Origin: an uncultured Ruminococcus sp.
GTDB taxonomy: Bacteria > Bacillota > Clostridia > Oscillospirales > Acutalibacteraceae
Assembly (NCBI GenBank): GCA_944415425.1
Contig: CALYBP010000001.1
Location: 1 to 64,000, forward strand
Direction of reading: 5' to 3'
Length of the DNA: 64,000 nt
Part shown: positions 1 through 64,000 of the stretch, in pieces
How the letters are laid out: each line of letters begins with the position of its first letter
Position numbering within the stretch: the stretch's first letter is position 1
Program-made: the position numbers and the translations under genes
The notes under the pieces: model-generated
Seen by the model: only the letters and a program-made list of their open reading frames with translations
The model's database searches: none
Told to the model about the DNA's origin: nothing

Positions 1-57
1 CTGAAAAAAGAGAGAATTGATGACGTATGCCGTCCGTGCGGCGGAGATTATAAGTAA
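1..57 (+). CDS. C-terminal end of a gene cut by the window edge
   Basis: The first 18 codons are open and end in TAA at 55-57, followed at once by a terminator hairpin, which supports this as the real end of a gene. The tail is charged and contains a CRPC pair that could be part of a metal site. Too little is present to assign a family. Confidence 0.45.
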   Translation: MKKERIDDVCRPCGGDYK

Positions 58-96
58 AGAAATACACCCCTGCAATTACAGCAGGGGTGTATTTCT
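58..96 (+). terminator. intrinsic terminator of the gene entering from the left
   Basis: A perfect 16-bp inverted repeat (58-73 with 81-96) surrounds a 7-nt AT-rich loop. It starts one base after the stop codon. The 3' arm is U-rich at its base and is followed by CTCTGTT, so it is a strong hairpin with only a modest U-tract. Confidence 0.8.
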
Positions 97-161
97 CTGT
101 TAGATTTTATGTCAATAGATAGGTTTTAAGAGGATAGATTTTTCAGTTAATTTAATGATAC

Positions 162-911
162 TTATTGATAGTCGCATACATTGACCCATGAAAGTAGAAA
201 CTCACGTTCTTCGGGTTTACCCTTTACGGATTGCGAAGCGGCAACAATCGGGAGCCATTCGTTTACATACTGACGTGCAGTATCTGTCTTATCGCAGAAG
301 AGCTTCATATATTTTTCTGCGAGGTCGTCCTGCTTGTTGAGACGGAACAAGAGATATGTTCTTGCGGCGTCAGCCGAGCCGTTGCCCTGCGTTGCGTGCG
401 ACCAGTCAAGCACAAACGGAGTACCGTCTGGCGTTATAATAATGTTGCTGGGGTTAAAATCGCCGTGGCAAACCTTTGTATGCTTGGGCATACCCTGCAA
501 ACGGGTGTGAAGTTCATATCTTGTTGTAGCGTCAAGATCGGTTTCATCAATTTTTCTGCTCATTTTATCTTTGAGTTTATTGAGCAACGGAGCTTTTTTG
601 TTGAGAATTTCAATTTGAATATCAACAAACAGCTCAAGATATTCGTCCATCTTATCTGGATTTTCCTGCATAAGAGAGGCAAGAGTTTTGCCTTCAATAT
701 ATGTTGAAACAATAGCCCATTTGCCGTCAATCTTCTTAACTTCTTCAACCTTCGGAATATTAAGTCCTGTTTCCTCAACTCTTGCCTGATTAAGAGCTTC
801 GTTTAAGATGTCTGACTTAGGAAAAGTTTCGTCAAATACCTTAACGGCAAGGTTACCGTCCTTGTAAATAGTTTTGTTTTTTCTTTGAGATAGAACATTA
901 TCAAGTTTCAT
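162..911 (-). CDS. aminoglycoside phosphotransferase-fold small-molecule kinase
   Basis: This 249-residue protein has the APH/choline kinase fold. The catalytic loop HGDFNPSN (about residue 149) and the following metal-binding LDWSHA segment (about 168) are both present. N-terminal beta strands with VKVF resemble the ATP-lysine region. The family phosphorylates hydroxyls of small molecules such as aminoglycosides, choline, homoserine or sugars. Nothing here identifies the substrate, and a resistance role should not be assumed. The start has a good ribosome site, GAAAGGGG, ahead of the ATG. It stands alone between AT-rich spacers. Confidence 0.82.
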   Translation of the reverse strand: MKLDNVLSQRKNKTIYKDGNLAVKVFDETFPKSDILNEALNQARVEETGLNIPKVEEVKKIDGKWAIVSTYIEGKTLASLMQENPDKMDEYLELFVDIQIEILNKKAPLLNKLKDKMSRKIDETDLDATTRYELHTRLQGMPKHTKVCHGDFNPSNIIITPDGTPFVLDWSHATQGNGSADAARTYLLFRLNKQDDLAEKYMKLFCDKTDTARQYVNEWLPIVAASQSVKGKPEEREFLLSWVNVCDYQ

Positions 912-1253
912 TTATTTTTTCCCCTTTCATATAAGGTGTTGTTGTTTATAGCATATGAAATTTGCTATGGTTATATTATACAATAATAAATTATGTTAGT
1001 ACAGTAGAAAAACAACAAAAATATCATTAAAAACTTTGGTTATTTAGATAATATAAATAAAGAAAAATTTGCGTTTTGTATAAAAATATAATTATTTTTT
1101 GGGCAAGTGGCATAAATTTCTATTGTTTTAATTATTGAAGAGTATATTTAAAAACACAGCTTATTGTGCAAGTTGACAATAATTTAACAAACAACTCATA
1201 CAAATAAAAACGAGGCACACATCAAGTGTACCCCAATAACCCCTGTTTAATAT
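912..1253. other. AT-rich intergenic spacer, no gene seen
   Basis: These 342 bp separate two minus-strand genes. The part near 912-1000 must hold the promoter and leader of the kinase gene. Near 1213-1231 a short imperfect dyad (GGCACAC/GTGTACC) sits just past the Nudix stop codon and may be a weak terminator. No open frame with a ribosome site and no recognisable RNA were found. Confidence 0.5.
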
Positions 1254-1949
1254 TTAATTTATCATTAAATGAATAGCTGTTTCCGCTTTTTCTACGATTC
1301 GCAAATCATTTTCATATGAACACAACTTGCGTGCCTGCTGAAGATCAACCCAAATGTAGCTGTCAATTTCTTCTTCCTGAATTTTCACATTGTCGGTGAA
1401 CGCCTGAGCAAGGAAAAAGACAACTCGTTTTCGTATTTTGCCGAACGGACAGTACTCGCTGATTTCTCTGAAACCGTCAAAAATCACAACGTCAAGACCC
1501 GTTTCTTCCTTAATTTCACGAAGCGCGGTTTGTTGTTCGTTTTCACCGTACTCTACATGACCCTTGGGAAAACTCCAGTATCTTCCTTTGTTGTTTTTAA
1601 CAAGCAAAATCTTAGTGTTTTGCTTGGTTTTATAAAAAATTATCGCACCGCAGGATTTTTCGTATAGACAGCTTATTGATTTAAGTGTAACATTTTTTAA
1701 CCTTTTAAAAAGCTTTCTCAGCTCAGGTTCATAAAAAATTTCCCCCACGGGAGCAACAACGGCTCTTTCTCCGTCAAGTCCTTCAAATTCGGCAACGGCA
1801 ATGACAATGCCGTCAAAATATTCGGGCAGTTTTCTGCGTGAAACTACATACGCGCTCTTGTTTTGAATATTTGATGAACTGATATAAGCCGAACGCAGAT
1901 TGCTGCTTATTTTGCCGAAAAGGCTTACTTTTACCTTTTCTGCTATCAT
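1254..1949 (-). CDS. Nudix hydrolase with an extra N-terminal domain
   Basis: This 231-residue protein has a complete Nudix box, G-x5-E-x7-REIKEETGL, at about residues 139-161. That motif binds the metal and catalyses hydrolysis of a nucleoside diphosphate linked to another moiety. The Nudix domain fills residues ~100-225. The first ~95 residues form an additional domain with alternating hydrophobic strands. It loosely resembles the pyrophosphatase-like domain seen in some clostridial proteins, but I cannot confirm this. A strong GAAAGGAGG precedes the ATG. The substrate is unknown. Confidence 0.85.
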   Translation of the reverse strand: MIAEKVKVSLFGKISSNLRSAYISSSNIQNKSAYVVSRRKLPEYFDGIVIAVAEFEGLDGERAVVAPVGEIFYEPELRKLFKRLKNVTLKSISCLYEKSCGAIIFYKTKQNTKILLVKNNKGRYWSFPKGHVEYGENEQQTALREIKEETGLDVVIFDGFREISEYCPFGKIRKRVVFFLAQAFTDNVKIQEEEIDSYIWVDLQQARKLCSYENDLRIVEKAETAIHLMIN

Positions 1950-1982
1950 ACCGTCGCCTCCTTTCGTAAATGTAATATAAAA

Positions 1983-3263
1983 TTATTTAAAAAGATTGCT
2001 CATACTGTCAAGCTGAATTTGAGTATTAGCGCTCATTATTCCGTTTAGGAACAGCACTTCGTCTATACCGTTTTCCTTGCAGTATGAAACAAGATTTCCG
2101 TTGTAGGAACGAAAATCAATAACATGAACTTCGTCGTAATTATAGGTCAGATAAGGCACAAATGCGTTGCCGTAGCTTTCCTTGACGACGGCAATTTTTT
2201 TGCCTTCCTTTGCTTTTTCCGAATCGGAACTTAAAACGGTAAGCGGATTGTCGCCTACAATGAAAACGCCGTATGTCAATGTGCCTGCTTCCGCGTACTG
2301 ATAGTACGGACTTGTATATGTGCTCACATTACCGTTTGTATCAGTAATTTTCATAGTTACATTATAAGGGAACTCCCAGTAATGCACGGTATCGGTATCA
2401 AGACCGGATGCTGTGTTTGAAAATGTACCTGTGAATCCTTCGATTTTTTGTTCGGTGCAGTCATCAAGAGAAAGAACATCAAGACCGTTGGATTTTGCAA
2501 ACGCGGCGTATGCATAGTAAGCTCCGAGCCCCGTCCAGTGGTGGTCTGACCCAAAGTAAATGTATTCCTCATTATGATCGGCAAGATAATTATAAGCGTT
2601 TACGGCGGTAACATTGTCAGATAAATTGGCATAAATACTTTTTATATTTTCAGCCTGAGAGCTTGACGGAGCGTCGCTGTCTTTCAGCCTTTGCGGCAAA
2701 CCCATCTCCGTGTGGTTCGGAATTACCATATCATAAACCTTAACGCCGCTGAGCTTGTCGGCAAAACCGTTGATTGTATCGGCGTAGTTTTTAGCCCTTT
2801 CATCGTCGCTCCCAAACAGCTCAAAAGCCTTTTTGTCCCATACATATATCCCGTATGACATCGTTCCGTTTGTGTTGTCATCAGCAATTTTCGGAGTTTT
2901 AAAGTATGCGGGAGAAAGGTCATCCTGCGGAACTTTCGGCGGGGCAGTAGTTGCCTGGACGCCGTTTGAGGGCTTTGTTTCGGTTGAAACAGAGGCGCCG
3001 GTCGGTGATGGATTTGAACATCCCCTGAACGCTGACGTCAGCAAAACAATAATCAGTATAATAATAAGTATTCCGCAGCCAACCATAATAATTCGGTTGC
3101 GCACTCGCTTTGTGTTCCTTTTGCGCCTTGACGAAGAGCTGTATACCGGACGTCTGTTATATGAAGTCTGCCTGCGCTGAGGCTGACGGCGACGGTAATA
3201 CCTGCTGTCGTCGTCAAAATTGTCTAAATTATTAAAGTAATCGTAATCACTGCGTTTACTCAT
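1983..3263 (-). CDS. DHHW-family membrane-anchored protein
   Basis: The start chosen is the ATG at 3261-3263, preceded by AGGAG; an upstream in-frame codon would add 24 unlikely residues. The 426-residue product has a basic Tyr/Arg-rich cytoplasmic N-terminus, one membrane helix (about residues 57-80, rich in Ile and Leu) and a Thr/Pro linker. A large outer domain follows, containing SDHHWT, the hallmark of the DHHW/AlgX-like SGNH family. Relatives act in O-acetylation of cell-envelope polysaccharides. The lone gene suggests envelope modification, but the acceptor is unknown and no acyl-transfer partner (MBOAT) lies nearby. Confidence 0.8.
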   Translation of the reverse strand: MSKRSDYDYFNNLDNFDDDSRYYRRRQPQRRQTSYNRRPVYSSSSRRKRNTKRVRNRIIMVGCGILIIILIIVLLTSAFRGCSNPSPTGASVSTETKPSNGVQATTAPPKVPQDDLSPAYFKTPKIADDNTNGTMSYGIYVWDKKAFELFGSDDERAKNYADTINGFADKLSGVKVYDMVIPNHTEMGLPQRLKDSDAPSSSQAENIKSIYANLSDNVTAVNAYNYLADHNEEYIYFGSDHHWTGLGAYYAYAAFAKSNGLDVLSLDDCTEQKIEGFTGTFSNTASGLDTDTVHYWEFPYNVTMKITDTNGNVSTYTSPYYQYAEAGTLTYGVFIVGDNPLTVLSSDSEKAKEGKKIAVVKESYGNAFVPYLTYNYDEVHVIDFRSYNGNLVSYCKENGIDEVLFLNGIMSANTQIQLDSMSNLFK

Positions 3264-3493
3264 ATTATTTCTCCTGTACGAAACAATCAAATAGTTTGTT
3301 TTATAAACAATTAAGTTTTCTATAAAGTAATTCACAATAATTATACTACATTTACCCCCCTAAAACAATATATATTTACATTTTTTTGACTCAGGGGATT
3401 TTTTTGTGAAAGATACAAAGCTATATAGCTTGAATATGCAATTAATTCGTGATAAAATTATAAACAGATGCAAAACTGAAAAAGAGGGATAAA

Positions 3494-4684
3494 ATGGAAT
3501 ATAAATTTTCTGACAGAGTATCTAATCTCAAACCGAGTGCGATAAGAGAAATTTTTAAATATGCCGCCGACCCCGAGGTTGTGTCGCTTTCGGCAGGTAA
3601 CCCGTCTCCTGAAGCTTTTCCGGCAAAGGAAATTGCGGAAATTTCCGCTGAAATACTAAAAAATAATCCTATTTCCGTATTACAGTACAGCGTGAGTGAG
3701 GGATATACCCCCCTTAGAAATACACTTTTAAAGTATATGAAGTCCGAGCATAATACAGGATGTGATACGGACGATATTTTGATTACTTCAGGAGCTCAGC
3801 AGGTTATGGATCTTTGCTCAAAAGCGCTTCTAAACGAGGGGGATGTGGTAATTTGTGAGGCGCCCTCGTTTATCGGGTCGCTGAACACCTTCCGCAGCTA
3901 TAACGCCAAGCTCGTCGGCGTTGAGGTTGAGAGTGACGGTATGAGCGTTGAGGGACTTGAAGAGGCTTTGCAAAACAATCCAAACGCAAAGTTTATATAT
4001 ACAATACCTAATTTTCAGAATCCGTCTTCGGTAACCATGAGCCTTGAAAAAAGGAAGAAAATATACAACCTTGCAAAAAAGTACGGAGTTCTTATTCTTG
4101 AGGATAACCCATACGGCGACTTGCGTTACAGCGGCGAGTATGTGCCGAATATAAAGTCACTCGATACGGACGGGGTGGTAATTTACGCCGGTTCGTTCTC
4201 AAAAGTTATTTCACCCGGAATGAGAGTTGCATACTGCATTTGCCCAAAACCGCTGTTTCAAAAACTTGTTGTATGCAAGCAAGCGAGCGATGTTCACACT
4301 AACATATGGTCGCAGTACATATGTAACGAATTTTTGACAAAGTACGATTTTAATGCGCACCTTGAAAAGCTCCGTGGAATTTACACAAAAAAGGCGGAGT
4401 TCTGTATGGATCTTCTTGATAAATACTGCGCTCCCGCAATTTCATACAACAAAATCAACGGCGGATTATTTATCTGGTGCGATTTACCACAAAACATTGA
4501 TATGCTTGAGTTTTGCAAAAAAGCCGTTGAAAATAAGGTTTGCGTAGTTCCCGGAAACGCATTTTTAACCGATGAAAGCGACGCCTGCAACAGCTTTAGA
4601 ATTAATTTTTCTACGCCCACAGATGAACAGCTTGAGAAGGGTATAAAAATACTCGGCAAATTAGCCAATAATTGGAACGGATAA
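3494..4684 (+). CDS. PLP-dependent aminotransferase, fold type I
   Basis: This 396-residue aminotransferase is of the class I/II family that includes 2-aminoadipate (LysN-like) enzymes and the catalytic domain of MocR regulators. Visible hallmarks are the cofactor-binding TSGAQQ (about 95), NFQNPS (about 175), the EDNPYGDLRY segment (about 203) and the Schiff-base lysine in SFSK before ISPGMRVAY (about 236). No GntR helix-turn-helix is fused at the N-terminus, so it is an enzyme rather than a MocR regulator. GAGGGA precedes the ATG. trpS follows 29 nt downstream, suggesting co-transcription. Amino-acid specificity cannot be read from the sequence. Confidence 0.85.
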   Translation: MEYKFSDRVSNLKPSAIREIFKYAADPEVVSLSAGNPSPEAFPAKEIAEISAEILKNNPISVLQYSVSEGYTPLRNTLLKYMKSEHNTGCDTDDILITSGAQQVMDLCSKALLNEGDVVICEAPSFIGSLNTFRSYNAKLVGVEVESDGMSVEGLEEALQNNPNAKFIYTIPNFQNPSSVTMSLEKRKKIYNLAKKYGVLILEDNPYGDLRYSGEYVPNIKSLDTDGVVIYAGSFSKVISPGMRVAYCICPKPLFQKLVVCKQASDVHTNIWSQYICNEFLTKYDFNAHLEKLRGIYTKKAEFCMDLLDKYCAPAISYNKINGGLFIWCDLPQNIDMLEFCKKAVENKVCVVPGNAFLTDESDACNSFRINFSTPTDEQLEKGIKILGKLANNWNG

Positions 4685-4713
4685 ATTATAATCCGATACG
4701 GAGGAATCAACTT

Positions 4714-5715
4714 ATGGAAAATGAAAAGAAAAAAGAAATTGTGTTTAGTGCGATACAGCCGAGCGGAACAATAACCCTCGGAAATTATCTGGGGGCTATT
4801 CGTAACTGGACTGCTATGCAGGATGAATATAACTGTATTTTTGCTCTTGCTGATTTGCATACGATTACCGTTAGGCAGGAGCCTTCTGTAATGAGAAAAA
4901 ATATACTTGACGCTTACGCTTCGATTATGGCCTGCGGAATTGATGTTGAAAAGAGCATTTTCTTTATACAAAGCCATGTCCACACTCATGCGGAGCTTGC
5001 GTGGGCACTCAGCTGTTATACTCAGTTCGGCGAGCTTTCCAGAATGACGCAGTTTAAGGATAAGAGCGCAAAGCATGCCGATAACATAAACGCAGGACTT
5101 TTTACCTACCCTGTTCTTATGGCGGCTGATATTCTTCTTTACCAGGCCGATAAGGTTCCGGTAGGAGCAGACCAAAAGCAGCACATTGAAATCACAAGAA
5201 ACATTGCCGAAAGGTTTAACGGACTTTACGGAAATGTGTTCAAAATTCCCGACGGTTTTATTCCCAAGAACGGTGCAAGAGTAATGAGCTTGCAGGATCC
5301 GTCAAAGAAAATGAGTAAGTCTGACGAAAATGTAAACGGATGCGTTCATCTTCTTGACGCACCCGAGGTTATTATGAAAAAGTTTAAGCGTGCGGTTACC
5401 GACAGCGAGGCTTGCGTGAGATATGCAGAAGGCAAGGACGGCGTAAATAACCTTATGGCAATTTACAGCGCCGTAACGGGTTTGACATATGAGCAGATTG
5501 AGCATGACTTTGACGGAAAGGGCTACGGCGACTTTAAGACTGCCGTGGGAGAAGCTGTTGTAGAAACACTCAGACCTATCCGTGAGCGCTATGAAAAGCT
5601 TATAAAGGACAAGACGTATCTTGAGGAATGTTACAGAAAAGCTGATGATATAGCTCTTAAAATCAGCAGCCGCACATTGGGCAAAGTTATGAAAAAAATA
5701 GGCTTTATTCTCTGA
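4714..5715 (+). CDS. trpS: tryptophanyl-tRNA synthetase
   Basis: This 333-residue class I synthetase charges tRNA-Trp. It carries the HIGH-equivalent in PSGTITLGNYLGA (about residues 15-27) and the KMSKS signature KKMSKSDEN (about 200). The conserved PVGADQKQH, which helps recognise tryptophan, is at about 149. The ATG at 4714 follows CGGAGGAATC; a more upstream in-frame start lies inside the preceding gene and lacks a ribosome site. The length is normal. No T-box leader is visible between the aminotransferase gene and trpS, so its expression probably follows the upstream promoter. Confidence 0.97.
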   Translation: MENEKKKEIVFSAIQPSGTITLGNYLGAIRNWTAMQDEYNCIFALADLHTITVRQEPSVMRKNILDAYASIMACGIDVEKSIFFIQSHVHTHAELAWALSCYTQFGELSRMTQFKDKSAKHADNINAGLFTYPVLMAADILLYQADKVPVGADQKQHIEITRNIAERFNGLYGNVFKIPDGFIPKNGARVMSLQDPSKKMSKSDENVNGCVHLLDAPEVIMKKFKRAVTDSEACVRYAEGKDGVNNLMAIYSAVTGLTYEQIEHDFDGKGYGDFKTAVGEAVVETLRPIRERYEKLIKDKTYLEECYRKADDIALKISSRTLGKVMKKIGFIL

Positions 5716-5738
5716 TGTGCCGAAAATACAAAAGTTAA

Positions 5739-5767
5739 CGGCTGTTTCGTTTGAAACAGCCGCTTTT
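5739..5767 (+). terminator. intrinsic terminator after trpS, probably bidirectional
   Basis: A 10-bp stem (5739-5748 with 5753-5762) closes a GTTT loop and is followed by CTTTTATTTT. It lies between convergent trpS and pfk. On the minus strand the tail is TTAACTTTTG, so it may serve both genes. Confidence 0.85.
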
Positions 5768-5800
5768 ATTTTGGTGATATATTAATTTATGTTATGTCTT

Positions 5801-6880
5801 TCAGTCGCCGAATGTAATTCCCAATGCTTTTGCGGTTTTAATTTCCTCACAGTCAACGGGAACCGTTTTAAGCTTTCCGGCAATTTCTTCAAGCGGAACC
5901 GCAACAACCTTGTTATTATACATAGCAACCATATTTCCGTAGTTTTTATCAATAATAAGTTGAGCCGCAGCTGCGCCGAAGCGTGTTGAAATAACACGGT
6001 CAAAAGCATCCGGACTTCCGCCTCTTTGGAAGTGTCCCGGAACGGTAACACGTGTTTCCTGTCCGGTTGCGCTTTCAATTTCTGCGGCTATTTTATAAGA
6101 AATAGACGGGTACTGCATCTGGGCAATAGCCGCTTTTTTTTGCTTTTTAGGCAGCGCGGCAAGTTCCTTTGATATAGCGCCCTCCGCCACGGCGAGAATT
6201 GAAAAATTTTTGCCGCTTGCCGTGCGTGACTTAATTGTTTTAACGACCGAGTTTATGTCATACGGAATTTCGGGAATAAGTATAATATCGGCGCCTCCTG
6301 CGATTCCTGCGTAAAGAGTAAGCCAGCCTACCTTATGTCCCATAACCTCAACAATAAAGACTCTTCCGTGTGAGGTTGCCGTTGTGTGTATGCAGTCGAT
6401 TACATTTGTCGCAATATCCACAGCGCTTTGAAAACCGAAGGTTATGTCGGTTCCCCAAAGGTCATTGTCTATTGTTTTGGGAAGCGAAACAACATTAAGT
6501 CCTTCCTCTCTGAGAAGGTTAGCAGTTTTTTGAGTTCCGTTTCCGCCGAGTATAACAAGGCAGTCAAGATTGAGCTTTTTGTAATTCTTTTTCATAGAAG
6601 CGACCTTGTCTACGCTGTTTTCGTCAACAACACGCATAAGTTTAAACGGTTGTCTTGAAGTTCCGAGAATAGTACCTCCCATTGTGAGAATTCCCGAAAA
6701 ATTTTCCGGTTTCATTCTTTTATATTCGCCGTAAATAAGACCCCTGTATCCGTCGATGATTCCGATGATTTCTACTCCGTCCGTACCGTAGTGATTATAA
6801 AGAGTTTTTGCAACCGCCCTGATTGTGGAATTTAATCCCTGACAGTCGCCGCCGCTAGTTAAAATACCTACCCTTTTCAT
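5801..6880 (-). CDS. pfkA: 6-phosphofructokinase of the mixed GGNG/PKTIDND type
   Basis: This 359-residue PFK-A family enzyme phosphorylates fructose 6-phosphate in glycolysis. The N-terminus has TSGGDCQGLN. The nucleotide loop reads LGGNGT (about residue 109) where classical ATP enzymes have GGDGS, and the catalytic segment is PKTIDND (about 134) rather than PGTIDND. Glycine after the third loop position points to ATP. The lysine of PKTIDND is shared with pyrophosphate-type and group III enzymes. MGHKVGW and PGHFQRGG are further landmarks. Its ATG overlaps the ppk stop by 4 nt (ATGA), indicating translational coupling. Confidence 0.92.
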   Translation of the reverse strand: MKRVGILTSGGDCQGLNSTIRAVAKTLYNHYGTDGVEIIGIIDGYRGLIYGEYKRMKPENFSGILTMGGTILGTSRQPFKLMRVVDENSVDKVASMKKNYKKLNLDCLVILGGNGTQKTANLLREEGLNVVSLPKTIDNDLWGTDITFGFQSAVDIATNVIDCIHTTATSHGRVFIVEVMGHKVGWLTLYAGIAGGADIILIPEIPYDINSVVKTIKSRTASGKNFSILAVAEGAISKELAALPKKQKKAAIAQMQYPSISYKIAAEIESATGQETRVTVPGHFQRGGSPDAFDRVISTRFGAAAAQLIIDKNYGNMVAMYNNKVVAVPLEEIAGKLKTVPVDCEEIKTAKALGITFGD

Positions 6881-9042
6881 TCCTTTGTATCACCTTTCTT
6901 CAGCGGAACAATCGGTGTTCCGACTGTTTTTGCATAGTTTGCGTTCATTGCGTTCTTTTGCACCTTTAAAGCAAGCTTTGAAAAATACTTTTGACAGTTA
7001 ATACGTTTTTTGCCTCTCTTTTCAACAGGAGTATATGTCATGTCACTGTGTTGCCTGCGGGCGTTTATCGTGTCCTTAAACATAACCGTGACTATTTCGT
7101 TAACACGCATTTTTAAGTCTTCGTCCTCCACAGGGAATACCAGCTCAACGCGCTTGTCAAGATTTCTCGGCATCCAATCTGCACTTCCCATATAATACTG
7201 GGGATTGCCGTTGTTTTCAAAAATAAATATTCTGCTGTGTTCAAGAAGCTGCCCTACTATCGAAATTACCTTTATATTTTCGCTGAATCCTTTTACCTCA
7301 GGAACAAGGCAGCAAATACCTCTGACAATCAGTTCAACCTTAACTCCCGCATTCGAAGCGTCATACAACAGTTTTATTATGTTTGGATCTACAAGCGAGT
7401 TTACCTTTGCGGTAATTTTGGCAGGGAGTCCGAGCTTTGCATTTTGAGTTTCGTTTAATATCATTGCCTCAAAAAAGGTTCTCATACCGTTCGGCGCAAC
7501 TATAAACTTGTTGTATTCCGGCGGGAATGAGTAACCTGTAAGAACGTTAAACAGCGATGAAGCGTCAACGCCGTACTCCTCGCGGCAGGTGAACATACCT
7601 ATGTCGGTATAAAAGCGTGCCGTACTGTCGTTGTAGTTACCGGTTCCCATATGAAGATAACGTCTTATTCCGTCGTCGTCACGGCGGACAACAAGACAGA
7701 TTTTACAGTGCGTCTTAAGTCCCGTAAGTCCGTAAATAACATGACAACCTGCTTTTTCAAGTTTGTTTGCCCACTGGATATTATTTTCTTCGTCAAACCG
7801 CGCTTTCAGTTCTACAAGCACGGTAACCTGTTTGCCGTTTTCGCATGCTTTTATCAGCGCTGCAACAATAGGCGAGTTTCCGCTTACTCGGTAAAGCGTC
7901 TGCTTGATTGCCAGAACCTTTGGGTCAACCGCCGCTTTTTTAACAAAATCAACCACAACATCGAAGCTCTCATACGGATGATGAACAAGGCGGTCTTTCT
8001 CACGGATAGCGGCAAAAATATCGTCGTATCCGTAAAATTCCGCAGGCGGATTAACCGGAACAATAGGTTCAAAGCAGAGTTTTTCACAGTTCTTGATTCG
8101 TGCAAATTTTGAAAGGAATGTGAGATCAAGAGGTCCGTGCTGATAATAAATCTCGTCCTCGTTTACGTCAAGAGCATCAATCAAAAAGTTCCTTATTTCA
8201 ACATTGCATTTCTTGCAGAATTCAAGTCTTACCGGTTCTCCTCTTTTTCGCTTTCTGATAGATTTTTTAATTTCAGCCATCAAATCTTCCGTGTCCTCGT
8301 CGATGTCAAGGTCGGAATCCCTCGTAATTCTGAAAACATCGTGATCCTTAATATTATAAAGCTCAAAAAGCTCGTTTAGGTGAGCGGCAATTACTTTTTC
8401 AAGCAAAATAAAGACTCTGTTTTCTTTTGAGGGAAGTTCAAGGAATCTCGGAAGTATTGAGGGAACCTGAACAACGGCGAAAAATTCATCTTTTTTGCCG
8501 TTTGTAAGCCTTACTGCAATATTAAGACTTTTATTTGCAAGCAGGGGAAACGGACGGCTTGTATCAACAGCCATGGGAGTGATTACGGGGAAAACCACTT
8601 TTCTGAAATAATCGTTTATAAACGCAAGCTGATCACCGTCAAGCTCCTTGATGTCCTTAAAAACTATTCCGTTTGCCCGCAAGGACGGTATAATAGAGCG
8701 ATTGTAGCAAATGTACTGCCTTTTTGCAAAATCATGAATTTTTTCCGAAAGTTTGTTCATAACCTCTTTCGGAGTCAGCCCCGAAGGATCCTTTGACTTG
8801 ATTCCATGATGTATCTGATCAAGCACTCCGGCGACTCTGACCATAAAGAATTCATCAAGGTTTGAAGCTGTTATTGAGAGAAAATTACACCTTTCCATAA
8901 TAGGATTTTCTTTTTTTACCGCTTCTTCAAGAACCCTTTTGTTAAAATCAATCCAGCTCAGCTCTCTGTTGTTATAGGGGATACCGTCCCACTTTATTGT
9001 ATTTTTAGTTTTATCGTTTTTCTTTTTATTTTCAGATGCCAA
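6877..9042 (-). CDS. ppk: polyphosphate kinase 1
   Basis: This 721-residue PPK1 reversibly transfers the gamma phosphate of ATP to polyphosphate. The N-terminal domain opens with NNRELSWIDFNKRVLEEA. The two phospholipase-D-like C-terminal domains hold the autophosphorylated histidine in HMGTGNYND (about residue 447) and the second histidine in EHSRIFIFENN (about 606). The length is typical. The start appears to be TTG at 9040-9042 with GGCGGTGG upstream, since no ATG is better placed. It forms a two-gene unit with the overlapping pfkA, an unusual partner. Confidence 0.96.
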   Translation of the reverse strand: MASENKKKNDKTKNTIKWDGIPYNNRELSWIDFNKRVLEEAVKKENPIMERCNFLSITASNLDEFFMVRVAGVLDQIHHGIKSKDPSGLTPKEVMNKLSEKIHDFAKRQYICYNRSIIPSLRANGIVFKDIKELDGDQLAFINDYFRKVVFPVITPMAVDTSRPFPLLANKSLNIAVRLTNGKKDEFFAVVQVPSILPRFLELPSKENRVFILLEKVIAAHLNELFELYNIKDHDVFRITRDSDLDIDEDTEDLMAEIKKSIRKRKRGEPVRLEFCKKCNVEIRNFLIDALDVNEDEIYYQHGPLDLTFLSKFARIKNCEKLCFEPIVPVNPPAEFYGYDDIFAAIREKDRLVHHPYESFDVVVDFVKKAAVDPKVLAIKQTLYRVSGNSPIVAALIKACENGKQVTVLVELKARFDEENNIQWANKLEKAGCHVIYGLTGLKTHCKICLVVRRDDDGIRRYLHMGTGNYNDSTARFYTDIGMFTCREEYGVDASSLFNVLTGYSFPPEYNKFIVAPNGMRTFFEAMILNETQNAKLGLPAKITAKVNSLVDPNIIKLLYDASNAGVKVELIVRGICCLVPEVKGFSENIKVISIVGQLLEHSRIFIFENNGNPQYYMGSADWMPRNLDKRVELVFPVEDEDLKMRVNEIVTVMFKDTINARRQHSDMTYTPVEKRGKKRINCQKYFSKLALKVQKNAMNANYAKTVGTPIVPLKKGDTKE

Positions 9043-9194
9043 AAAACCACCGCCCGTCTTTATAGTTATATCTCTGTAATATATGATTTGATTAATAAGT
9101 TACGGCTATTATACAATAATATCCATAATAATACAATAATAATATGTCTGAAAAAATGATAAATTACACAACTTTTACACAAATTTTATATTGA

Positions 9195-9231
9195 AAGGGT
9201 GACCGCAGACTCAAAGCCTGAGGTCACCCTT
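9195..9231 (-). terminator. hairpin at the end of the dockerin gene
   Basis: A 10-bp stem (9195-9204 with 9222-9231) surrounds a 17-nt loop immediately past the stop codon of the minus-strand dockerin gene. The minus-strand tail TCAATATAAAATTT is not a classical U-tract. The plus-strand tail TATTTTATT is better. Confidence 0.6.
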
Positions 9232-9234
9232 ATT

Positions 9235-10308
9235 TTATTGTGTCAGTATTTTTTGTATAGCTGTACAGTCGGACACAGAAATAGTGCCGTCACAATCAAC
9301 ATCAGATATACTTAACTGATTATCACTTAAAGTGATAAGTCGACACAAATATTTTTGAAGAATGGTTGCGTCGGATATAGTAATTATTCCGTCTCCGTCA
9401 ATATCTCCTATGACGGTGTTTTCCTCGGAACTGTCAGGAACATCTGGTGTGTTTTCGTTAGTCGGTTCTGTGGAGACTGTGGGAACAGTCTCACCGTTAA
9501 CATCCGGAACCGTCGTCATAGCAGTAGTAGGCTGTATAGTCGGCTGTGTTTCCGTTGCAGAAGCTATATAAATACAATAATCAAGACACACCCAGCCATT
9601 TGTTCCGTTATATGATGTGTATCCCCAGTTTGAATCGGTTTTTGTAACGGTAAGTGTAACGCCGTCGGGAATTGCTCCTATTGTGCCGTAGCTTGTCCCG
9701 GGACCGCTTCTCATATTGAGGTAATCGTCAACATTTGTCTTGTAAACGCCTGTCGCAGAATCTTCGGCGTCATACGCTTCGCTGATGTATATATAGCCGT
9801 CAAAATTCCACCAGCTTGCTCCGCCTGCGTTTTTATCGTCTGTGCTTGCGTAACTGAGATAAAAATTAGTGCCGTTCCAAGCGGAGTTAGAAAATGTGAT
9901 CTGTCCGTTTTCTATTTTTTCCACTACCGCAACATGACCGCCGCCTCCGTCATAGTGCCAGCAGGCAACCGCGCCCAATTTCGGAGTCTGACCGTAGCTG
10001 TAATATCCGTTAGACTTGTTATAGCCGTACCAGTCCTCAGCGTTTCCCCACGAGAGCTTAGGTTCGGTTTTGAGTATTTCATACGCTCTTCCGAAAGCGT
10101 AAGCGGTACAGTTTGGCATACCGTATCCCCATTTGTAAAACGGGTTAATATCGCTGTAATAATATTTGTTTGTTGCCGAGGGGGCCGAAAGACGGGGAGT
10201 AAAGTTTGTGGCCGCACTCGCAAAAATAGATATAGAAAATACAGTTGTGAAAAGAACGGCAACTGCAATTATTATTGCGTTAATTCTCCTTAAAACAAAA
10301 ACTCTCAA
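9235..10308 (-). CDS. secreted CHAP-SH3b cell-wall hydrolase with type I dockerin
   Basis: This 357-residue exported protein has four parts. A signal peptide (about 1-32) has a long hydrophobic core ending in ASAA. A CHAP amidase/endopeptidase domain (about 50-170) has its cysteine in GMPNCTAYAFGRAYE and its histidine in GGGGHVAVVE. A bacterial SH3 domain (about 180-245) contains LNMRSGPGTSY. After a Thr/Pro linker comes a C-terminal dockerin (about 300-357) with two Ca-binding F-hand repeats, DIDGDGIITISDA and DVDCDGTISVSDC. Dockerins plug into cohesins of cellulosomes or amylosomes. The start appears to be TTG after GAAAGGATG. The protein probably cleaves peptidoglycan and is displayed through a scaffoldin. 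Confidence 0.92.
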   Translation of the reverse strand: MRVFVLRRINAIIIAVAVLFTTVFSISIFASAATNFTPRLSAPSATNKYYYSDINPFYKWGYGMPNCTAYAFGRAYEILKTEPKLSWGNAEDWYGYNKSNGYYSYGQTPKLGAVACWHYDGGGGHVAVVEKIENGQITFSNSAWNGTNFYLSYASTDDKNAGGASWWNFDGYIYISEAYDAEDSATGVYKTNVDDYLNMRSGPGTSYGTIGAIPDGVTLTVTKTDSNWGYTSYNGTNGWVCLDYCIYIASATETQPTIQPTTAMTTVPDVNGETVPTVSTEPTNENTPDVPDSSEENTVIGDIDGDGIITISDATILQKYLCRLITLSDNQLSISDVDCDGTISVSDCTAIQKILTQ

Positions 10309-10497
10309 AATAACATCCTTTCATTAAAATAAAAATAGTTTTCTGCGTATATTTTTTAAAGATTACTATTCTGTAACCTTTGTAGGTAATTTTAACATAC
10401 AAAAAATAAAAAATCAAAGATTATTTGCAATGATAAAGGATATTTTTCAGCAATATTTTGATATAAATTATACAATAATGCGAAAAAACATACATTC

Positions 10498-10529
10498 AAG
10501 GCAAATGTGCAGTCACACCCGCTTGCCTT
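10498..10529 (-). terminator. probable terminator of the FtsX permease gene
   Basis: A 7-bp outer stem (10498-10504 with 10523-10529) encloses a small GTG/CAC inner stem. On the minus strand it is followed by TGAATGTATGTTTTTT, a late U-tract. It lies just past the permease stop codon. Confidence 0.6.
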
Positions 10530-10550
10530 AGAATAGCCGGTTATAAATAT

Positions 10551-13500
10551 TTATTCATAGCTTTTAAGACTTTCAACCATATTTACAGATTTTATTTTAA
10601 AATTCATCGCAGCATTTACAAGAATAGAAAATACAAAGGTGAGCATGGCGGCAAAAATGTACGAAGTAGCATAAATGTCGCGTCCAAACATAATATTGTC
10701 AACCTCAACCGTTTTAACAATAAATCCTGTGAGGAATAAGCCCATAACAAGTCCTACGGCTATTCCGAGTAATGTAAGAATAATATTTTCCTTGTAAATA
10801 AACGAAGATGTTTCTCGGTTGTTAAATCCTAAAACTTTGAATGTGGCAATTTCCCTGATACGCTCGGCTATATTTATGCTTGTAAGATTGTACAGCACGA
10901 CAAACGCAAGCGCCGCAGCGGATATAATCATAACAAGCACAACAAGATTCAGCGAATCAAGCATATTTTCAAAGTCCTCTATGCTTGTTTTTATAAATGT
11001 AACCGCCACTACCCTGTCATCGCTCAGCAGCTCTGAGCTTAAAGCGTTTGTTGCCTTGTCGGAAGTGTCTTTAAGCTGAATGTCAAGCATATTATACACG
11101 GGTTCTTTCTCAAATAACGAGGTATAAAGTTTTGGAGTCATATAAATATAATTCTGAATATACTGTTCAAAAACGCCGCAAACTTTTACTTCTGCATTAC
11201 CCTCGTTACAGCTTAGCTTTATTGTATCTCCGACCTTTATTCCCAGCTCATCCGAAAGCTTTTCGTTAATAAGGACCCCGTCATCGGTTAAATCAAGGTT
11301 GTTTTTGTACTTTCTTGTGTGCAAAGAAATAATTGACTCAAGGTTTTGGGGAACCTGCGGTACTGAAATGTATGTGTCGGTGTCCTTTGTTTTTTGACCG
11401 AAGTCAACACATGCATCAAGCTGCATAAAAAGCATATAGTTTTCTATATTTTTGTTTTCGTCTGCTGAATCGGTGAGGTATGAAAGATCTTGTTCGCTTC
11501 CCCCGTTTTCAGGGATAACAACCGCGTCGTATTTATAGATTGTTTCAAACTGATCTTTTGTCAGCGGATCAAAGCTGTTTAGCAGACCGAATGCGGAAAC
11601 GATGAGAGCCGTGCATCCCGCAACGCCTATTACGGTCATACACAGCCTTGACTTATATCTGAGCAGATTTCTTGCCGTAAGCTTAGCCGTAAAACCGAAT
11701 CTGTTCCAAAGGGGAGTAATATACTCGAGTATAATTCGTTTGCCTGCTTTTGGCGCTTTAGGGCGCATGGCCTCAGCCGGCTTGTGTGCAAGGGAGCGCA
11801 TACAAACCCCGACCGAAACGGCGGTTGTGCATATAATCGCCGACGCTGTTGCTGCAACAATGCTGATGTAATCAAGCTTTAAAGTAATATCACCTATATA
11901 ATACATCATTTGGTACGCATTGTATATTATAAACGGAAGAGTGCTGATGCCCAGAATTATACCGATTGCACTTCCCAAAACAGCCGCGGTAAGAGAGTAA
12001 ATTACAAATTCTCCTATTATGTTTTTGTTGCTGTAACCAAGAGCTTTGAGAGTGCCGATTTCCGTTCGCTTCTCGTCAATAAGACGGGTCATTGTTGTAA
12101 CGCACACAAGAACCGCCACCAAAAGGAAAAACAGCGGGAACACGCCTGCAACAGCGTTAAGTCTGTCAGCGTTCTGTGAAAAACTCGAATATCCCGGGTT
12201 ATCATCTCGGGTAAATACATACCATTCGGGTTCGTATAAGTTGTCAAGCTCCTCTTGAGCGTCGGTTATCTCAGCTTCTGCTTTTTGAAATTCGTCATCA
12301 GCTTTTGATTTTTCAGACTCATATTCATTTTTTGCGTCGCTAAGTTTTTTGCTTCCGTCTGTTTTTTGAGCCTCAAGCTCCTTTACACCGCTTTCGTACT
12401 GTTCCTGTGCGTCGTTAAGCTCGTTTTCCGCATCTAAAAGCTTGTTGTATCCGTTTGTTTTTTGAGCTTCCAGCTCGTTTTTTCCCGCTTCAAGCATAGC
12501 CTGACCGCTTTTTATTTCGTCATATGCCTTGTCAAGGCGGGACTGCCCTTCTGATTTTTGGCTGTCAAGCTGTGATTGCATTATGTCAAGATCTTCCTTG
12601 TTTTTCTCAAATTCCGAAACGACATTACCATACTGTTCATTAAGGCTGTCAAGACTGTTTTGTGCCTGTTCAAGCTGCAATTTAAGAGCTGCGATTTTAT
12701 CGGGATCTGTTTCTGAAACTATCGCGTTGTTTATTGAATCGACAGCAATCTTTGCCTGTTGTATTGCCGAAACGAGCAAAGGCTCCCGTGATATTTTAAA
12801 CTCATTGTAAGCGGTTTCGTACTGTTTGTATCCGCTGTCAATTTTTTTCTGTGCTTCAGATATTTGTAAATTAAAATCCGCCTTTGATTTTTCGTATTCT
12901 GCCTCTGCGTTTTTAAGCTGTGCTTCCTGATTGACAATTTCTTCTTCTGCGGCGGAAATTTGTGCGTAATATTCGTCTTTGGAGGTTTCAAGCTGTTTTA
13001 GTCCGTCATCTATTTGCGCTTTTGCGCTGTCAAGCTGTTTTTGAGCGTCATTTATTTTTTGTTCAAATTCATTTTCTGAGGATTCAAGCTTGTTTTTTGC
13101 ATAATCAAGCTTTTTTTCTGCTTCGGATTTATTTTCCTCGTATTGCTTTTTTGCGTCGTCAAGCTCATTTTTTGCCTTTTGGATGAAGTCTTTGTCAAAG
13201 GCTTCACACCGAGCGTTTGCGGTTTTTTCCAAAACTCTTGAAAGCTTGTCCGACTGCGAGTCGTATTCATCGGTGTACGGATGGCAGTTTTTTGAAAAAT
13301 CAGCTTTTACATAGAGTTCTGTATAACGTTCACTTATAAAGTTTTCATCAGACACATACATAAATTCGCTTATTTCGCCGTCACCGATAGTTGTGTTGCC
13401 CCTTTGGTAGGAAATATAAAGCGGAGAGTCCGCCTTGCCGACAACGGTGTACTCAAAGCGGCCGAGTTGGTCGGTTAAATCGGAATCTCCGGCTTTTTCG

Positions 13501-13970
13501 GAAAAAACAATTTTATCGCCGATTTCGTGTTTTACTCCGCCTATTGATCCATACTCAACAACTATTTCGTTTTCTTTTTCGGGCAGCCTGCCCTCTTTTA
13601 AAACAACGGAGTTCATCTTTTCGCTGCCGCCGTATGCTTTTGGAAGCGCAATAAGGCGCACAACACTACCGCCGGATTTACCTGTTGTTTGAAGATCGCA
13701 GTAATACGACGGCATAACAGATGAAACGCCTTTTGTGTTTTTAACCGCTTCTATATCATCGATGTCAAATCCGACATTTGAAACAAGCCGATAGTCCATA
13801 AGGTTAGTATCACTGTAATAATCATATGATAACTGATACATTGACGGCACTGTCGCCTTAATTCCCGATAAAAAGCCTACGCCGAGTGCGATGATAGCCA
13901 TTATTGATATAAAACGGGCTTTTGAGTTTTTTATTTCTCTGAATGTATTTTTAATAAGAGATTTTGTCAT
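10551..13970 (-). CDS. FtsX/MacB-like ABC permease with a long extracellular coiled coil
   Basis: This permease has about 1139 residues and two FtsX-type transmembrane blocks. One helix lies at about 20-40 and a three-helix group at about 610-740. A further helix is near 775, and the C-terminal three-helix block spans about 1005-1130. Between the first helix and the middle block is an uninterrupted heptad-rich coiled coil (about 265-585) made of repeated Glu/Lys/Gln-rich units such as QLDSAKAQID. Related clostridial transporters use such stalks for signalling or export at the cell surface. The ATG at 13970 is preferred over one nine codons upstream, but the choice is uncertain. The ATPase gene lies 46 nt upstream, making a two-gene transporter. 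Confidence 0.88.
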   Translation of the reverse strand: MTKSLIKNTFREIKNSKARFISIMAIIALGVGFLSGIKATVPSMYQLSYDYYSDTNLMDYRLVSNVGFDIDDIEAVKNTKGVSSVMPSYYCDLQTTGKSGGSVVRLIALPKAYGGSEKMNSVVLKEGRLPEKENEIVVEYGSIGGVKHEIGDKIVFSEKAGDSDLTDQLGRFEYTVVGKADSPLYISYQRGNTTIGDGEISEFMYVSDENFISERYTELYVKADFSKNCHPYTDEYDSQSDKLSRVLEKTANARCEAFDKDFIQKAKNELDDAKKQYEENKSEAEKKLDYAKNKLESSENEFEQKINDAQKQLDSAKAQIDDGLKQLETSKDEYYAQISAAEEEIVNQEAQLKNAEAEYEKSKADFNLQISEAQKKIDSGYKQYETAYNEFKISREPLLVSAIQQAKIAVDSINNAIVSETDPDKIAALKLQLEQAQNSLDSLNEQYGNVVSEFEKNKEDLDIMQSQLDSQKSEGQSRLDKAYDEIKSGQAMLEAGKNELEAQKTNGYNKLLDAENELNDAQEQYESGVKELEAQKTDGSKKLSDAKNEYESEKSKADDEFQKAEAEITDAQEELDNLYEPEWYVFTRDDNPGYSSFSQNADRLNAVAGVFPLFFLLVAVLVCVTTMTRLIDEKRTEIGTLKALGYSNKNIIGEFVIYSLTAAVLGSAIGIILGISTLPFIIYNAYQMMYYIGDITLKLDYISIVAATASAIICTTAVSVGVCMRSLAHKPAEAMRPKAPKAGKRIILEYITPLWNRFGFTAKLTARNLLRYKSRLCMTVIGVAGCTALIVSAFGLLNSFDPLTKDQFETIYKYDAVVIPENGGSEQDLSYLTDSADENKNIENYMLFMQLDACVDFGQKTKDTDTYISVPQVPQNLESIISLHTRKYKNNLDLTDDGVLINEKLSDELGIKVGDTIKLSCNEGNAEVKVCGVFEQYIQNYIYMTPKLYTSLFEKEPVYNMLDIQLKDTSDKATNALSSELLSDDRVVAVTFIKTSIEDFENMLDSLNLVVLVMIISAAALAFVVLYNLTSINIAERIREIATFKVLGFNNRETSSFIYKENIILTLLGIAVGLVMGLFLTGFIVKTVEVDNIMFGRDIYATSYIFAAMLTFVFSILVNAAMNFKIKSVNMVESLKSYE

Positions 13971-14016
13971 AGTTTCCAATCCCTTGCTGTAATGCATTAT
14001 AATGAAAAATTTTTAC

Positions 14017-14718
14017 CTACCACTCTATTTCATCAATACTTTTCGGACCGGGATTATATTCATCCCTTACAATTTTTCCGCTTTTCATCTCGATTATATG
14101 GTCAGCCATAGGAGTTATGGCACCGTTGTGTGTGATAAGTACAACTGTCATTCCCTCTTTTTTGCAGGTTTCCTGCAAGAGCTTTAAAATCTGCTTGCCT
14201 GTATTGTAATCAAGAGCTCCCGTAGGTTCGTCGCAGAGTAACAGCTTGGGACGTTTCGCAAGTGCCCTTGCGATAGATACTCTCTGCTGTTCTCCGCCCG
14301 ATAGCTGGGAGGGAAAATTGTTGATTCGTTCAGTAAGACCTACGCTGTCAAGCGCCTTTATACTGTCCATGGGATTTTTACAAATCTGAGCCGCAAGCTC
14401 AACATTTTCTTTTGCCGTGAGATTTTGAACGAGGTTGTAAAACTGAAAAACAAAGCCTATGTCGTATCTTCTGTATTCAATAAGCTGTTTTTCATTGAAT
14501 TTGCTTATATCGTTTCCGTTCACAATTACAGAACCTTCGCTGCTGCTGTCCATTCCTCCGAGAATATTTAAAACAGTCGTTTTTCCTGCTCCAGAAGCGC
14601 CCACAACAACTGCAAATTCACCCTGTTTTATGCAAAATGAAATGCCGTCTACGGCGTTGATTGTGATTTCGCCCATAGTGTAACGCTTATAAACATTTTT
14701 AAACTCCACAAGATTCAT
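14017..14718 (-). CDS. ABC transporter ATPase partner of the FtsX permease
   Basis: This 233-residue ATP-binding subunit is of the LolD/MacB type. Walker A is GASGAGKTT (about residues 39-47), the signature is [15 protein letters not shown] (about 138-152), Walker B is [12 protein letters not shown] (about 159-170), and the H-loop is VLITHN. The second ATG was chosen because AAAGGGG is correctly spaced to it; the first ATG is too close. It directly precedes the large permease, and together they form a mechanotransmission-type exporter or signalling complex. The substrate is unknown. Confidence 0.93.
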
Positions 14719-14819
14719 AAACATTCCCCTTTGTGTATTATGGGTGTTGTATAATTATAGCATTTAATTTCAATGTATTCAACGGATTTAAGGTGAAAAA
14801 TAGGTGAATAAAAATTAAC

Positions 14820-14848
14820 TTGACATATTTCTTATTTTCTGATACGAT
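14820..14848 (+). promoter_or_regulatory. sigma-A promoter of the MATE leader
   Basis: TTGACA (14820-14825), a 17-bp spacer and TACGAT (14843-14848). Transcription would begin near 14855, immediately ahead of the riboswitch. Confidence 0.75.
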
Positions 14849-14857
14849 ACCATCTGA

Positions 14858-14940
14858 ACATCGGAGGGTGAATAACCGAGAAGTTATCAGCCGGATAAGA
14901 TGACAGGTGAAATTCTTGTTTTCTTATTCGGCTTTTGTTT
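14858..14940 (+). promoter_or_regulatory. candidate guanidine-IV (mepA-type) riboswitch with terminator
   Basis: The short leader of a MATE efflux gene folds as P1 (TCGG/CCGA, 14861-14877) with a G-rich loop, then P2 (TTATC/GATAA, 14884-14898) with loop AGCCG that could kiss the G-rich loop. The 3' arm of P2 is also the 5' arm of an 11-bp terminator (14890-14900 with 14922-14932, then a U-rich tail), so the two structures exclude each other. Two loops capable of kissing, competition with a terminator, and a MATE gene downstream fit the guanidine-IV (mepA) class as I know it. I could not check the family consensus base by base. An ON switch is inferred. Confidence 0.6.
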
Positions 14941-15026
14941 ATTAAGAGTATTTTACGGCATACTTTGTTTATCTATGCTTTATTCCTTACGCTGAATACT
15001 AAGAATTGTACAGAAAGGAAATTGTT

Positions 15027-16370
15027 GTGAAACAGGTAAAAGAAGTAAATCTTACTGAGGGTAATATTTTAAAATCGCTTATTTCTTTTGCTTTTCCTGT
15101 GTTGTGCGCCCTGTTTTTGCAGGCAATGTACGGTGCGGCTGACCTTATTATTGTGGGACAGTTTGCTGGAACCAATGAACAGTCAGGCGTTGCGACAGGG
15201 AGCCAGCTGCTCAATATGATTACCATGGTCATAACCGGATTAACAATGGGAGTAACCGTATTTGTAGGTAATGCAATAGGCTCAAACGACAGAGAAAGAG
15301 CAAGCAAGGGAATAGGCAGCGGAATTGCAGTATTTGCCGTTGTAGCTGTTGCCGTTACAGTTATAATTGTTCCGAGCAGCGACATATTAACGGTTGTTAT
15401 GCACGCTCCGAAGGAGGCGGTTGCTCAAACAAGCGGATATGTTAGGATATGTGGTATCGGTACGGTGTTTATTGTCGCTTATAATGTAATGGGTGCTATT
15501 TTCAGAGGCGTCGGCGACTCAAAAACACCGCTTGTTACCGTTGCTGTTGCGTGTGTAATTAATATTACGGCGGATTTGATTTTAGTAGGTTTGTTCGGGT
15601 TAGGCGCCGTTGGCGCGGCTATTGCAACCGTTACGGCGCAGGCAATCAGCGTGATCTGTTCTCTCTGGTTTATAGGAAAAAAGAATTTGCCGTTTGATTT
15701 TTCTTTAAAATATATCCGCTTTGACGGAGTTAGTGTAAAGCGAATTTTGTTTGTCGGAATACCTATTGCGCTGCAGGAACTGCTCGTCCAGTTTTCCTTT
15801 TTGTTTATTCAGGTTGTTGTCAACGGTATGGGTGTAACGGCGTCTGCCGCTGCGGGAGTGGCGGAAAAAGTATGCATATTCTTAATGCTTGTGGCGTCTG
15901 CTTATATGCAGTCTATTTCTGCTTTTGTAGCACAAAACAACGGTGCGGGCCGCTTTGACCGCTCAAGAAGCGCTTTGTTTTACGGAATTAAAACAGCATT
16001 TGTTTCGGGCTGCATAATGGGTACTCTGGCGTTTTTTGCAGGAAATATACTGTCTATGGCTTTTTCAAACGAGGCAAGCGTTATAGCAGCATCTCATGAT
16101 TATCTGAAAGCGTACGCTATCGACTGTTTGCTTACCGCCGTGCTGTTTTGCTTTGTAGGCTTTTTCAACGGATGCTCAAAGACGGTGTTTGTTATGATTC
16201 AGAGCTTGATAGGTGCGTTTGTTGTAAGAATACCTGTCGTTTATATTATGAGTCAAATCGGAGTTACTTCGCTGTTTTATATCGGGCTTGCAACGCCCGT
16301 ATCGTCGGTTGCCGAAATAATTATGTGTATAATTGCTTACCGGATTTATAAAGTCAGAAGAAAAATATAG
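15027..16370 (+). CDS. MATE-family multidrug/guanidinium efflux transporter
   Basis: This 447-residue integral membrane protein belongs to the MATE (NorM/DinF/MepA) branch. About twelve hydrophobic helices are arranged as two similar halves, beginning with ALFLQAMYGAADLIIVGQFAG. These pumps extrude cationic compounds using Na+ or H+ gradients. The start is taken as GTG at 15027 after AGAAAGGAA; a TTG seven codons earlier is open but lacks a ribosome site. The leader carries the candidate guanidine-IV switch, which suggests guanidinium or a related cation as substrate. Confidence 0.92.
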   Translation: MKQVKEVNLTEGNILKSLISFAFPVLCALFLQAMYGAADLIIVGQFAGTNEQSGVATGSQLLNMITMVITGLTMGVTVFVGNAIGSNDRERASKGIGSGIAVFAVVAVAVTVIIVPSSDILTVVMHAPKEAVAQTSGYVRICGIGTVFIVAYNVMGAIFRGVGDSKTPLVTVAVACVINITADLILVGLFGLGAVGAAIATVTAQAISVICSLWFIGKKNLPFDFSLKYIRFDGVSVKRILFVGIPIALQELLVQFSFLFIQVVVNGMGVTASAAAGVAEKVCIFLMLVASAYMQSISAFVAQNNGAGRFDRSRSALFYGIKTAFVSGCIMGTLAFFAGNILSMAFSNEASVIAASHDYLKAYAIDCLLTAVLFCFVGFFNGCSKTVFVMIQSLIGAFVVRIPVVYIMSQIGVTSLFYIGLATPVSSVAEIIMCIIAYRIYKVRRKI

Positions 16371-16390
16371 TAGATTGTAAAATAAAAAAG

Positions 16391-16425
16391 TCCCTGTATG
16401 CTTCAAAGAGCTTACGGGGATTTTT
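16391..16425 (+). terminator. intrinsic terminator of the MATE gene
   Basis: An 11-bp stem with one mismatch and one G-T pair (16391-16401 with 16410-16420) is followed by TTTTT. Confidence 0.85.
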
Positions 16426-16430
16426 AGCGT

Positions 16431-16530
16431 AAAAAGTTGAGTTCATCGACATGCAATTCGAGCGGACAGGTTAATATTATCAAACTTTCTTTGCCCGACT
16501 GTTTTCGAGCAATTTCCTATAAAGAAAAAA
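16431..16530 (+). repeat. dispersed intergenic repeat, copy A
   Basis: This is a ~100-bp unit bounded by short A-runs. It is about 86% identical to copy B (46922-47022) and roughly 70% identical to copy C on the other strand (34157-34256). It contains a terminal hairpin (GTTGA/TCGAC, 16436-16450), a near-palindrome around TTAATATTATCAA, and a TTCGAGC motif repeated near 16458 and 16504. Its right end meets the U-tract of the lysC terminator. No open frame is seen. Confidence 0.85.
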
Positions 16531-16552
16531 TCAGGCAAGCTTGGCTTGCCTG
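16530..16552 (-). terminator. intrinsic terminator of lysC
   Basis: On the minus strand a 9-bp stem CAGGCAAGC/GCTTGCCTG with a 3-nt loop is followed by ATTTTTTCTTTAT. That U-tract coincides with the edge of repeat copy A. Confidence 0.88.
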
Positions 16553-16568
16553 ATAACTTCTAATCGAA

Positions 16569-17774
16569 TCAGTCAAAGAATTTTGAGTGAATAGCGGCAA
16601 CAGCCTTATCAGCGTCTTCAACATCAATGAGAACAGAAACCTTGATTTCGCTTGTGCTGATCATCTGAATGTTAACCTGTGCGTCATAGAGAGCCTCAAA
16701 CATCTTTGTAGCAACGCCTGCGTGGCTTTCCATTCCTGCACCGACAATAGAAATTTTAGCAACATTGTCGTCATAAAGAATTTCAGCGGCACCGAGGTTT
16801 TCCATATAATCCTTGAGGCACTCAACCGCTTCGTTGCCTCTGTCTTTTGCTACGGTAAAGCTTATATCCTTTTTGCCGTCGTGACCGATTGACTGGAGGA
16901 TAATATCAACATTAATATCCTTTGCCGAAAGTTTTGAGAACATTTTAAAAGCAAGACCGGGAAGGTTCGGAATACCTGTAACAGAAATTCTTGCTACCTC
17001 TGTATCTTTAGCAACACCGCTGATTAACATTTTCTCCATTTTTGTTTTCTCCTTTACAATAGTACCCGAAGCCTTTGCCATACTTGAAAGTACTTCAAGC
17101 TCAATGTTATATTTTTTAGCCATCTCAACCGAACGGTTGTTAAGAACCTGAGCTCCCAAAGTTGCAAGCTCAAGCATTTCATCATAAGATATTTCCTTTA
17201 GTTTCTTAGCGTTTTTAACTTTTCTCGGATCAGCCGTGTAGACGCCCTCAACATCTGTGTAAATCTGACACAAATCAGCGTGCATTGAAGCAGCAATTGC
17301 TACTGCGCTGGTATCTGAGCCGCCTCTTCCGAGAGTAGTGATGTCACCGTATTTGGAAATGCCCTGGAATCCTGCGACTATCACAATGTTTTTCTTATCA
17401 AGCTCGCTTTTGATTCTCGAAGCGTCTACTCTTTTGATTCTTGCGCTTGTGTGCGCCGAAGTTGTTTCAAAGCCTGCCTGCCAGCCCAGCAGTGATACTG
17501 CGTGGTAGCCGAGTTTCTCAATAGCCATAGCAAGAAGCGCAATAGAAATCTGTTCGCCTGCCGCAAGAAGCATATCTTTTTCTCTTTTTGAAGCGTTGGG
17601 ATTGATCTCCTGAGCCTTTTCGATAAGGTCATCAGTAGTGTCGCCCTGCGCTGATACAACGACCACTACATCGTTGCCCTTAGCAAATGTGTCTGTCACG
17701 ATTTTTGCGACATTCATAACACGCTCGGCGTTTGCAACAGAGCTGCCGCCGAATTTTTGAACTATCAAACTCAT
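16569..17774 (-). CDS. lysC: aspartate kinase
   Basis: This 401-residue enzyme phosphorylates aspartate, the first step to lysine, threonine, methionine and diaminopimelate. The N-terminal kinase motif is VQKFGGSSVANAER. The FTTLGRGGSDTSA-type segment reads ITTLGRGGSDTSAVA (about 149-163). Two C-terminal ACT domains (about 265-401) imply feedback inhibition by an end product. The ATG at 17774 follows GAGGAG at workable spacing; the ATG three codons earlier is too close to it. It lies 21 nt after hom, so the pair forms a threonine/lysine-branch operon. Confidence 0.96.
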   Translation of the reverse strand: MSLIVQKFGGSSVANAERVMNVAKIVTDTFAKGNDVVVVVSAQGDTTDDLIEKAQEINPNASKREKDMLLAAGEQISIALLAMAIEKLGYHAVSLLGWQAGFETTSAHTSARIKRVDASRIKSELDKKNIVIVAGFQGISKYGDITTLGRGGSDTSAVAIAASMHADLCQIYTDVEGVYTADPRKVKNAKKLKEISYDEMLELATLGAQVLNNRSVEMAKKYNIELEVLSSMAKASGTIVKEKTKMEKMLISGVAKDTEVARISVTGIPNLPGLAFKMFSKLSAKDINVDIILQSIGHDGKKDISFTVAKDRGNEAVECLKDYMENLGAAEILYDDNVAKISIVGAGMESHAGVATKMFEALYDAQVNIQMISTSEIKVSVLIDVEDADKAVAAIHSKFFD

Positions 17775-17795
17775 GTACTCCATACTCCTCTTTTA

Positions 17796-19031
17796 TTATA
17801 AGTCGCCTATGCGAATTACCGACAGGACTTCAACGCCGTTTTGCTTGAGCGCTTCGGCCTTTTCGATAATTTCTCCATAGGGTATTTCTGTTGTAACGAA
17901 TGCAGCTTCGTCAGAGCTTACACCGTCAATTTTGATTACGCTGATAGCGCCGAAGAGTTTTTCGGCTTTTTTAACAGCATTTTCTCCCTTAACACGGACG
18001 TATGCCGCCGTTTTCGACATCTCAAACGGAATAATGTTATTTGAATTTCCGTCAGCCCAGTAAAGAAATTTTCTTGTTTTAAGGTGCTTGCAGCAGTCCA
18101 CAATATCAGCAACAACTGCGCTTGCAGTAGGAAGTTTTCCTGCGCCCTTTCCGTAGAACACAACATCGCCTGTGCAGTCGCCTCTTACCATAATTCCGTT
18201 AAATTCGTTATCGATATTTGCAAGCTGACTTGCTTTAGGAACAAACATAGGCGCAACGAGAATATCAATTTTACCGTCATCAAGACGTTTTACTCTGCCG
18301 ATTAGCTTAACAACGCAGTTAAACGCTTCGGCATACCTTACATCCTCAAGAGTTATTTTTGTTATACCCTCGGTATGTACCGAATCGGGATAAACATGTC
18401 TGCCGAACGCAAGCGATGCAAGTATGCAGATTTTACGGCACGCATCATGTCCTTCAATGTCAGCAGCAGGATTTCTTTCGGCAAAGCCTAAATCCTGAGC
18501 AAGCTTTAAAGCGTCGTCAAACTGCATTCCGTCTTCTATCATTTTAGTCAGAATAAAGTTTGTTGTTCCGTTAAGAATACCTGCAATCTCATAGACAATG
18601 TTTGCTACGAGACACTGACTCATCGGGCGTATAATCGGAATACCGCCGCCGACCGATGCCTCAAAAAGGAAGTTTACATTTTCTTCCTTTGCAATTTCCA
18701 ATAACTCTGCGCCGTGAGCGGCAACAAGCTCTTTGTTTGAGGTAACAACACTTTTTCCGGATTTTAAACATCGTTTTACATAGTCATAGGCAGGGTTTAA
18801 ACCGCCCATAACTTCAACAACAACCCTTACCTCTCGGTCGTTTATTATGTCGTTAAAATCCTTTGTAAATCTGTCTGCAAGGGGACTGTCGGGAAAATCA
18901 CGCAAGTCAAGAATATACTTAATGTAAATTTCTTCACCGAGACTTGCAAAGAGTTTTTGTTTGTGGGTTGTTAAAATTTCGGCAACTCCCGAACCAACCA
19001 CTCCGTGTCCCATTATCGCTACTGAAACCAT
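17796..19031 (-). CDS. hom: homoserine dehydrogenase with ACT domain
   Basis: This 411-residue enzyme reduces aspartate semialdehyde to homoserine. The N-terminal dinucleotide fold begins MGHGVVGSGVAEIL. The catalytic domain contains the conserved GILNGTTNFILT (about 187-198) and ADIEGHDACRK (about 224). A C-terminal ACT domain (about 340-411) suggests threonine feedback. AGGTTAGGT precedes the ATG. It lies 46 nt after the penicillin-binding protein gene on the same strand with no clear terminator between, so the three genes may share transcripts. Confidence 0.96.
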   Translation of the reverse strand: MVSVAIMGHGVVGSGVAEILTTHKQKLFASLGEEIYIKYILDLRDFPDSPLADRFTKDFNDIINDREVRVVVEVMGGLNPAYDYVKRCLKSGKSVVTSNKELVAAHGAELLEIAKEENVNFLFEASVGGGIPIIRPMSQCLVANIVYEIAGILNGTTNFILTKMIEDGMQFDDALKLAQDLGFAERNPAADIEGHDACRKICILASLAFGRHVYPDSVHTEGITKITLEDVRYAEAFNCVVKLIGRVKRLDDGKIDILVAPMFVPKASQLANIDNEFNGIMVRGDCTGDVVFYGKGAGKLPTASAVVADIVDCCKHLKTRKFLYWADGNSNNIIPFEMSKTAAYVRVKGENAVKKAEKLFGAISVIKIDGVSSDEAAFVTTEIPYGEIIEKAEALKQNGVEVLSVIRIGDL

Positions 19032-19077
19032 ATATTTACCTAACCTTTCAGATTATTTACTGTAAATTAACATACCA

Positions 19078-21483
19078 TCAGGCAATTTCATCGCCGTTTG
19101 ATGAATCTCCGCCGCCGTCTCCTGTATTATCAGCTCCGTCAGCGGGATTGTCGCCGCTGTCGTTGCCGTCAACACCGCTTGAATCGCCTGCGTCAGGCTC
19201 GCTTCCGTGGGCCGCTGAGGCATCTGACGGACTTTCAGAATCGCTGTCGCCGCCCGAATCTGACGAATCTCCGTCTGAGGAGTCACCGCCGTAATCACCG
19301 TAATCAACATTATTGTCTTCGCTGTAATATCCACCCATAGCCGGCATATTATCTTCGGTATAGTATCCGATGTATTTGCCGGTCGGGTTGTCTGTTGTCA
19401 CGAGCAGACCGTTGTAGGGATTATACTGAGCAACCACAAGGTTCGGAGAAAGGGAATAGTCCTTTTGCTCCTTGTCCTCAAGATATTTGCCCATAATATT
19501 CGCAAAGAATTTGGACGCGACAGTTCCTCCGTTGTAACCGATGGTGTCAGGCTGATCGAAGCCGCACCATGTAGCAAGTGTTGCGTACGGTGAAAGTCCG
19601 CAGAACCAAGAGTCTTTGTTGTCGTCAGTTGTACCTGTTTTGCCTAAAATATCCCAGCCTTCAATTTTAGCGTAGCTTGCGTTTGTGTGCGAAAGCTGAG
19701 TGTAGGTCATATTGTAGTTTAAAAGTCTGTTCATAATAGACGCGGTTTCCGCCGAATATGCCTGCTTCGGTATTGCGTCTCTGTTATCAATTATAATATT
19801 GTCCTCAGAGTCCGTCACATAGTAGTAGGTGTAAGGTTCATAGTAAAGACCGCCGTTGCCCATAAATGTGTAAGCTGCTGCCATCTCTCTTACCGAAACG
19901 CCGCCGTTCATACCTCCCATAGTGAGTGCTCCGAGATTTTGACCGTCCTGTTCCGAAAGTTTTGTAAAGCCCATTTTAGTTACGGCCTGTTCGTATACTA
20001 CTGCAGGTCCGCCGACAAGATTTAGGGTCTGCACGGCTGTTGCGTTTGATGAGCGCTCTATTGCGTCAGGAAGTAAAATATTGCCTAAATATCCCGGATA
20101 AGCATTTTTTGGTCCTGTTTCAAGCTCGCCTTCGCTGTTTCTCCAGTTGTCAACAGGTGCGTCGTTTACAAGAGATGAGTAGTAAAGAAATTTGTTATCA
20201 ATAGCATACGGATATACAAGCACGGGCTTAATTGAAGAACCCGGTTGAAGTGTCGAGTGTGTCGCTCTGTCCCATTCAAGAGCCTGTGTTTTTTTCTTTG
20301 AGCTTCCGACTGTTGCGATAACTCTTCCGTCAAAGCCCATAAGCACCGAGCCTATCTGAAGGTCGGGGTCTGTGCTTTTGTCAATATTTTGCGCTTCCTG
20401 TTCAATGTAGTTTTGCATTTTTTCGTCCATTGCACAGTAGATTTTAAGACCCTCTGTATACAGCTTTTCAGACGCTGCGTCCTCACTTATGTTGTAATAC
20501 AAGGCTAAATCTTCTTTTAAGTCATAAAACATCTGGTCGATATACCAGTTTTGCACATAACCGCTGTCGTCATCGTCGTCCTGCGTGTTTTGGAATCCTA
20601 CAAATTCCATTGTTTCGGATTCCTTCATCGCATCATCATACTCGTCTTTGGTGATTTTTCCCTGGTCGTACATTTCGCTTAGCACTACTTCGCGGCGTTC
20701 CTTGTTGTTTTCGGGATAGACGAGCGGATTCCACAAAGAGGGGTTTTGTGTTATTCCTGCTATTGCGGCACATTCTGCGATAGTACAGTCGGTTATGCTT
20801 TTGTCAAAATAAAGCTGTGCGGCAGCTTCAACGCCCTGACAGTTATTTCCGAAGTTTACGACATTGAGATATGCCTCAAGAATCTGATCTTTCGTATATT
20901 CGTTTTCGAGGTTTAATGCCTTGCATATTTCACGAATCTTACGGTTTATTGAAACCTCGTTGTCATCGGTAATGTTTTTTATGAGCTGCTGAGTGATGGT
21001 TGAACCGCCGTAAGTGTCCGCACCCGTGGCAAGATTTACTACGGCAGACAGCGTTCTTGTCCAATCAACTCCGTGGTGGTCATAAAAACGCTTGTCCTCA
21101 ATAGCTACAACGGCATCTTTCATTGCCTTCGGGATATTTTGGTTATCAACCCAAATACGGTTTTCGGTACTGTAAAGAGTTTGATATTCTTTAAATTCAC
21201 CCGTATCATCATCTTTAATGTAGATAAAGCTTGTCTGGTTAAGGGATTTTGCCTTTAAATCTATACCCGTAGGTTCCGAAGCAAGTGTAAATACATATAT
21301 TGCGAAAGAAATCCCCGTAATAAAAAGTGCCACGAAGCAGATTGTAAAGGCTGTCAAAAGAAATTTGCCTATCGCCTTAAAGGTTCTTTTTACACCGCGT
21401 TCGTTTTTTTCTCTTGCGATATTTGCAGACTCAGGGTTTTTTTCCGTGTATCTGCTTATATCTGTTTCCCGTTTATTGCGCAT
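19078..21483 (-). CDS. class A penicillin-binding protein with acidic low-complexity tail
   Basis: This 801-residue bifunctional peptidoglycan synthase begins with a cytoplasmic basic segment and one membrane helix (about 35-63). The glycosyltransferase 51 domain has EDKRFYDHHGVDW and GGSTITQQLIKN (about 135-190). The transpeptidase domain has the active-site serine in GSSIKP (about 420), SSN (about 488) and KTGTT (about 615). The last ~85 residues are almost entirely Asp, Ser and Gly, a flexible, strongly negative extracellular tail. AAGGAG precedes the ATG at 21483. It polymerises and cross-links glycan strands. Confidence 0.95.
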   Translation of the reverse strand: MRNKRETDISRYTEKNPESANIAREKNERGVKRTFKAIGKFLLTAFTICFVALFITGISFAIYVFTLASEPTGIDLKAKSLNQTSFIYIKDDDTGEFKEYQTLYSTENRIWVDNQNIPKAMKDAVVAIEDKRFYDHHGVDWTRTLSAVVNLATGADTYGGSTITQQLIKNITDDNEVSINRKIREICKALNLENEYTKDQILEAYLNVVNFGNNCQGVEAAAQLYFDKSITDCTIAECAAIAGITQNPSLWNPLVYPENNKERREVVLSEMYDQGKITKDEYDDAMKESETMEFVGFQNTQDDDDDSGYVQNWYIDQMFYDLKEDLALYYNISEDAASEKLYTEGLKIYCAMDEKMQNYIEQEAQNIDKSTDPDLQIGSVLMGFDGRVIATVGSSKKKTQALEWDRATHSTLQPGSSIKPVLVYPYAIDNKFLYYSSLVNDAPVDNWRNSEGELETGPKNAYPGYLGNILLPDAIERSSNATAVQTLNLVGGPAVVYEQAVTKMGFTKLSEQDGQNLGALTMGGMNGGVSVREMAAAYTFMGNGGLYYEPYTYYYVTDSEDNIIIDNRDAIPKQAYSAETASIMNRLLNYNMTYTQLSHTNASYAKIEGWDILGKTGTTDDNKDSWFCGLSPYATLATWCGFDQPDTIGYNGGTVASKFFANIMGKYLEDKEQKDYSLSPNLVVAQYNPYNGLLVTTDNPTGKYIGYYTEDNMPAMGGYYSEDNNVDYGDYGGDSSDGDSSDSGGDSDSESPSDASAAHGSEPDAGDSSGVDGNDSGDNPADGADNTGDGGGDSSNGDEIA

Positions 21484-21806
21484 ATTAACTCCTTGCGGCG
21501 CTATTCGCCGAAATTCAAAAGCCAAGTGTATTTATAAAGATTTATACGTTATTAATTCTGTTTGCCGAGTATGCCGTAAAGTATACTATTAATAGATATT
21601 ATAGCACTTCAAAAGCAAAAAATAAATATGTTAAAATAAATTTTTGTTAAAAAATATGTAAATATAAAGCTGGTTTTTTATGAAAAATCGTGAATATGAA
21701 GCAATTTTCGGGATAAAATATGCGTAAAGCTTTATTTTTAAAAGACAAAAATAAGGCAAAATACGATGTGTGCAGACGAGAAAAGCTTTATCAAAGGAAT
21801 GATTTT
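21484..21806. promoter_or_regulatory. divergent intergenic region between the PBP gene and a small secreted protein
   Basis: This 323-bp AT-rich spacer must contain the promoters of both divergent genes. AT-rich blocks near 21575-21605 and 21655-21720 are candidates. No convincing -35/-10 pair, riboswitch or additional gene was identified. Confidence 0.4.
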
Positions 21807-22121
21807 ATGAAAAAACTTGTATTGATAACAGGGATAATTTTAATGTTATGTCTTTTTACAAGTGTTTACGCTTCCGTTCCGGAAAATATAAATACCAGTA
21901 CAAACACTCAAACGCTTGACAAAACGGAAACCGATGTTTTTGTTATGAAATCAGAGAATAACCGTATTGTAGTATACAAAAAAGGTGAATCTGCGCCGTT
22001 TATCAAAACCGACACCCTTGTAAGCTCTCTGCCCAGGGGAGATATACCGCTGCTTGAAAAAGGGATAGAGATAAATGGGGAAAAGAATCTGCAAAAAGCA
22101 TTGGAGGATTTTTGCAGTTAA
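21807..22121 (+). CDS. small secreted protein resembling the BofC C-terminal domain
   Basis: This 104-residue protein has a signal peptide (about 1-23). Its short domain reads VFVMKSENNRIVVYKKGE, then LVSSLPRGDIPLLEKGIEI and a terminal ALEDFCS. The pattern of two strands, LPxxD, GIxI and a final LEDxCS is one I associate with a clostridial family likened to the C-terminal domain of BofC, a forespore intermembrane protein. That assignment is from memory and tentative. The ATG at 21807 follows AAAGGA. The fab operon begins ~190 bp downstream with its own promoter. Confidence 0.6.
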   Translation: MKKLVLITGIILMLCLFTSVYASVPENINTSTNTQTLDKTETDVFVMKSENNRIVVYKKGESAPFIKTDTLVSSLPRGDIPLLEKGIEINGEKNLQKALEDFCS

Positions 22122-22152
22122 GGTATAACACGCTAAAAATTTAACATATATA

Positions 22153-22181
22153 TTGACTTTTAGCCTCTTTTGCGGTACTAT
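22153..22181 (+). promoter_or_regulatory. sigma-A promoter of the fatty acid synthesis operon
   Basis: TTGACT (22153-22158), a 17-bp spacer and TACTAT (22176-22181). A short dyad ACTAT-N14-ATAGT begins at the -10 box (about 22177-22200) and could be an operator. It does not match the FapR or FabT consensus I know. Confidence 0.65.
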
Positions 22182-22309
22182 TTATCTAATATGCCATAGT
22201 ATGAAATTTTTATGGGCGCGGTTGTTGCGGCAATGATTGTATGATGAAATCTTGCAAATTTGTTTGCAGCAACAAACCGCATTATTATGCAAAAAAGGAG
22301 AATGTACAT

Positions 22310-23260
22310 ATGATTTCTACCGTTATCGACCAATCTCTTGGTCTTGAGTTTCCTATTTTTCAGGGAGGAATGGCTTGGGTTGCCGACGCTTCCCTGGCGG
22401 CAGGCGTATCAAACGCCGGCGGACTCGGACTTATTGCGGCAATGAATTCAAACGGTGAACAGCTCCGTGCGGAGATACGCAAATGCAGAGAGCTTACCGA
22501 TAAGCCTTTCGGAGTAAACATAATGCTTATGAGTCCTTATGCGCAGGAAGTGGCGGATGTCGTTGTTGAGGAGGGCGTAAAGGTAGTTACTACCGGAGCA
22601 GGCAATCCCGGAAAATATATGCCTAAATGGCTTGAGGCGGGAATAAAGGTTATTCCTGTTATTCCGAGCGTAGCTCTTGCGAGAAAAATGGAAAAGAACG
22701 GAGCGTTTGCTGTTATCGCAGAGGGCGGCGAATCGGGCGGTCATGTAGGTGATCTTACCACAATGGCGCTTGTGCCGCAGGTTGTAGACGCTGTTTCCAT
22801 TCCTGTAATTGCGGCAGGCGGAATCGCAGACGGAAGGCAAATTGCCGCTGCGTTTATGCTTGGAGCGGTAGGTGTTCAGGTAGGAACAAGATTTCTTGTT
22901 GCAAAGGAATGTACAATAGCTCAGGCATATAAGGACAAAATCATAAAGGCTAAGGACATTGATACGGTGGTGACAGGAAAACGACTCGGTCATCCGGTTC
23001 GTTCAATCAGAAACGCATTTACCCGCGAATACACAAAGGCAGAATACAACTCGTCTGAGTTTTCTGATGAAGAGCTCGAAAAGATGGGTGTAGGCACTCT
23101 CAGACTTGCTGCAAGAGAGGGAGATGTATCAAACGGCACCGTTCTTGCAGGTCAGGTTGCGGCTATGGTTAAAAAGGAACAGACTGCCCGTGAAATGATT
23201 GTTGAGATGTTCGCACAGGCAGAAGAAGTATTGAACGGAGCGACAAAATGGGTAAAATAG
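22310..23260 (+). CDS. fabK: enoyl-ACP reductase II, FMN-dependent
   Basis: This 316-residue TIM-barrel flavoprotein of the nitronate monooxygenase/FabK family catalyses the last reduction of each fatty acid elongation cycle. Visible marks are PIFQGGMAWVAD at the N-terminus, AGGLGLIAA, AEGGESGGHVG (about 142-152), and the phosphate-binding AAGGIADGRQIAAAFMLGA (about 174-192). The ATG at 22310 follows AAGGAG; the longer open frame upstream has no ribosome site. It is the first gene of the operon and overlaps fabD by 13 nt. FabK-type reductases are generally insensitive to triclosan. Confidence 0.93.
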   Translation: MISTVIDQSLGLEFPIFQGGMAWVADASLAAGVSNAGGLGLIAAMNSNGEQLRAEIRKCRELTDKPFGVNIMLMSPYAQEVADVVVEEGVKVVTTGAGNPGKYMPKWLEAGIKVIPVIPSVALARKMEKNGAFAVIAEGGESGGHVGDLTTMALVPQVVDAVSIPVIAAGGIADGRQIAAAFMLGAVGVQVGTRFLVAKECTIAQAYKDKIIKAKDIDTVVTGKRLGHPVRSIRNAFTREYTKAEYNSSEFSDEELEKMGVGTLRLAAREGDVSNGTVLAGQVAAMVKKEQTAREMIVEMFAQAEEVLNGATKWVK

Positions 23261-24150
23261 CATTTGTTTTTTCAGGACAGGGAGCTCAGTACAGCGGGAT
23301 GGGCAAGGAGCTTTATGAGGCTTCTCCCGCGGCAAAAGCAGTTTTCGATATGGCAGACGGTATAAGGGAAAACACATCTAAGCAGTGCTTTGAGGGCAGT
23401 GCCGAGGAGCTTTGCAAAACGGTAAATACTCAGCCTTGTGTTTTTACCGTAGATCTTGCGGCGGCGTACGCAGTTGTTGAAAAGGGAATAAAGCCGGACT
23501 GTGTTGCGGGATTTTCACTCGGCGAAATAGCTGCTCTTGCTTTCTCAAAAATGCTTTCTGACGAAGAGGCATTTAAGCTTGTTTGCAAAAGAGGCGAGCT
23601 TATGGATAAGGCGGCAAATGAAAATCCGGGCGCAATGGCGGCAGTAATGAAGCTTTCCGCTGAAAAAATCGAGGAAATTTGCAAAGGTTTTGACAGAACA
23701 TATCCCGTAAACTATAATTCTCCCGCGCAGACGGTTGTTGCTACCACAAGCAAAAACGCAGACGCGTTTTGCGAAGCGATAAAGAATGAGGGAGGAAGAG
23801 CAAAGCTGCTTGCGGTAAGCGGCGCGTTCCATTCTCCGTTTATGGCAGAGGCTGCAAATGGACTTGAGGAATATATGAAATCTGTCGAGCTTTCAAATCC
23901 GCAAACCGTTATATATTCCGATGTGACCGCAAAGCCTTATGAGGGCGATTTTAAGGCTCTTGTAAAAGCACAGGTCGAAAGCCCTGTAAGATGGCAGTCT
24001 ATCATTGAAAATATGATTGCCGACGGAGTAGATACATTTATTGAGGTCGGCGTTGGTAAAACCTTGACAGGATTGATTAAAAGAATTAACTCCGATGTTA
24101 AAGCGTTCAAGGTTGAAACACCGTCTGACATCGATGCTTTGGAAATATAA
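23248..24150 (+). CDS. fabD: malonyl-CoA:ACP transacylase
   Basis: This 300-residue acyltransferase loads malonyl groups onto acyl carrier protein. It opens with FVFSGQGAQYSGMGKELYE. The nucleophilic serine lies in GFSLGEIAAL (about residues 88-97), and the partner histidine is in GAFHSPFM (about 192). It overlaps the end of fabK by 13 nt, so translation is probably coupled. The length is typical. Confidence 0.96.
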   Translation: MGKIAFVFSGQGAQYSGMGKELYEASPAAKAVFDMADGIRENTSKQCFEGSAEELCKTVNTQPCVFTVDLAAAYAVVEKGIKPDCVAGFSLGEIAALAFSKMLSDEEAFKLVCKRGELMDKAANENPGAMAAVMKLSAEKIEEICKGFDRTYPVNYNSPAQTVVATTSKNADAFCEAIKNEGGRAKLLAVSGAFHSPFMAEAANGLEEYMKSVELSNPQTVIYSDVTAKPYEGDFKALVKAQVESPVRWQSIIENMIADGVDTFIEVGVGKTLTGLIKRINSDVKAFKVETPSDIDALEI

Positions 24151-24219
24151 ATTGAATAAAAAAAGTTAAAAATGCTTGAAAATGCGTGCTGAAAAAAGCA
24201 GGTATTCGGAGGAAAAGTT

Positions 24220-24963
24220 ATGGATTTTACAAATAAAACTGCCGTTGTAACGGGCGGCTCAAGAGGAATAGGACTTGAAATAGCATCAAAACTTGCAAAG
24301 GGAGGAGCAAATATTGCAATCCTCTATGTCGGTGATGAAAGCGAGGGTATTAAGGCAAAGGAGGAGCTTTCAAAGTACGGTACAAAGGTTGAGCAGTATT
24401 TTTGCGATGTATCTGATTTTGGGGCTTCCAAAGAAGTTGTCGAAAAGATCATTGAGGATTTCGGCGGCATTGATATTCTCATCAATAATGCCGGAATTAC
24501 CCGTGACAAGCTTGTTCTCAATATGGATGAAAAGGATTTTGACGCAGTAATAAATGTAAACCTTAAGGGTACATTTAATATGATAAAGCACACCTACAAG
24601 CATTTTATGAAAAAACGCTACGGAAGAATTGTGAGCACTTCTTCTGTTGTCGGTATTATGGGTAATGCGGGACAAGCTAATTATTCAGCGTCAAAGGCGG
24701 GTATCATAGGACTTACGAAGTCTGTCGCAAGAGAACTTGCAGGCAGAGGAGTGACGGTTAACGCAGTTGCTCCCGGTTATATTGCAACGGAAATGACAAA
24801 TGTCCTTTCAGACAAGGTTAAGGACGCAATGAAAGCGCAGATTCCCGCAAAGCGTATAGGAACGACTGAGGATGTAGCTAATGTTGTGGCATTTCTTTGC
24901 TCGGATGAGGCTGCGTATGTTACCGGAGAGGTAATCAAGGTTGACGGCGGGCTTGCAATGTAA
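24220..24963 (+). CDS. fabG: 3-oxoacyl-ACP reductase
   Basis: This 247-residue short-chain dehydrogenase reduces beta-ketoacyl-ACP with NADPH. The cofactor loop TGGSRGIGLEIA (about 11-22), NNAG (about 89-92), the catalytic serines near STSSVVG and the YSASK motif (about 153-157) are all present. The C-terminus VTGEVIKVDGGLAM is typical. CGGAGGAAAA precedes the ATG. Confidence 0.97.
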   Translation: MDFTNKTAVVTGGSRGIGLEIASKLAKGGANIAILYVGDESEGIKAKEELSKYGTKVEQYFCDVSDFGASKEVVEKIIEDFGGIDILINNAGITRDKLVLNMDEKDFDAVINVNLKGTFNMIKHTYKHFMKKRYGRIVSTSSVVGIMGNAGQANYSASKAGIIGLTKSVARELAGRGVTVNAVAPGYIATEMTNVLSDKVKDAMKAQIPAKRIGTTEDVANVVAFLCSDEAAYVTGEVIKVDGGLAM

Positions 24964-25040
24964 TTTGCTTATTACAGGTTTAAGAACTTGTGAATGCTGT
25001 TCTTACAACAAAATTACTGACACTAAAATCGGAGGAAACT

Positions 25041-26270
25041 ATGAGCAGAAGAGTAGTAGTAACCGGACTGGGCGTAATAACACCGGTCGGAAACGATGTA
25101 GATACAATGTGGAAGAATATGACCGACGGCGTGTGCGGCATTGAAACAATTACGGATTTTGATACAAGCGAACTGAAGGTTCATATTGCCGGAACAATAA
25201 AGGATTTTGACGCCGAAAAGTATATAGAAAAAAAAGAGATAAGAAAGCTTGACCTCTATTCTCAGTACGCCATCGCAGCTGCTCAGCAGGCTGTTGACGA
25301 CAGCGGTATTATCGGAAAAATCGACGAAAACCGTTTCGGTGTGTATATAGGCGCAGGTATAGGCGGACTTCATACATTTGAGAAAAATACATTGGCAATG
25401 GAGCACGGCGGCGCAAGGAAGGTTTCTCCTTTCTTTATTCCGATGATGATAGGTAATATCGCAACCGGTAATGTGGCTATCAGATTTAAGGCAAAGGGTG
25501 CGTCACTCTCCGTGATGAGTGCGTGTGCAACCGGTACCAACTCAATAGGCGAGGCATTTCATGCCGTAAAGGACGGATATGTTGACGCAGTAATCGCAGG
25601 CGGCACGGAAGCTGTTATCTCGCCTCTTACCATTGCAGGTTTTCAAAATATTAAGGCTCTCTCAACAAATCCCGACCCCAAAAAGGCTTCACGCCCGTTT
25701 GACAAGGATCGTGACGGCTTTATTATGGCAGACGGAGCAGGCATGCTTATTCTTGAGGAGTATGAACACGCAAAAGCAAGAGGGGCTAAGATTTATGCTG
25801 AATTTTGCGGTTACGGAAATACATGTGACGCTCACCATGTTACTGCCCCCGACCCCGAGGGTGCAGGCCTTGCAAGAGCTATTAAAATTGCTTTTGAGGA
25901 AGCAAATGTTTCGGACGATGCAGAAATCTATATCAATGCTCACGGAACAAGTACGCATCTTAACGATTTGACGGAAACCATGGCGATAAAAACAGCCCTC
26001 GGCAAAAAGGCATATGACGTAAACATAAGCTCAACAAAGTCTATGACAGGTCATATGCTCGGAGCAACGGGTGCGGTTGAAGCCATTGCGGCAATCAAGG
26101 CCATTGAAACCGGAGTAATTCCTCCGACAATTAACCTTGACCAGCCTGACGAGGGGCTTGATCTTAATTATACTCCGAACAAGGCTGTAAAAAGAGCCAT
26201 AAATGTTGCGGCATCAACAAACCTCGGCTTCGGCGGACACGATGCCTGCGTTGTGTTTAAAAAGATTTAA
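25041..26270 (+). CDS. fabF: 3-oxoacyl-ACP synthase II
   Basis: This 409-residue condensing enzyme elongates acyl-ACP with malonyl-ACP. The catalytic cysteine is in MSACATGTNSIGEA (about 163) and the two histidines are in NAHGTST (about 302) and SMTGHMLGATGAVE (about 339). The C-terminal NLGFGGHDACVVF is typical. The ATG at 25041 follows GGAGGAAACT; an in-frame upstream start has no ribosome site. The operon contains this KAS II but no fabH. Confidence 0.97.
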   Translation: MSRRVVVTGLGVITPVGNDVDTMWKNMTDGVCGIETITDFDTSELKVHIAGTIKDFDAEKYIEKKEIRKLDLYSQYAIAAAQQAVDDSGIIGKIDENRFGVYIGAGIGGLHTFEKNTLAMEHGGARKVSPFFIPMMIGNIATGNVAIRFKAKGASLSVMSACATGTNSIGEAFHAVKDGYVDAVIAGGTEAVISPLTIAGFQNIKALSTNPDPKKASRPFDKDRDGFIMADGAGMLILEEYEHAKARGAKIYAEFCGYGNTCDAHHVTAPDPEGAGLARAIKIAFEEANVSDDAEIYINAHGTSTHLNDLTETMAIKTALGKKAYDVNISSTKSMTGHMLGATGAVEAIAAIKAIETGVIPPTINLDQPDEGLDLNYTPNKAVKRAINVAASTNLGFGGHDACVVFKKI

Positions 26271-26288
26271 TCTGAAAGGGCGTAGCAT

Positions 26289-26741
26289 ATGTATAGTTTA
26301 GATGAAATAAAAGAGTTTATAAAAGTTCTTGAGGACTCATCGCTTTCTGTTTTAGAGCTTCAAAAAGAGGACGGTTCAAAGATCCGTATTGAAAAACCTC
26401 AGACAGCGCAGCAGGTAGTAAGCAATGCTGTTTCCGCAGCAGCGGCAGCACCATGTGCACCTGCACGTTCAACAGAACCCGCTGCCGTTCAGGCCGCAGC
26501 GGAAGCCTCAAAAACTATTGATGCACCCATTGTCGGCGTGTTCTATGCGGCGTCCGCTCCCGGAAAGGCTCCTTTTGTAAGCGTCGGCAAAAAAGTGAAG
26601 AAAGGCGACGTTGTCTGCATAATAGAGGCTATGAAGTGTATGAATGAGATTCAGGCGGAAGAGGACGGCGAAATTGCTGAAATCCTCGTTAATGACGGAG
26701 ACCTTGTTGAATACGGTCAGCCCCTCTTTAAAATAAACTAA
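26289..26741 (+). CDS. accB: acetyl-CoA carboxylase biotin carboxyl carrier protein
   Basis: This 150-residue protein has an N-terminal helical segment, an Ala/Pro-rich flexible linker (about 45-78) and a C-terminal biotinyl domain. The biotinylated lysine lies in EAMKCMNEI (about 116-124); the usual EAMKMM is altered to KCM, with the lysine kept. It carries CO2 between AccC and AccAD. It starts 19 nt after fabF. Confidence 0.96.
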
Positions 26742-26819
26742 AATTGAGCGTGTTTTTACCCCTGTGTTTTAAGTTGATTAAAACGCGGGGAAGAGCTTAA
26801 TTTTCAAGGAGAAATGATT

Positions 26820-27242
26820 ATGCTTAATCAGGAAGAAATCAAAAAAATACTTCCCCACCGTGATAATATGCTTCTCGTTGAGGAAGCAGAAAGCGTTGAC
26901 GAGAACACGGCAAAGGGAAGATATACAATTAAGGGCGATGAGTTCTTTTTGCAGGGACATTTTCCCGGTAATCCTGTGGTTCCGGGCGTAATACTCTGCG
27001 AGATGATGGGACAGGCAAGCTGTTGTTTGCTTGCAGACAAAGTAAAAAACTGCACGCCTTATTTTACAAAGATGAACAATGTAAAATTCAAAAGCCCTGT
27101 TAAACCCGGAGATACACTTGAGAGCGTATGTACTTTGACAAGGAGCAGGGGGGCGTTCTATTTTATTGATGCCAAAGGATATGTTGACGGAAAGCTGTGC
27201 GTGAGCGCTGAGCTTTCGTTTGCTCTTATCGAAAACAAATAA
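26820..27242 (+). CDS. fabZ: 3-hydroxyacyl-ACP dehydratase
   Basis: This 140-residue hot-dog-fold dehydratase contains LPHRDNMLLV near the N-terminus. The catalytic histidine segment is GHFPGNPVVPGVILCEMMGQA (about 46-66). AAGGAG is correctly spaced to the second ATG at 26820; the ATG at 26814 is too close. It removes water from 3-hydroxyacyl-ACP before FabK acts. No fabA or fabM is nearby. Confidence 0.95.
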   Translation: MLNQEEIKKILPHRDNMLLVEEAESVDENTAKGRYTIKGDEFFLQGHFPGNPVVPGVILCEMMGQASCCLLADKVKNCTPYFTKMNNVKFKSPVKPGDTLESVCTLTRSRGAFYFIDAKGYVDGKLCVSAELSFALIENK

Positions 27243-27284
27243 GACCCCGTTTTAAATATGCAATAATTAATTGGAAGTGAAATG

Positions 27285-28649
27285 ATGTTTTCTAAAATAC
27301 TGATTGCCAACCGCGGTGAAATTGCGGTAAGAATAATTCGCGCATGCCGAGAGATGGGTATATCCACAGTTGCGATTTATTCCGAGGCGGACAAAGACGC
27401 TCTGCATGTCCAGCTTGCCGATGAGAGCTACTGCGTGGGAGGAAACAGAGTATCTGAAAGTTACCTGAATATGCCTGCTATACTTACCGTTGCCGTTGAA
27501 AGCGGCGCTCAGGCAATTCATCCGGGATACGGCCTTTTGTCCGAAAACGCAAAGTTTGTTTCGTTGTGCGAGCAGTGCAACATCAATTTCATAGGTCCCG
27601 ATTCCGAGATGATAAAATTGCTCGGAGATAAGGACAATGCCCGCAAGACCATGCGTGCGGCAGGTGTTCCGGTTACCCCGGGCTGCGATATTGTGGAAAG
27701 CGTCGAAGAAGCGGTTAAAGAGGCCGAAAAAATAGGTTTCCCGCTTTTGATTAAGGCCCGTTCGGGAGGCGGCGGAAAAGGAATACGCAAAGTTGATTCA
27801 ATGGACCAATTTGAAGAGGCGTTTCTCTCTGCTTCGGCAGAAGCAAAGGCGGCGTTCGGTGACGGAGCGTGCTACATAGAAAAATTTATTCATCCTGTTA
27901 AGCATATTGAAATGCAGCTTCTTTGCGATAAATACGGAAACACAATATGTCTGGGCGAGAGAGAATGTTCCGTACAGAGAAAAAATCAGAAGATGATTGA
28001 GGAAAGTCCGAGTCCTGCTCTTGATGAGAAAACCCGCAAAGAAATGATGATTGCGGCAGTAAAGGCTGCTAAGGCGGTAGATTATGTAAATGCGGGCACG
28101 GTTGAGTTTTTGCTCGATAAAAATAATAATTTTTATTTTATGGAAATGAACACCCGTTTGCAGGTTGAACACGGCGTTACCGAAATGGTGACAGGTCTTG
28201 ATATTGTACAGTGGCAGATAAGAATTGCCGCAGGAGCAAAGCTTACCCGCACGCAGGACAGTATTTTTACACACGGAAATGTAATTGAGTGCAGAATAAA
28301 CGCGGAAAATCCCGACAAGGATTTCCGTCCGAGCTGCGGAAGAATCAAGAGACTTCATATCCCGGGAGGCTCGTTTGTTCGTTTTGACACTGCAATTATG
28401 CAGGACTATTTTGTTCCTCCGTACTATGATTCGATGATAGGCAAACTGATTGTTCAGGCAAGGAGCAGGTCGGAAGCTATCAGGAAGATGAAAATGGCTT
28501 TGTCGGAGCTTGTTATCGACGGAATTGATATAAACCGAGATATACTTGCCGAGATTTTGTCCGACGATGAGTTTGTGAGCGGCGAATACACAACAGATTT
28601 TATGGAAGATTTTGAGCGCCGCCGCAAAAAAATGCAACAACAGCAGTAA
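27285..28649 (+). CDS. accC: biotin carboxylase subunit of acetyl-CoA carboxylase
   Basis: This ~454-residue ATP-grasp enzyme carboxylates biotin on AccB. It starts with the canonical ILIANRGEIAVRIIRACREMGI. The glycine-rich lid is RSGGGGKGIRKV (about 162-173). EMNTRLQVEHGVTEMVTG (about 286-303) carries the catalytic glutamate, arginine and metal-binding residues. Two adjacent ATGs exist at 27282 and 27285; the second has better spacing to GGAAG. Confidence 0.97.
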   Translation: MFSKILIANRGEIAVRIIRACREMGISTVAIYSEADKDALHVQLADESYCVGGNRVSESYLNMPAILTVAVESGAQAIHPGYGLLSENAKFVSLCEQCNINFIGPDSEMIKLLGDKDNARKTMRAAGVPVTPGCDIVESVEEAVKEAEKIGFPLLIKARSGGGGKGIRKVDSMDQFEEAFLSASAEAKAAFGDGACYIEKFIHPVKHIEMQLLCDKYGNTICLGERECSVQRKNQKMIEESPSPALDEKTRKEMMIAAVKAAKAVDYVNAGTVEFLLDKNNNFYFMEMNTRLQVEHGVTEMVTGLDIVQWQIRIAAGAKLTRTQDSIFTHGNVIECRINAENPDKDFRPSCGRIKRLHIPGGSFVRFDTAIMQDYFVPPYYDSMIGKLIVQARSRSEAIRKMKMALSELVIDGIDINRDILAEILSDDEFVSGEYTTDFMEDFERRRKKMQQQQ

Positions 28650-28721
28650 GTAACAGATAATAAAAATTTAAAGGGCTTTATATGCTTTATCGCACAAAAG
28701 TCAAAAGGTTATGGAGATATT

Positions 28722-29588
28722 ATGGATTTATTTTCTTTCAGAAAACCGAAAAATGAGCTTGAAGCATCATCGGATCAACAGCAGAATGTTCCGTTTGTTC
28801 CAGATGAAATGTGGATAAAATGTCCCAAGTGCAACACAATGCTCCTTACGACAGATATGGAGGAAAATCTCCGTGTATGCACAAGGTGCAATCATCATTT
28901 CAGAATGAACGCAAAGCAGAGAATAGCTATGCTTGCTGATGAGAACTCATTTTTTGAATATGATGCGGATATGGAAAGCAAAAACATCCTTGATTTTCCG
29001 GGATATGACCAAAAGCTTGAAAAAGCGAGAGCTAAAGGTTCAAAGGAGTCAGTAATCTGCGGCCGCTGCAAAATGCACGGAGTAGATGTTGTTTTGTGCG
29101 CAATGGATTCTGATTTTATGATGGGAAGTATGGGTACGGTTACAGGCGAAAAGATAACCCGTGCGTTTGAATATGCAACCGAGAAAAAACTTCCCGTTGT
29201 CGTTTGCACGGTTTCGGGAGGTGCCAGAATGCAGGAGGGTATTCTTTCCCTTATGCAAATGGCAAAAACTTCAGGTGCTGTAAAGCGCCACAGCGATGCA
29301 GGTTTGCTTTACATAACAGTTTTGACCGACCCGACAACGGGCGGCGTTACGGCGTCGTTTGCAATGGAGGGCGATATTATTCTTGCGGAGCCTGATACTC
29401 TTGTGGCATTTGCCGGTCCAAGGGTAATTGAACAAACTATGAGGCAAAAGCTTCCTAAGGATTTTCAGACCTCTGAGTTTGTTATGCAGAAAGGTTTTGT
29501 AGACGCAGTCGTAAGCAGAGATAACCTAAAGGATACATTGGTAAAACTGCTTAGAATTCACGGCTGCGGCGCTGGGGAGGCAGAATGA
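28722..29588 (+). CDS. accD: acetyl-CoA carboxyltransferase beta subunit
   Basis: This 288-residue subunit has an N-terminal four-cysteine zinc ribbon, KCPKCNTM and VCTRCNHHF (about 27-50), then the crotonase-type carboxyltransferase core. The core contains GSMGTVTGEKI and TVSGGARMQEGILSLMQMAK (about 161-182). With AccA it transfers the carboxyl group from biotin to acetyl-CoA. Its stop overlaps the accA start (ATGA). Confidence 0.97.
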   Translation: MDLFSFRKPKNELEASSDQQQNVPFVPDEMWIKCPKCNTMLLTTDMEENLRVCTRCNHHFRMNAKQRIAMLADENSFFEYDADMESKNILDFPGYDQKLEKARAKGSKESVICGRCKMHGVDVVLCAMDSDFMMGSMGTVTGEKITRAFEYATEKKLPVVVCTVSGGARMQEGILSLMQMAKTSGAVKRHSDAGLLYITVLTDPTTGGVTASFAMEGDIILAEPDTLVAFAGPRVIEQTMRQKLPKDFQTSEFVMQKGFVDAVVSRDNLKDTLVKLLRIHGCGAGEAE

Positions 29589-30370
29589 TGACAGCATATG
29601 AAAAAGTTATGGCTGCCAGGGATGCTGGTAAGCTGACATCAGTAGATTTTATAGCAAATATGTTCGGCGACAGCTTTATCGAGCTTCACGGTGACCGCAG
29701 ATTTTCCGACGACAAGGCTGTTGTATCGGGACTTGCGATGCTTTATGATATGCCCGTAACTGTAATAGGACTTGAAAAGGGCAGAAACACAAAAGAAAGA
29801 ATGGAGCGAAACTTCGGTCAAGCTCATCCTGAGGGATACCGTAAGGCGTTAAGGCTTATGAAGCAGGCAGAGAAATTTCGCCGACCGGTACTGTGTCTTG
29901 TTGATACAAGCGGAGCTTACTGCGGAATCGGCGCAGAAGAGCGCGGACAGGGTCTTGCCATTGCGGAAAATATAATGGAAATGATGACGCTGAAAACTCC
30001 TATTCTAACTATTTTAATAGGAGAGGGAGGAAGCGGCGGAGCGCTTGCTCTTGCGGTTGCGGACGAGGTGTGGATGCTTGAAAACTCAGTTTACTCTGTT
30101 ATTTCACCTGAGGGTTGCGCATCTATTCTTTGGAAAGACAGCTCAAAGGCGGCGGAGGCTGCCGAAGCCCTGAAAATGACTGCACAGGATTTATTTGACC
30201 TTGGCGTTATTGAGCGTATAATACGTCAGCCCAAAGCAGGTGATAAGGCGATGTTTGAAAGCTTAAAGCTTCTGGTAAGCCGTACATTTGAAAAAAATCT
30301 TTCTTTGTCGGATGACGAGCTTCTAAACTCAAGATACAACCGATTCAGAAAGATGGGGAACAACGTATAA
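29585..30370 (+). CDS. accA: acetyl-CoA carboxyltransferase alpha subunit
   Basis: This ~261-residue subunit contains ELHGDRRFSDDKAVVSGLA (about 33-51), DTSGAYCGIGAEERGQG (about 105-121) and the GEGGSGGALALAVADEVWM core (about 144-162). Two consecutive ATGs (29585, 29588) follow GGGGAGG, and either could be used. It is the last gene of the nine-gene fab/acc operon and is translationally coupled to accD. Confidence 0.97.
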   Translation: MMTAYEKVMAARDAGKLTSVDFIANMFGDSFIELHGDRRFSDDKAVVSGLAMLYDMPVTVIGLEKGRNTKERMERNFGQAHPEGYRKALRLMKQAEKFRRPVLCLVDTSGAYCGIGAEERGQGLAIAENIMEMMTLKTPILTILIGEGGSGGALALAVADEVWMLENSVYSVISPEGCASILWKDSSKAAEAAEALKMTAQDLFDLGVIERIIRQPKAGDKAMFESLKLLVSRTFEKNLSLSDDELLNSRYNRFRKMGNNV

Positions 30371-30401
30371 TTTTAATTTTTTTAATGCTAAAATTCTCTG
30401 A

Positions 30402-30429
30402 GGCGCCGTCGCAGATAATCAGCGGCGCC
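30402..30429 (+). terminator. probable terminator of the fab/acc operon
   Basis: A 7-bp GC-only stem GGCGCCG/CGGCGCC (30402-30408 with 30423-30429) surrounds a 14-nt loop. The tail CGCAGGGTTTGTTTTG is only partly U-rich. Confidence 0.55.
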
Positions 30430-30506
30430 CGCAGGGTTTGTTTTGATAAAAGATTGACTGCGGAAGATAGTAGTTTTTGTATAAATATAAAAGTTTAAAA
30501 AAACTA

Positions 30507-30535
30507 TTGACTTGAGCGTGTATATATGATAAAAT
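30507..30535 (+). promoter_or_regulatory. sigma-A promoter of rpmG-secE-nusG
   Basis: TTGACT (30507-30512), a 17-bp spacer and TAAAAT (30530-30535). An ~80-nt leader to rpmG follows; it contains a weak G-rich/C-rich dyad and no recognised RNA motif. Confidence 0.65.
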
Positions 30536-30618
30536 GGTTGTACCTCTGAAAGGGGCTTATTTTTTTGTGCCCTATTGAGGGAGGCTAAAATATTCCGAAA
30601 TAACCGGGAGGTGCCGTT

Positions 30619-30768
30619 ATGAGAGTTAAAATCACATTGGCCTGCACAGAGTGCAAACAGCGTAACTACAACACAATGAAGAATAAGAAAAACAGTCCCG
30701 ACAGACTTGAAATGAACAAGTACTGCCGCTTCTGCAAAAAACACACTCTTCACAAAGAAACTAAATAA
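30619..30768 (+). CDS. rpmG: 50S ribosomal protein L33
   Basis: This 49-residue protein, too short for many gene finders, opens [17 protein letters not shown] and ends [14 protein letters not shown]. The two CxxC pairs (CTEC, CRFC) mark the zinc-binding form of L33. GGGAGGTG precedes the ATG. It sits 12 nt upstream of secE in the usual rpmG-secE-nusG order. Confidence 0.97.
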
Positions 30769-30780
30769 TGGAGGTACATC

Positions 30781-31047
30781 ATGGCTGACAAAAAGCTTGA
30801 CGAAAAGAAAGCAGACGCCAAAAAATCTGCCAAAAAAAGCAATAAGCCTAATATGTTTAAAAGGCTTGTTAAGTACCTCGGCGCATGTAAGGGTGAGCTC
30901 AAGAAGATAACTTGGCCGACAGCAAAGGCAACAACAAAGAACTTCGGTATTGTTATCGGCGTTATAGTTGTTATGGGATTATTCCTTTTTGCTCTTGACA
31001 GAGGCTTATATGCATTGCTCGGCTTAGTTATGAACACAACTGCTTAA
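30781..31047 (+). CDS. secE: preprotein translocase subunit SecE
   Basis: This 88-residue protein has a Lys-rich N-terminus, the conserved amphipathic segment GELKKITWPTAKATTKNFGIV (about 38-58) and a single membrane helix (about 56-85). It clamps SecY in the Sec translocon. GGAGGTACATC precedes the ATG. Confidence 0.96.
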   Translation: MADKKLDEKKADAKKSAKKSNKPNMFKRLVKYLGACKGELKKITWPTAKATTKNFGIVIGVIVVMGLFLFALDRGLYALLGLVMNTTA

Positions 31048-31089
31048 ACGAGCGTTATTACTTTAACTTACGAAAGGAAGAAAGTTATA

Positions 31090-31617
31090 ATGCCTCAGTC
31101 AGAAGCTAAATGGTATGTTGTTCATACCTATTCGGGTTACGAAAACAAGGTTGCCGCAGACCTTATGACAACTGCGGAAAACAGAAATCTTCAGGATATG
31201 ATCCTTGACGTCAAGGTTCCTACCGAGACGGTCGTCGAGACTGTCGGTGACAAGACAAAAGAGGTCGAGAATAAAATATATCCGGGCTATGTTTTTGTTA
31301 AGATGGTATATACCGATGAAACATGGTATGTTGTCCGCAATATCCGCGGCTGCACAGGTTTTGTCGGACCGGGGTCAAAGCCCGTGCCGCTTACAGACGC
31401 AGAAGTATACAGAATGGGCGTTGAAACACGCAGCGTTAAGGTCTCGTACAAGGTAGGGGATTCGGTGCGTATTATTGACGGTCCGCTTGAGGATTTCGTC
31501 GGTGTTGTAGAAGAAATTGATACCGACAAAGACTATGTTCGCGTTACCGTATCTATGTTCGGACGTGAAACTCCGGTTGAGCTTGAGCTTGCTCAGGCTG
31601 AACTGATAGAAGATTAA
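31090..31617 (+). CDS. nusG: transcription elongation/termination factor NusG
   Basis: This 175-residue protein has an NGN domain starting WYVVHTYSGYENKVAADL and containing the conserved PGYVFV (about 63-68). The C-terminal KOW domain starts near VGDSVRIIDGPLEDFVGVV (about 122-140). It binds RNA polymerase and couples transcription to translation and termination. GAAAGGAAG lies upstream. The length is typical. Confidence 0.97.
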   Translation: MPQSEAKWYVVHTYSGYENKVAADLMTTAENRNLQDMILDVKVPTETVVETVGDKTKEVENKIYPGYVFVKMVYTDETWYVVRNIRGCTGFVGPGSKPVPLTDAEVYRMGVETRSVKVSYKVGDSVRIIDGPLEDFVGVVEEIDTDKDYVRVTVSMFGRETPVELELAQAELIED

Positions 31618-31629
31618 TTTTATAATAAA

Positions 31630-31647
31630 CAGCCAAACGGCTTTTTA
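31630..31647 (+). terminator. small stem-loop with U-tract after nusG
   Basis: A short AGCC-AAAC-GGCT stem is followed by TTTTATT. The 4-bp stem is likely to cause partial termination at most. Confidence 0.4.
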
Positions 31648-31668
31648 TTGGGAATATAACTGTTCCCT

Positions 31669-31709
31669 GTGGGAGGGACCCTACACAGTGGCGTCCCGCA
31701 ATTTACCAC
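31669..31709 (+). promoter_or_regulatory. L1-binding leader site upstream of rplK
   Basis: GTGGGAGG (31669-31676) and ACCAC (31705-31709) close a structure with an inner GGGAC/GTCCC stem. The same strings flank the L1 site of 23S rRNA helix 76 (GGUGGGAGG...ACCACC). L1 autoregulates the rplK-rplA mRNA by binding such mimics. The ribosome site for rplK (GGAGGTG) lies directly downstream. Confidence 0.75.
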
Positions 31710-31731
31710 GAATTTTGGAGGTGCAAACACA

Positions 31732-32157
31732 ATGGCTCAGAAGGTTGTAGGCTTAATTAAGCTGCAGATTCCCGCCGGAAAAGCTACTCCGGCACCGCCT
31801 GTTGGTCCGGCACTCGGTCAGCACGGCGTAAACATTGTTGCGTTCACAAAGGATTTTAATGAGCGTACAAAGAACGACATCGGTCTTATCATTCCTGTTG
31901 TAATCACAGTATATGCTGACCGTTCGTTTACTTTCATTACAAAGACTCCGCCCGCAGCGGTTCTTCTCAAGAAGGCTTGCGGTATAGACAGCGGCTCAGG
32001 CGTACCTAACAAGACTAAGGTTGCTCAGATTACAAAGGAGCAGATTACAAAGATCGCCGAGCAAAAGATGCCCGACCTCAACGCAGGTTCACTCGACGCA
32101 GCTATCAGCATGATTGCAGGTACTGCAAGAAGTATGGGTATTACAGTAGTTGACTAA
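31732..32157 (+). CDS. rplK: 50S ribosomal protein L11
   Basis: This 141-residue protein has the typical start [20 protein letters not shown], then [14 protein letters not shown] and a C-terminal rRNA-binding domain. The ATG at 31732 follows TTTGGAGGTG; the longer open frame would run through the leader site. Confidence 0.98.
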
Positions 32158-32165
32158 TTAATCCG

Positions 32166-32193
32166 GGTGGGAGGAAATTTCCGATTGACCACC
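32166..32193 (+). promoter_or_regulatory. second L1-binding mimic, upstream of rplA
   Basis: GGTGGGAGG (32166-32174) pairs through GGTGG with CCACC inside ACCACC (32188-32193), again as in 23S helix 76. It lies 20 nt ahead of the rplA start and overlaps the translation initiation region, consistent with L1 repressing its own translation. Confidence 0.72.
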
Positions 32194-32212
32194 TAACAAT
32201 GGAGGAAAACTG

Positions 32213-32908
32213 ATGAAACACGGTAAGAAATATGTTGACGCTGCTAAGCTCGTTGACAAAAGTAAATTATATGACACAACCGAGGCTCTTGACACAGTTA
32301 TAAAGACTGCAACTGCTAAGTTTGACGAAACAGTTGAGCTTCATGTAAAGCTCGGCGTTGACAGCCGTCACGCTGACCAGCAGGTAAGAGGTGCGGTTGT
32401 TCTTCCTAACGGTACAGGTAAAGACGTAAGAGTTCTTGCTATCTGCAAGGGCGCTAACGAGGATCTTGCTAAGGAAGCAGGAGCTGACTTTGTAGGCGCT
32501 GAGGATATGACACAGAAGATTCAGCAGGAAAACTGGATGGATTTTGATGTTCTTATCACAACTCCCGACTGCATGGGTCTTGTAGGTCGCCTTGGTAGAA
32601 TTCTCGGACCGAGAGGCCTTATGCCTAACCCCAAGGCAGGTACTGTTACAACCGACATTGCTAAGGCTGTTAAGGAAGCTAAAGCAGGTAAGATTGAGTA
32701 CCGTCTTGATAAAACAAACATCATTCACTGCCCGATTGGCAAGGTAAGCTTCGGCACAGACAAGCTTTGTGAGAACCTTGACACACTTATGGAAGCTGTT
32801 GTTAAGGCTAAGCCTGCTGCTGCTAAGGGTCAGTATATCCGTTCGGTAGCCGTAACATCAACGATGGGACCGAGCGTAAGAATTAACCCGACAAAGTTCG
32901 GCGCTTAA
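32213..32908 (+). CDS. rplA: 50S ribosomal protein L1
   Basis: This 231-residue two-domain protein contains [24 protein letters not shown] (split by strands, about 42-65) and the conserved [21 protein letters not shown] loop (about 125-145). It binds the 23S L1 stalk. As an autorepressor it is expected to bind the two leader mimics described upstream. GGAGGAAAA precedes the ATG. Confidence 0.98.
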
Positions 32909-32923
32909 TTTACTCATTTAAGT

Positions 32924-33067
32924 TATTTGCACAATAGTGTGAATATAAATTCGCTGTTCTAAAGACAGCAGGTGCGTAAGCATAAAGGGGTATCCCACCT
33001 GCCGAGGAAGATGCAAATTACATTTTGTGTTTTTGCAGCCGTCCGAGGCTTCGGGCGGCTGTTTTTT
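32924..33067 (+). ncRNA. ribosomal protein L10 leader with attenuator
   Basis: An outer stem ATTTGCA...TGCAAAT (about 32924-33019) encloses a CTGT/ACAG-type hairpin (32954-32970) and AGGTG...CCACCTGCCGAGGA (32970-33008). This is the arrangement of the L10(L12)4-binding leader known in Firmicutes. A GC-rich terminator (about 33036-33061) with TTTTTT follows before rplJ. Bound L10-L12 complex is expected to favour termination. Confidence 0.85.
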
Positions 33068-33102
33068 ATGAACTGCGTAAAAAACATTCGGAGGTGAAAT
33101 AA

Positions 33103-33681
33103 TTGCCAAGTCAGAAAGTTTTAGAGCAGAAGAAGGCTGTTGTAGCTGAACTCGCTGAAAGACTCAAAAACTCTATCACAGGTGTGGTTGTTTGCTACGA
33201 GGGTATTAACACGGAAGATGACACAAAGCTCAGAAAAGAGCTTCGTGAAAACGATGTAAAATACACAGTAGTTAAGAACACTCTTCTTTCCCGTGCTTGT
33301 GATGAGGTTGGTCTTGAGGACATTAAGCCTGTTCTTGAAGGTACAACTGCTATCGCAACAAGTGACAGCGAGTACGCTGCCGCTGCAAGAATTCTTTGCA
33401 ACTACGCAAAGGATCACGATAACTTTAAGGTTAAATCGGGTTATCTTGACGGTGCTGTAATCGATATGGATACTATCATATCTCTTTCAAAGCTTCCGTC
33501 GAGAGACGTTCTTCTCGCAAATGTACTCGGTGCATTCCAGGCACCTATCGCTTCATTCGCTCGTGCCGTACAGGCTATTGTTGATAAGGGCGGCGTTGAG
33601 GCTTGCGCAGCAGAAGCTCCTGCTGCGGAAACAGAGGAAGCTCCTGCTGCAGAAACAGAGGAAGCTCCCGCAGCTGAATAA
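33103..33681 (+). CDS. rplJ: 50S ribosomal protein L10 with repeated acidic tail
   Basis: This 192-residue L10 anchors L7/L12 dimers to the ribosome. The core is typical (VVVCYEGINTEDDTKLRKEL and YTVVKNTLLSRA near the N-terminus). The last ~25 residues are an unusual tail made of tandem AAETEEAP units, encoded by about 2.5 copies of a 24-nt repeat. The start is TTG at 33103 after GGAGGTGAAA. The L10 leader upstream controls its expression. Confidence 0.97.
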   Translation: MPSQKVLEQKKAVVAELAERLKNSITGVVVCYEGINTEDDTKLRKELRENDVKYTVVKNTLLSRACDEVGLEDIKPVLEGTTAIATSDSEYAAAARILCNYAKDHDNFKVKSGYLDGAVIDMDTIISLSKLPSRDVLLANVLGAFQAPIASFARAVQAIVDKGGVEACAAEAPAAETEEAPAAETEEAPAAE

Positions 33682-33730
33682 GCTGTTGATTAATTAAATT
33701 TTACTATTTTTATATCGGAGGTAAATTAAA

Positions 33731-34108
33731 ATGGCATCTGAAAAAATTACTGCTATTATTGAAGAATTAAAAGGCCTCACAGTTTTGGAGCTTTCTGAGC
33801 TTGTACACGCTGTTGAGGATGAGTTTGGTGTATCCGCTGCTGCTGCTGTTGCAGTTGCAGGTCCTGTTGCTGACGGTGGTGCAGCAGCTGCTGAGCAGAC
33901 TGAGTTTGATGTTGTACTTAAGGGTGCAGGCGGAAACAAGATTGCTGTTATCAAGGTTGTTCGTGAGGTAACAGGTCTTGGTCTTAAGGAAGCTAAGGCT
34001 CTCGTAGACGAAGCTCCTAAGACACTTAAGGAAGCTGTTTCTAAGGACGATGCTGAAGCTATGAAGGCTAAGCTCGAAGAAGCAGGCGCAGAAGTAGAAT
34101 TGAAGTAA
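33731..34108 (+). CDS. rplL: 50S ribosomal protein L7/L12
   Basis: This 125-residue stalk protein has an N-terminal dimerisation helix (about 1-30), an Ala/Val/Gly-rich hinge (about 35-52) and a C-terminal factor-binding domain with [21 protein letters not shown] (about 71-91). CGGAGGTAAA precedes the ATG. It ends the operon. Confidence 0.98.
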
Positions 34109-34125
34109 TTTTTACTGATTCTTTG

Positions 34126-34161
34126 ACGGCTGTCCGTGAGGACGGCCGTTTTTTTTTTTTT
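34126..34161 (+). terminator. intrinsic terminator of the ribosomal protein operon
   Basis: A 10-bp stem (34126-34135 with 34140-34149) closes a GTGA tetraloop and is followed by a run of 12-13 T. The T-run coincides with the edge of repeat copy C. Confidence 0.95.
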
Positions 34162-34256
34162 GCGTTATAGTAAACTGCTTGAAAACGGTCGGATAAGGAA
34201 CATTTGATAATTCAACTTGTCTGTTCAAACTACGGTCGATTTTCCCGACATTTTTA
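34157..34256 (-). repeat. dispersed intergenic repeat, copy C (reverse orientation)
   Basis: Read on the minus strand this is a diverged copy of the units at 16431-16530 and 46922-47022. The terminal hairpin GTCG...CGAC, GAACAGACAAGTTGA, ATTATCAAA, CCGAC and TTCAAGCAGTTT are kept in the same order, at roughly 70% identity. It begins in the T-run of the rplL terminator and ends in a second T-run at 34251-34255. No open frame is seen. Confidence 0.75.
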
Positions 34257-34363
34257 CACTTAATAGATATTAATTAATACAAAAGCACTTTTTACTAATA
34301 AATTATTGCTAAAACTGTAATGACGTGGTATAATTACCGTATATTAGTTAAAGGGGTGTATTT

Positions 34364-35935
34364 ATGTTTTGTAAAAATTGCGGAAACGTTCTGAATGAAA
34401 ACGACAAATTTTGCATGAAGTGCGGATGTCCTGTTGAAAATACCGGATATGTTGGTCAAGATTTTTCAACGGACAACGGAACGGCTGCTCAGCCGACACA
34501 GCAGACGGTATCTCATGTTAAAAATACTGAACAAAATTTTAATCAGGAGGTACAGCCTAATCAATGGGCAGGACAGCCTAATCAGCCGGTACAGCCGCAG
34601 CCAAAAGAGAAAAAGCCGTTTCCCGTCAAACTGGTTGCAATAATCGGCGGTGCAGTACTTGTTGTTGCAGCCATTGTGGTTACGCTCATTGTCGTATTAA
34701 ATCAGCCTAAATCAATTAAAATTACAGAAGATTACATAAAGGTTGAATTTGAAGATAACCTGCTGTATGACGGTTTTGCAAACGCTCAGTTTTCAATAGA
34801 TTATGAGAAAATTGATGACGAGCTCATACCAAAAAAGGATACAAACAAGTATGAAAATGATTTGAACTCGGTAGGAGATTGGATTGACGCAATACAGGAT
34901 TACGATGAATATCTTTTAGCATCTGAAAACAGCTTTGAACCGTTTATATATTATTGCGACATTGACGCTTATATTAAAGACTCTGAGGAGAGCAGAAAAG
35001 AAGCTGAAAATTACGCTGCCGGCGCATATCAGAATGTTAATAATATTGGCAAGGATGACGTGATTGTCGTGAAAATAACATGGTCTGACAGCACGGATGA
35101 TATTGAGTATATGGAGCTTATGGAGAAAGCACTCGGCATTTCACTTGATAAATCTGACATTGAATTTGAAATTAAAGTCAGCGATATTTTAGAGGATCAG
35201 TCAATTAACCTTAAAGAATGTGTAACTGTTGATCCTGTAAAGTATATAACCGAAAACGATCTTGTCAAAACCGACGGAATCGTTGACGGCGGACTTTGCG
35301 TTAAGATTTTGCCGTTTGAATATGAGCAGGACGGATATACCGTTAAGTCTGACGGTTCGATAAACTATGGATATTATGCTTCATATGCAAGTGTGTCGGT
35401 ATTTGACGGCGAGTCCCAAATATACTCGTTTAGGGTAAATCTCAGCGAATCGGAGGATTTAAGCGACGGCGATTTGATTACAATAAGTACCGATGAGGAA
35501 AACAGTTTGTCGAACGGAATAATTGTCAGCGCGAACAACAGCTCGTATACGGTTGTTTTAAACGAAGCTCTGACAGTTGATAAGGTGAAGAGCAATATTG
35601 ACAAAATAAAGGAACAGGCTGTAAAAATAGCCGAAGAGGATATAAGCAAACTAAGTGATGCAAGCGTTGAAAATGTATATTTTTCAGAAACAAAGGATCA
35701 AGAAAACTATTCATATCAGAATGCATTGATTTTTGTCATTAAGGGAAAGTATACTTCAATTACCGAGACAAATACCAGATATTTTGAGATTAGACTTTTC
35801 AACACATATTTAGATGGGGAAGAACTTGCTTATACAAAACAATCTTCGGGAATAGGATATTCAAAGAAAGAGGATATACAAAAGTACAGCAGTTACCTCA
35901 ACGACGAGGATTATAAGGTTACAAAAATCCAGTAA
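34364..35935 (+). CDS. zinc-ribbon membrane protein with large extracellular domain
   Basis: This 523-residue protein starts with a zinc ribbon, CKNCG...CMKCGCP (about 3-24), followed by a Gln/Pro-rich linker. One membrane helix (about 89-112, VAIIGGAVLVVAAIVVTLIVVL) is next, then a ~400-residue acidic outer region of alternating strands. Zinc-ribbon plus membrane-anchor proteins are common in clostridia, but I do not recognise the outer domain. AAGGGGTG precedes the ATG. It is transcribed alone, between the ribosomal operon and a strong terminator. Confidence 0.75.
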   Translation: MFCKNCGNVLNENDKFCMKCGCPVENTGYVGQDFSTDNGTAAQPTQQTVSHVKNTEQNFNQEVQPNQWAGQPNQPVQPQPKEKKPFPVKLVAIIGGAVLVVAAIVVTLIVVLNQPKSIKITEDYIKVEFEDNLLYDGFANAQFSIDYEKIDDELIPKKDTNKYENDLNSVGDWIDAIQDYDEYLLASENSFEPFIYYCDIDAYIKDSEESRKEAENYAAGAYQNVNNIGKDDVIVVKITWSDSTDDIEYMELMEKALGISLDKSDIEFEIKVSDILEDQSINLKECVTVDPVKYITENDLVKTDGIVDGGLCVKILPFEYEQDGYTVKSDGSINYGYYASYASVSVFDGESQIYSFRVNLSESEDLSDGDLITISTDEENSLSNGIIVSANNSSYTVVLNEALTVDKVKSNIDKIKEQAVKIAEEDISKLSDASVENVYFSETKDQENYSYQNALIFVIKGKYTSITETNTRYFEIRLFNTYLDGEELAYTKQSSGIGYSKKEDIQKYSSYLNDEDYKVTKIQ

Positions 35936-35944
35936 TTTCAACTA

Positions 35945-35975
35945 AAAAATCCACCGGCTTATCCGGTGGATTTTA
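35945..35975 (+). terminator. intrinsic terminator of the zinc-ribbon gene
   Basis: A 9-bp perfect stem ATCCACCGG/CCGGTGGAT (35949-35957 with 35963-35971) has A-rich and TTTTATT flanks. Confidence 0.9.
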
Positions 35976-36054
35976 TTAGTTGAATTTATGATGACATAAG
36001 AACGGTGTTGCGGAAATCGCAAACCGTTTCATACAACAATAACCCGCTGAACGG

Positions 36055-36762
36055 TTATTTCTCAGTCAGGAAGTTATAAAAGCTTTCAAAACTGCCGTTT
36101 TTATATTTCGAGAAATCCTTGTTATCACGGTTTACAAGAGTATCTGTTACTAAAAACGTGTCAAATCCGAGCTTTTCCGAGCACATATCCTCGTCAACAT
36201 CGTTGCCGATCATAATACTTTCATTGGGATTTATGCCGCATTTTTCACATATGTCCTCGTAATATTTAAGATTGGGCTTGCAGGAGCTTGAATTTTCGTA
36301 AAATGTAATATATTCAAAATCGTCGGGGGAAACTCCTGCCCACTCAAGTCTTCTCCTTGTCGCAACTTCGGGAAAAATCGGATTTGTAGCGGCAATAAGT
36401 CTGCCGCCTTGGTTTTTTATGTAGTCAATACTCATTTTTACATAAGGATTCGCCTCAGTCGCCTGCTTGGCGGCTATAAATTCATTGCAGTAATAGTCGT
36501 CAAATTGTTCAACATATTCATCTAAGCTTTTGCCGCAGACTTTCTGCGCCGCTTCCCAAAAAACCTCCTTATTGGTTCTTGTTCCGTCGTTGAGCCCCAT
36601 TTGTTTTGTTCCGTACCACAAAGCCTTTATAAGTGTGTCGGAATCAACTTTGAGTACGGGTACAAATCTTTTGCAAACCGATTTAAAATAAAGTTTAATG
36701 AATAAATCCATATCCATAGGCAACAAAGTACCGTCTAAGTCAAAAAGATAATTTTTATACAT
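36055..36762 (-). CDS. HAD-superfamily hydrolase
   Basis: This 235-residue phosphatase-type HAD protein has motif I FDLDGTLL (about residues 7-14), the motif II threonine or serine probably in AATNPIF (about 127), motif III lysine in SSCKPN (about 163) and the motif IV acidic pair in MIGNDVDEDM (about 183). A helical cap lies between I and II. It is expected to dephosphorylate a small metabolite; the substrate is unknown. The ATG at 36762 follows GGAGGTTA. It is divergent from the dehydrogenase gene, which starts 92 nt away. Confidence 0.85.
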   Translation of the reverse strand: MYKNYLFDLDGTLLPMDMDLFIKLYFKSVCKRFVPVLKVDSDTLIKALWYGTKQMGLNDGTRTNKEVFWEAAQKVCGKSLDEYVEQFDDYYCNEFIAAKQATEANPYVKMSIDYIKNQGGRLIAATNPIFPEVATRRRLEWAGVSPDDFEYITFYENSSSCKPNLKYYEDICEKCGINPNESIMIGNDVDEDMCSEKLGFDTFLVTDTLVNRDNKDFSKYKNGSFESFYNFLTEK

Positions 36763-36854
36763 CCTATAACCTCCGGGTATTATTATAGAATAGTATTTTT
36801 TAATTTGCAAGATTCAAAATTTTAAGATATAATTAAACCCATAGGAGTGATACT

Positions 36855-37802
36855 ATGAAAATTGTCCTTACTGACGCGCAAACCGTGCTTGATAATATCG
36901 TTAACGCCGATATTTTAAAACAGTTCGGCGATGTTTCGGAATACGGACTTTTAAAGTACGATGAGGTTGCCGAAAAAATAGCCGACGCCGATATGGTAAT
37001 CTGCAATAAAACAATACTCAATGAACACACGCTTGCTCTTGCAAAAAATCTAAAGTATATTGGGCTTTTTGCAACAGGCTATAACAATATTGATGTCGAA
37101 TACTGCAAAAAACATAACATTGCTGTTTGTAACGCAGGTTCATACTCTACAAATGCCGTTGCTCAGCACACATTTGCGCTTATTATGGAGCATTATAACA
37201 ATACGTCCAATTACAACAAATATGTGCATGACGGGATGTGGAAGAGAAGCAAGACCTTTTCCCCGTTTGTTTATCCTCTTACCGAGCTTTGCGGAAAAAC
37301 CATGGGAATAGTGGGTTTCGGGAATATAGGCAGAGCCGTTGCCAAAATTGCCAACGCATTTGAGATGAAAGTACTTGCATATAACCGTTCCGAAAAAAAA
37401 GATGAATATGCAGAGTTTGTAAGTTTTGACAGACTGCTTGAGCAAAGTGATATTGTAAGCGTCCATTGTCCGCTTAACAGTGATTCTGAAAATATGTTTG
37501 ATAAAACAGCATTTAAAAAAATGAAAAAAACTGCCCTTTTCGTAAATACCGCAAGAGGCGGAGTAATGTCGGAAGATGATTTGTTTTACGCATTGACAAA
37601 CGGCGAAATAGGCGGCGCGGCTATTGATACGCTTAGGGTAGAGCCTATGGAAGAAAACTGCATTTTAATGGAAGCCCCCAACTGTATTATGACTCCTCAT
37701 ATTGCATGGGCTCCTGTTGAAACAAGAGAGCGACTTATGAATATTGTTGCAGAAAACATCAGAGAATTTTTGATGGGAAACAAAAAAAACAGAATAGTTT
37801 AG
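36855..37802 (+). CDS. D-isomer-specific 2-hydroxyacid dehydrogenase
   Basis: This 315-residue NAD-dependent oxidoreductase has GLFATGYNNID (about 71-81) and the dinucleotide loop MGIVGFGNIGRAVAKIA (about 151-167). The catalytic arginine is in NTARGGVMSEDDL (about 234), the glutamate in LRVEPM (about 261), and the histidine in MTPHIAWAP (about 282). The family reduces or oxidises 2-hydroxyacids such as glycerate, hydroxypyruvate or lactate. The exact substrate cannot be read here; the TPHIAWA variant is typical of glycerate/hydroxypyruvate-type members. A GGAG-type site precedes the ATG. Confidence 0.88.
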   Translation: MKIVLTDAQTVLDNIVNADILKQFGDVSEYGLLKYDEVAEKIADADMVICNKTILNEHTLALAKNLKYIGLFATGYNNIDVEYCKKHNIAVCNAGSYSTNAVAQHTFALIMEHYNNTSNYNKYVHDGMWKRSKTFSPFVYPLTELCGKTMGIVGFGNIGRAVAKIANAFEMKVLAYNRSEKKDEYAEFVSFDRLLEQSDIVSVHCPLNSDSENMFDKTAFKKMKKTALFVNTARGGVMSEDDLFYALTNGEIGGAAIDTLRVEPMEENCILMEAPNCIMTPHIAWAPVETRERLMNIVAENIREFLMGNKKNRIV

Positions 37803-37912
37803 TTTGGTATAATTATATTTTGTGCTTTCTTGAAAGGCATATAAATGTTTTTAAATATATTGACTTAAAAGGTAAAAAAGCGTAAAATAAGTGTTGATTG
37901 GGATGGTAGTTA

Positions 37913-39142
37913 ATGAATAATGTCAACAAAGTAAGATTTATGCTTTCTTCGCTGTCGGTTTTTAAAGGAATTATGAAACGAAGCGTGGTAAAAGCGTATT
38001 ATGATTTATTGCTTTCTCTTGAAAGCGAGCCGGACAGATTTTTGAATTGTTACGGCAATTTTTATTCGGTTATCAGCGAGAGAGGGTTCAGTAACAGGCT
38101 TGCCTATGCTTTGACGGAAGCCGCAATGTTTGATGAAAACTGTTTTTCAAGAGCTGCGGCAGCCGGTAAATACAACACGCTGCCTGAGGATGTTTTGTCA
38201 GCTGTAAAGCGTGACTGCAAGGCGATTCTTGAAGCATCAAAGCTTACTCCCGATGATATTATCTCTGCATACAAATACAATAATGAGATAAAAGAGATTA
38301 TTCCATCACTTCCGCAATGGAAGTCAGGGAAACTTGAAAAAAGCTTTGAGATGTTTGATGATTCTCTTGAAAATATAGCAGGTTATTATAAAGAAAACGG
38401 CTGTGGTATTTTTGCCCGCTACAAGGCATTTATTTGGCGTGACGGTGATATTCAGCCTGTGCTTCATGCGGATAAAATTGATATTGATTCATTTACAGGC
38501 TATGAAATTCAAAGAGAAATGGTTGTTAACAATACAAAGTCGTTTATTGAGGGCAAGAGCTGCAATAACTGTTTGCTTTACGGTGATAAGGGAACCGGAA
38601 AGAGCTCTACTGTCAAGGCAATAGCTAATGAGTTTAGAAAAGACGGACTTAGAATTGTTGAAATTCCCAAGGAGCGTTTGATTGATTTCCCGATACTTGT
38701 TGATAAAATCGCGGCGCTCCCGATGAAATTTATAATATTTATCGATGATTTGTCGTTCCAAAAGCAGGATCAGAGCTACACAACCCTAAAGGCTGTTTTG
38801 GAGGGCGGTCTTGCCGCCAGACCGGACAATGCGCTGATATATGCCACGTCAAACCGCCGTCATCTTGTTAAGGAGAGTTTTGCAGACAGGACCGACGATG
38901 ATGTAAATACAAGGGACAATATGCAGGAAACGCTGTCGCTTTCCGACAGATTCGGACTTGCTGTTTGTTATTCTATTCCCTCAAAAAAGGAATTTGTGGA
39001 TATTGTATGTGCGCTTGCAAAGCAAAAGGGCCTTGATATGACAAGAGAAGAGCTTGAAAAGGGAGCAGAAAGATTTGCACTTTCAAGGGGAGGAAGATCT
39101 CCTCGCTGTGCAAAGCAATATGTTGAATCTCTTTTTTGCTGA
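37913..39142 (+). CDS. DUF815-family AAA+ ATP-binding protein
   Basis: This 409-residue protein has an N-terminal helical region (about 1-190) and a C-terminal AAA+ domain. Walker A is YGDKGTGKSSTVKA (about 223-236), Walker B is IIFIDDLSF (about 279-287), and an arginine-rich sensor region with ATSNRRHL (about 316) precedes SRGGRSPRCAKQYVE. The C-terminal part matches the DUF815 family of unknown role. The gene starts after GGGATGG and is followed 53 nt later by a lipoprotein gene with its own ribosome site. Confidence 0.85.
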   Translation: MNNVNKVRFMLSSLSVFKGIMKRSVVKAYYDLLLSLESEPDRFLNCYGNFYSVISERGFSNRLAYALTEAAMFDENCFSRAAAAGKYNTLPEDVLSAVKRDCKAILEASKLTPDDIISAYKYNNEIKEIIPSLPQWKSGKLEKSFEMFDDSLENIAGYYKENGCGIFARYKAFIWRDGDIQPVLHADKIDIDSFTGYEIQREMVVNNTKSFIEGKSCNNCLLYGDKGTGKSSTVKAIANEFRKDGLRIVEIPKERLIDFPILVDKIAALPMKFIIFIDDLSFQKQDQSYTTLKAVLEGGLAARPDNALIYATSNRRHLVKESFADRTDDDVNTRDNMQETLSLSDRFGLAVCYSIPSKKEFVDIVCALAKQKGLDMTREELEKGAERFALSRGGRSPRCAKQYVESLFC

Positions 39143-39195
39143 TAAAAAGTAGAAACGCACTATACGGAGTTTGTGCTTAAATTCGGAGGTAAATT

Positions 39196-40431
39196 ATGAA
39201 AAAGAGAATTGTCTCGCTTACCGTTGCAGTCGCTTTTATGCTTTCGTTTGCTTTAACATTTTCGGGATGCGAGGAAAGTGACTATCCTGTTGATATAGCT
39301 AATATAACAATAGAAAGTCAGCCTGAAAACATAGTTGTTCTCGATCCTTCTGCCGCAGATATAATCTCCTATATGGAATATGATGTAAAAATGGAGGGAC
39401 GAAGCGAAGAAGTTGATCAGGAATGGTTGAGCATTGTTCCCACGGTTGGTTCCGAAAACAATCCCGATGTGGACAAAATTGTTGATTGTGAAGCGGATAT
39501 TGTGTTCGCAGGTGAAAACCTTGACAAGAGTGTTGAGGAGGAGCTTAAAAGTAAAAATATTACGGTGGTAAAAATGTCGCAGGCGGATACCGTAACACAG
39601 CTTGAAACTAATTACATGACAATAGGAAAAATTCTCGGAGGGAAGTTTAAGGGAGCCGCACAGGGCGAGGAAGCCTATGAAAAGCTTACTGACGAAATGG
39701 AGCAAATAAAGACGGCAGTCCAGACAGAGATAAAATCTGATGTTCTGTTCACGGTATGTTATTTGTATATTGAGAATAACAAGCTTAAACTTATGACCAG
39801 CGGTACATACGGGGATTTGCTTTTGAGCTACACGGGAGCTGTTAACACGGCTGTTAATATTGATGAAAGCAGTGTTGATGTCAACACTTTGAAGATTGCA
39901 AATCCTAATTTTATTTTTTACGCAGACGAGGCAACTCTTAATGCGGTAAAGGGCGATTCTCTTCTAAGTACGCTTGACGCTGTAAAGAACGGAAACACAC
40001 TAATGATTTCCGAAAAAGAAATGACAAGACAGGGGCTTACGGCCGTAAAGACTCTTGAAAAGATGGTAGGATTTATGTACCCGTCTCTTGTTAAGTCGGA
40101 TTCAACACCCGATGAGGCACAGCAGTCGGCAGGCGGAGAAATATCAGATAATAATTCAAAGGACACCTCTGTTGCAAAAGACTATGATATTAATCTTGAA
40201 GGATTGTCACTTAAGTATGAAGACGAAAACGACAATGTTAAAAAGATGCAGCAGCGTCTTTACGACTTGGGTTATGTAGATGATAAGGAGAACATAACGG
40301 GCTACTACGGCGATATTTCAAAGTCTGCCGTTGAAAGCTTCCAGTCAAAGAACGGCATCAAGAAAACAGGAAACGCGGATAACAAAACTCTTATTAAGAT
40401 GTTTGACAGCGGTGCCGTTAAAAACAAATAA
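39196..40431 (+). CDS. substrate-binding lipoprotein fused to a peptidoglycan-binding domain
   Basis: This 411-residue lipoprotein has a signal peptide with lipobox LTFSGC (cysteine about 26). A periplasmic-binding domain of the BtuF/TroA type (about 38-300) follows, with PENIVVLDPSAADIISYM and ADIVFAGENLD, as in Fe-siderophore or cobalamin binding proteins. After a Ser/Asp linker is a C-terminal peptidoglycan-binding 1 domain (about 335-405) with NVKKMQQRLYDLGYVD and KSAVESFQSKNGIKKTG. This pairing is unusual. No permease or ATPase for it lies nearby. CGGAGGTAAA precedes the ATG. Confidence 0.85.
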   Translation: MKKRIVSLTVAVAFMLSFALTFSGCEESDYPVDIANITIESQPENIVVLDPSAADIISYMEYDVKMEGRSEEVDQEWLSIVPTVGSENNPDVDKIVDCEADIVFAGENLDKSVEEELKSKNITVVKMSQADTVTQLETNYMTIGKILGGKFKGAAQGEEAYEKLTDEMEQIKTAVQTEIKSDVLFTVCYLYIENNKLKLMTSGTYGDLLLSYTGAVNTAVNIDESSVDVNTLKIANPNFIFYADEATLNAVKGDSLLSTLDAVKNGNTLMISEKEMTRQGLTAVKTLEKMVGFMYPSLVKSDSTPDEAQQSAGGEISDNNSKDTSVAKDYDINLEGLSLKYEDENDNVKKMQQRLYDLGYVDDKENITGYYGDISKSAVESFQSKNGIKKTGNADNKTLIKMFDSGAVKNK

Positions 40432-40456
40432 GAGTAATTTACGAAAACCATAATTG

Positions 40457-40485
40457 AAGGGGACAGACAAAACGTCTGTCCCCTT
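40457..40485 (+). terminator. hairpin between the lipoprotein and acetyltransferase genes
   Basis: A perfect 12-bp stem AAGGGGACAGAC/GTCTGTCCCCTT with a 5-nt loop lies 26 nt past the lipoprotein stop. The tail ATAATTTGAGTTT is weakly U-rich. Confidence 0.8.
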
Positions 40486-40616
40486 ATAATTTGAGTTTAT
40501 GGTTTATAGCTAAAAATATTTGTAATTGAAAAAGGACCGTGACTTTAAATTTGTCCTAAAGAAAAAACTGCCTTATATAAGTTTTAATCATAACAGATGC
40601 ATAAAAGCCTGTAAAA

Positions 40617-41228
40617 TTATTGTATAAGGTGTTTAATAGAGTCCTTATCTGTAATTTTTCTTATAACTTTGCACGGATTTCCGGCGGCGAAAGAGCCATC
40701 GGGAATGTCTTTTGTAACAACGCTTCCTGCGCCTATAACACAGCCTTTCCCTATTGTTACTCCGCCGCATACGGTTACGTTTGATGCAAGCCAGCAGTCA
40801 TCGTTGATAGTTACGGGTTTTGCATACTCATTGTTTGAAAGCGTGCCGTCGCTGTTTTTCCTCATTCTTCTTTCATCCGCACACATTGGATGAATCGGTG
40901 TTGCAACCGTGCAGTTAGGTCCGAAAAACACATTGTTCCCTATTGTAACCTCACAGCAGTCTAAAATAACAAGGTTAAAATTTGCGTAGCAGTTTTCCCC
41001 GAATGATGTGAAAACACCGTAATCAAACTGTATTGGGCCTTGAAGATAAAGCCCGCTCTTACTGTTTGGAAGAAGTTCTGCGAGAATTTTACCGCGCTTT
41101 TCGGTTTCATCTTCAAATGTATCATTATATTCCTTGCAAAGCCTGTGGGCTTTACCTCGCATTTTAGTAAGTTCCTCGTCGGATGCGTCATACATAAGCG
41201 ATTTGAGCATTTTTTCTTTTTCTGTCAT
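40617..41228 (-). CDS. maltose/galactoside-type O-acetyltransferase
   Basis: This 203-residue left-handed beta-helix acetyltransferase has an N-terminal Maa domain (about 4-60, KEKMLKSLMYDASDEEL). Hexapeptide repeats follow, with the catalytic histidine in ATPIHPMCADER (about 112-123). The C-terminal VIGAGSVVTKDIP and FAAGNPCKVIRKI are typical. Such enzymes acetylate sugars with acetyl-CoA. It lies 11 nt after the L,D-transpeptidase gene and is probably co-transcribed with it. Confidence 0.92.
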   Translation of the reverse strand: MTEKEKMLKSLMYDASDEELTKMRGKAHRLCKEYNDTFEDETEKRGKILAELLPNSKSGLYLQGPIQFDYGVFTSFGENCYANFNLVILDCCEVTIGNNVFFGPNCTVATPIHPMCADERRMRKNSDGTLSNNEYAKPVTINDDCWLASNVTVCGGVTIGKGCVIGAGSVVTKDIPDGSFAAGNPCKVIRKITDKDSIKHLIQ

Positions 41229-41239
41229 TTTAACACCTC

Positions 41240-42457
41240 TTATTCTGCAACGGTTACTGTTATATTTACGGTTTTTGATCTGTTTAATGCGTCTGTTACT
41301 GAATAGGTAACCTTATATTTACCGGCTCTGTCTGTTACGACATTTCCGATTACGGACATTTCTTCTGTTATTTCGTTTGAGCATGTATCAAATGCTTTTG
41401 CGTTTTCAAACGGGTCGTATTCTGCCCCCTTTTTGATAGTGCAGTTTTCAACACCTGTAATTGTAGGTTCTTTTGTGTAATATGGATTGTTTTTGTCGTC
41501 GTCAGTAGGATCCCATCCGCAGGAAAAATCGGTTATTTTTATCGTTTGGGGTTTTCCGAGCGGCCCGGGATTGTCGTCATCATATATTTTTACGATAGTA
41601 TTGTACTCACAGTTCTCATATATCCACTTAGTATCCGCAACAGCCATTCTTACGCACCCGAGCGATGCGTCCTTTCCGAGCTTGTTAAACTCCTCAACCT
41701 CCAAATCATCGGGTGAGGGTGTATAGTAAGGAACGGAATGAAACAAATAATCGCCCGAAATTCCGCTTACATAGTAGCCGTACACATTGTCAAACAGTGC
41801 GTTCCATTCATTTTTAAAGTAAATATTAAAATCGCCTGTTATGGTTCCGTAATTTTCACCGCAGGAGCAGACCATAGCCCTGACAGGTACCGTGTATTTT
41901 CCGCTTTCGTCATAGGTATATACGGTAACGCAGTTCATTTTTCTGTTTACATAAATTGCATAAGGATTTTTCCCGCTGTTGTCTTTAAGATTTTTTGAAA
42001 GAATATCGCTGTTTGCGGTAATTGCAGTAGAAAATCGGCCGGCTTTTTCGCTTTTTTTCTGTTCAATGACCGTAACCTCATAGAGGTATTTTTTGTTATT
42101 GTCAAACAAAGCTGTTACTGTTGCCCTGCCCGCTTTTATTCCGTCAATGCGCCCGCCGCTGTCTACCGTAACGACGGAGGTATCGCTGCTTGACCAGCGC
42201 TGAAGGTGATTTTCATCGTCTGCGTTTATTGATATAACGATTGCCTTATCGGTTTCAATAGTAATTGACTCTTTATTTTCCGTAACAGGTGGCTGCTGTA
42301 CCGTGCTTGACGGCTGAGTATCAGCTTGTGAAGACGAAGATGTCGCTTCCCCGGTGTTGCTTTTGTTGTTTTTATAAGAGATATTTCCCAGCGCCGAAAA
42401 GACGCAGGTTAAAATCAATATGATACACAGAAGTAAAATGAAGGAGTTTCTTCTCAT
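41240..42457 (-). CDS. L,D-transpeptidase with flanking Ig-like domains
   Basis: This 405-residue exported protein has an N-terminal membrane/signal segment (about 1-25), a Ser/Thr-rich linker and a BIG2-like Ig domain (about 60-130, WSSSDTSVVTVDSGGRIDGIKAG). The YkuD transpeptidase domain (about 155-300) has the histidine in YLFHSVPYY and the catalytic cysteine in ASLGCVRM. A C-terminal Ig-like domain with TDRAGKYKVTYSVTDALNRS closes it. It would form 3-3 peptidoglycan links or attach proteins. GAAAGGTTG precedes the ATG at 42457. Confidence 0.92.
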   Translation of the reverse strand: MRRNSFILLLCIILILTCVFSALGNISYKNNKSNTGEATSSSSQADTQPSSTVQQPPVTENKESITIETDKAIVISINADDENHLQRWSSSDTSVVTVDSGGRIDGIKAGRATVTALFDNNKKYLYEVTVIEQKKSEKAGRFSTAITANSDILSKNLKDNSGKNPYAIYVNRKMNCVTVYTYDESGKYTVPVRAMVCSCGENYGTITGDFNIYFKNEWNALFDNVYGYYVSGISGDYLFHSVPYYTPSPDDLEVEEFNKLGKDASLGCVRMAVADTKWIYENCEYNTIVKIYDDDNPGPLGKPQTIKITDFSCGWDPTDDDKNNPYYTKEPTITGVENCTIKKGAEYDPFENAKAFDTCSNEITEEMSVIGNVVTDRAGKYKVTYSVTDALNRSKTVNITVTVAE

Positions 42458-42579
42458 AGTACAACCTTTCAAAATGTTACAAAATCTTAACTTTTTAAAT
42501 TATATCTTTTTTTCTCAAATAACGCAAGACATATTTTAATTCTGAGTAAAATATGATAATATATAAACGGTGATTATAT

Positions 42580-43134
42580 ATGGCACATCCGATCAAGCAT
42601 TTTATTACTATTACCAAGCACAGACACAAGGTGATCGCAAACTGTGCAAGGGCGGGGATTCTCTGGCAGGGATTAAGACATGACTTGTCGAAGTACAGCC
42701 CGACGGAATTTATTATGGGGGCAAAATATTTTCAGGGGGACAGAAGCCCCAACGAGCGTGAGCGTGAATTGTTCGGAAGCTCGCTTGCGTGGATGCACCA
42801 CAAGGGCAGAAACCGACATCACTATGAATATTGGAACGACTATAACCCGAAAACAAAATCAATCGAAAATGTTGAGATGCCTTTGAGGTTTGTAGTAGAA
42901 ATGTTTTGCGACCGTGTTGCCGCAAGCAAAATTTATAACGGAAAAAGCTACACAAACGGGGATCCTTTTAATTACTTTTTAAGGATAAGAGGAAAAAACA
43001 GAATGCACAAAAACACGGAGGCTTTGCTTGAAAAATTGCTTGTGATGCTTCGTGATGAGGGTGATGACGCGGTTTTTGCGTATATACGAAAGCTTTTAAA
43101 AGAACAAAGGCAGAGAAAACGCCAAAAACAATGA
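42580..43134 (+). CDS. DUF5662 family protein
   Basis: This 184-residue protein has a His/Asp/Arg-rich core, GLRHDLSKYSPTEF (about 31-44) and WMHHKGRNRHHYEYWND (about 71-87), the pattern of the DUF5662 family found in many clostridia and phages. The conserved histidines and aspartate could form a metal site, but no activity is known to me. The C-terminus is strongly basic. It is followed 46 nt later by an HD-domain gene. Confidence 0.75.
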   Translation: MAHPIKHFITITKHRHKVIANCARAGILWQGLRHDLSKYSPTEFIMGAKYFQGDRSPNERERELFGSSLAWMHHKGRNRHHYEYWNDYNPKTKSIENVEMPLRFVVEMFCDRVAASKIYNGKSYTNGDPFNYFLRIRGKNRMHKNTEALLEKLLVMLRDEGDDAVFAYIRKLLKEQRQRKRQKQ

Positions 43135-43180
43135 CTGCGGTTAAAAAAATTAACAGAAAGTATTTTGTCGGAGTGTTAAA

Positions 43181-43672
43181 ATGAAAAATACAGGAAAAGT
43201 AATAGAGGCCATGATAGATTATTATGGCAAGGATTTAAAGAGAATAAACCATTTTTTAAAAGTTTTTTCTTTTGCTAAAACAATAGGTGAGGGGGAAAAC
43301 CTTGATAGCGAGAGCCAAAATCTTCTTGAGGTTTCGGCAGTAGTCCACGATATAGGCATAAAGATAAGTGAGAAAAAATACAATTCAAGCGCCGGAAAAT
43401 ACCAAGAAATTGAGGGACCGGCTCAAGCTGAAAAGTTGCTCTCAGACCTCGGATACGACCGCGAATTTATACAAAAGGTCTGCTATATAGTCGGGCATCA
43501 TCACACCTATACAAATATAGATACAAAACCGTATCAGGTACTTGTTGAAGCGGATTTCCTTGTAAATTTGTTTGAAGACGGGGCAAGTGTCAAAGCGGCA
43601 CAAACCGCAGAGGAAAAAATTTTTAAAACTGAAACGGGTATCAAATTGCTCAAAAAAATGTATTTAAGCTGA
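43181..43672 (+). CDS. HD-domain phosphohydrolase
   Basis: This 163-residue protein has an HD metal site: VVHDIGI (about 55-61) supplies the HD pair, and further histidines lie in IVGHHHTYT (about 105-113) and the EADFLVNL aspartate (about 126). HD proteins of this size hydrolyse nucleotides or phosphate esters. GTCGGAG upstream is a plausible ribosome site. The substrate is unknown. Confidence 0.85.
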   Translation: MKNTGKVIEAMIDYYGKDLKRINHFLKVFSFAKTIGEGENLDSESQNLLEVSAVVHDIGIKISEKKYNSSAGKYQEIEGPAQAEKLLSDLGYDREFIQKVCYIVGHHHTYTNIDTKPYQVLVEADFLVNLFEDGASVKAAQTAEEKIFKTETGIKLLKKMYLS

Positions 43673-43718
43673 TCTTTTTTTTGCGAAACGCAGAACTTTT
43701 TTTATTAAAAAAAAAGTA

Positions 43719-43747
43719 TTGACAACTCAAATAAAAAGTGTTATTTT
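43719..43747 (+). promoter_or_regulatory. promoter of the ZTP switch and pfl genes
   Basis: TTGACA (43719-43724), a 17-bp spacer and TATTTT (43742-43747). It is placed so that RNA starts at the 5' edge of the riboswitch. Confidence 0.7.
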
Positions 43748-43749
43748 TA

Positions 43750-43852
43750 TGGTGTTATATGACTGACGGAACAGTGGAGTTAACCACAGTGGAGTATAAC
43801 TTTTATAAGCCGACCGTCTGGGCGAAAGCTCAGATTAAGTCGGCTTTTTTTG
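43750..43852 (+). promoter_or_regulatory. ZTP (pfl-motif) riboswitch with intrinsic terminator
   Basis: P1 is GTTATA/TATAAC (43753-43758 with 43795-43800). The conserved ACTGACGGAACAGTGGAG-type core and a GTGG/CCAC P2 follow. Then comes the pseudoknot region CCGACCGTCTGGGC (43810-43823) with a CTGGGC-GAAA-GCTCAG hairpin. AAGCCGAC pairs with GTCGGCTT (43807-43814 with 43839-43846) and is followed by T7 as the terminator. This matches the pfl motif, which senses ZTP/ZMP and so low 10-formyl-THF. It lies just upstream of pflB. Confidence 0.9.
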
Positions 43853-43895
43853 TTTAGTATAATTTTCCAATAATATTTTAAATGGAGGTATAGAG

Positions 43896-46124
43896 ATGAG
43901 AAATGAATGGAGAGGCTTTAAAGGCGGAAGCTGGGAAAGAGAAATAAATGTAAGAGATTTTATTCAGAAAAATTACACTCCGTATTACGAGGGCGGGGAT
44001 TTTCTCGAAGGACCTACACAGGCTACTCTTGACCTTTGGGATGAAGTAAGCGAGCTTAAAAAGCAGGAAATAGAAGCAGGCGGCGTGCTTGATATGGATA
44101 CAAAGGTGATTTCAACTATCACATCTCACGGTGCCGCGTATATTGACAAGGACAAGGAACAGATTGTCGGCTTGCAGACCGACAAGCCCTTAAAGCGTTC
44201 CCTTCAGCCATACGGCGGTATCAGAATGGCGGTTAAGGCGTGCAAGGAAAACGGCTATGAGGTTGACCCAGAAATTCAGGAGTTTTTTACAACCCACAGA
44301 AAAACTCACAACGCAGGTGTGTTTGACGCATATACTCCAGAAATGAGAAAATGCCGTACAAACCATATTATAACAGGTCTTCCCGATGCATACGGAAGAG
44401 GAAGAATTATCGGCGACTACCGCCGTGCGGCTCTTTACGGAGTTGACAGACTTATTGAGGATAAGCAGCATCAAAAGGATACAACGAGAATTATAATGTA
44501 TTCTGATGTTATCCGTGAGCGTGAGGAGCTTTCCGAGCAGATCAGAGCACTTCAGATGTTAAAGCAGCTTGCCGAGATTTACGGCTGTGATATTTCAAAG
44601 CCCGCCTCAAACTTTAAGGAGGCTGTACAGGCACTTTACTTTGCTTATCTTGCGGCTGTTAAGGAACAAAACGGTGCCGCAATGAGCCTTGGCAGAACAT
44701 CAACATTCCTTGATATTTACGCTGCCCGTGACCTTGCCGAGGGCACAATTACCGAAAAAGAGGTACAGGAAATCGTCGACCACTTTATTATGAAGCTCAG
44801 AATGGTTTGCTTTGCCCGTACCCCCGAATACAACCAGATTTTTGCAGGTGACCCGACATGGGTTACCGAGTCAATCGGCGGAATAGGAACAGACGGACGC
44901 CCGCTTGTTACAAAAATGTCTTTCCGTTATCTCAACACACTCAACAACATCGGTGCGGCTCCCGAGCCTAACCTTACGGTGCTTTGGTCAACACAGCTTC
45001 CTGAGAAATTCAAGAGCTATTGTGCCGAAATGTCAATCAAGCACCACGCAGTACAGTATGAAAACGACGATCTTATGCGCCCGCTTCACGGCGACGATTA
45101 CGGCATTGCCTGCTGTGTATCTTCAATGAAAATCGGCAAGGAAATGCAGTTCTTCGGTGCGAGAGCAAACCTTGCAAAATGCCTGCTTTACGCGATTAAC
45201 GGCGGTGTTGATGAAGTTACGGGTCAGCAGGTAGGACCGAAGTTCCGCCCTGTTGAGGGAGATTATCTTGACTACGACGATGTAATGAGCAAGTACAAGG
45301 ATATGATGAAATGGCTTGCACAGGTATATGTAAACGCACTTAATATCATCCACTATATGCACGACAAATACTGCTATGAGCGTTTGCAGATGGCTTTTCA
45401 CGACAAGCATGTTACACGCTGGTTTGCGACAGGTATTGCAGGTTTTTCGGTTGTGGCCGACTCACTGTCTGCGATTAAATACGCAAAGGTCAAGGTGGTA
45501 AGAAACGAAAACGGAATCGTTACCGATTATATAACTGAGGGAGATTTCCCGAAATACGGAAACGATGATGACAGGGTTGACGATATTGCAAAAGAGGTAC
45601 TTCACACCTTTATCAGCTACCTCCGTCAGAACCACACTTACAGAGGCGGTATTCCCACAACCTCAATATTAACAATTACTTCTAACGTTTCCTACGGTAA
45701 AAACACAGGCTCAACTCCCGACGGCAGAAAGTACGGCGAGCCCTTCGCTCCGGGCGCAAACCCGATGCACGGCAGGGACAGCAACGGTGCGGTAGCGTCA
45801 CTTGCATCGGTTGCAAAAATTCCGTTTATGGATTCACAGGACGGTATTTCAAACACATTTACAATTGTTCCCGCGGCACTCGGCAAGACCGAGGAACAGA
45901 GAAACCACAACCTTGTTGCGTTGCTTGACGGTTATATGCACAAGGGCGGTTATCACCTCAATGTAAATGTATTTGACAGAGAGCTTTTGCTTGACGCTCA
46001 AAAGCATCCAGAGCTTTATCCGCAGCTTACAATTCGTGTTTCGGGCTATGCCGTAAACTTTATTAAGCTGACAAAGGAACAGCAGGATGAGGTTATTGCA
46101 AGAACATTCCATTCTTCAATTTAA
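43896..46124 (+). CDS. pflB: formate C-acetyltransferase (pyruvate formate-lyase)
   Basis: This 742-residue glycyl-radical enzyme splits pyruvate plus CoA into acetyl-CoA and formate. The adjacent catalytic cysteines are in [10 protein letters not shown] (about 411). The radical glycine is in the C-terminal [10 protein letters not shown] (about 716). [15 protein letters not shown] and STPDGRK segments are typical. ATGGAGGTATAG lies upstream of the ATG. Formate feeds 10-formyl-THF synthesis, which explains control by a ZTP riboswitch. Confidence 0.97.
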
Positions 46125-46138
46125 TGTTAAAATAAAAG

Positions 46139-46158
46139 AGGGCGGAGTTTTCCGCCCT
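46139..46158 (+). terminator. stem-loop between pflB and pflA
   Basis: A perfect 8-bp AGGGCGGA/TCCGCCCT stem with a GTTT loop is followed by TAATATATATG without a T-run. It may stabilise pflB mRNA or reduce read-through into pflA. Confidence 0.6.
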
Positions 46159-46188
46159 TAATATATATGATGAGTGCAGGTGAATTCT

Positions 46189-46923
46189 ATGACAGGAAAA
46201 ATTCATTCGTTTGAATCGTTTGGCACGGTTGACGGACCGGGCGTAAGATTTGTTGTGTTTTTTCAGGGATGTCCGATGAGGTGCCTTTACTGCCACAATC
46301 CGGACACTTGGGCATCGGATGCGGGTGAGGAATATACCGCCGAACAGATTATTGAAAAAATACAGAGAAACAGACCGTTTTATACAACGGGAGGCATAAC
46401 CGCGACGGGCGGGGAGCCTATGTTACAGCTTGATTTTTTGATTGATTTGTTTGAGCTTGCAAAAAGCAACAATATAAATACCTGCCTTGATACATCGGGA
46501 GTTTTATTTGACAGAAAAAATACCGAGAGAATGAAGAAAATTGACAGGCTTTTATCTGTATGCGACCTTGTAATGCTTGATATTAAGCATATTGTCAATG
46601 AGGAACACAAAAAGCTTACGGGACACGGCAATGAAAATATCCTTGATTTTGCACGGTATCTCAACGAAAAGAATGTGAAAATGAGGATAAGACATGTAAT
46701 TGTTCCGAAAATCACATATATAGACGACGAGCTAAAAAGATTGGGTGAGTTTTTAAAGCCGTTTAAAAATATCGAGAAAATCGAAACGCTGCCTTATCAT
46801 ACTCTCGGCAAGGTAAAGTATGAAAATCTGGGTATTGAATACCCTCTCGGTGACACTCCTCAGCTTTCGGAAGACGACGCAAAAAAAGCCCTTGGAATTA
46901 TTGAAAAGGCTATGAACAGTTAA
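46189..46923 (+). CDS. pflA: pyruvate formate-lyase activating enzyme
   Basis: This 244-residue radical SAM enzyme installs the glycyl radical on PflB. The 4Fe-4S motif is GCPMRCLYCHNPDTW (CxxxCxxC, about 30-37), followed by TATGGEPMLQ (about 74). The N-terminus HSFESFGTVDGPGVRFVVF is typical. The ATG at 46189 follows CAGGTG; an in-frame GTG five codons earlier lacks a ribosome site. Confidence 0.97.
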   Translation: MTGKIHSFESFGTVDGPGVRFVVFFQGCPMRCLYCHNPDTWASDAGEEYTAEQIIEKIQRNRPFYTTGGITATGGEPMLQLDFLIDLFELAKSNNINTCLDTSGVLFDRKNTERMKKIDRLLSVCDLVMLDIKHIVNEEHKKLTGHGNENILDFARYLNEKNVKMRIRHVIVPKITYIDDELKRLGEFLKPFKNIEKIETLPYHTLGKVKYENLGIEYPLGDTPQLSEDDAKKALGIIEKAMNS

Positions 46924-47022
46924 AAAAGTCGAGTACCTCGACACGCAGTTCGAGCAGACAGGTTGATATTATCAAACCTTCTTTGCCCGACAATTTTTGA
47001 GCAGTTTCACATAAAGTAAAAA
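46922..47022 (+). repeat. dispersed intergenic repeat, copy B
   Basis: This ~100-bp unit begins within the pflA stop region and ends in the A-run that is the U-tract of the mnmA terminator. It is about 86% identical to copy A (16431-16530). It has a GTCGAG/CTCGAC hairpin at the left end, a GGTTGATATTATCAAACC palindrome in the middle and a repeated TTYGAGCAG (near 46949 and 46996). Confidence 0.87.
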
Positions 47023-47047
47023 CGGTCGATGTTTTGTCATCGACCGT
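47022..47047 (-). terminator. terminator of mnmA, likely bidirectional
   Basis: A perfect 10-bp stem (47022-47031 with 47038-47047) has a 6-nt loop. TTTTATTT follows on the plus strand and TTTTACTTTATG on the minus strand. Confidence 0.88.
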
Positions 47048-47059
47048 TTTATTTATATT

Positions 47060-48145
47060 TTATTTCGGTGATTTGCAGATAGTGCCGCCGCCCACCACAT
47101 ATTCGCCGTCGTACAAAACGACGGCCTGACCGTATGAAATGGCTCTTTGCGGTTCGTCAAAAACAATGTGCAGGGTGTTTTCGTCAAGCTGTTCAACCGT
47201 CGCGGGCTGTTCGCTTTGATTATATCTCACTCTTGCTTTTATTTTCATGGGTTTGTCAATTTTTTCGCAGGAGATAAGGTTTATATCGGAAGCGTAAAGC
47301 TCTTTTGAGAAAAGGCTTTCGTTGTCACAAAGAATTACCTCGTTTTTTTCAAGATCCTTTTTCTTGACATACATCGGGTGCGGCAGTGCAAGACCCAAGC
47401 CTTTGCGCTGCCCTACGGTATAGCGGATAATTCCTTTGTGCTCTCCCAAAACCCTGCCGTTTTCGTCAACAAAATTTCCGTGCGGATAGATTTTTCCCGT
47501 GTACTGCTCTATAAATTTTGCGTAGTCGCCGTCGGGGACAAAGCAAATATCCTGACTGTCACGCTTTGCCGCATTTATTAGTCCTAAATTTTCCGCAATC
47601 TTACGGGTTTGCTCCTTCTTCATATTTCCGAGCGGAAACAATGTTCTTGAAAGCTGCTTTTGGGTGAGTGAATAAAGAACATAGCTCTGATCTTTTGATA
47701 TATCAGCCGATTTTTTAAGCAAAAATCTTTTTGAGTTTTCATCATACTCAATTACGGCGTAATGTCCCGTAACCACATAATCGAATTCAAGCTCATCTGC
47801 TCTTTGCATAAGCTTTTCAAACTTTATATATCTGTTGCAGTCAATACATGGATTAGGTGTTGTGCCGTTTTCATATGCGCTTATAAATCGTGATATTACA
47901 TTCTCCCTGAAGCTGTCCTTGAAGTTGTAGACATAATACGGAATACCAAGCTTGTAACAAACGCTGCGTGCGTCGTCAATATCATCAAGCGAGCAGCAGG
48001 TTTTTTCTTTTTTTTCGCCTATGTCCTCATTGTCAAAGAGTTTAAGCGTAATTCCAGTTGCGTCAAAACCCTGTTCTTTTATAAGATAAGCGGCAACCGA
48101 GCTGTCAACTCCTCCGCTCATTGCAATTAAAGCTTTTTTCTTCAT
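47060..48145 (-). CDS. mnmA: tRNA-specific 2-thiouridylase
   Basis: This 361-residue enzyme thiolates U34 of Lys, Glu and Gln tRNAs. It has the PP-loop AMSGGVDSSVAAYLI (about 8-22), the first cysteine in NPCIDCNRYIKF (about 99-110) and the second in SQDICFVPDGDYAKF (about 201). TVGQRKGLG (about 250) is also conserved. The ATG at 48145 gives the family-typical N-terminus; an ATG four codons upstream, overlapping the nadA stop, is possible. It lies directly after nadA. Confidence 0.95.
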   Translation of the reverse strand: MKKKALIAMSGGVDSSVAAYLIKEQGFDATGITLKLFDNEDIGEKKEKTCCSLDDIDDARSVCYKLGIPYYVYNFKDSFRENVISRFISAYENGTTPNPCIDCNRYIKFEKLMQRADELEFDYVVTGHYAVIEYDENSKRFLLKKSADISKDQSYVLYSLTQKQLSRTLFPLGNMKKEQTRKIAENLGLINAAKRDSQDICFVPDGDYAKFIEQYTGKIYPHGNFVDENGRVLGEHKGIIRYTVGQRKGLGLALPHPMYVKKKDLEKNEVILCDNESLFSKELYASDINLISCEKIDKPMKIKARVRYNQSEQPATVEQLDENTLHIVFDEPQRAISYGQAVVLYDGEYVVGGGTICKSPK

Positions 48146-48156
48146 ATAGATTACCA

Positions 48157-49071
48157 TCAACCGAGTCTGATCATTTCGTCAATACACTTTTTTGCGTCGT
48201 TTATTGTTGACTCATCCAAAATTATTTCTTCGCCGCCCTTGCCCATAAGACAGTTGTAAACATCAACAAGAGTTGTCGTTTTCATATTCGGACAAATCAG
48301 TTTGTTTGAGAGAATATAAAAATTCTTGTCGGGGCACATATACTGCAAGTGCTCTGCTATGCTGATTTCCGTGCCGATAATAAAATCGGTTTTATCGGAC
48401 TTTACGGCGTAGTCCATAATTCCCGATGTGGAGCCCACATAATCCGCCATTGAAACGACTTCCGGCGTACATTCGGGATGCACAAGAAGCTCTGCACCGG
48501 GATGCATGGCTTTTGCTCTTTTTACGTCGTCTGTGTTTACGCAGGCATGAATCGGGCAGCCGCCGTTTAAAAGCTTGATGTTTTTATCGGGGCACTGCTT
48601 TGCAACATAATCTCCCAAGTTGCAGTCGGGGATAAATAAAATATTCTTCTCATCCATATTATTAACAATTTTTACTGCGGATGAGCTTGTTACACAAACA
48701 TCGCAAATAGTTTTCAAGTCGGCTGTTGTGTTTATATATGCGACAACAGCGTAGTCAGGATACATTTTCTTGACCTGAGAAATGAGCTGTTTGTCCATTT
48801 GGTCGGCCATACTGCATCCGGCAGTCGGCTGCGCAAGATATACCCTTTTGTCGGGTGAAAGTATTTTGCAGGTTTCCGCCATAAAGCGTACGCCGCACAT
48901 GAGGATATTTTTGTTTTCGGTTTTGCTTGCATCAACGCTGAGTTTATAGCTGTCGCCTGTGTAATCGGCAACCTCTAAGATTTCATGAGCCTGATAGCTG
49001 TGTGCGAGCACGCAAACATCCTTTTCTTTTTTTAGCTGCATAATTTTTTCTTGAAGCTGCGATGTAGTCAT
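48157..49071 (-). CDS. nadA: quinolinate synthase A
   Basis: This 304-residue Fe-S enzyme condenses iminoaspartate with dihydroxyacetone phosphate in NAD synthesis. The three expected cluster cysteines are seen in LMCGVRFMAET (about 80), in the STADLKTICDVCVTSSSA and GCPIHACVN region, and in ICPNMKTTTL (about 267). AHSYQAHEILEVADYTGDS opens the fold. The ATG at 49071 follows GAAAGGATT. nadB and nadC are not in the window; the next gene in the operon is mnmA. Confidence 0.95.
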   Translation of the reverse strand: MTTSQLQEKIMQLKKEKDVCVLAHSYQAHEILEVADYTGDSYKLSVDASKTENKNILMCGVRFMAETCKILSPDKRVYLAQPTAGCSMADQMDKQLISQVKKMYPDYAVVAYINTTADLKTICDVCVTSSSAVKIVNNMDEKNILFIPDCNLGDYVAKQCPDKNIKLLNGGCPIHACVNTDDVKRAKAMHPGAELLVHPECTPEVVSMADYVGSTSGIMDYAVKSDKTDFIIGTEISIAEHLQYMCPDKNFYILSNKLICPNMKTTTLVDVYNCLMGKGGEEIILDESTINDAKKCIDEMIRLG

Positions 49072-49235
49072 ATAAAAAATCCTTTCAAATAAAAGCGTAG
49101 TCAATCATATATATTATACAGTCGCAAGTTACAATATGCAATAGGCTCGTGCGCCGATTCATCTAAATTAAGATTTGAAAGGAAAAATAATACAAAATTT
49201 GTACAATATTTATTAATATTTCTTTATTTTTCCTA

Positions 49236-49264
49236 TTTACATCATTAAAAAATTGTGTTATACT
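49236..49264 (+). promoter_or_regulatory. promoter of the SPQTG surface protein gene
   Basis: TTTACA (49236-49241), a 17-bp spacer and TATACT (49259-49264). Confidence 0.6.
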
Positions 49265-49331
49265 CTTTTTGATAACTAAGAGAATATATAAGTTATAAAG
49301 AATATTGCAGTAAGAATAGGAGGAGATTATA

Positions 49332-49841
49332 ATGAAAAAGGCTATCGCTGTTTTATTTGCAGTTATTATGGTTGCTTTTGCAACTATACCTGCTTTTGCA
49401 GCCGAGGTAAACAGTCCTGTTGCGACTACGGCTCCGGATTCTTCTTTGGAGTATGAGGTTGATATTATCCCGACAGAGGGTGGAGACGGAACATATGAGT
49501 TTGTGACCGAGATTGATGAGAACGGTAATCAGGTTGTAAGTATCAGCCCGAAGCCCAACCCCGGTTATACATTTAATCATTGGGAGATCGACGGTCCTTA
49601 TACCACAGAGAATGAGCTTACAGATGCTCAGATGAGACTTATCATCACCGGTGATATTACCGTTACACCTTATTTTGAAAAATCAGGTACTGTTGCTACG
49701 GGTACGGTAAGTACTGACACAAGCACAACTTCACCTCAGACAGGTGCTAATGACGCCCTGCCTTATGCAGTAGGTGTACTGTCATTGTTGGCTTGCGGTG
49801 CTGCTGTTGCAATGCTTGTTAGAACCAACAAGAGCAAGTAA
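49332..49841 (+). CDS. sortase-anchored surface protein with SPQTG motif
   Basis: This 169-residue protein has a signal peptide (about 1-24, ending AFA) and one repeat-like beta domain (about 40-115) with PNPGYTFNHWEIDG, resembling bacterial InlB-type B-repeats. A Thr-rich linker follows. The C-terminal sorting signal is SPQTG (about 136-140), a hydrophobic helix and a KSK tail. SPxTG is the site class recognised by class B sortase of C. difficile. The sortase gene lies 170 nt downstream, so this is probably its substrate. AGGAGG precedes the ATG. Confidence 0.85.
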   Translation: MKKAIAVLFAVIMVAFATIPAFAAEVNSPVATTAPDSSLEYEVDIIPTEGGDGTYEFVTEIDENGNQVVSISPKPNPGYTFNHWEIDGPYTTENELTDAQMRLIITGDITVTPYFEKSGTVATGTVSTDTSTTSPQTGANDALPYAVGVLSLLACGAAVAMLVRTNKSK

Positions 49842-49854
49842 TTAAGTTTTTCAA

Positions 49855-49890
49855 AACAGCCTCCGTGTTTTTATGGGGGCTGTTTTTTTG
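49855..49890 (+). terminator. intrinsic terminator of the surface protein gene
   Basis: An 8-bp stem CAGCCTCC/GGGGGCTG (49857-49864 with 49875-49882) is followed by TTTTTTT. It separates the abundant substrate transcript from the sortase gene. Confidence 0.88.
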
Positions 49891-50009
49891 TTGTACAGCC
49901 ATGATTTGACAAATATTATAAGTGATGATAAAATTATGGTTGTGTAAAATATTCTTAGTCTTGAGGTAACAAAACACTAATTTTTAATCCTTTGGTTTGG
50001 GAGATAGCG

Positions 50010-50798
50010 ATGAAAAAAAGGAAAAATATCGCTTTGATAATTCTGATAATATTTTTTGCTCTTGTATTTTTGAGCGCCTGTATTTACCTTGTTACAAAAA
50101 TTTTACTCAATATGGAAAGCAAGGATGAATACGATATTATTGCAAGTTCTTATGCAGACTCTGTCGGAGATGAAGAAGTGACCGCTCCGTCAAAAATAGA
50201 TGTTGAAAAGGCTGAAAATCCAATAGACTTTGATTCGCTCATAAAAAAGAATCCCGACATCTATGCGTGGATATATATTCCGAAAACAGAAATAAACTAT
50301 CCTATATGCCGTCATGCTACCGATGACAACTATTATCTTGACCACGATATTTACGGAAATTACAGTTACGCCGGCGCTATATATTCCCAGTTTTGCAATT
50401 CAAGGGATTTTAATGACAGGGTAACTGTTTTGTACGGTCATAATATGGCTGACGGTTCGATGTTTGCGGGGCTGCACAAGTTTAAGGATAAGGACTTTTT
50501 TGACAGCAATGCAGATTTCTATGTCTATACCCAGGACAGGAAACTTACTTATGAGGTAGTTTCCGCATTTGTTTATGACGACCGTCATATAATGAATACA
50601 TTTGATTTTTCTGACGATAAAGTTTTTGAGGATTACCTTAAAACTCTTGAAAACCCCCGTTCGGTAAGCAGTAATGTGCGGGAAGGCGTCAGCTTGGATA
50701 TTAACAGTAATATAATTATTTTGAGTACCTGCCTAAACAGCGGAGAAGGACGGTATCTTGTTGCGGGAGAGCTGATTAAAGATGAACAGACAGAATGA
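50010..50798 (+). CDS. srtB: class B sortase
   Basis: This 262-residue transpeptidase has an N-terminal membrane anchor (about 7-30) and a sortase domain starting IYAWIYIPKTEINYPICRH. The catalytic histidine is in VLYGHNMADGSMF (about 143), the cysteine in IILSTCLNSGEGRYLV (about 242) and the arginine in GEGRYLV. The extra helices between strands are as in SrtB. The ATG at 50010 follows GGGAGA; TTG at 49992 opens the frame but is less likely. It overlaps the LCP gene by 17 nt. Confidence 0.93.
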   Translation: MKKRKNIALIILIIFFALVFLSACIYLVTKILLNMESKDEYDIIASSYADSVGDEEVTAPSKIDVEKAENPIDFDSLIKKNPDIYAWIYIPKTEINYPICRHATDDNYYLDHDIYGNYSYAGAIYSQFCNSRDFNDRVTVLYGHNMADGSMFAGLHKFKDKDFFDSNADFYVYTQDRKLTYEVVSAFVYDDRHIMNTFDFSDDKVFEDYLKTLENPRSVSSNVREGVSLDINSNIIILSTCLNSGEGRYLVAGELIKDEQTE

Positions 50799-52044
50799 TG
50801 ATAACTTTGAGGAGCTTACCTTGGCGGATGAGGAAAATGACGAAAGTTTTACATCAGATGAAAAGAGTACCGGCTCAGAATCCATAAAAGATGAAATTTC
50901 TGATTATGTTTTTATGAAACCTCATCGCTCAAAAAAGTATTACAGCAAACCTCGCGGTAGCGTAAAAAACGAGGATATAATGCTTGTAAAAAGCGACAGA
51001 AACAGTCGTCATAGGTCAAAACACAAGTCAAAAAGAAAGATGAAGCTTTGGAAAAAAATTTTGATAAGCTTTATCTGCGTGATTCTTGCGCTTGTTTTGA
51101 TAGCTGTGGGAAGCTTTACGTTTTTGGTGATAAAAGGAAGCGATGAGCTGCTCGATGATGATTACAATATCACAGCGCCTCAGGGTGTTGAAGTACAAAA
51201 CGACGGTGAATATATTGTTTATAACGGAAAAACATACGAGTTAAACACAAATGTGACAAGCATGCTGTTTATGGGAATTGATAAGCGTGCGCTTGACCAA
51301 AGTGAGGTTAACGGAACAGGCGGTCAGGCTGACGTTATCGTGCTTATAGCAGTCGATACAAAAACGAGCGAGATTACTATGCTTAACATATCCCGTGACA
51401 CGATGACCGATGTAACTCTATATTCGGCAAACGGCGGCTATGTAGGCACCGAAACTCAGCAAATCTGCCTTGCCTATGCGTACGGCGACGGAATGGAAAC
51501 AAGCTGTGAAAACACCGTAAATTCGGTAAAAAGACTTTTTTACAATATCCCCATAAAATCTTACCTTGCTCTCGATCTTGACGGTATTGCGGCTGTTAAC
51601 GACAGCGTGGGAGGGGTAGATGTGGTATCGCCCGAAACTATCGGAAGCTTTACTCAGGGTGAAAGCTATCACCTTTTAGGGGATATGGCTGAGAAATTTG
51701 TAAGAACAAGAAGTCATGAAAGCGCGGAAGCAAACACACTTCGTATGCAGCGCCAACAGGAATATGTCAATAAGTTTATGAATAAGGTAATATCACAAAC
51801 AAAACAGGATATTACAACTCCGATTAGTCTGTTCAACGCTTCATCTCCGTATACGTGCACCAACCTGAATCCGTCAAAAGTCTGCTATCTTGCACAGTCG
51901 GCTGTTATGAGCAACGGTATGTCCGTTAATATGCTGACAGTTCCGGGAGAAGCAAAAATGGACGGAAATTACGCTCAGTATTATGTTGATGAAACGCAGT
52001 TTTACGAAATGTTTTTAAGCGTCTATTACAGCGAGGTCAAATAA
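50782..52044 (+). CDS. LytR-CpsA-Psr family cell-wall ligase
   Basis: This 420-residue protein has an acidic then strongly basic cytoplasmic N-terminus (about 1-90), one membrane helix (about 92-118) and an LCP catalytic domain. The domain contains MLFMGIDKR, ADVIVLIAVD, MLNISRDTM (about 207) and the later FVRTRSHESAEANTLRMQRQQ (about 309-329) with the polyprenyl-phosphate-binding arginines. LCP enzymes transfer teichoic acid or other glycopolymers to peptidoglycan. Its start lies inside srtB, indicating coupled expression of protein anchoring and glycopolymer attachment. Confidence 0.92.
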   Translation: MNRQNDDNFEELTLADEENDESFTSDEKSTGSESIKDEISDYVFMKPHRSKKYYSKPRGSVKNEDIMLVKSDRNSRHRSKHKSKRKMKLWKKILISFICVILALVLIAVGSFTFLVIKGSDELLDDDYNITAPQGVEVQNDGEYIVYNGKTYELNTNVTSMLFMGIDKRALDQSEVNGTGGQADVIVLIAVDTKTSEITMLNISRDTMTDVTLYSANGGYVGTETQQICLAYAYGDGMETSCENTVNSVKRLFYNIPIKSYLALDLDGIAAVNDSVGGVDVVSPETIGSFTQGESYHLLGDMAEKFVRTRSHESAEANTLRMQRQQEYVNKFMNKVISQTKQDITTPISLFNASSPYTCTNLNPSKVCYLAQSAVMSNGMSVNMLTVPGEAKMDGNYAQYYVDETQFYEMFLSVYYSEVK

Positions 52045-52071
52045 ATAAGAATTTAGATGTTTCCTTTATAA

Positions 52072-52112
52072 AACCCCTGCGGCTTTTTGAGCCGCAGGGG
52101 TTGCTTTGTTTT
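52072..52112 (+). terminator. intrinsic terminator after the sortase-LCP unit
   Basis: A perfect 13-bp stem (52072-52084 with 52090-52102) has a 5-nt loop and is followed by GCTTTGTTTTTT. It lies between convergent genes and probably serves both. Confidence 0.92.
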
Positions 52113-52118
52113 TTAAAT

Positions 52119-52529
52119 TTATTTTCGTGAGTCCAAAAAATCCTGCAATATAATAACTGCCGCCACTTCGTCAATTACATTCTTTCTTTTTTTCCCCCGT
52201 GTGTTTGTAGTATTCAAAAAGTTGTGCGCAGTAATAGTTGTGCCTCGCTCGTCCTGCATAACGGTTTTAACACCTGTATGTTCTTCAAGTTTTTTGGCAA
52301 AGGCTCTTGCATTTTGAGCGCTTTCGCCCTCTGAACCGTCCATATTCTTCGGAAGCCCCACAACCACAAGCTCCGCATTTGTCTTTTTGACTGTTTCTGC
52401 CGCCTTTTCAAGCAGTCGTTTAGGAGACTTTTCAAATATCACTGTATATGGTGACGCCAAAAATTCGGTTTTGTCGCAAACGGCAATTCCTGTTCTTGCC
52501 TTGCCGAGGTCAATCGACATTATAATCAT
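52119..52529 (-). CDS. yqgF: YqgF/RuvX pre-16S rRNA nuclease family protein
   Basis: This 136-residue RNase H-fold protein contains SIDLGKARTGIAVCD at the N-terminus, VVGLPKNMDGSEGESA (about 57-72) and QDERGTTITAHNFL (about 94-107), which carry the conserved acidic residues. The family matures 16S rRNA and was earlier called a Holliday junction resolvase. The ATG at 52529 follows AAAGGA with correct spacing. It stands alone here, without the alaS or mltG neighbours common elsewhere. Confidence 0.93.
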   Translation of the reverse strand: MIIMSIDLGKARTGIAVCDKTEFLASPYTVIFEKSPKRLLEKAAETVKKTNAELVVVGLPKNMDGSEGESAQNARAFAKKLEEHTGVKTVMQDERGTTITAHNFLNTTNTRGKKRKNVIDEVAAVIILQDFLDSRK

Positions 52530-52665
52530 AAAAGTATTCCTTTCCATACCGTGTAAACAACATTATTATAAAACAAAATTCACCGATATACAATATTTTT
52601 AATAAAGTGTTCGTTGTCATCTTTAAAATTATTTAATTGACTTTTAGTGTGCGTTGCGTGTTTGG

Positions 52666-52743
52666 TTGTTGAAAATTCTACAAAAGAATATAAAAACAAC
52701 CATTCACATAGTGACAAAACCACTCCCGTAAAAATAATATAAT
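52666..52743 (+). promoter_or_regulatory. candidate Spo0A-type promoter of spoIIE
   Basis: A good -10 TATAAT (52738-52743) is preceded at 21 bp by GTGACA (52711-52716). An unusually long 21-22 bp spacer is known for Spo0A-activated sigma-A promoters of spoIIE and spoIIG in Bacillus. TTGTTGAAAA at 52666-52675 resembles a 0A box (TGNCGAA), one mismatch in the core. Confidence 0.55.
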
Positions 52744-52788
52744 AAAACTGAAAAAGAAAACTCACTTCTTAAAAGGATGTTGAATATT

Positions 52789-55113
52789 ATGGAAAGTACA
52801 AAGGCGTTAAGAAAAAAACAAACCGATACACGCACGGATTTTGCAAAAACAGGTATAACAAATGTGATATATTTTTTGTTCGGAATAATAATTTCAAGAG
52901 GGACAATAATGGGAGAGCTTGCCCCTTTTGGTGCGTCATATGCGGCGGCGGTGCCTAAAAAATATTTGTTTTCATCAATAGTGGGTGCAGCTTTTGGATA
53001 TTTGCTTCTAAAACCGACAGACAGCTTCAGATACATAGCATCAATTGCGGCGATAGGTGCTCTGAGGTGGCTTATGAGCGATATAGACAAAATAAGCAGA
53101 AGCAGGCTTTTTGCTCCTCTTTCGGCATTTTTGCCTACTGCGGCAACAGGTGTTGCGCTTCTGTTTGCAAGTACAAGCACCCTTTCGTCGTTTACAGATT
53201 GTATCATTGAGGCGGTACTTGCGGCGGGAGGAGCGTACTTTATCAGCACGGCGGTAATGCTTTCGGGCCAGCACAGAGGAATAGCGGCGTATTCAAAACA
53301 GGAAACAGCATGCCTTGTTATGTCAGGATGTGTAATAATTCTTGCTTTCGGAAATATAGCGTTTGAGGGAATTTCATTAGGCAGAATTATAGCAGTTACG
53401 GCAATTTTACTATGTGCAAAATACGGAGGTACTAACGGGGGAGCTGTTTGCGGAATTGCAACGGGCTCTGTTTTCAGCATTTCAGACGGCCTTCAGGGAT
53501 TTTTATGCGGAGGTTTTGCTTTCGGAGGACTGATGGCGGGAATATTTTCTCCTGTGGGGAAAATCGGATGTGCCATAGTATTTGTTATTTCTAATGCAAT
53601 TATGTGCCTTACATTCGGAAACGATGCACAAATTGGAGCTGAATTTGTGGAAAGTCTCATAGGTTCAGCCGTGTTTTTGATACTCCCAAAAGAGATAGGG
53701 AATTTTATTTCTCCCCTTTTTTCCAATGAAAAAAGCTCTACGGTTGGAGAAGCACTTCGTAAAAATATTGTAATGAGGCTTGATTTTGCTTCCAAGGCAA
53801 TTTATAACGTCAGAAATGATGTAACCAATGTGTCAGAAAAGCTGCGAAAGCTCTGCTCGCCGAGCTTCGGCGTGGTGTGTGAAAATGTTGAAAAAGAGGT
53901 TTGCAGCAACTGCGGGCTGAAAACCTATTGTTACAGTCACAGACGAGGAGTTACACGAGATGATTTTTTCAGGCTTGAGGAACTGCTCGAAAAGCAGGGG
54001 CGTGTTGATGAAAAAGATGTTGAAGAGTCATTTGTAAAAAACTGCTGCAAAAAAGGTGAAATTGCAAGAAGTATGAACGTTAACTACCGTGAATATCTAT
54101 CAGCGCTTGAAGCGCAGCGAAGAATAACAGATGTGCGCGGTGTTGTGGCGGGTCAGTTTTCCGGTGTAAGTGACATTCTCAGCGATTTGTCACGGGAATT
54201 TAAAAACACGATGAGGTGCGATACGGAAAGCGCCGAAAGGGTTATGTCAGCTCTCAACGCCATGGGCGCAATCCCCGTTGAGTGTGTGTGTCTTGTGTAC
54301 GGTAACGGAAAAATGGTGGTTGAGCTTGAGCTTTCAGAAAAGAGCGACTCAAAGATTTCAAGAGGAGCGATAATGCGTGAAGTATCCAAGTGCTGCGGAA
54401 GAAGGTTTGATTTGCCGACAATTACTCGTGAGAGCGGCAGAATCAGAGCAGCGCTTTGCGAAATGCCCGCTTATGATGTTGAAATCGGCTCAAATCAGCA
54501 CATAGCAAACAACGGCAGGCTCTGCGGCGACTGTCTTGACTACTTTAATGACGGTATGGGCAAAACCTACGCTCTTGTGTGTGACGGAATGGGAACGGGC
54601 GGCAGGGCAGCTGTTGACGGGAATATGGCGGTCTCTGTAATGGGCAGGCTGCTTCGTTCGGGTCTATCCGCCGACAGTTCTCTTCAGATAGTTAATTCAG
54701 CTCTTATGGTGAAAAGCGAAGACGAGTCGTTGTCAACGCTTGATTTAACGGGAGTTGATTTATACACGGGCAGAGTTACTCTGAAAAAAGCAGGTGCCCC
54801 TGCTACATTCATAAGAAAAAACGGCAGGGTGATTGTAAGAGAAATGCCGTCTCTGCCTGTGGGCATATTAAACGGAGTAAAATTTTCATCGGATACGGTT
54901 AATCTTTCATCGGGAGATATGGTGGTAATGGTGTCAGACGGAGTAATAACAGGAGAAGAAAAATGGCTTGAAAAGCTGATAAGAAGCTGGAACGAGGGTA
55001 GTGCGGAAGAGCTTGCGCGCGTCGTTGTGGATGAGGCTATAAAGCGTCGTGAGGAATGTCCCGACGATGATATAACTGCTCTTGTAATAAGAATTACGGA
55101 CAATAAATTATAA
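52789..55113 (+). CDS. spoIIE: stage II sporulation protein E, PP2C phosphatase
   Basis: This 774-residue protein has about ten hydrophobic helices (about 20-320), a central regulatory region with cysteine motifs EVCSNCGLKTYCYSH (about 375-389), and a C-terminal PP2C domain (about 565-774). The PP2C domain includes CGDCLDYF, LVCDGMGTGGRA (about 604-615) and MVVMVSDGVITGEEKW (about 711-726). SpoIIE dephosphorylates SpoIIAA to release sigma-F in the forespore and localises to the septum. Its presence argues that the organism sporulates. ATG 52789 was chosen over 52777, which abuts its ribosome site. Confidence 0.95.
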   Translation: MESTKALRKKQTDTRTDFAKTGITNVIYFLFGIIISRGTIMGELAPFGASYAAAVPKKYLFSSIVGAAFGYLLLKPTDSFRYIASIAAIGALRWLMSDIDKISRSRLFAPLSAFLPTAATGVALLFASTSTLSSFTDCIIEAVLAAGGAYFISTAVMLSGQHRGIAAYSKQETACLVMSGCVIILAFGNIAFEGISLGRIIAVTAILLCAKYGGTNGGAVCGIATGSVFSISDGLQGFLCGGFAFGGLMAGIFSPVGKIGCAIVFVISNAIMCLTFGNDAQIGAEFVESLIGSAVFLILPKEIGNFISPLFSNEKSSTVGEALRKNIVMRLDFASKAIYNVRNDVTNVSEKLRKLCSPSFGVVCENVEKEVCSNCGLKTYCYSHRRGVTRDDFFRLEELLEKQGRVDEKDVEESFVKNCCKKGEIARSMNVNYREYLSALEAQRRITDVRGVVAGQFSGVSDILSDLSREFKNTMRCDTESAERVMSALNAMGAIPVECVCLVYGNGKMVVELELSEKSDSKISRGAIMREVSKCCGRRFDLPTITRESGRIRAALCEMPAYDVEIGSNQHIANNGRLCGDCLDYFNDGMGKTYALVCDGMGTGGRAAVDGNMAVSVMGRLLRSGLSADSSLQIVNSALMVKSEDESLSTLDLTGVDLYTGRVTLKKAGAPATFIRKNGRVIVREMPSLPVGILNGVKFSSDTVNLSSGDMVVMVSDGVITGEEKWLEKLIRSWNEGSAEELARVVVDEAIKRREECPDDDITALVIRITDNKL

Positions 55114-55117
55114 AAAT

Positions 55118-55147
55118 ACGGGCATGATTTTCATGTCCGTTATTTTT
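55118..55147 (+). terminator. intrinsic terminator of spoIIE
   Basis: A 10-bp stem with one G-T pair (55118-55127 with 55131-55140) has a TTT loop and is followed by TATTTTT. Confidence 0.88.
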
Positions 55148-55255
55148 GTATACGAGTCAGAAGTTTTGATTTTATTTGTAATCAATATTTACTTTTACAC
55201 TTTTATGTGTTAAAATTTTAGTGTATGAAATGATTATTATCTGGGAGGATTAGAT

Positions 55256-55558
55256 ATGAATTCAAAGTTAAAAAATGATTCGACCGATTTTTTATTTGAT
55301 GCTATACTTTCTTTGGAAAACAAAGAGGATTGCTATCGCTTTTTTGAGGACTTGTGTACAAGCGCCGAACTTAAAGCAATGTCTCAGCGCCTTGTAGTTG
55401 CAAAAATGCTTAAAGAAAAAAAGGTTTATACAGAAATTGTAAAGGATACGGGAGCGTCAACGGCTACCATAAGCCGTGTAAAGCGTGCTTTGTTTGACAA
55501 CGACACATACGGATATACCCTTGTACTGGACAGACTTCTGAAAAAGGAAAATAAGTGA
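55256..55558 (+). CDS. YerC/YecD TrpR-related DNA-binding protein
   Basis: This 100-residue protein of the TrpR superfamily has the helix-turn-helix pattern TSAELKAMSQRLVVAKMLKE followed by IVKDTGASTATISRVKRAL (about 65-83). YerC-type members are widespread in Firmicutes. They are distinct from the classical tryptophan repressor and their ligand is unknown. TGGGAGGATT precedes the ATG. The stop overlaps the start of the methyltransferase gene (TGATG), so the two are coupled. Confidence 0.9.
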   Translation: MNSKLKNDSTDFLFDAILSLENKEDCYRFFEDLCTSAELKAMSQRLVVAKMLKEKKVYTEIVKDTGASTATISRVKRALFDNDTYGYTLVLDRLLKKENK

Positions 55559-56319
55559 TGAAAAGCTATGGGCAATTTGCAAAGTTTTATGACGGTCTTA
55601 TGATAGACGCCGATTACGAAAGGCGTTGCGAGTACTTGATTGAGCTTTTTAAGCGTCATAATCACGAGGCGGGCATAACGCTTGACCTTGCCTGCGGAAC
55701 AGGCAGTCTTACACGGCTGCTTGCAGAAAAAGGCATAGATGTTTACGGAGTCGATTCAAGCGAAGATATGCTAAGTGAGGCTATGCAGAGGGCATATGAA
55801 GAGGGACTGAATATCTTATATTTGAAGCAGAATATGCAGTCGCTTGACCTTTACGGCACAATTAATACCTGTGTGTGTACGCTCGACAGCATAAACCACC
55901 TGACCGACATTGATGATGTCAGAAAGACATTTGACAGGGTAGGTCTGTTTATGGATGATGACGGACTGTTTGTGTTTGATGTTAACACGCCGTACAAGCA
56001 CCGAGAAATACTGGGCGACAACACTTTTGCTTTTGAAAACGAGCAAGTGTTTTGCGTGTGGCAAAACAGCCTTGAAGAATACGATACCGTCAACATTACC
56101 CTTGACTTTTTTGAGGAGGAGGACGGTGTGTACTACCGTTCTACCGAAAACTTCAGCGAAAGGGCATATTCCGACAACCAAATCAGACAACTGCTTTGCG
56201 GTGCAGGCTTTTCGGTTGAAGCGGCTTACGGCGATTTAAGCTTTGACCCGCCTAAGGATACTGAGCAGAGAGTAATTTATGTTGCAAGAATGGTCAAGTC
56301 GAGAAACAAAAAGGACTAA
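55558..56319 (+). CDS. class I SAM-dependent methyltransferase
   Basis: This 253-residue Rossmann-fold methyltransferase has motif I LDLACGTGSLTRLLAEKG (about 42-59), the acidic end of strand 2 in VYGVDSSEDML (about 62-72) and motif IV CVCTLDSINHL (about 105-115). The N-terminus YGQFAKFYDGLMIDADY is shared with many clostridial proteins annotated only as methyltransferases. The substrate is unknown. It overlaps the yerC-type gene by 1 nt and precedes hslO by 17 nt. Confidence 0.88.
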   Translation: MKSYGQFAKFYDGLMIDADYERRCEYLIELFKRHNHEAGITLDLACGTGSLTRLLAEKGIDVYGVDSSEDMLSEAMQRAYEEGLNILYLKQNMQSLDLYGTINTCVCTLDSINHLTDIDDVRKTFDRVGLFMDDDGLFVFDVNTPYKHREILGDNTFAFENEQVFCVWQNSLEEYDTVNITLDFFEEEDGVYYRSTENFSERAYSDNQIRQLLCGAGFSVEAAYGDLSFDPPKDTEQRVIYVARMVKSRNKKD

Positions 56320-56336
56320 TAAGAGGAGAAATTAAA

Positions 56337-57221
56337 ATGGATAAAATAATTCGCTGTATTACGAGCGACGGAGCGATTATGGCTGCGGCAATAGATGCTT
56401 CCGATATAGTGTTTACCGCCAAAAAACTTCATCATCTTTCAAAAAGTGCCACTGCGGCACTCGGCAGACTGCTTTGCGCAACTTCTATTATGGGGGCGAT
56501 GTTAAAGCAAAAGGACGCAACGATTAATTTGCGTGTGATGGGTGACGGTGAACTCGGCCCCGTTATTGCCGTCGGTGACAGCAGAGGAAATGTAAAGGGC
56601 TATGTAGGAAATGCCGACTGCCCAACGGAGTTTTATCCAAACGGAAAAATAAATGTAGCCAAGGCTGTGGGTAAAAGCGGTGTGCTTAACGTTATGCGCG
56701 ACTACGGAACAGGCGAGCCGTACATCGGTCAGGTTGAACTTGTGAGCGGAGAGATAGCGGAGGATATTACAAATTACTTTGCGACAAGCGAGCAGATCCC
56801 GACGGTGTGTGCGCTCGGCGTGCTTATAAACAAGGAGGACGGCGAGGTCATGCTTGCGGGAGGTTTGCTTATACAGCTTTTGCCCGGTGCCGATGATGAA
56901 ACGATTGACAAACTTGAAAAAAATGTTGAAAAGCTTGAACCTGTTACAACCATGCTTGCCAAGGGTATGAGTATTCTTGATATTTGCAAGACGGCACTTG
57001 AGGGCTTTGAAGTCGAGGTTCTTGACGAAATGCCTGTGCATTATGCGTGCGGTTGTTCCAAGGAAAAGCTCGAACGATATTTTTGTACATTGAGTGATGA
57101 GGACCTGCGTTCTATGGCGGATGAAAAAGGAATTATAACTGCGAGCTGCCATTTTTGCAATAAAAGATATGTATTTACAAAAGAAGATATTGAAAGAATT
57201 ATTAAAGAAAAAAATTCGTAG
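56337..57221 (+). CDS. hslO: Hsp33 redox-regulated chaperone
   Basis: This 294-residue holdase has a folded N-terminal domain (ATINLRVMGDGELGPVIAVGD, about 62-82, and GNADCPTEF) and a C-terminal zinc-redox switch. The switch has the four cysteines in YACGCSKEKLE and ITASCHFCNKRY (about 238-276). Oxidation releases zinc and activates the chaperone. AGAGGAG precedes the ATG. In an anaerobe it would protect proteins during oxidative stress. Confidence 0.96.
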   Translation: MDKIIRCITSDGAIMAAAIDASDIVFTAKKLHHLSKSATAALGRLLCATSIMGAMLKQKDATINLRVMGDGELGPVIAVGDSRGNVKGYVGNADCPTEFYPNGKINVAKAVGKSGVLNVMRDYGTGEPYIGQVELVSGEIAEDITNYFATSEQIPTVCALGVLINKEDGEVMLAGGLLIQLLPGADDETIDKLEKNVEKLEPVTTMLAKGMSILDICKTALEGFEVEVLDEMPVHYACGCSKEKLERYFCTLSDEDLRSMADEKGIITASCHFCNKRYVFTKEDIERIIKEKNS

Positions 57222-57291
57222 TGTATAAAACGGCTTATTTACTGACAAAATACAGAGGCAAAAATATTTTATAAATTTTTTAAAAAAAGTG

Positions 57292-57320
57292 TTGACATTT
57301 ATTCTAAGATGTAGTATTAT
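57292..57320 (+). promoter_or_regulatory. promoter of the tRNA cluster
   Basis: A perfect -35 TTGACA (57292-57297), a 17-bp spacer and -10 TATTAT (57315-57320), about 50 bp ahead of the first tRNA. Confidence 0.85.
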
Positions 57321-57371
57321 AAATACCGTCGCCGAGAGGTACAAAGCCGAAACGAAGCGACATAGGCATGT

Positions 57372-57447
57372 GGGAGCATAGCTCAGCTGGGAGAGCATCT
57401 GCCTTACAAGCAGAGGGTCATAGGTTCGAGCCCTATTGTTCCCACCA
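57372..57447 (+). tRNA. tRNA-Val (anticodon TAC)
   Basis: Full cloverleaf: acceptor GGGAGCA/TGTTCCC, D arm GCTC/GAGC, anticodon loop CTTACAA between TCTGC and GCAGA, T arm with GGTTCGAGCC, and encoded CCA. Confidence 0.97.
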
Positions 57448-57452
57448 CAAAT

Positions 57453-57529
57453 GGCCCGGTAGTTCAGTTGGTTAGAACGCTAGCCTGTCACGCTAGAGGT
57501 CGACGGTTCGAACCCGTTCCGGGTCGCCA
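57453..57529 (+). tRNA. tRNA-Asp (anticodon GTC)
   Basis: Acceptor GGCCCGG/CCGGGTC, D arm GTTC/GAAC, anticodon loop CTGTCAC, T loop GGTTCGAACC, discriminator G and encoded CCA. Confidence 0.97.
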
Positions 57530-57534
57530 TTTTT

Positions 57535-57610
57535 GCCTCTGTAGCTCAGTCGGTAGAGCAGGGGACTGAAAATCCCCGTGTCGATGGTTCGATTCCGTCC
57601 GGAGGCACCA
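57535..57610 (+). tRNA. tRNA-Phe (anticodon GAA)
   Basis: Acceptor GCCTCTG/CGGAGGC, D arm GCTC/GAGC, anticodon loop CTGAAAA between GGGGA and TCCCC, T loop GGTTCGATTCC, encoded CCA. Confidence 0.97.
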
Positions 57611-57617
57611 ATTTTAT

Positions 57618-57693
57618 GCGGATGTAGCTCATCTGGTAGAGCGCCACCTTGCCAAGGTGGAGGTAGCGGGTTCGAGCCCCGTCATCCGCTCCA
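57618..57693 (+). tRNA. tRNA-Gly (anticodon GCC)
   Basis: Acceptor GCGGATG/CATCCGC, D arm GCTC/GAGC, anticodon loop TTGCCAA between CACC and GGTG, T loop GGTTCGAGCCC, discriminator T and encoded CCA. Confidence 0.97.
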
Positions 57694-57698
57694 ATTTA

Positions 57699-57725
57699 AA
57701 CAGCACCTAAAGGGTGCTGTTTTTG
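57699..57725 (+). terminator. intrinsic terminator of the tRNA cluster
   Basis: A stem CAGCACC/GGTGCTG (57701-57707 with 57713-57719) and an AAAGG loop region are followed by TTTTTGTTTT. Confidence 0.9.
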
Positions 57726-57898
57726 TTTTGTCAAATTAAAGTTTAGAATATTACAACTGTCTTATCTTTCGACAAGAATTAAATGTTTTTTAGTTTTATT
57801 TTAGTGAACACAGCGTTTTGTTACGCGGATTAATTTCAATATAAACCGAGATACCTATATATAATGTTATAAAAATTGATGTTTGTTTGCAAAAGAAC

Positions 57899-57927
57899 AG
57901 AGGGCAGTGCAATATTTGCTGCCCTCT
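57899..57927 (-). terminator. hairpin at the end of the PRTase-like gene
   Basis: A 9-bp stem AGAGGGCAG/CTGCCCTCT surrounds an 11-nt loop. The minus-strand tail GTTCTTTTG is moderately U-rich; the plus-strand side has TAAAATTTTATTT. Confidence 0.7.
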
Positions 57928-57958
57928 TAAAATTTTATTTGTGTTTTATAAGTTTATA

Positions 57959-58594
57959 TCATAGCTTAGAATATCCGTAGCTGTTAACGATAGCTTCAAT
58001 CTTTTCGCCTTTTTCGCAGATGGGGCAATGGTGTGAATTGTAGCTTTGATAGTCACCAAGATCGTTTGGGTCGAATATTGACGACACGGGATAACCTTCG
58101 CAGGTTTGAACAGTAGCAAAAATCGCAGAAACTCCCACAACCATACCGCCGTAATATTTTGCGGCATCAATAGCAGCCTGGGCGGTCTTTCCCGTGGTAA
58201 CGGAGGCCGCAAGAATCAGCACATGTTTTCCCGCAATCATAGGGGTAAGATTATCACGGAACATTATTTGTCCTCCGGCGAGATATTCGGGGGAAACTAC
58301 ATATATTGTCTGGTGCGCATTCATATTGACGAAATCCTCTTTCGTGAGCTCATCTGCAATGCAGGCGCCTATAACTTCTGTCCCGTCAACGCACAGGATT
58401 GTGTCGACAATGGTGTTTGTTCTGTATGTAGCTACAAGTTCCTTTGCAACTGCCTTTGCTTCGGAAAGTCTCGTTTTTTGTGTTGTAACATCTATAAAAT
58501 AATTTGTATGGCTGTGCGATGTTGCAAAATGTCCTTTTGCAACACGAAGAAATACATTTTTATTTTTTGTTCTTATTTTGTACATTTGAGCCAT
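57959..58594 (-). CDS. phosphoribosyltransferase-fold protein with altered PRPP loop
   Basis: This 211-residue protein resembles orotate-type PRTases. It has DTILCVDGTEVIGACIADEL (about 68-87) and the PRPP-loop region VLILAASVTTGKTAQAAIDAA (about 133-153). The two acidic residues usually seen before TTG are replaced by AAS, so catalysis by the standard mechanism is doubtful. Near the C-terminus HHCPICEKG could bind zinc. The ATG at 58594 follows AGGAGG; upstream in-frame starts lack such a site. No other pyrimidine gene is adjacent. It could be a regulator or a divergent enzyme. Confidence 0.75.
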   Translation of the reverse strand: MAQMYKIRTKNKNVFLRVAKGHFATSHSHTNYFIDVTTQKTRLSEAKAVAKELVATYRTNTIVDTILCVDGTEVIGACIADELTKEDFVNMNAHQTIYVVSPEYLAGGQIMFRDNLTPMIAGKHVLILAASVTTGKTAQAAIDAAKYYGGMVVGVSAIFATVQTCEGYPVSSIFDPNDLGDYQSYNSHHCPICEKGEKIEAIVNSYGYSKL

Positions 58595-58848
58595 ATTATA
58601 AGCCTCCTGTTTGGGAATTTGCAATAAAAAATATTTACTGTAAAAACTATTTTACTATACATCGACAGAAAAATCAATATAAATCGAGTAAAATTATGTA
58701 TAATATTTCCTAATCAGATTTAATTTTTGTAAAAATACTATATATTGTGCTCACTATCGTTACTTGATAATAAAATACTTGCATATGCCGTATCTGTTTG
58801 GTATAATCAATGTATATACGCCAACGATTTTTTAAATGGGGTATTAAA

Positions 58849-59364
58849 ATGAATAGTAAAAGTTTCTTAAAAAAAGCGGTTTGTTTTTCTTTGTTTATAA
58901 CTGTTATGATTTTAAGTGCTTACTCGGTGCTTGCCGTTGATGTGGACGGTGACGGTGTTGACGACGGAGACTATACTGTTGATACGGTGACCGAGGTTCC
59001 TGATTATACAGAGCCTGTTGTAACGGATCCCTTTACAGAAGAACCTACGACAGAATATGTCCCCGAAACTTATCCCACGGAAGAAACCACCGAATATGAG
59101 GAACCCACTCAGTATTTCTCGGAGAGTGAGCCGAGTGAAGATGTTACCCAGGAATATACTCAGCAGGCTCAGAACGTTGAAACTTATCAGGAAACAACAT
59201 ATCCTCAAACTCCGACAGTCGATAAGATTGTAAGCGAAAAGAAGTACTCCACTAACTATAAGGCGGGCATGGTTTCTTGGATATGTGTGGGAGTCGGCGT
59301 TATAGTTGTAATAGCAGTTCTCATCAGCACTAAAGCAGGCGCAAGGAAAACAACAGGAAGATAA
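58849..59364 (+). CDS. Thr/Glu-rich secreted membrane-anchored protein
   Basis: This 171-residue protein has a signal peptide (about 1-29). Right after it comes VDVDGDGVDDGDYTVD, a calcium-loop-like DxDGDG motif as in dockerin or thrombospondin-3 repeats. About 90 residues rich in Thr, Glu, Pro and Tyr follow, with repeated TEEPTTEY/TEETTEYEEPT-like units. A C-terminal membrane helix (about 140-162) and a short basic tail end it. There is no LPxTG-type motif. I do not recognise a family. The dusB gene begins 2 nt after its stop. Confidence 0.7.
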   Translation: MNSKSFLKKAVCFSLFITVMILSAYSVLAVDVDGDGVDDGDYTVDTVTEVPDYTEPVVTDPFTEEPTTEYVPETYPTEETTEYEEPTQYFSESEPSEDVTQEYTQQAQNVETYQETTYPQTPTVDKIVSEKKYSTNYKAGMVSWICVGVGVIVVIAVLISTKAGARKTTGR

Positions 59365-59366
59365 TT

Positions 59367-60344
59367 ATGATTGAATATAAAATCGGCTCAGTAAAGCTAA
59401 AATCCGGGGTCGTGCTTGCGCCTATGGCAGGCGTTACCGACAGAGCGTACAGAGAGCTTTGTATGAAATTCGGCGCCGGTATGTGTGTGAGCGAGATGGT
59501 AAGCTCAAAGGCGCTTTCTTTTAATTCTAAAAAAAGCGAAGAGCTTATGGATATATCGGATTTTGAGCGTCCGTGCGGTATACAGATTTTCGGAGACGAG
59601 CCGTTGTGCATGGCTCAGGCAGCAGAAAAGGCAATGCTCAATAAGCCTGATTTTATCGATATAAATATGGGATGCCCCGCTCCTAAAATCAGCTCAAACG
59701 GCAGCGGAAGCGCACTTATGAAAAATCCTGTTTTGTGCGGTAAAATTGTCAGAGAGGTTGTAAGAGCCTGCGATGTCCCTGTTACCGTAAAGATACGCAA
59801 GGGCTGGGATGACGGGAACTCAAATGCAGTTGAGATTGCGAAAATCTGTGAGGATGCCGGTGCAAGCGCCGTGACTGTTCACGGAAGGACAAGGATGCAG
59901 TATTACAGGCCTCCTGCTGATTATGATATAATTAAGGCTGTAAAATCTGCCGTAAGTATTCCTGTTATTGCAAACGGGGATATTGACAGTGCGCAAAAGG
60001 CTAAGTTTGTAATTGAAAAAACCGGCTGCGATATAATAATGGTCGGACGGGCGTCGCTCGGTAATCCATGGATTTTTTCTCAGATAAACGCTTATCTTAA
60101 AAACCCTGAAATTCCTATTCCTTCTCCGACACTTGAAGAAAAGCTCGGTGTAATGGTTGGTCATATTGAAAAAATGGTTGAATATAAGGGAGAGCATATG
60201 GCTCTTTTGCAGGCAAGAAAGCTTGTGGCAGGATATTTCAAGGGCATAAAAGGAGCGGCTTCTTTGAGAAACGAGGCAGGAAAAATATCCGTTTTAAACG
60301 ATTTGTACATATTAAAAGATAAGGCGTTATCAGCCAATCTATAA
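59367..60344 (+). CDS. dusB: tRNA-dihydrouridine synthase
   Basis: This 325-residue flavin TIM-barrel enzyme reduces uridine in tRNA D loops. It has LAPMAGVTDRAYRELC (about 17-32) and DINMGCPAPKISSNGSGSALM (about 93-113) with the catalytic cysteine. VTVHGRTRMQYYRPPADY (about 168-185) and the FMN phosphate site VIANGDIDS plus IMVGRASLGNPW (about 218-228) are also present. It is assigned to the DusB branch by overall similarity. AGGAAG precedes the ATG, within the end of the preceding gene. Confidence 0.93.
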   Translation: MIEYKIGSVKLKSGVVLAPMAGVTDRAYRELCMKFGAGMCVSEMVSSKALSFNSKKSEELMDISDFERPCGIQIFGDEPLCMAQAAEKAMLNKPDFIDINMGCPAPKISSNGSGSALMKNPVLCGKIVREVVRACDVPVTVKIRKGWDDGNSNAVEIAKICEDAGASAVTVHGRTRMQYYRPPADYDIIKAVKSAVSIPVIANGDIDSAQKAKFVIEKTGCDIIMVGRASLGNPWIFSQINAYLKNPEIPIPSPTLEEKLGVMVGHIEKMVEYKGEHMALLQARKLVAGYFKGIKGAASLRNEAGKISVLNDLYILKDKALSANL

Positions 60345-60374
60345 ATAATGATTTTAAAGACAAGGGGAATTAAA

Positions 60375-61631
60375 ATGAGTGAATTGACAAATATCGCATC
60401 ACTTGAATACCTCAACGGTTATGACCCGGAGGTAGGACAGGCAATGACGGCGGAGCTTAAAAGACAGCGCAGAAATCTTGAGCTTATTGCAAGCGAAAAC
60501 ATAGTTACTCCGGCTGTTATGGCGGCTATGGGAAGTCACCTTACAAATAAGTACGCAGAGGGCTATCCGGGAAAGCGTTATTACGGCGGATGCGAATGTG
60601 TAGATGTAGTTGAGGAAATCGCGCGCAAGCGTGCCTGCGAGCTGTTCGGTGCAGAGCATGCCAATGTTCAGCCTCACTCAGGCGCACAGGCAAACACAGC
60701 AGTTTATTTTGCAATGCTTGAGCCGGGCGACACGGTTATGGGTATGAACCTCAACGAAGGCGGACATCTTACCCACGGTTCACCTGTAAATATTTCCGGT
60801 AAATATTTTAACTTTGTAGCATACGGAGTAGATCCGGTTACTCACAGAATCGACTACGATAAGGTGCTTGAAATAGCAAAGGAGTGCAAGCCAAAGCTTA
60901 TTGTGGCAGGTGCGTCTGCATATCCGAGAATAATTGATTTTGCTAAGTTCAGAGAAATTGCGGATGCGGTAGGCGCATATCTTATGGTTGATATGGCTCA
61001 TATTGCAGGTCTTGTTGCGGCAGGCGTTCACCCAAACCCCGTTCCTTACTGCGAGTTTGTTACAACGACCACTCATAAAACACTCAGAGGACCCCGCGGC
61101 GGACTTATTTTGTGCCGTGAGGAGTTTGCTAAGCAGATAGATAAGGCGATTTTCCCCGGAACTCAGGGCGGCCCTCTCATGCATACAATCGCTGCAAAGG
61201 CTGTGTGCTTCGGCGAGGCTCTAAAACCTGAGTTTAAGGAGTATGGAAGAAAGGTTGTTTCCAACTGTAAGGCGCTTGCAGACGGACTTATCAAAAGAGG
61301 CAATAAGCTCGTTTCAGGCGGAACAGACAACCATGTAATGCTGCTTGACCTGCGTGACACAGATGTTACGGGTAAGGAGCTTGAAGCACGTCTTGACGAT
61401 TGCTATATTACCGTAAACAAGAATACCATTCCCGGCGAGCCGCGCTCACCGTTTGTTACAAGCGGTGTAAGAATAGGTACTGCCGCTGTTACAACAAGAG
61501 GTCTTAACGAGGCCGATATGGATGAAATCGCCGAGTACATCACTCTCGTTTTAAATGACTACGAGAACAGCAAGGAAAAGGTAAGAGCCGGCGTTGAGGC
61601 AATGTGCAAAAAATATCCTCTTTACGAATAA
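60375..61631 (+). CDS. glyA: serine hydroxymethyltransferase
   Basis: This 418-residue PLP enzyme converts serine and THF to glycine and methylene-THF, a main one-carbon source. It has [14 protein letters not shown] (about 30-43), [15 protein letters not shown] (about 54-68), and the PLP lysine in [15 protein letters not shown] (about 224-238). The ATG at 60375 follows AAGGGGAATT. It lies 30 nt after dusB and probably shares its transcript. Confidence 0.97.
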
Positions 61632-61643
61632 GAATTTAAAACG

Positions 61644-61675
61644 CAGGGAACGGTTTATCCGTTCCCGCTGCTTTT
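61644..61675 (+). terminator. intrinsic terminator after glyA
   Basis: A stem GGGAACGG/CCGTTCCC (61646-61653 with 61659-61666) with a TTTAT loop is extended by GCAG/CTGC and followed by TTTTA. Confidence 0.8.
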
Positions 61676-61696
61676 ACCCATAGAGGGGGAGCTAAT

Positions 61697-62977
61697 ATGA
61701 AAAAACCTCTTGCGGACAGATTTCGTCCGCATACGCTTGATGATATAGTCGGACAGAAACATTTGCTTGGCGAAGGTAAGCCGTTAAGAAAAATCATTGA
61801 AAACGGAGAGATTCCGAACCTTATTTTTTACGGCCCGTCGGGGGTAGGGAAAACTACTCTTGCGACTTACATCGCAAACAAGACAAATAAAACCCTTAAA
61901 AAGCTCAACGGAACAACGGCGTCTACTTCGGACATCAAGGATATTGTGGCTCAGCTTAATACATTTTCAGGTATTAACGGAATTTTGCTTTATCTTGACG
62001 AGATACAGTATTTTAACAAAAAACAACAGCAGACGCTGCTTGAGTATATTGAAAACGGAAGCATAACATTGATTGCTTCCACAACCGAAAATCCGTATTT
62101 CTATGTGTATAACGCTATATTGAGCCGCTCCACGGTTTTTGAGTTTAAATCTGTTGAGCCTGAGGAAGTCGTCAGGGCAGTATACAGAGCGAAAAATATG
62201 CTTGAGCAGGAACAGAATATTGAGATTGATTTGCCGGAAGTATGTGCCGAAAAAATAGCATTCGGCTGCGGCGGCGACGTCAGAAAAGCTATGAATGCGC
62301 TTGAGCTTTCCGTAATTTCTGCTGATACAGAAAACGGAAAAAGAAAAGTAACTCTTGAAATTGTCGAACAGCTTGTGCAGAAAAGCGCGCTGAGGTATGA
62401 CAAAGACGGAGATGAACATTACGACATTGTATCGGCATATCAAAAAAGTATGAGGGGCAGCGATACAAACGCCGCATTACACTATCTTGCGCGTCTGCTT
62501 GAATCGGGGGATCTTATAAGCGCCTGCCGACGTCTTATGGTTTGTGCCTGTGAGGACGTGGGGGTTGCTTATCCTCAGCTTATACCCATTGTAAAGGCGT
62601 GTGTTGACATTGCAAGGGACGTAGGGCTTCCCGAAGCCAGAATACCGCTTGCGGATGCAGTTGTTATGGTTTGCAATGCCCCAAAGTCAAACTCCGCATA
62701 TGCAGGTATAAACGCGGCAATGCAGGATATTAAAAACGGTAAATTCGGACCTATACCTAGACGGCTTCAAAATATGCATTACGACGGCGAGGATAATCAA
62801 AGCAAAGGTCAGTTTTATCTTTATCCACACGATTATAAGAATCATTATGTTAAACAGCAGTACCTGCCGGACATTATCAAAGACAAGGTTTACTATGTTT
62901 ACGGTGACAATAAAAACGAGCAGGCATTTAAGGCTTATTGGAGCAAGTTAAAATCGGACGCGCAAAAGAAAGAATAG
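61697..62977 (+). CDS. rarA: replication-associated recombination ATPase RarA/MgsA
   Basis: This 426-residue AAA+ clamp-loader-like ATPase acts at stalled replication forks. It opens PLADRFRPHTLDDIVGQKHLLG. Walker A is FYGPSGVGKTTLATYIA (about 43-59), Walker B is LLYLDEIQYFNKKQQ (about 94-108) and sensor 1 is ASTTENPYF (about 122-130). The C-terminal SKGQFYLYPHDYKNHYVKQQYLP is typical. GAGGGGGAG precedes the ATG. The length is normal. Confidence 0.95.
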   Translation: MKKPLADRFRPHTLDDIVGQKHLLGEGKPLRKIIENGEIPNLIFYGPSGVGKTTLATYIANKTNKTLKKLNGTTASTSDIKDIVAQLNTFSGINGILLYLDEIQYFNKKQQQTLLEYIENGSITLIASTTENPYFYVYNAILSRSTVFEFKSVEPEEVVRAVYRAKNMLEQEQNIEIDLPEVCAEKIAFGCGGDVRKAMNALELSVISADTENGKRKVTLEIVEQLVQKSALRYDKDGDEHYDIVSAYQKSMRGSDTNAALHYLARLLESGDLISACRRLMVCACEDVGVAYPQLIPIVKACVDIARDVGLPEARIPLADAVVMVCNAPKSNSAYAGINAAMQDIKNGKFGPIPRRLQNMHYDGEDNQSKGQFYLYPHDYKNHYVKQQYLPDIIKDKVYYVYGDNKNEQAFKAYWSKLKSDAQKKE

Positions 62978-63017
62978 CGTCTTAAAAATAAAATAATTTG
63001 AGTAAAAAATTGGGATT

Positions 63018-63059
63018 GGAACGGTAAAATCAATGTAATTTACCGTTCCTTTTTCTTTT
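63018..63059 (+). terminator. intrinsic terminator of rarA
   Basis: A perfect 11-bp stem GGAACGGTAAA/TTTACCGTTCC (63018-63028 with 63039-63049) is followed by TTTTTCTTTTG. Confidence 0.92.
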
Positions 63060-63125
63060 GTGTAATATTTACTATAAAGTTGTGCAATGTAGACAAATTT
63101 TGGAGTAATTTTTTGTAAGCATAAA

Positions 63126-63176
63126 TTAGAAAAATATTCTAATTTAGAAAATTATAAAACTCCTGTTGAGTTAGAA
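63126..63176 (+). promoter_or_regulatory. cluster of TTAGAA half-sites upstream of the CBM26 gene
   Basis: TTAGAA occurs at 63126, 63144 and 63171 and inverted (TTCTAA) at 63137. The first and inverted copies form AATTAGAA-AAATA-TTCTAATT, a perfect 8-bp dyad. They lie 80-125 bp upstream of the start codon. They may be a regulator binding site, but chance in AT-rich DNA is possible. Confidence 0.4.
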
Positions 63177-63252
63177 TAATTGTGTAATTGTGGAGTAGTG
63201 TTGAGTATCTTCACGCACACAACCATTTTAATGAATTTGGAGGAAAGTCATT

Positions 63253-64000
63253 ATGGTAAAAAAACAACACAAAGTATTAAGCATAGTTCTGTGCTTAATG
63301 CTTGCAGTGTCTGCTGTATTTGCAGGTACTGTGGGTGCCTTTGCGGCATCAGGAGATACTGTTTACTGCAGACTGAACAACGGCTGGGGTTCGGTTTATG
63401 CCTACATGTGGTCTGCAGATTCAGGTAACAACGCGGCGTGGCCCGGTGTTAAGATGACGGAAGTTGAAAGCGGTGTATATTCATACCAGCTTACAGGCGA
63501 TTTCGATATGATTATCTTTAACAACGGCAGCGGCGGAAACGGCAATCAGACCTCTGACCTTTCATATGCCGGAAACGGTAAAATTTATGATTTGTCATCA
63601 GGTACATGGTCGACCTATGTTGAGGTTCCGACAGACGCTACAAAACCGACTCAGGCTACAGGTGCTACAACTGCTACAACTGCTACGGAACCACCTGTAA
63701 CAGGTGAAGGCATCACAGTTTACCTCAAAAACGAGGCAGGCTGGTCTAATGTCAACTGTTATATGTGGTCTGACGGAGCAGGCAACAACGGCGCTTGGCC
63801 CGGTAAGGCAATGACAAATATCGGTGATGATGTTTATATGTATACATCGTCAACCGCTTTTGAAAACTGCATTTTTAACAACGGAAGCTCACAGACATCT
63901 GACCTTACAGCTATGGATGGTTATATTTTTAACAACAAGACAAATACCTGGTCTGTTTACGATACAAGCGACCTTCAGGTTAAGTCTTATTCTGTTGACC
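63253..64000 (+). CDS. secreted starch-binding protein with tandem CBM26 modules, cut by window end
   Basis: The open frame runs from ATG 63253 (after TTGGAGGAAAG) to the window edge, 249 codons without a stop. A signal peptide ending FAA (about 1-34) is followed by two similar ~80-residue modules (about 35-116 and 139-221). Each has a WGSV/WSNV...YMW pattern, GNN-x-AWPG, FNNGS and QTSDLT-type strings, the signature of CBM26 starch-binding domains. A Thr/Ala/Pro linker (ATTATTATE) separates them. The catalytic part is outside the window. An amylase or pullulanase of the amylosome type is likely. Confidence 0.9.
   Translation, partial: MVKKQHKVLSIVLCLMLAVSAVFAGTVGAFAASGDTVYCRLNNGWGSVYAYMWSADSGNNAAWPGVKMTEVESGVYSYQLTGDFDMIIFNNGSGGNGNQTSDLSYAGNGKIYDLSSGTWSTYVEVPTDATKPTQATGATTATTATEPPVTGEGITVYLKNEAGWSNVNCYMWSDGAGNNGAWPGKAMTNIGDDVYMYTSSTAFENCIFNNGSSQTSDLTAMDGYIFNNKTNTWSVYDTSDLQVKSYSVD

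Follow-up and report, generated by a model that had tools for sequence, protein, structure and literature searches.

The 95-base non-coding repeat that we describe from gut or rumen Ruminococcus is, we are confident, real, mobile, structured and targeted to terminators, and it is a new family within a known kind, the small non-autonomous repeats. Its copies are inserted in the T-tract immediately behind the hairpin of an intrinsic terminator, in most cases with the orientation of the transcript that ends there. Comparison with the transposons of the genus leads us to think that this non-autonomous element may well be moved as single-stranded DNA by a candidate Y1 HUH (IS200/IS605-type) transposase acting in trans.

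Copies in the window and across the genus

A family profile built from 36 copies found exactly three copies of the 95-bp element in the window (the whole 64,000-nucleotide stretch of DNA analyzed), and all three, including the inverted copy C, lie where the first-pass annotation had placed them. Copy A (16431..16530, minus strand; profile E 1.9e-29), which comprises the ~95-bp unit and the shared T-runs, is flanked by open reading frames for a MATE protein (15006-16370, plus strand) and lysC (16569-17783, minus strand). Copy B (46922..47022, minus strand; E 1.1e-31) has a radical-SAM activase gene (46174-46923, plus strand) and an mnmA-like gene (47060-48160, minus strand) as neighbors, and the diverged copy C (34157..34256, plus strand; E 1.4e-19) is located downstream of rplL (33731-34108, plus strand). 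Copies A and B are 85% identical across 100 bp, and copy C is ~76% identical to copy A across 86 bp. No Rfam family scored above its gathering score at any window copy, and further copies gave weak chance matches only. Elsewhere in the window, a ribosomal protein L10 leader (32941-33074) and a ZMP/ZTP riboswitch (43749-43830) are ordinary Rfam matches.

The suggestion that the repeat is dispersed, with at least a handful of copies genome-wide, holds well in its own genome (G000, a 1.73-Mb draft in 81 contigs), where whole-genome BLASTN returned 39 places matching copy A and the profile search at least 66 copies; the sister species G029 has 44 copies among the matches listed. Copies also form head-to-tail arrays with a 95-bp period, in which the T-run is common to adjoining units, as would be expected if each element end, a hairpin with a T-run, is a new target. 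Ten G000 contigs (C1, C6, C11, C20, C24, C28, C34, C44, C45 and C68) end inside or beside copies; the arrays thus break the assembly, so the true copy number is probably higher, and with about ten contig ends in or near copies, the element explains a number of the breaks between contigs. In G029, L186 (at the end of contig C104) and L195 (contig C25) have a common thrS-leader flank after a repeat array, probably because the repeat led to a mis-join. Half-size copies of 47 bp at G000:C9:21312 and G000:C34:18581 were apparently made by deletion between internal CTGCTCGAA direct repeats.

By the profile search, the family is present in 15 of the 36 genomes of the genus, G000 included, a count that contains some low-scoring matches (e.g. 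in G005 and G018) which by inspection are a different hairpin repeat. Copy numbers per genome, among the matches listed, are at least 66, at least 66, 46, 44, 17, 13, 11, 11 and 7, followed by a few singles. The 22-mer 5' end of the element is found in 14 of 150 genomes of the genus, while the same sequence read backwards, used as a control, is found in none. The profile had zero matches in 23 genomes of the order that belong to other genera, and a pattern scan of 84,980 species placed the element core almost entirely within uncultured Ruminococcus MAGs, the exceptions being one Clostridia-labelled contig and one chance-like Rhodospirillaceae contig. Plasmid, phage and viral collections gave no match, and we found no description of the family in the open-access papers searched.

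Two other repeats were noticed during these searches. One is a second family of ~100-220 bp that has the same 5' end as the 95-bp element, TTTTTACTTTATAGGAAACTGCTC, with an inverted copy of it inside, continues as CTCCGCTCAGTTTGCTGC...GCAGCAACGAGCGATGG, with a GC-rich hairpin and TTTCTT at its end; its loci, often behind terminators, are L217, L230, L236 and L239 (G031), L222, L237, L240 and L244 (G005), and L216, L220, L221 and L227. The other, GGTCGGGCAGA...TCTGCCCGACC, forms a hairpin and has TTGAAAATTGACAATTGA-like tracts on its flanks; it is found at L053 and L067 (G005), L057 and L069 (G018), L058 (G021) and L056 (G027).

Anatomy and conserved pairing

Read on the minus strand of copy A, the 95-bp unit is ACTTTATAGGAAACTGCTCG...GTCGAGGCACTCGAC-TTTTT or, more fully, ACTTTATAGGAAACTGCTCGAAAACGGTCGGGCAGAGAAGGTTTGATAATATCAACCTGTCTGCTCGAATTGCGTGTCGAGGCACTCGAC-TTTTT. 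The element begins at a T-run that belongs to an intrinsic terminator of the host, and its 3' end is a terminator-like hairpin of its own followed by a T-run. In copy A, all on the minus strand, the 5' end at the T-run (16510..16530; TTTTTTCTTTATAGGAAATTG) is followed by an alternative first hairpin, H1 (16490..16512; TTGCTCG...CGGGCAA), the central hairpin H2 (16458..16498; TCGGGCAAA ... TCCGCTCGA, with an inner stem) and the 3' terminator-like hairpin H3 (16436..16450), which runs into TTTTT (16431-16435). H3 of copy B is at 46928..46942 (minus strand; GTCGAGGTACTCGAC and a T-run), and H3 of copy C, at 34235..34249 (plus strand; GTCGATTTTCCCGAC), is imperfect in alignment A2. The order of parts originally proposed needs to be reread: its 'terminal A-runs' are actually the T-runs of terminators, and the functional polarity is that of the minus strand of copy A. 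The palindromic core TTGATATTATCAA corresponds only to the loop of the central hairpin, and distant species do not keep it.

Alignment A2, which contains 100 copies from many species, keeps the central hairpin (TCGGGCAGA/TCTGCTCGA with the inner stem) and the 3' hairpin with the T-run behind it, and it shows a near-invariant AAA immediately before the first hairpin (columns 19-21, ≥90% conserved). H2 with its inner stem and H3 are paired in 83.1% of cells and contain 156 double-change cells versus 75 in shuffled alignments, a number that none of 500 shuffles reached. H1 is paired in 90.9% of cells, with covariation marginally above the shuffles. A second sequence type, found in G001, G003, G009 and G144, has the 3' hairpin GCAGCC-CACC-GGCTGC-TTTTT, which in alignment A3 is 91.6% paired with 4 double changes versus 0.7 in shuffles. 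Both the conserved pairing and the structured nature of the element that the annotation had suspected are borne out by this covariation; a stand-alone RNA gene, which it had hinted at, is not needed for anything we observed.

Wobble pairs point to a strand. The central hairpin has 220 G.U versus 69 A.C cells on the minus-orientation strand, a count limited by founder effects, as many of the cells were inherited from a founder and are non-independent, and H3 has 34 G.U versus 25 A.C cells, with no clear strand bias. This suggests that the central structure acts on the minus-orientation strand, either as RNA or as single-stranded DNA. The plus strand, when folded with RNAalifold, gave a weak structure because the wobble pairs lie on the opposite strand, and we set this fold aside. 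We also rejected a long-range helix between the 5' TGCTCGA and the 3' hairpin, which appears in single folds and is lost in the G001 and G003 sequences. The 3' end of the element scores as an intrinsic terminator (in copy L011), with a terminal stem of 6 bp.

Insertion in the T-tracts of intrinsic terminators

The copies start precisely where a terminator hairpin of the host gives way to its T-run. In the window, the targets are the terminators of lysC and rplL and the one on the mnmA side. The lysC hairpin (16530..16554, minus strand; ATCAGGCAAGC-TTG-GCTTGCCTGAT) has its T-run joined to the 5' end of copy A, the hairpin targeted by copy B is at 47023..47046 (minus strand; CGGTCGATG...CATCGACCG), and the rplL hairpin (34125..34148, plus strand; GACGGCTGTCCGTGAGGACGGCCG) leads into the T-run at which copy C begins. 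Targets elsewhere include the 5S rRNA terminator, the terminators of T-box leaders and a terminator directly upstream of cas9. The last of these holds L010 (G000:C70, 449-548), which sits in the terminator of a tracrRNA-like RNA directly upstream of the cas9 start (MKYAIGIDAGIASVG).

A terminator-grade stem lies within 6 nt of the T-run at the 5' end in 55% of 136 copies, a figure lowered by tandem copies, for which the preceding copy supplies the upstream hairpin, a weaker one of 6 bp, and in 64% of those in G000 and G029. By comparison, such a stem accompanies 9% of the 1971 remaining T5-runs in these loci, and at the element's other end the value is 8%. Of the 58 assignable sites, 45 have their upstream gene and the element on one strand, and the median distance from stop codon to element is 48 nt. 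In other bacteria, purifying selection has enriched small repeats close to the 3' ends of genes (SPRITE, PMC3049150), and random insertion with survival only behind terminators could be invoked here as well. However, the junction is at the T-run itself, which is more specific than mere 3' intergenic space, the controls reach only 8-9%, and unrelated Y1 elements have the identical exact junction, so that we regard selection after random insertion as very unlikely.

Comparison with the sister species shows the sites before insertion. Six copies in G000 (L010, L011, L013, L027, L033 and copy B) have an empty counterpart in G029, and these filled and empty pairs show insertion in the T-tract and hence recent mobility. 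The G029 sequence at L010 is ATCTTTTTTAGGAGG, versus ATCTTTTTT-[element]-TTTTTTAGGAGG in G000, and the one at L011 is GACTTTTTTAAATAT, the same sequence being split by the element in G000. At L010, L011 and L013, the target is intact with zero bases lost, whereas the L027, L033 and copy B sites differ by a few bases from the empty form, which could be divergence. The empty site of copy B has flanks 92-93% identical and retains the host hairpin. L011 has the consensus sequence yet is absent from G029, implying that movement continued after the two species split. Other sites (lysC, 5S, L018/L200, L026/L060 and L039/L187) are filled in both species, and the rplL terminator, the site of copy C, is without the element in G029, G030 and others. 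An orthologous copy in G029 (L016/L294) has had its middle deleted between CTCGA repeats.

These empty sites, together with the dispersed and tandem copies and the patchy distribution, uphold the proposal of a non-autonomous mobile element. The conserved fold, the terminator-like 3' end and the position in 3' UTRs would equally be expected of a cis-acting or sRNA gene family with a host function, such as an extra terminator or RNA stability, that spread mainly by duplication or recombination. We give this highly improbable standing, since the repeat is patchy between close species and follows no consistent gene class, and since the clean empty sites and the internally deleted remnant L016/L294 better fit a mobile parasite.

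The junctions also bear on the type of transposition. Movement of a conventional MITE by a DDE transposase, with duplication of the T-run target, would account for the T-runs at L010 and L011, which are 6 long on both sides and also in the empty site, and the second family with the same 5' end (G005, G031, G012) does have an internal inverted copy of that end. In the 95-bp family, on the other hand, alignment A2 shows no terminal inverted repeats, the lengths of the left and right T-runs are weakly correlated (rho 0.25), and L027 has T-runs of 6 and 4 on its two sides. We found no convincing target duplication, the flanking T-run being indistinguishable from one carried by the element. A MITE would also leave the strict terminator targeting unexplained, and we consider it unlikely.

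Candidate mechanism and known systems

We searched for the enzyme that moves the element among the transposases and reverse transcriptases of the genus. Y1 transposase (PF01797) is present in some genomes of the genus, with zero matches in G000, G001, G005 and G008; G000 and G001 are among the copy-richest genomes, yet no Y1_Tnp gene was found in them. Multicopy IS genes are often lost from MAGs, and their absence is weak evidence. An IS91/Helitron-like rolling-circle element and an IS110-type element were rejected, Y2 transposase (PF04986) being absent in G000, G029 and G008 and IS110 transposase (PF02371) in G000 and G029.

The Y1 IS200-type elements of the genus were collected at L091-L102, L345 and L347, which represent several subfamilies and were drawn from G010, G011, G012, G016, G025, G028, G031, G033, G034 and G059. 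Of 13 sites inspected, 11 have the element directly behind an intrinsic terminator, and the right ends are a terminator-like hairpin with a T-run (for example CCACCGGCTATGCCGGTGGATTTTT and CCACCCGTTTGACGGGTGGTTTTGATT). We found no report of terminator targeting by IS200-type elements in the open-access papers searched. In G009, an IS200 right end is directly followed by the start of one repeat copy. None of 12 Y1 loci has an autonomous tnpA element that shares ends with the repeat; nhmmer of the repeat against the Y1 loci gave weak matches, the one at L092 being an adjoining copy of the repeat. A search for an autonomous partner with the same 5' end in 150 genomes of the genus (in G000 at 3 mismatches) returned only short elements. 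As the target and the architecture, and not the ends, are common to the repeat and the local Y1 elements, we favor single-strand HUH transposition in trans.

The exact end of the element raises another candidate. It coincides with the end of an intrinsically terminated transcript, the element has the sense of the upstream transcript with its structure biased to that strand, and group IIC introns are known to target terminators (PMC4424553), all of which would suit a SINE-like retroelement, in which a read-through transcript, stopped at the terminator of the element, undergoes reverse transcription at a nicked A-tract complementary to the target T-run. However, the sole reverse transcriptase found in G000 and in G029 is an Ec107-like retron RT with its own upstream msr/msd-like ncRNA region, which by inspection is unlike the 95-bp repeat and has no sequence link to it. 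No RT match was found in G005, G008, G009, G031 and G063-G066, and the 5' end of the element is precise, not variably truncated. A retroelement of this kind is thus doubtful, and we hold it distinctly unlikely that the repeat is a bacterial SINE, a tiny RNA retroposed into terminator T-tracts by a borrowed reverse transcriptase; were this true, transcription termination would both free the mobile RNA and mark its target. The retron itself is intact at L264 (1200-2310, G000:C30) and L263 (G029:C84) and nearly identical across the two species.

If a Y1 HUH enzyme moves the element in trans, the single-stranded element would be excised or copied and then inserted, with the 5' hairpin and the near-invariant AAA serving as the left-end signal and the 3' hairpin as the right-end signal. 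The T-run would be both the target and the right cleavage site. As the right end mimics the element's own target, a new copy could land directly behind an old one. A circular junction, right end to left end, would be expected to read ...CTCGACTTTTT followed directly by ACTTTATAGG. Landing behind a terminator would spare genes and add a second terminator.

The landing site of this small mobile repeat is thus a regulatory structure, the intrinsic terminator, which the element copies with its own end and can therefore stack behind itself. Its example shows how a parasite can multiply in a genome and leave the genes intact, and its insertions give gene ends a natural means of gaining second terminators. 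The identical landing site of the IS200-type elements of the genus suggests that the single-strand transposases here recognize a terminator hairpin or a T-tract as a safe place to land.

Several known systems resemble the element in part. Intrinsic terminator motifs are also the insertion sites of group IIC introns (PMC4424553), ribozymes that come with an RT, but the 95-bp element has no ribozyme, intron ends or RT, and its copies gave no Rfam group II match. The group II introns in G001, G030 and G144 are in coding sequence and not terminator-targeted, and we rejected them as relatives. We know of no terminator targeting by REPINs. REPINs and BIMEs with RAYT (PMC3116915, PMC2817692) are likewise ~100-bp hairpin repeats in many copies that use a Y1-type enzyme in trans; the 95-bp element differs in having no REP tetranucleotide or inverted REP pair, and no RAYT (PF01797) was found in G000. 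PATEs of IS200/IS605 (Y1 HUH; PMC7290912) share with the element the lack of terminal inverted repeats and of convincing target duplication, hairpins near both ends (in the 95-bp element, H2 and H3 covary and H1 does so marginally), insertion 3' of a short fixed sequence (here the T-run at the 5' junction) and a transposase required in trans. The 95-bp element has far more copies and tandem arrays, and its target is a structure with a T-tract, whereas that of PATEs is a tetra- or pentanucleotide only. To file the element as an IS200/IS605 PATE goes too far, because neither a matching autonomous element with shared ends nor a Y1 gene was found in G000. SPRITE of Streptococcus pneumoniae (PMC3049150) is also a small non-coding repeat with a terminator-like hairpin, a U-rich tail and AAAA/TTTT ends, which lies near gene 3' ends and is presumed parasitic. 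SPRITE, however, is itself a terminator with an 18-bp stem, while the 95-bp element has three hairpins, a 6-bp terminal stem and 95-bp arrays and sits behind an existing terminator, and SPRITE has no known empty sites (PMC3049150), whereas those of the 95-bp element are demonstrated.
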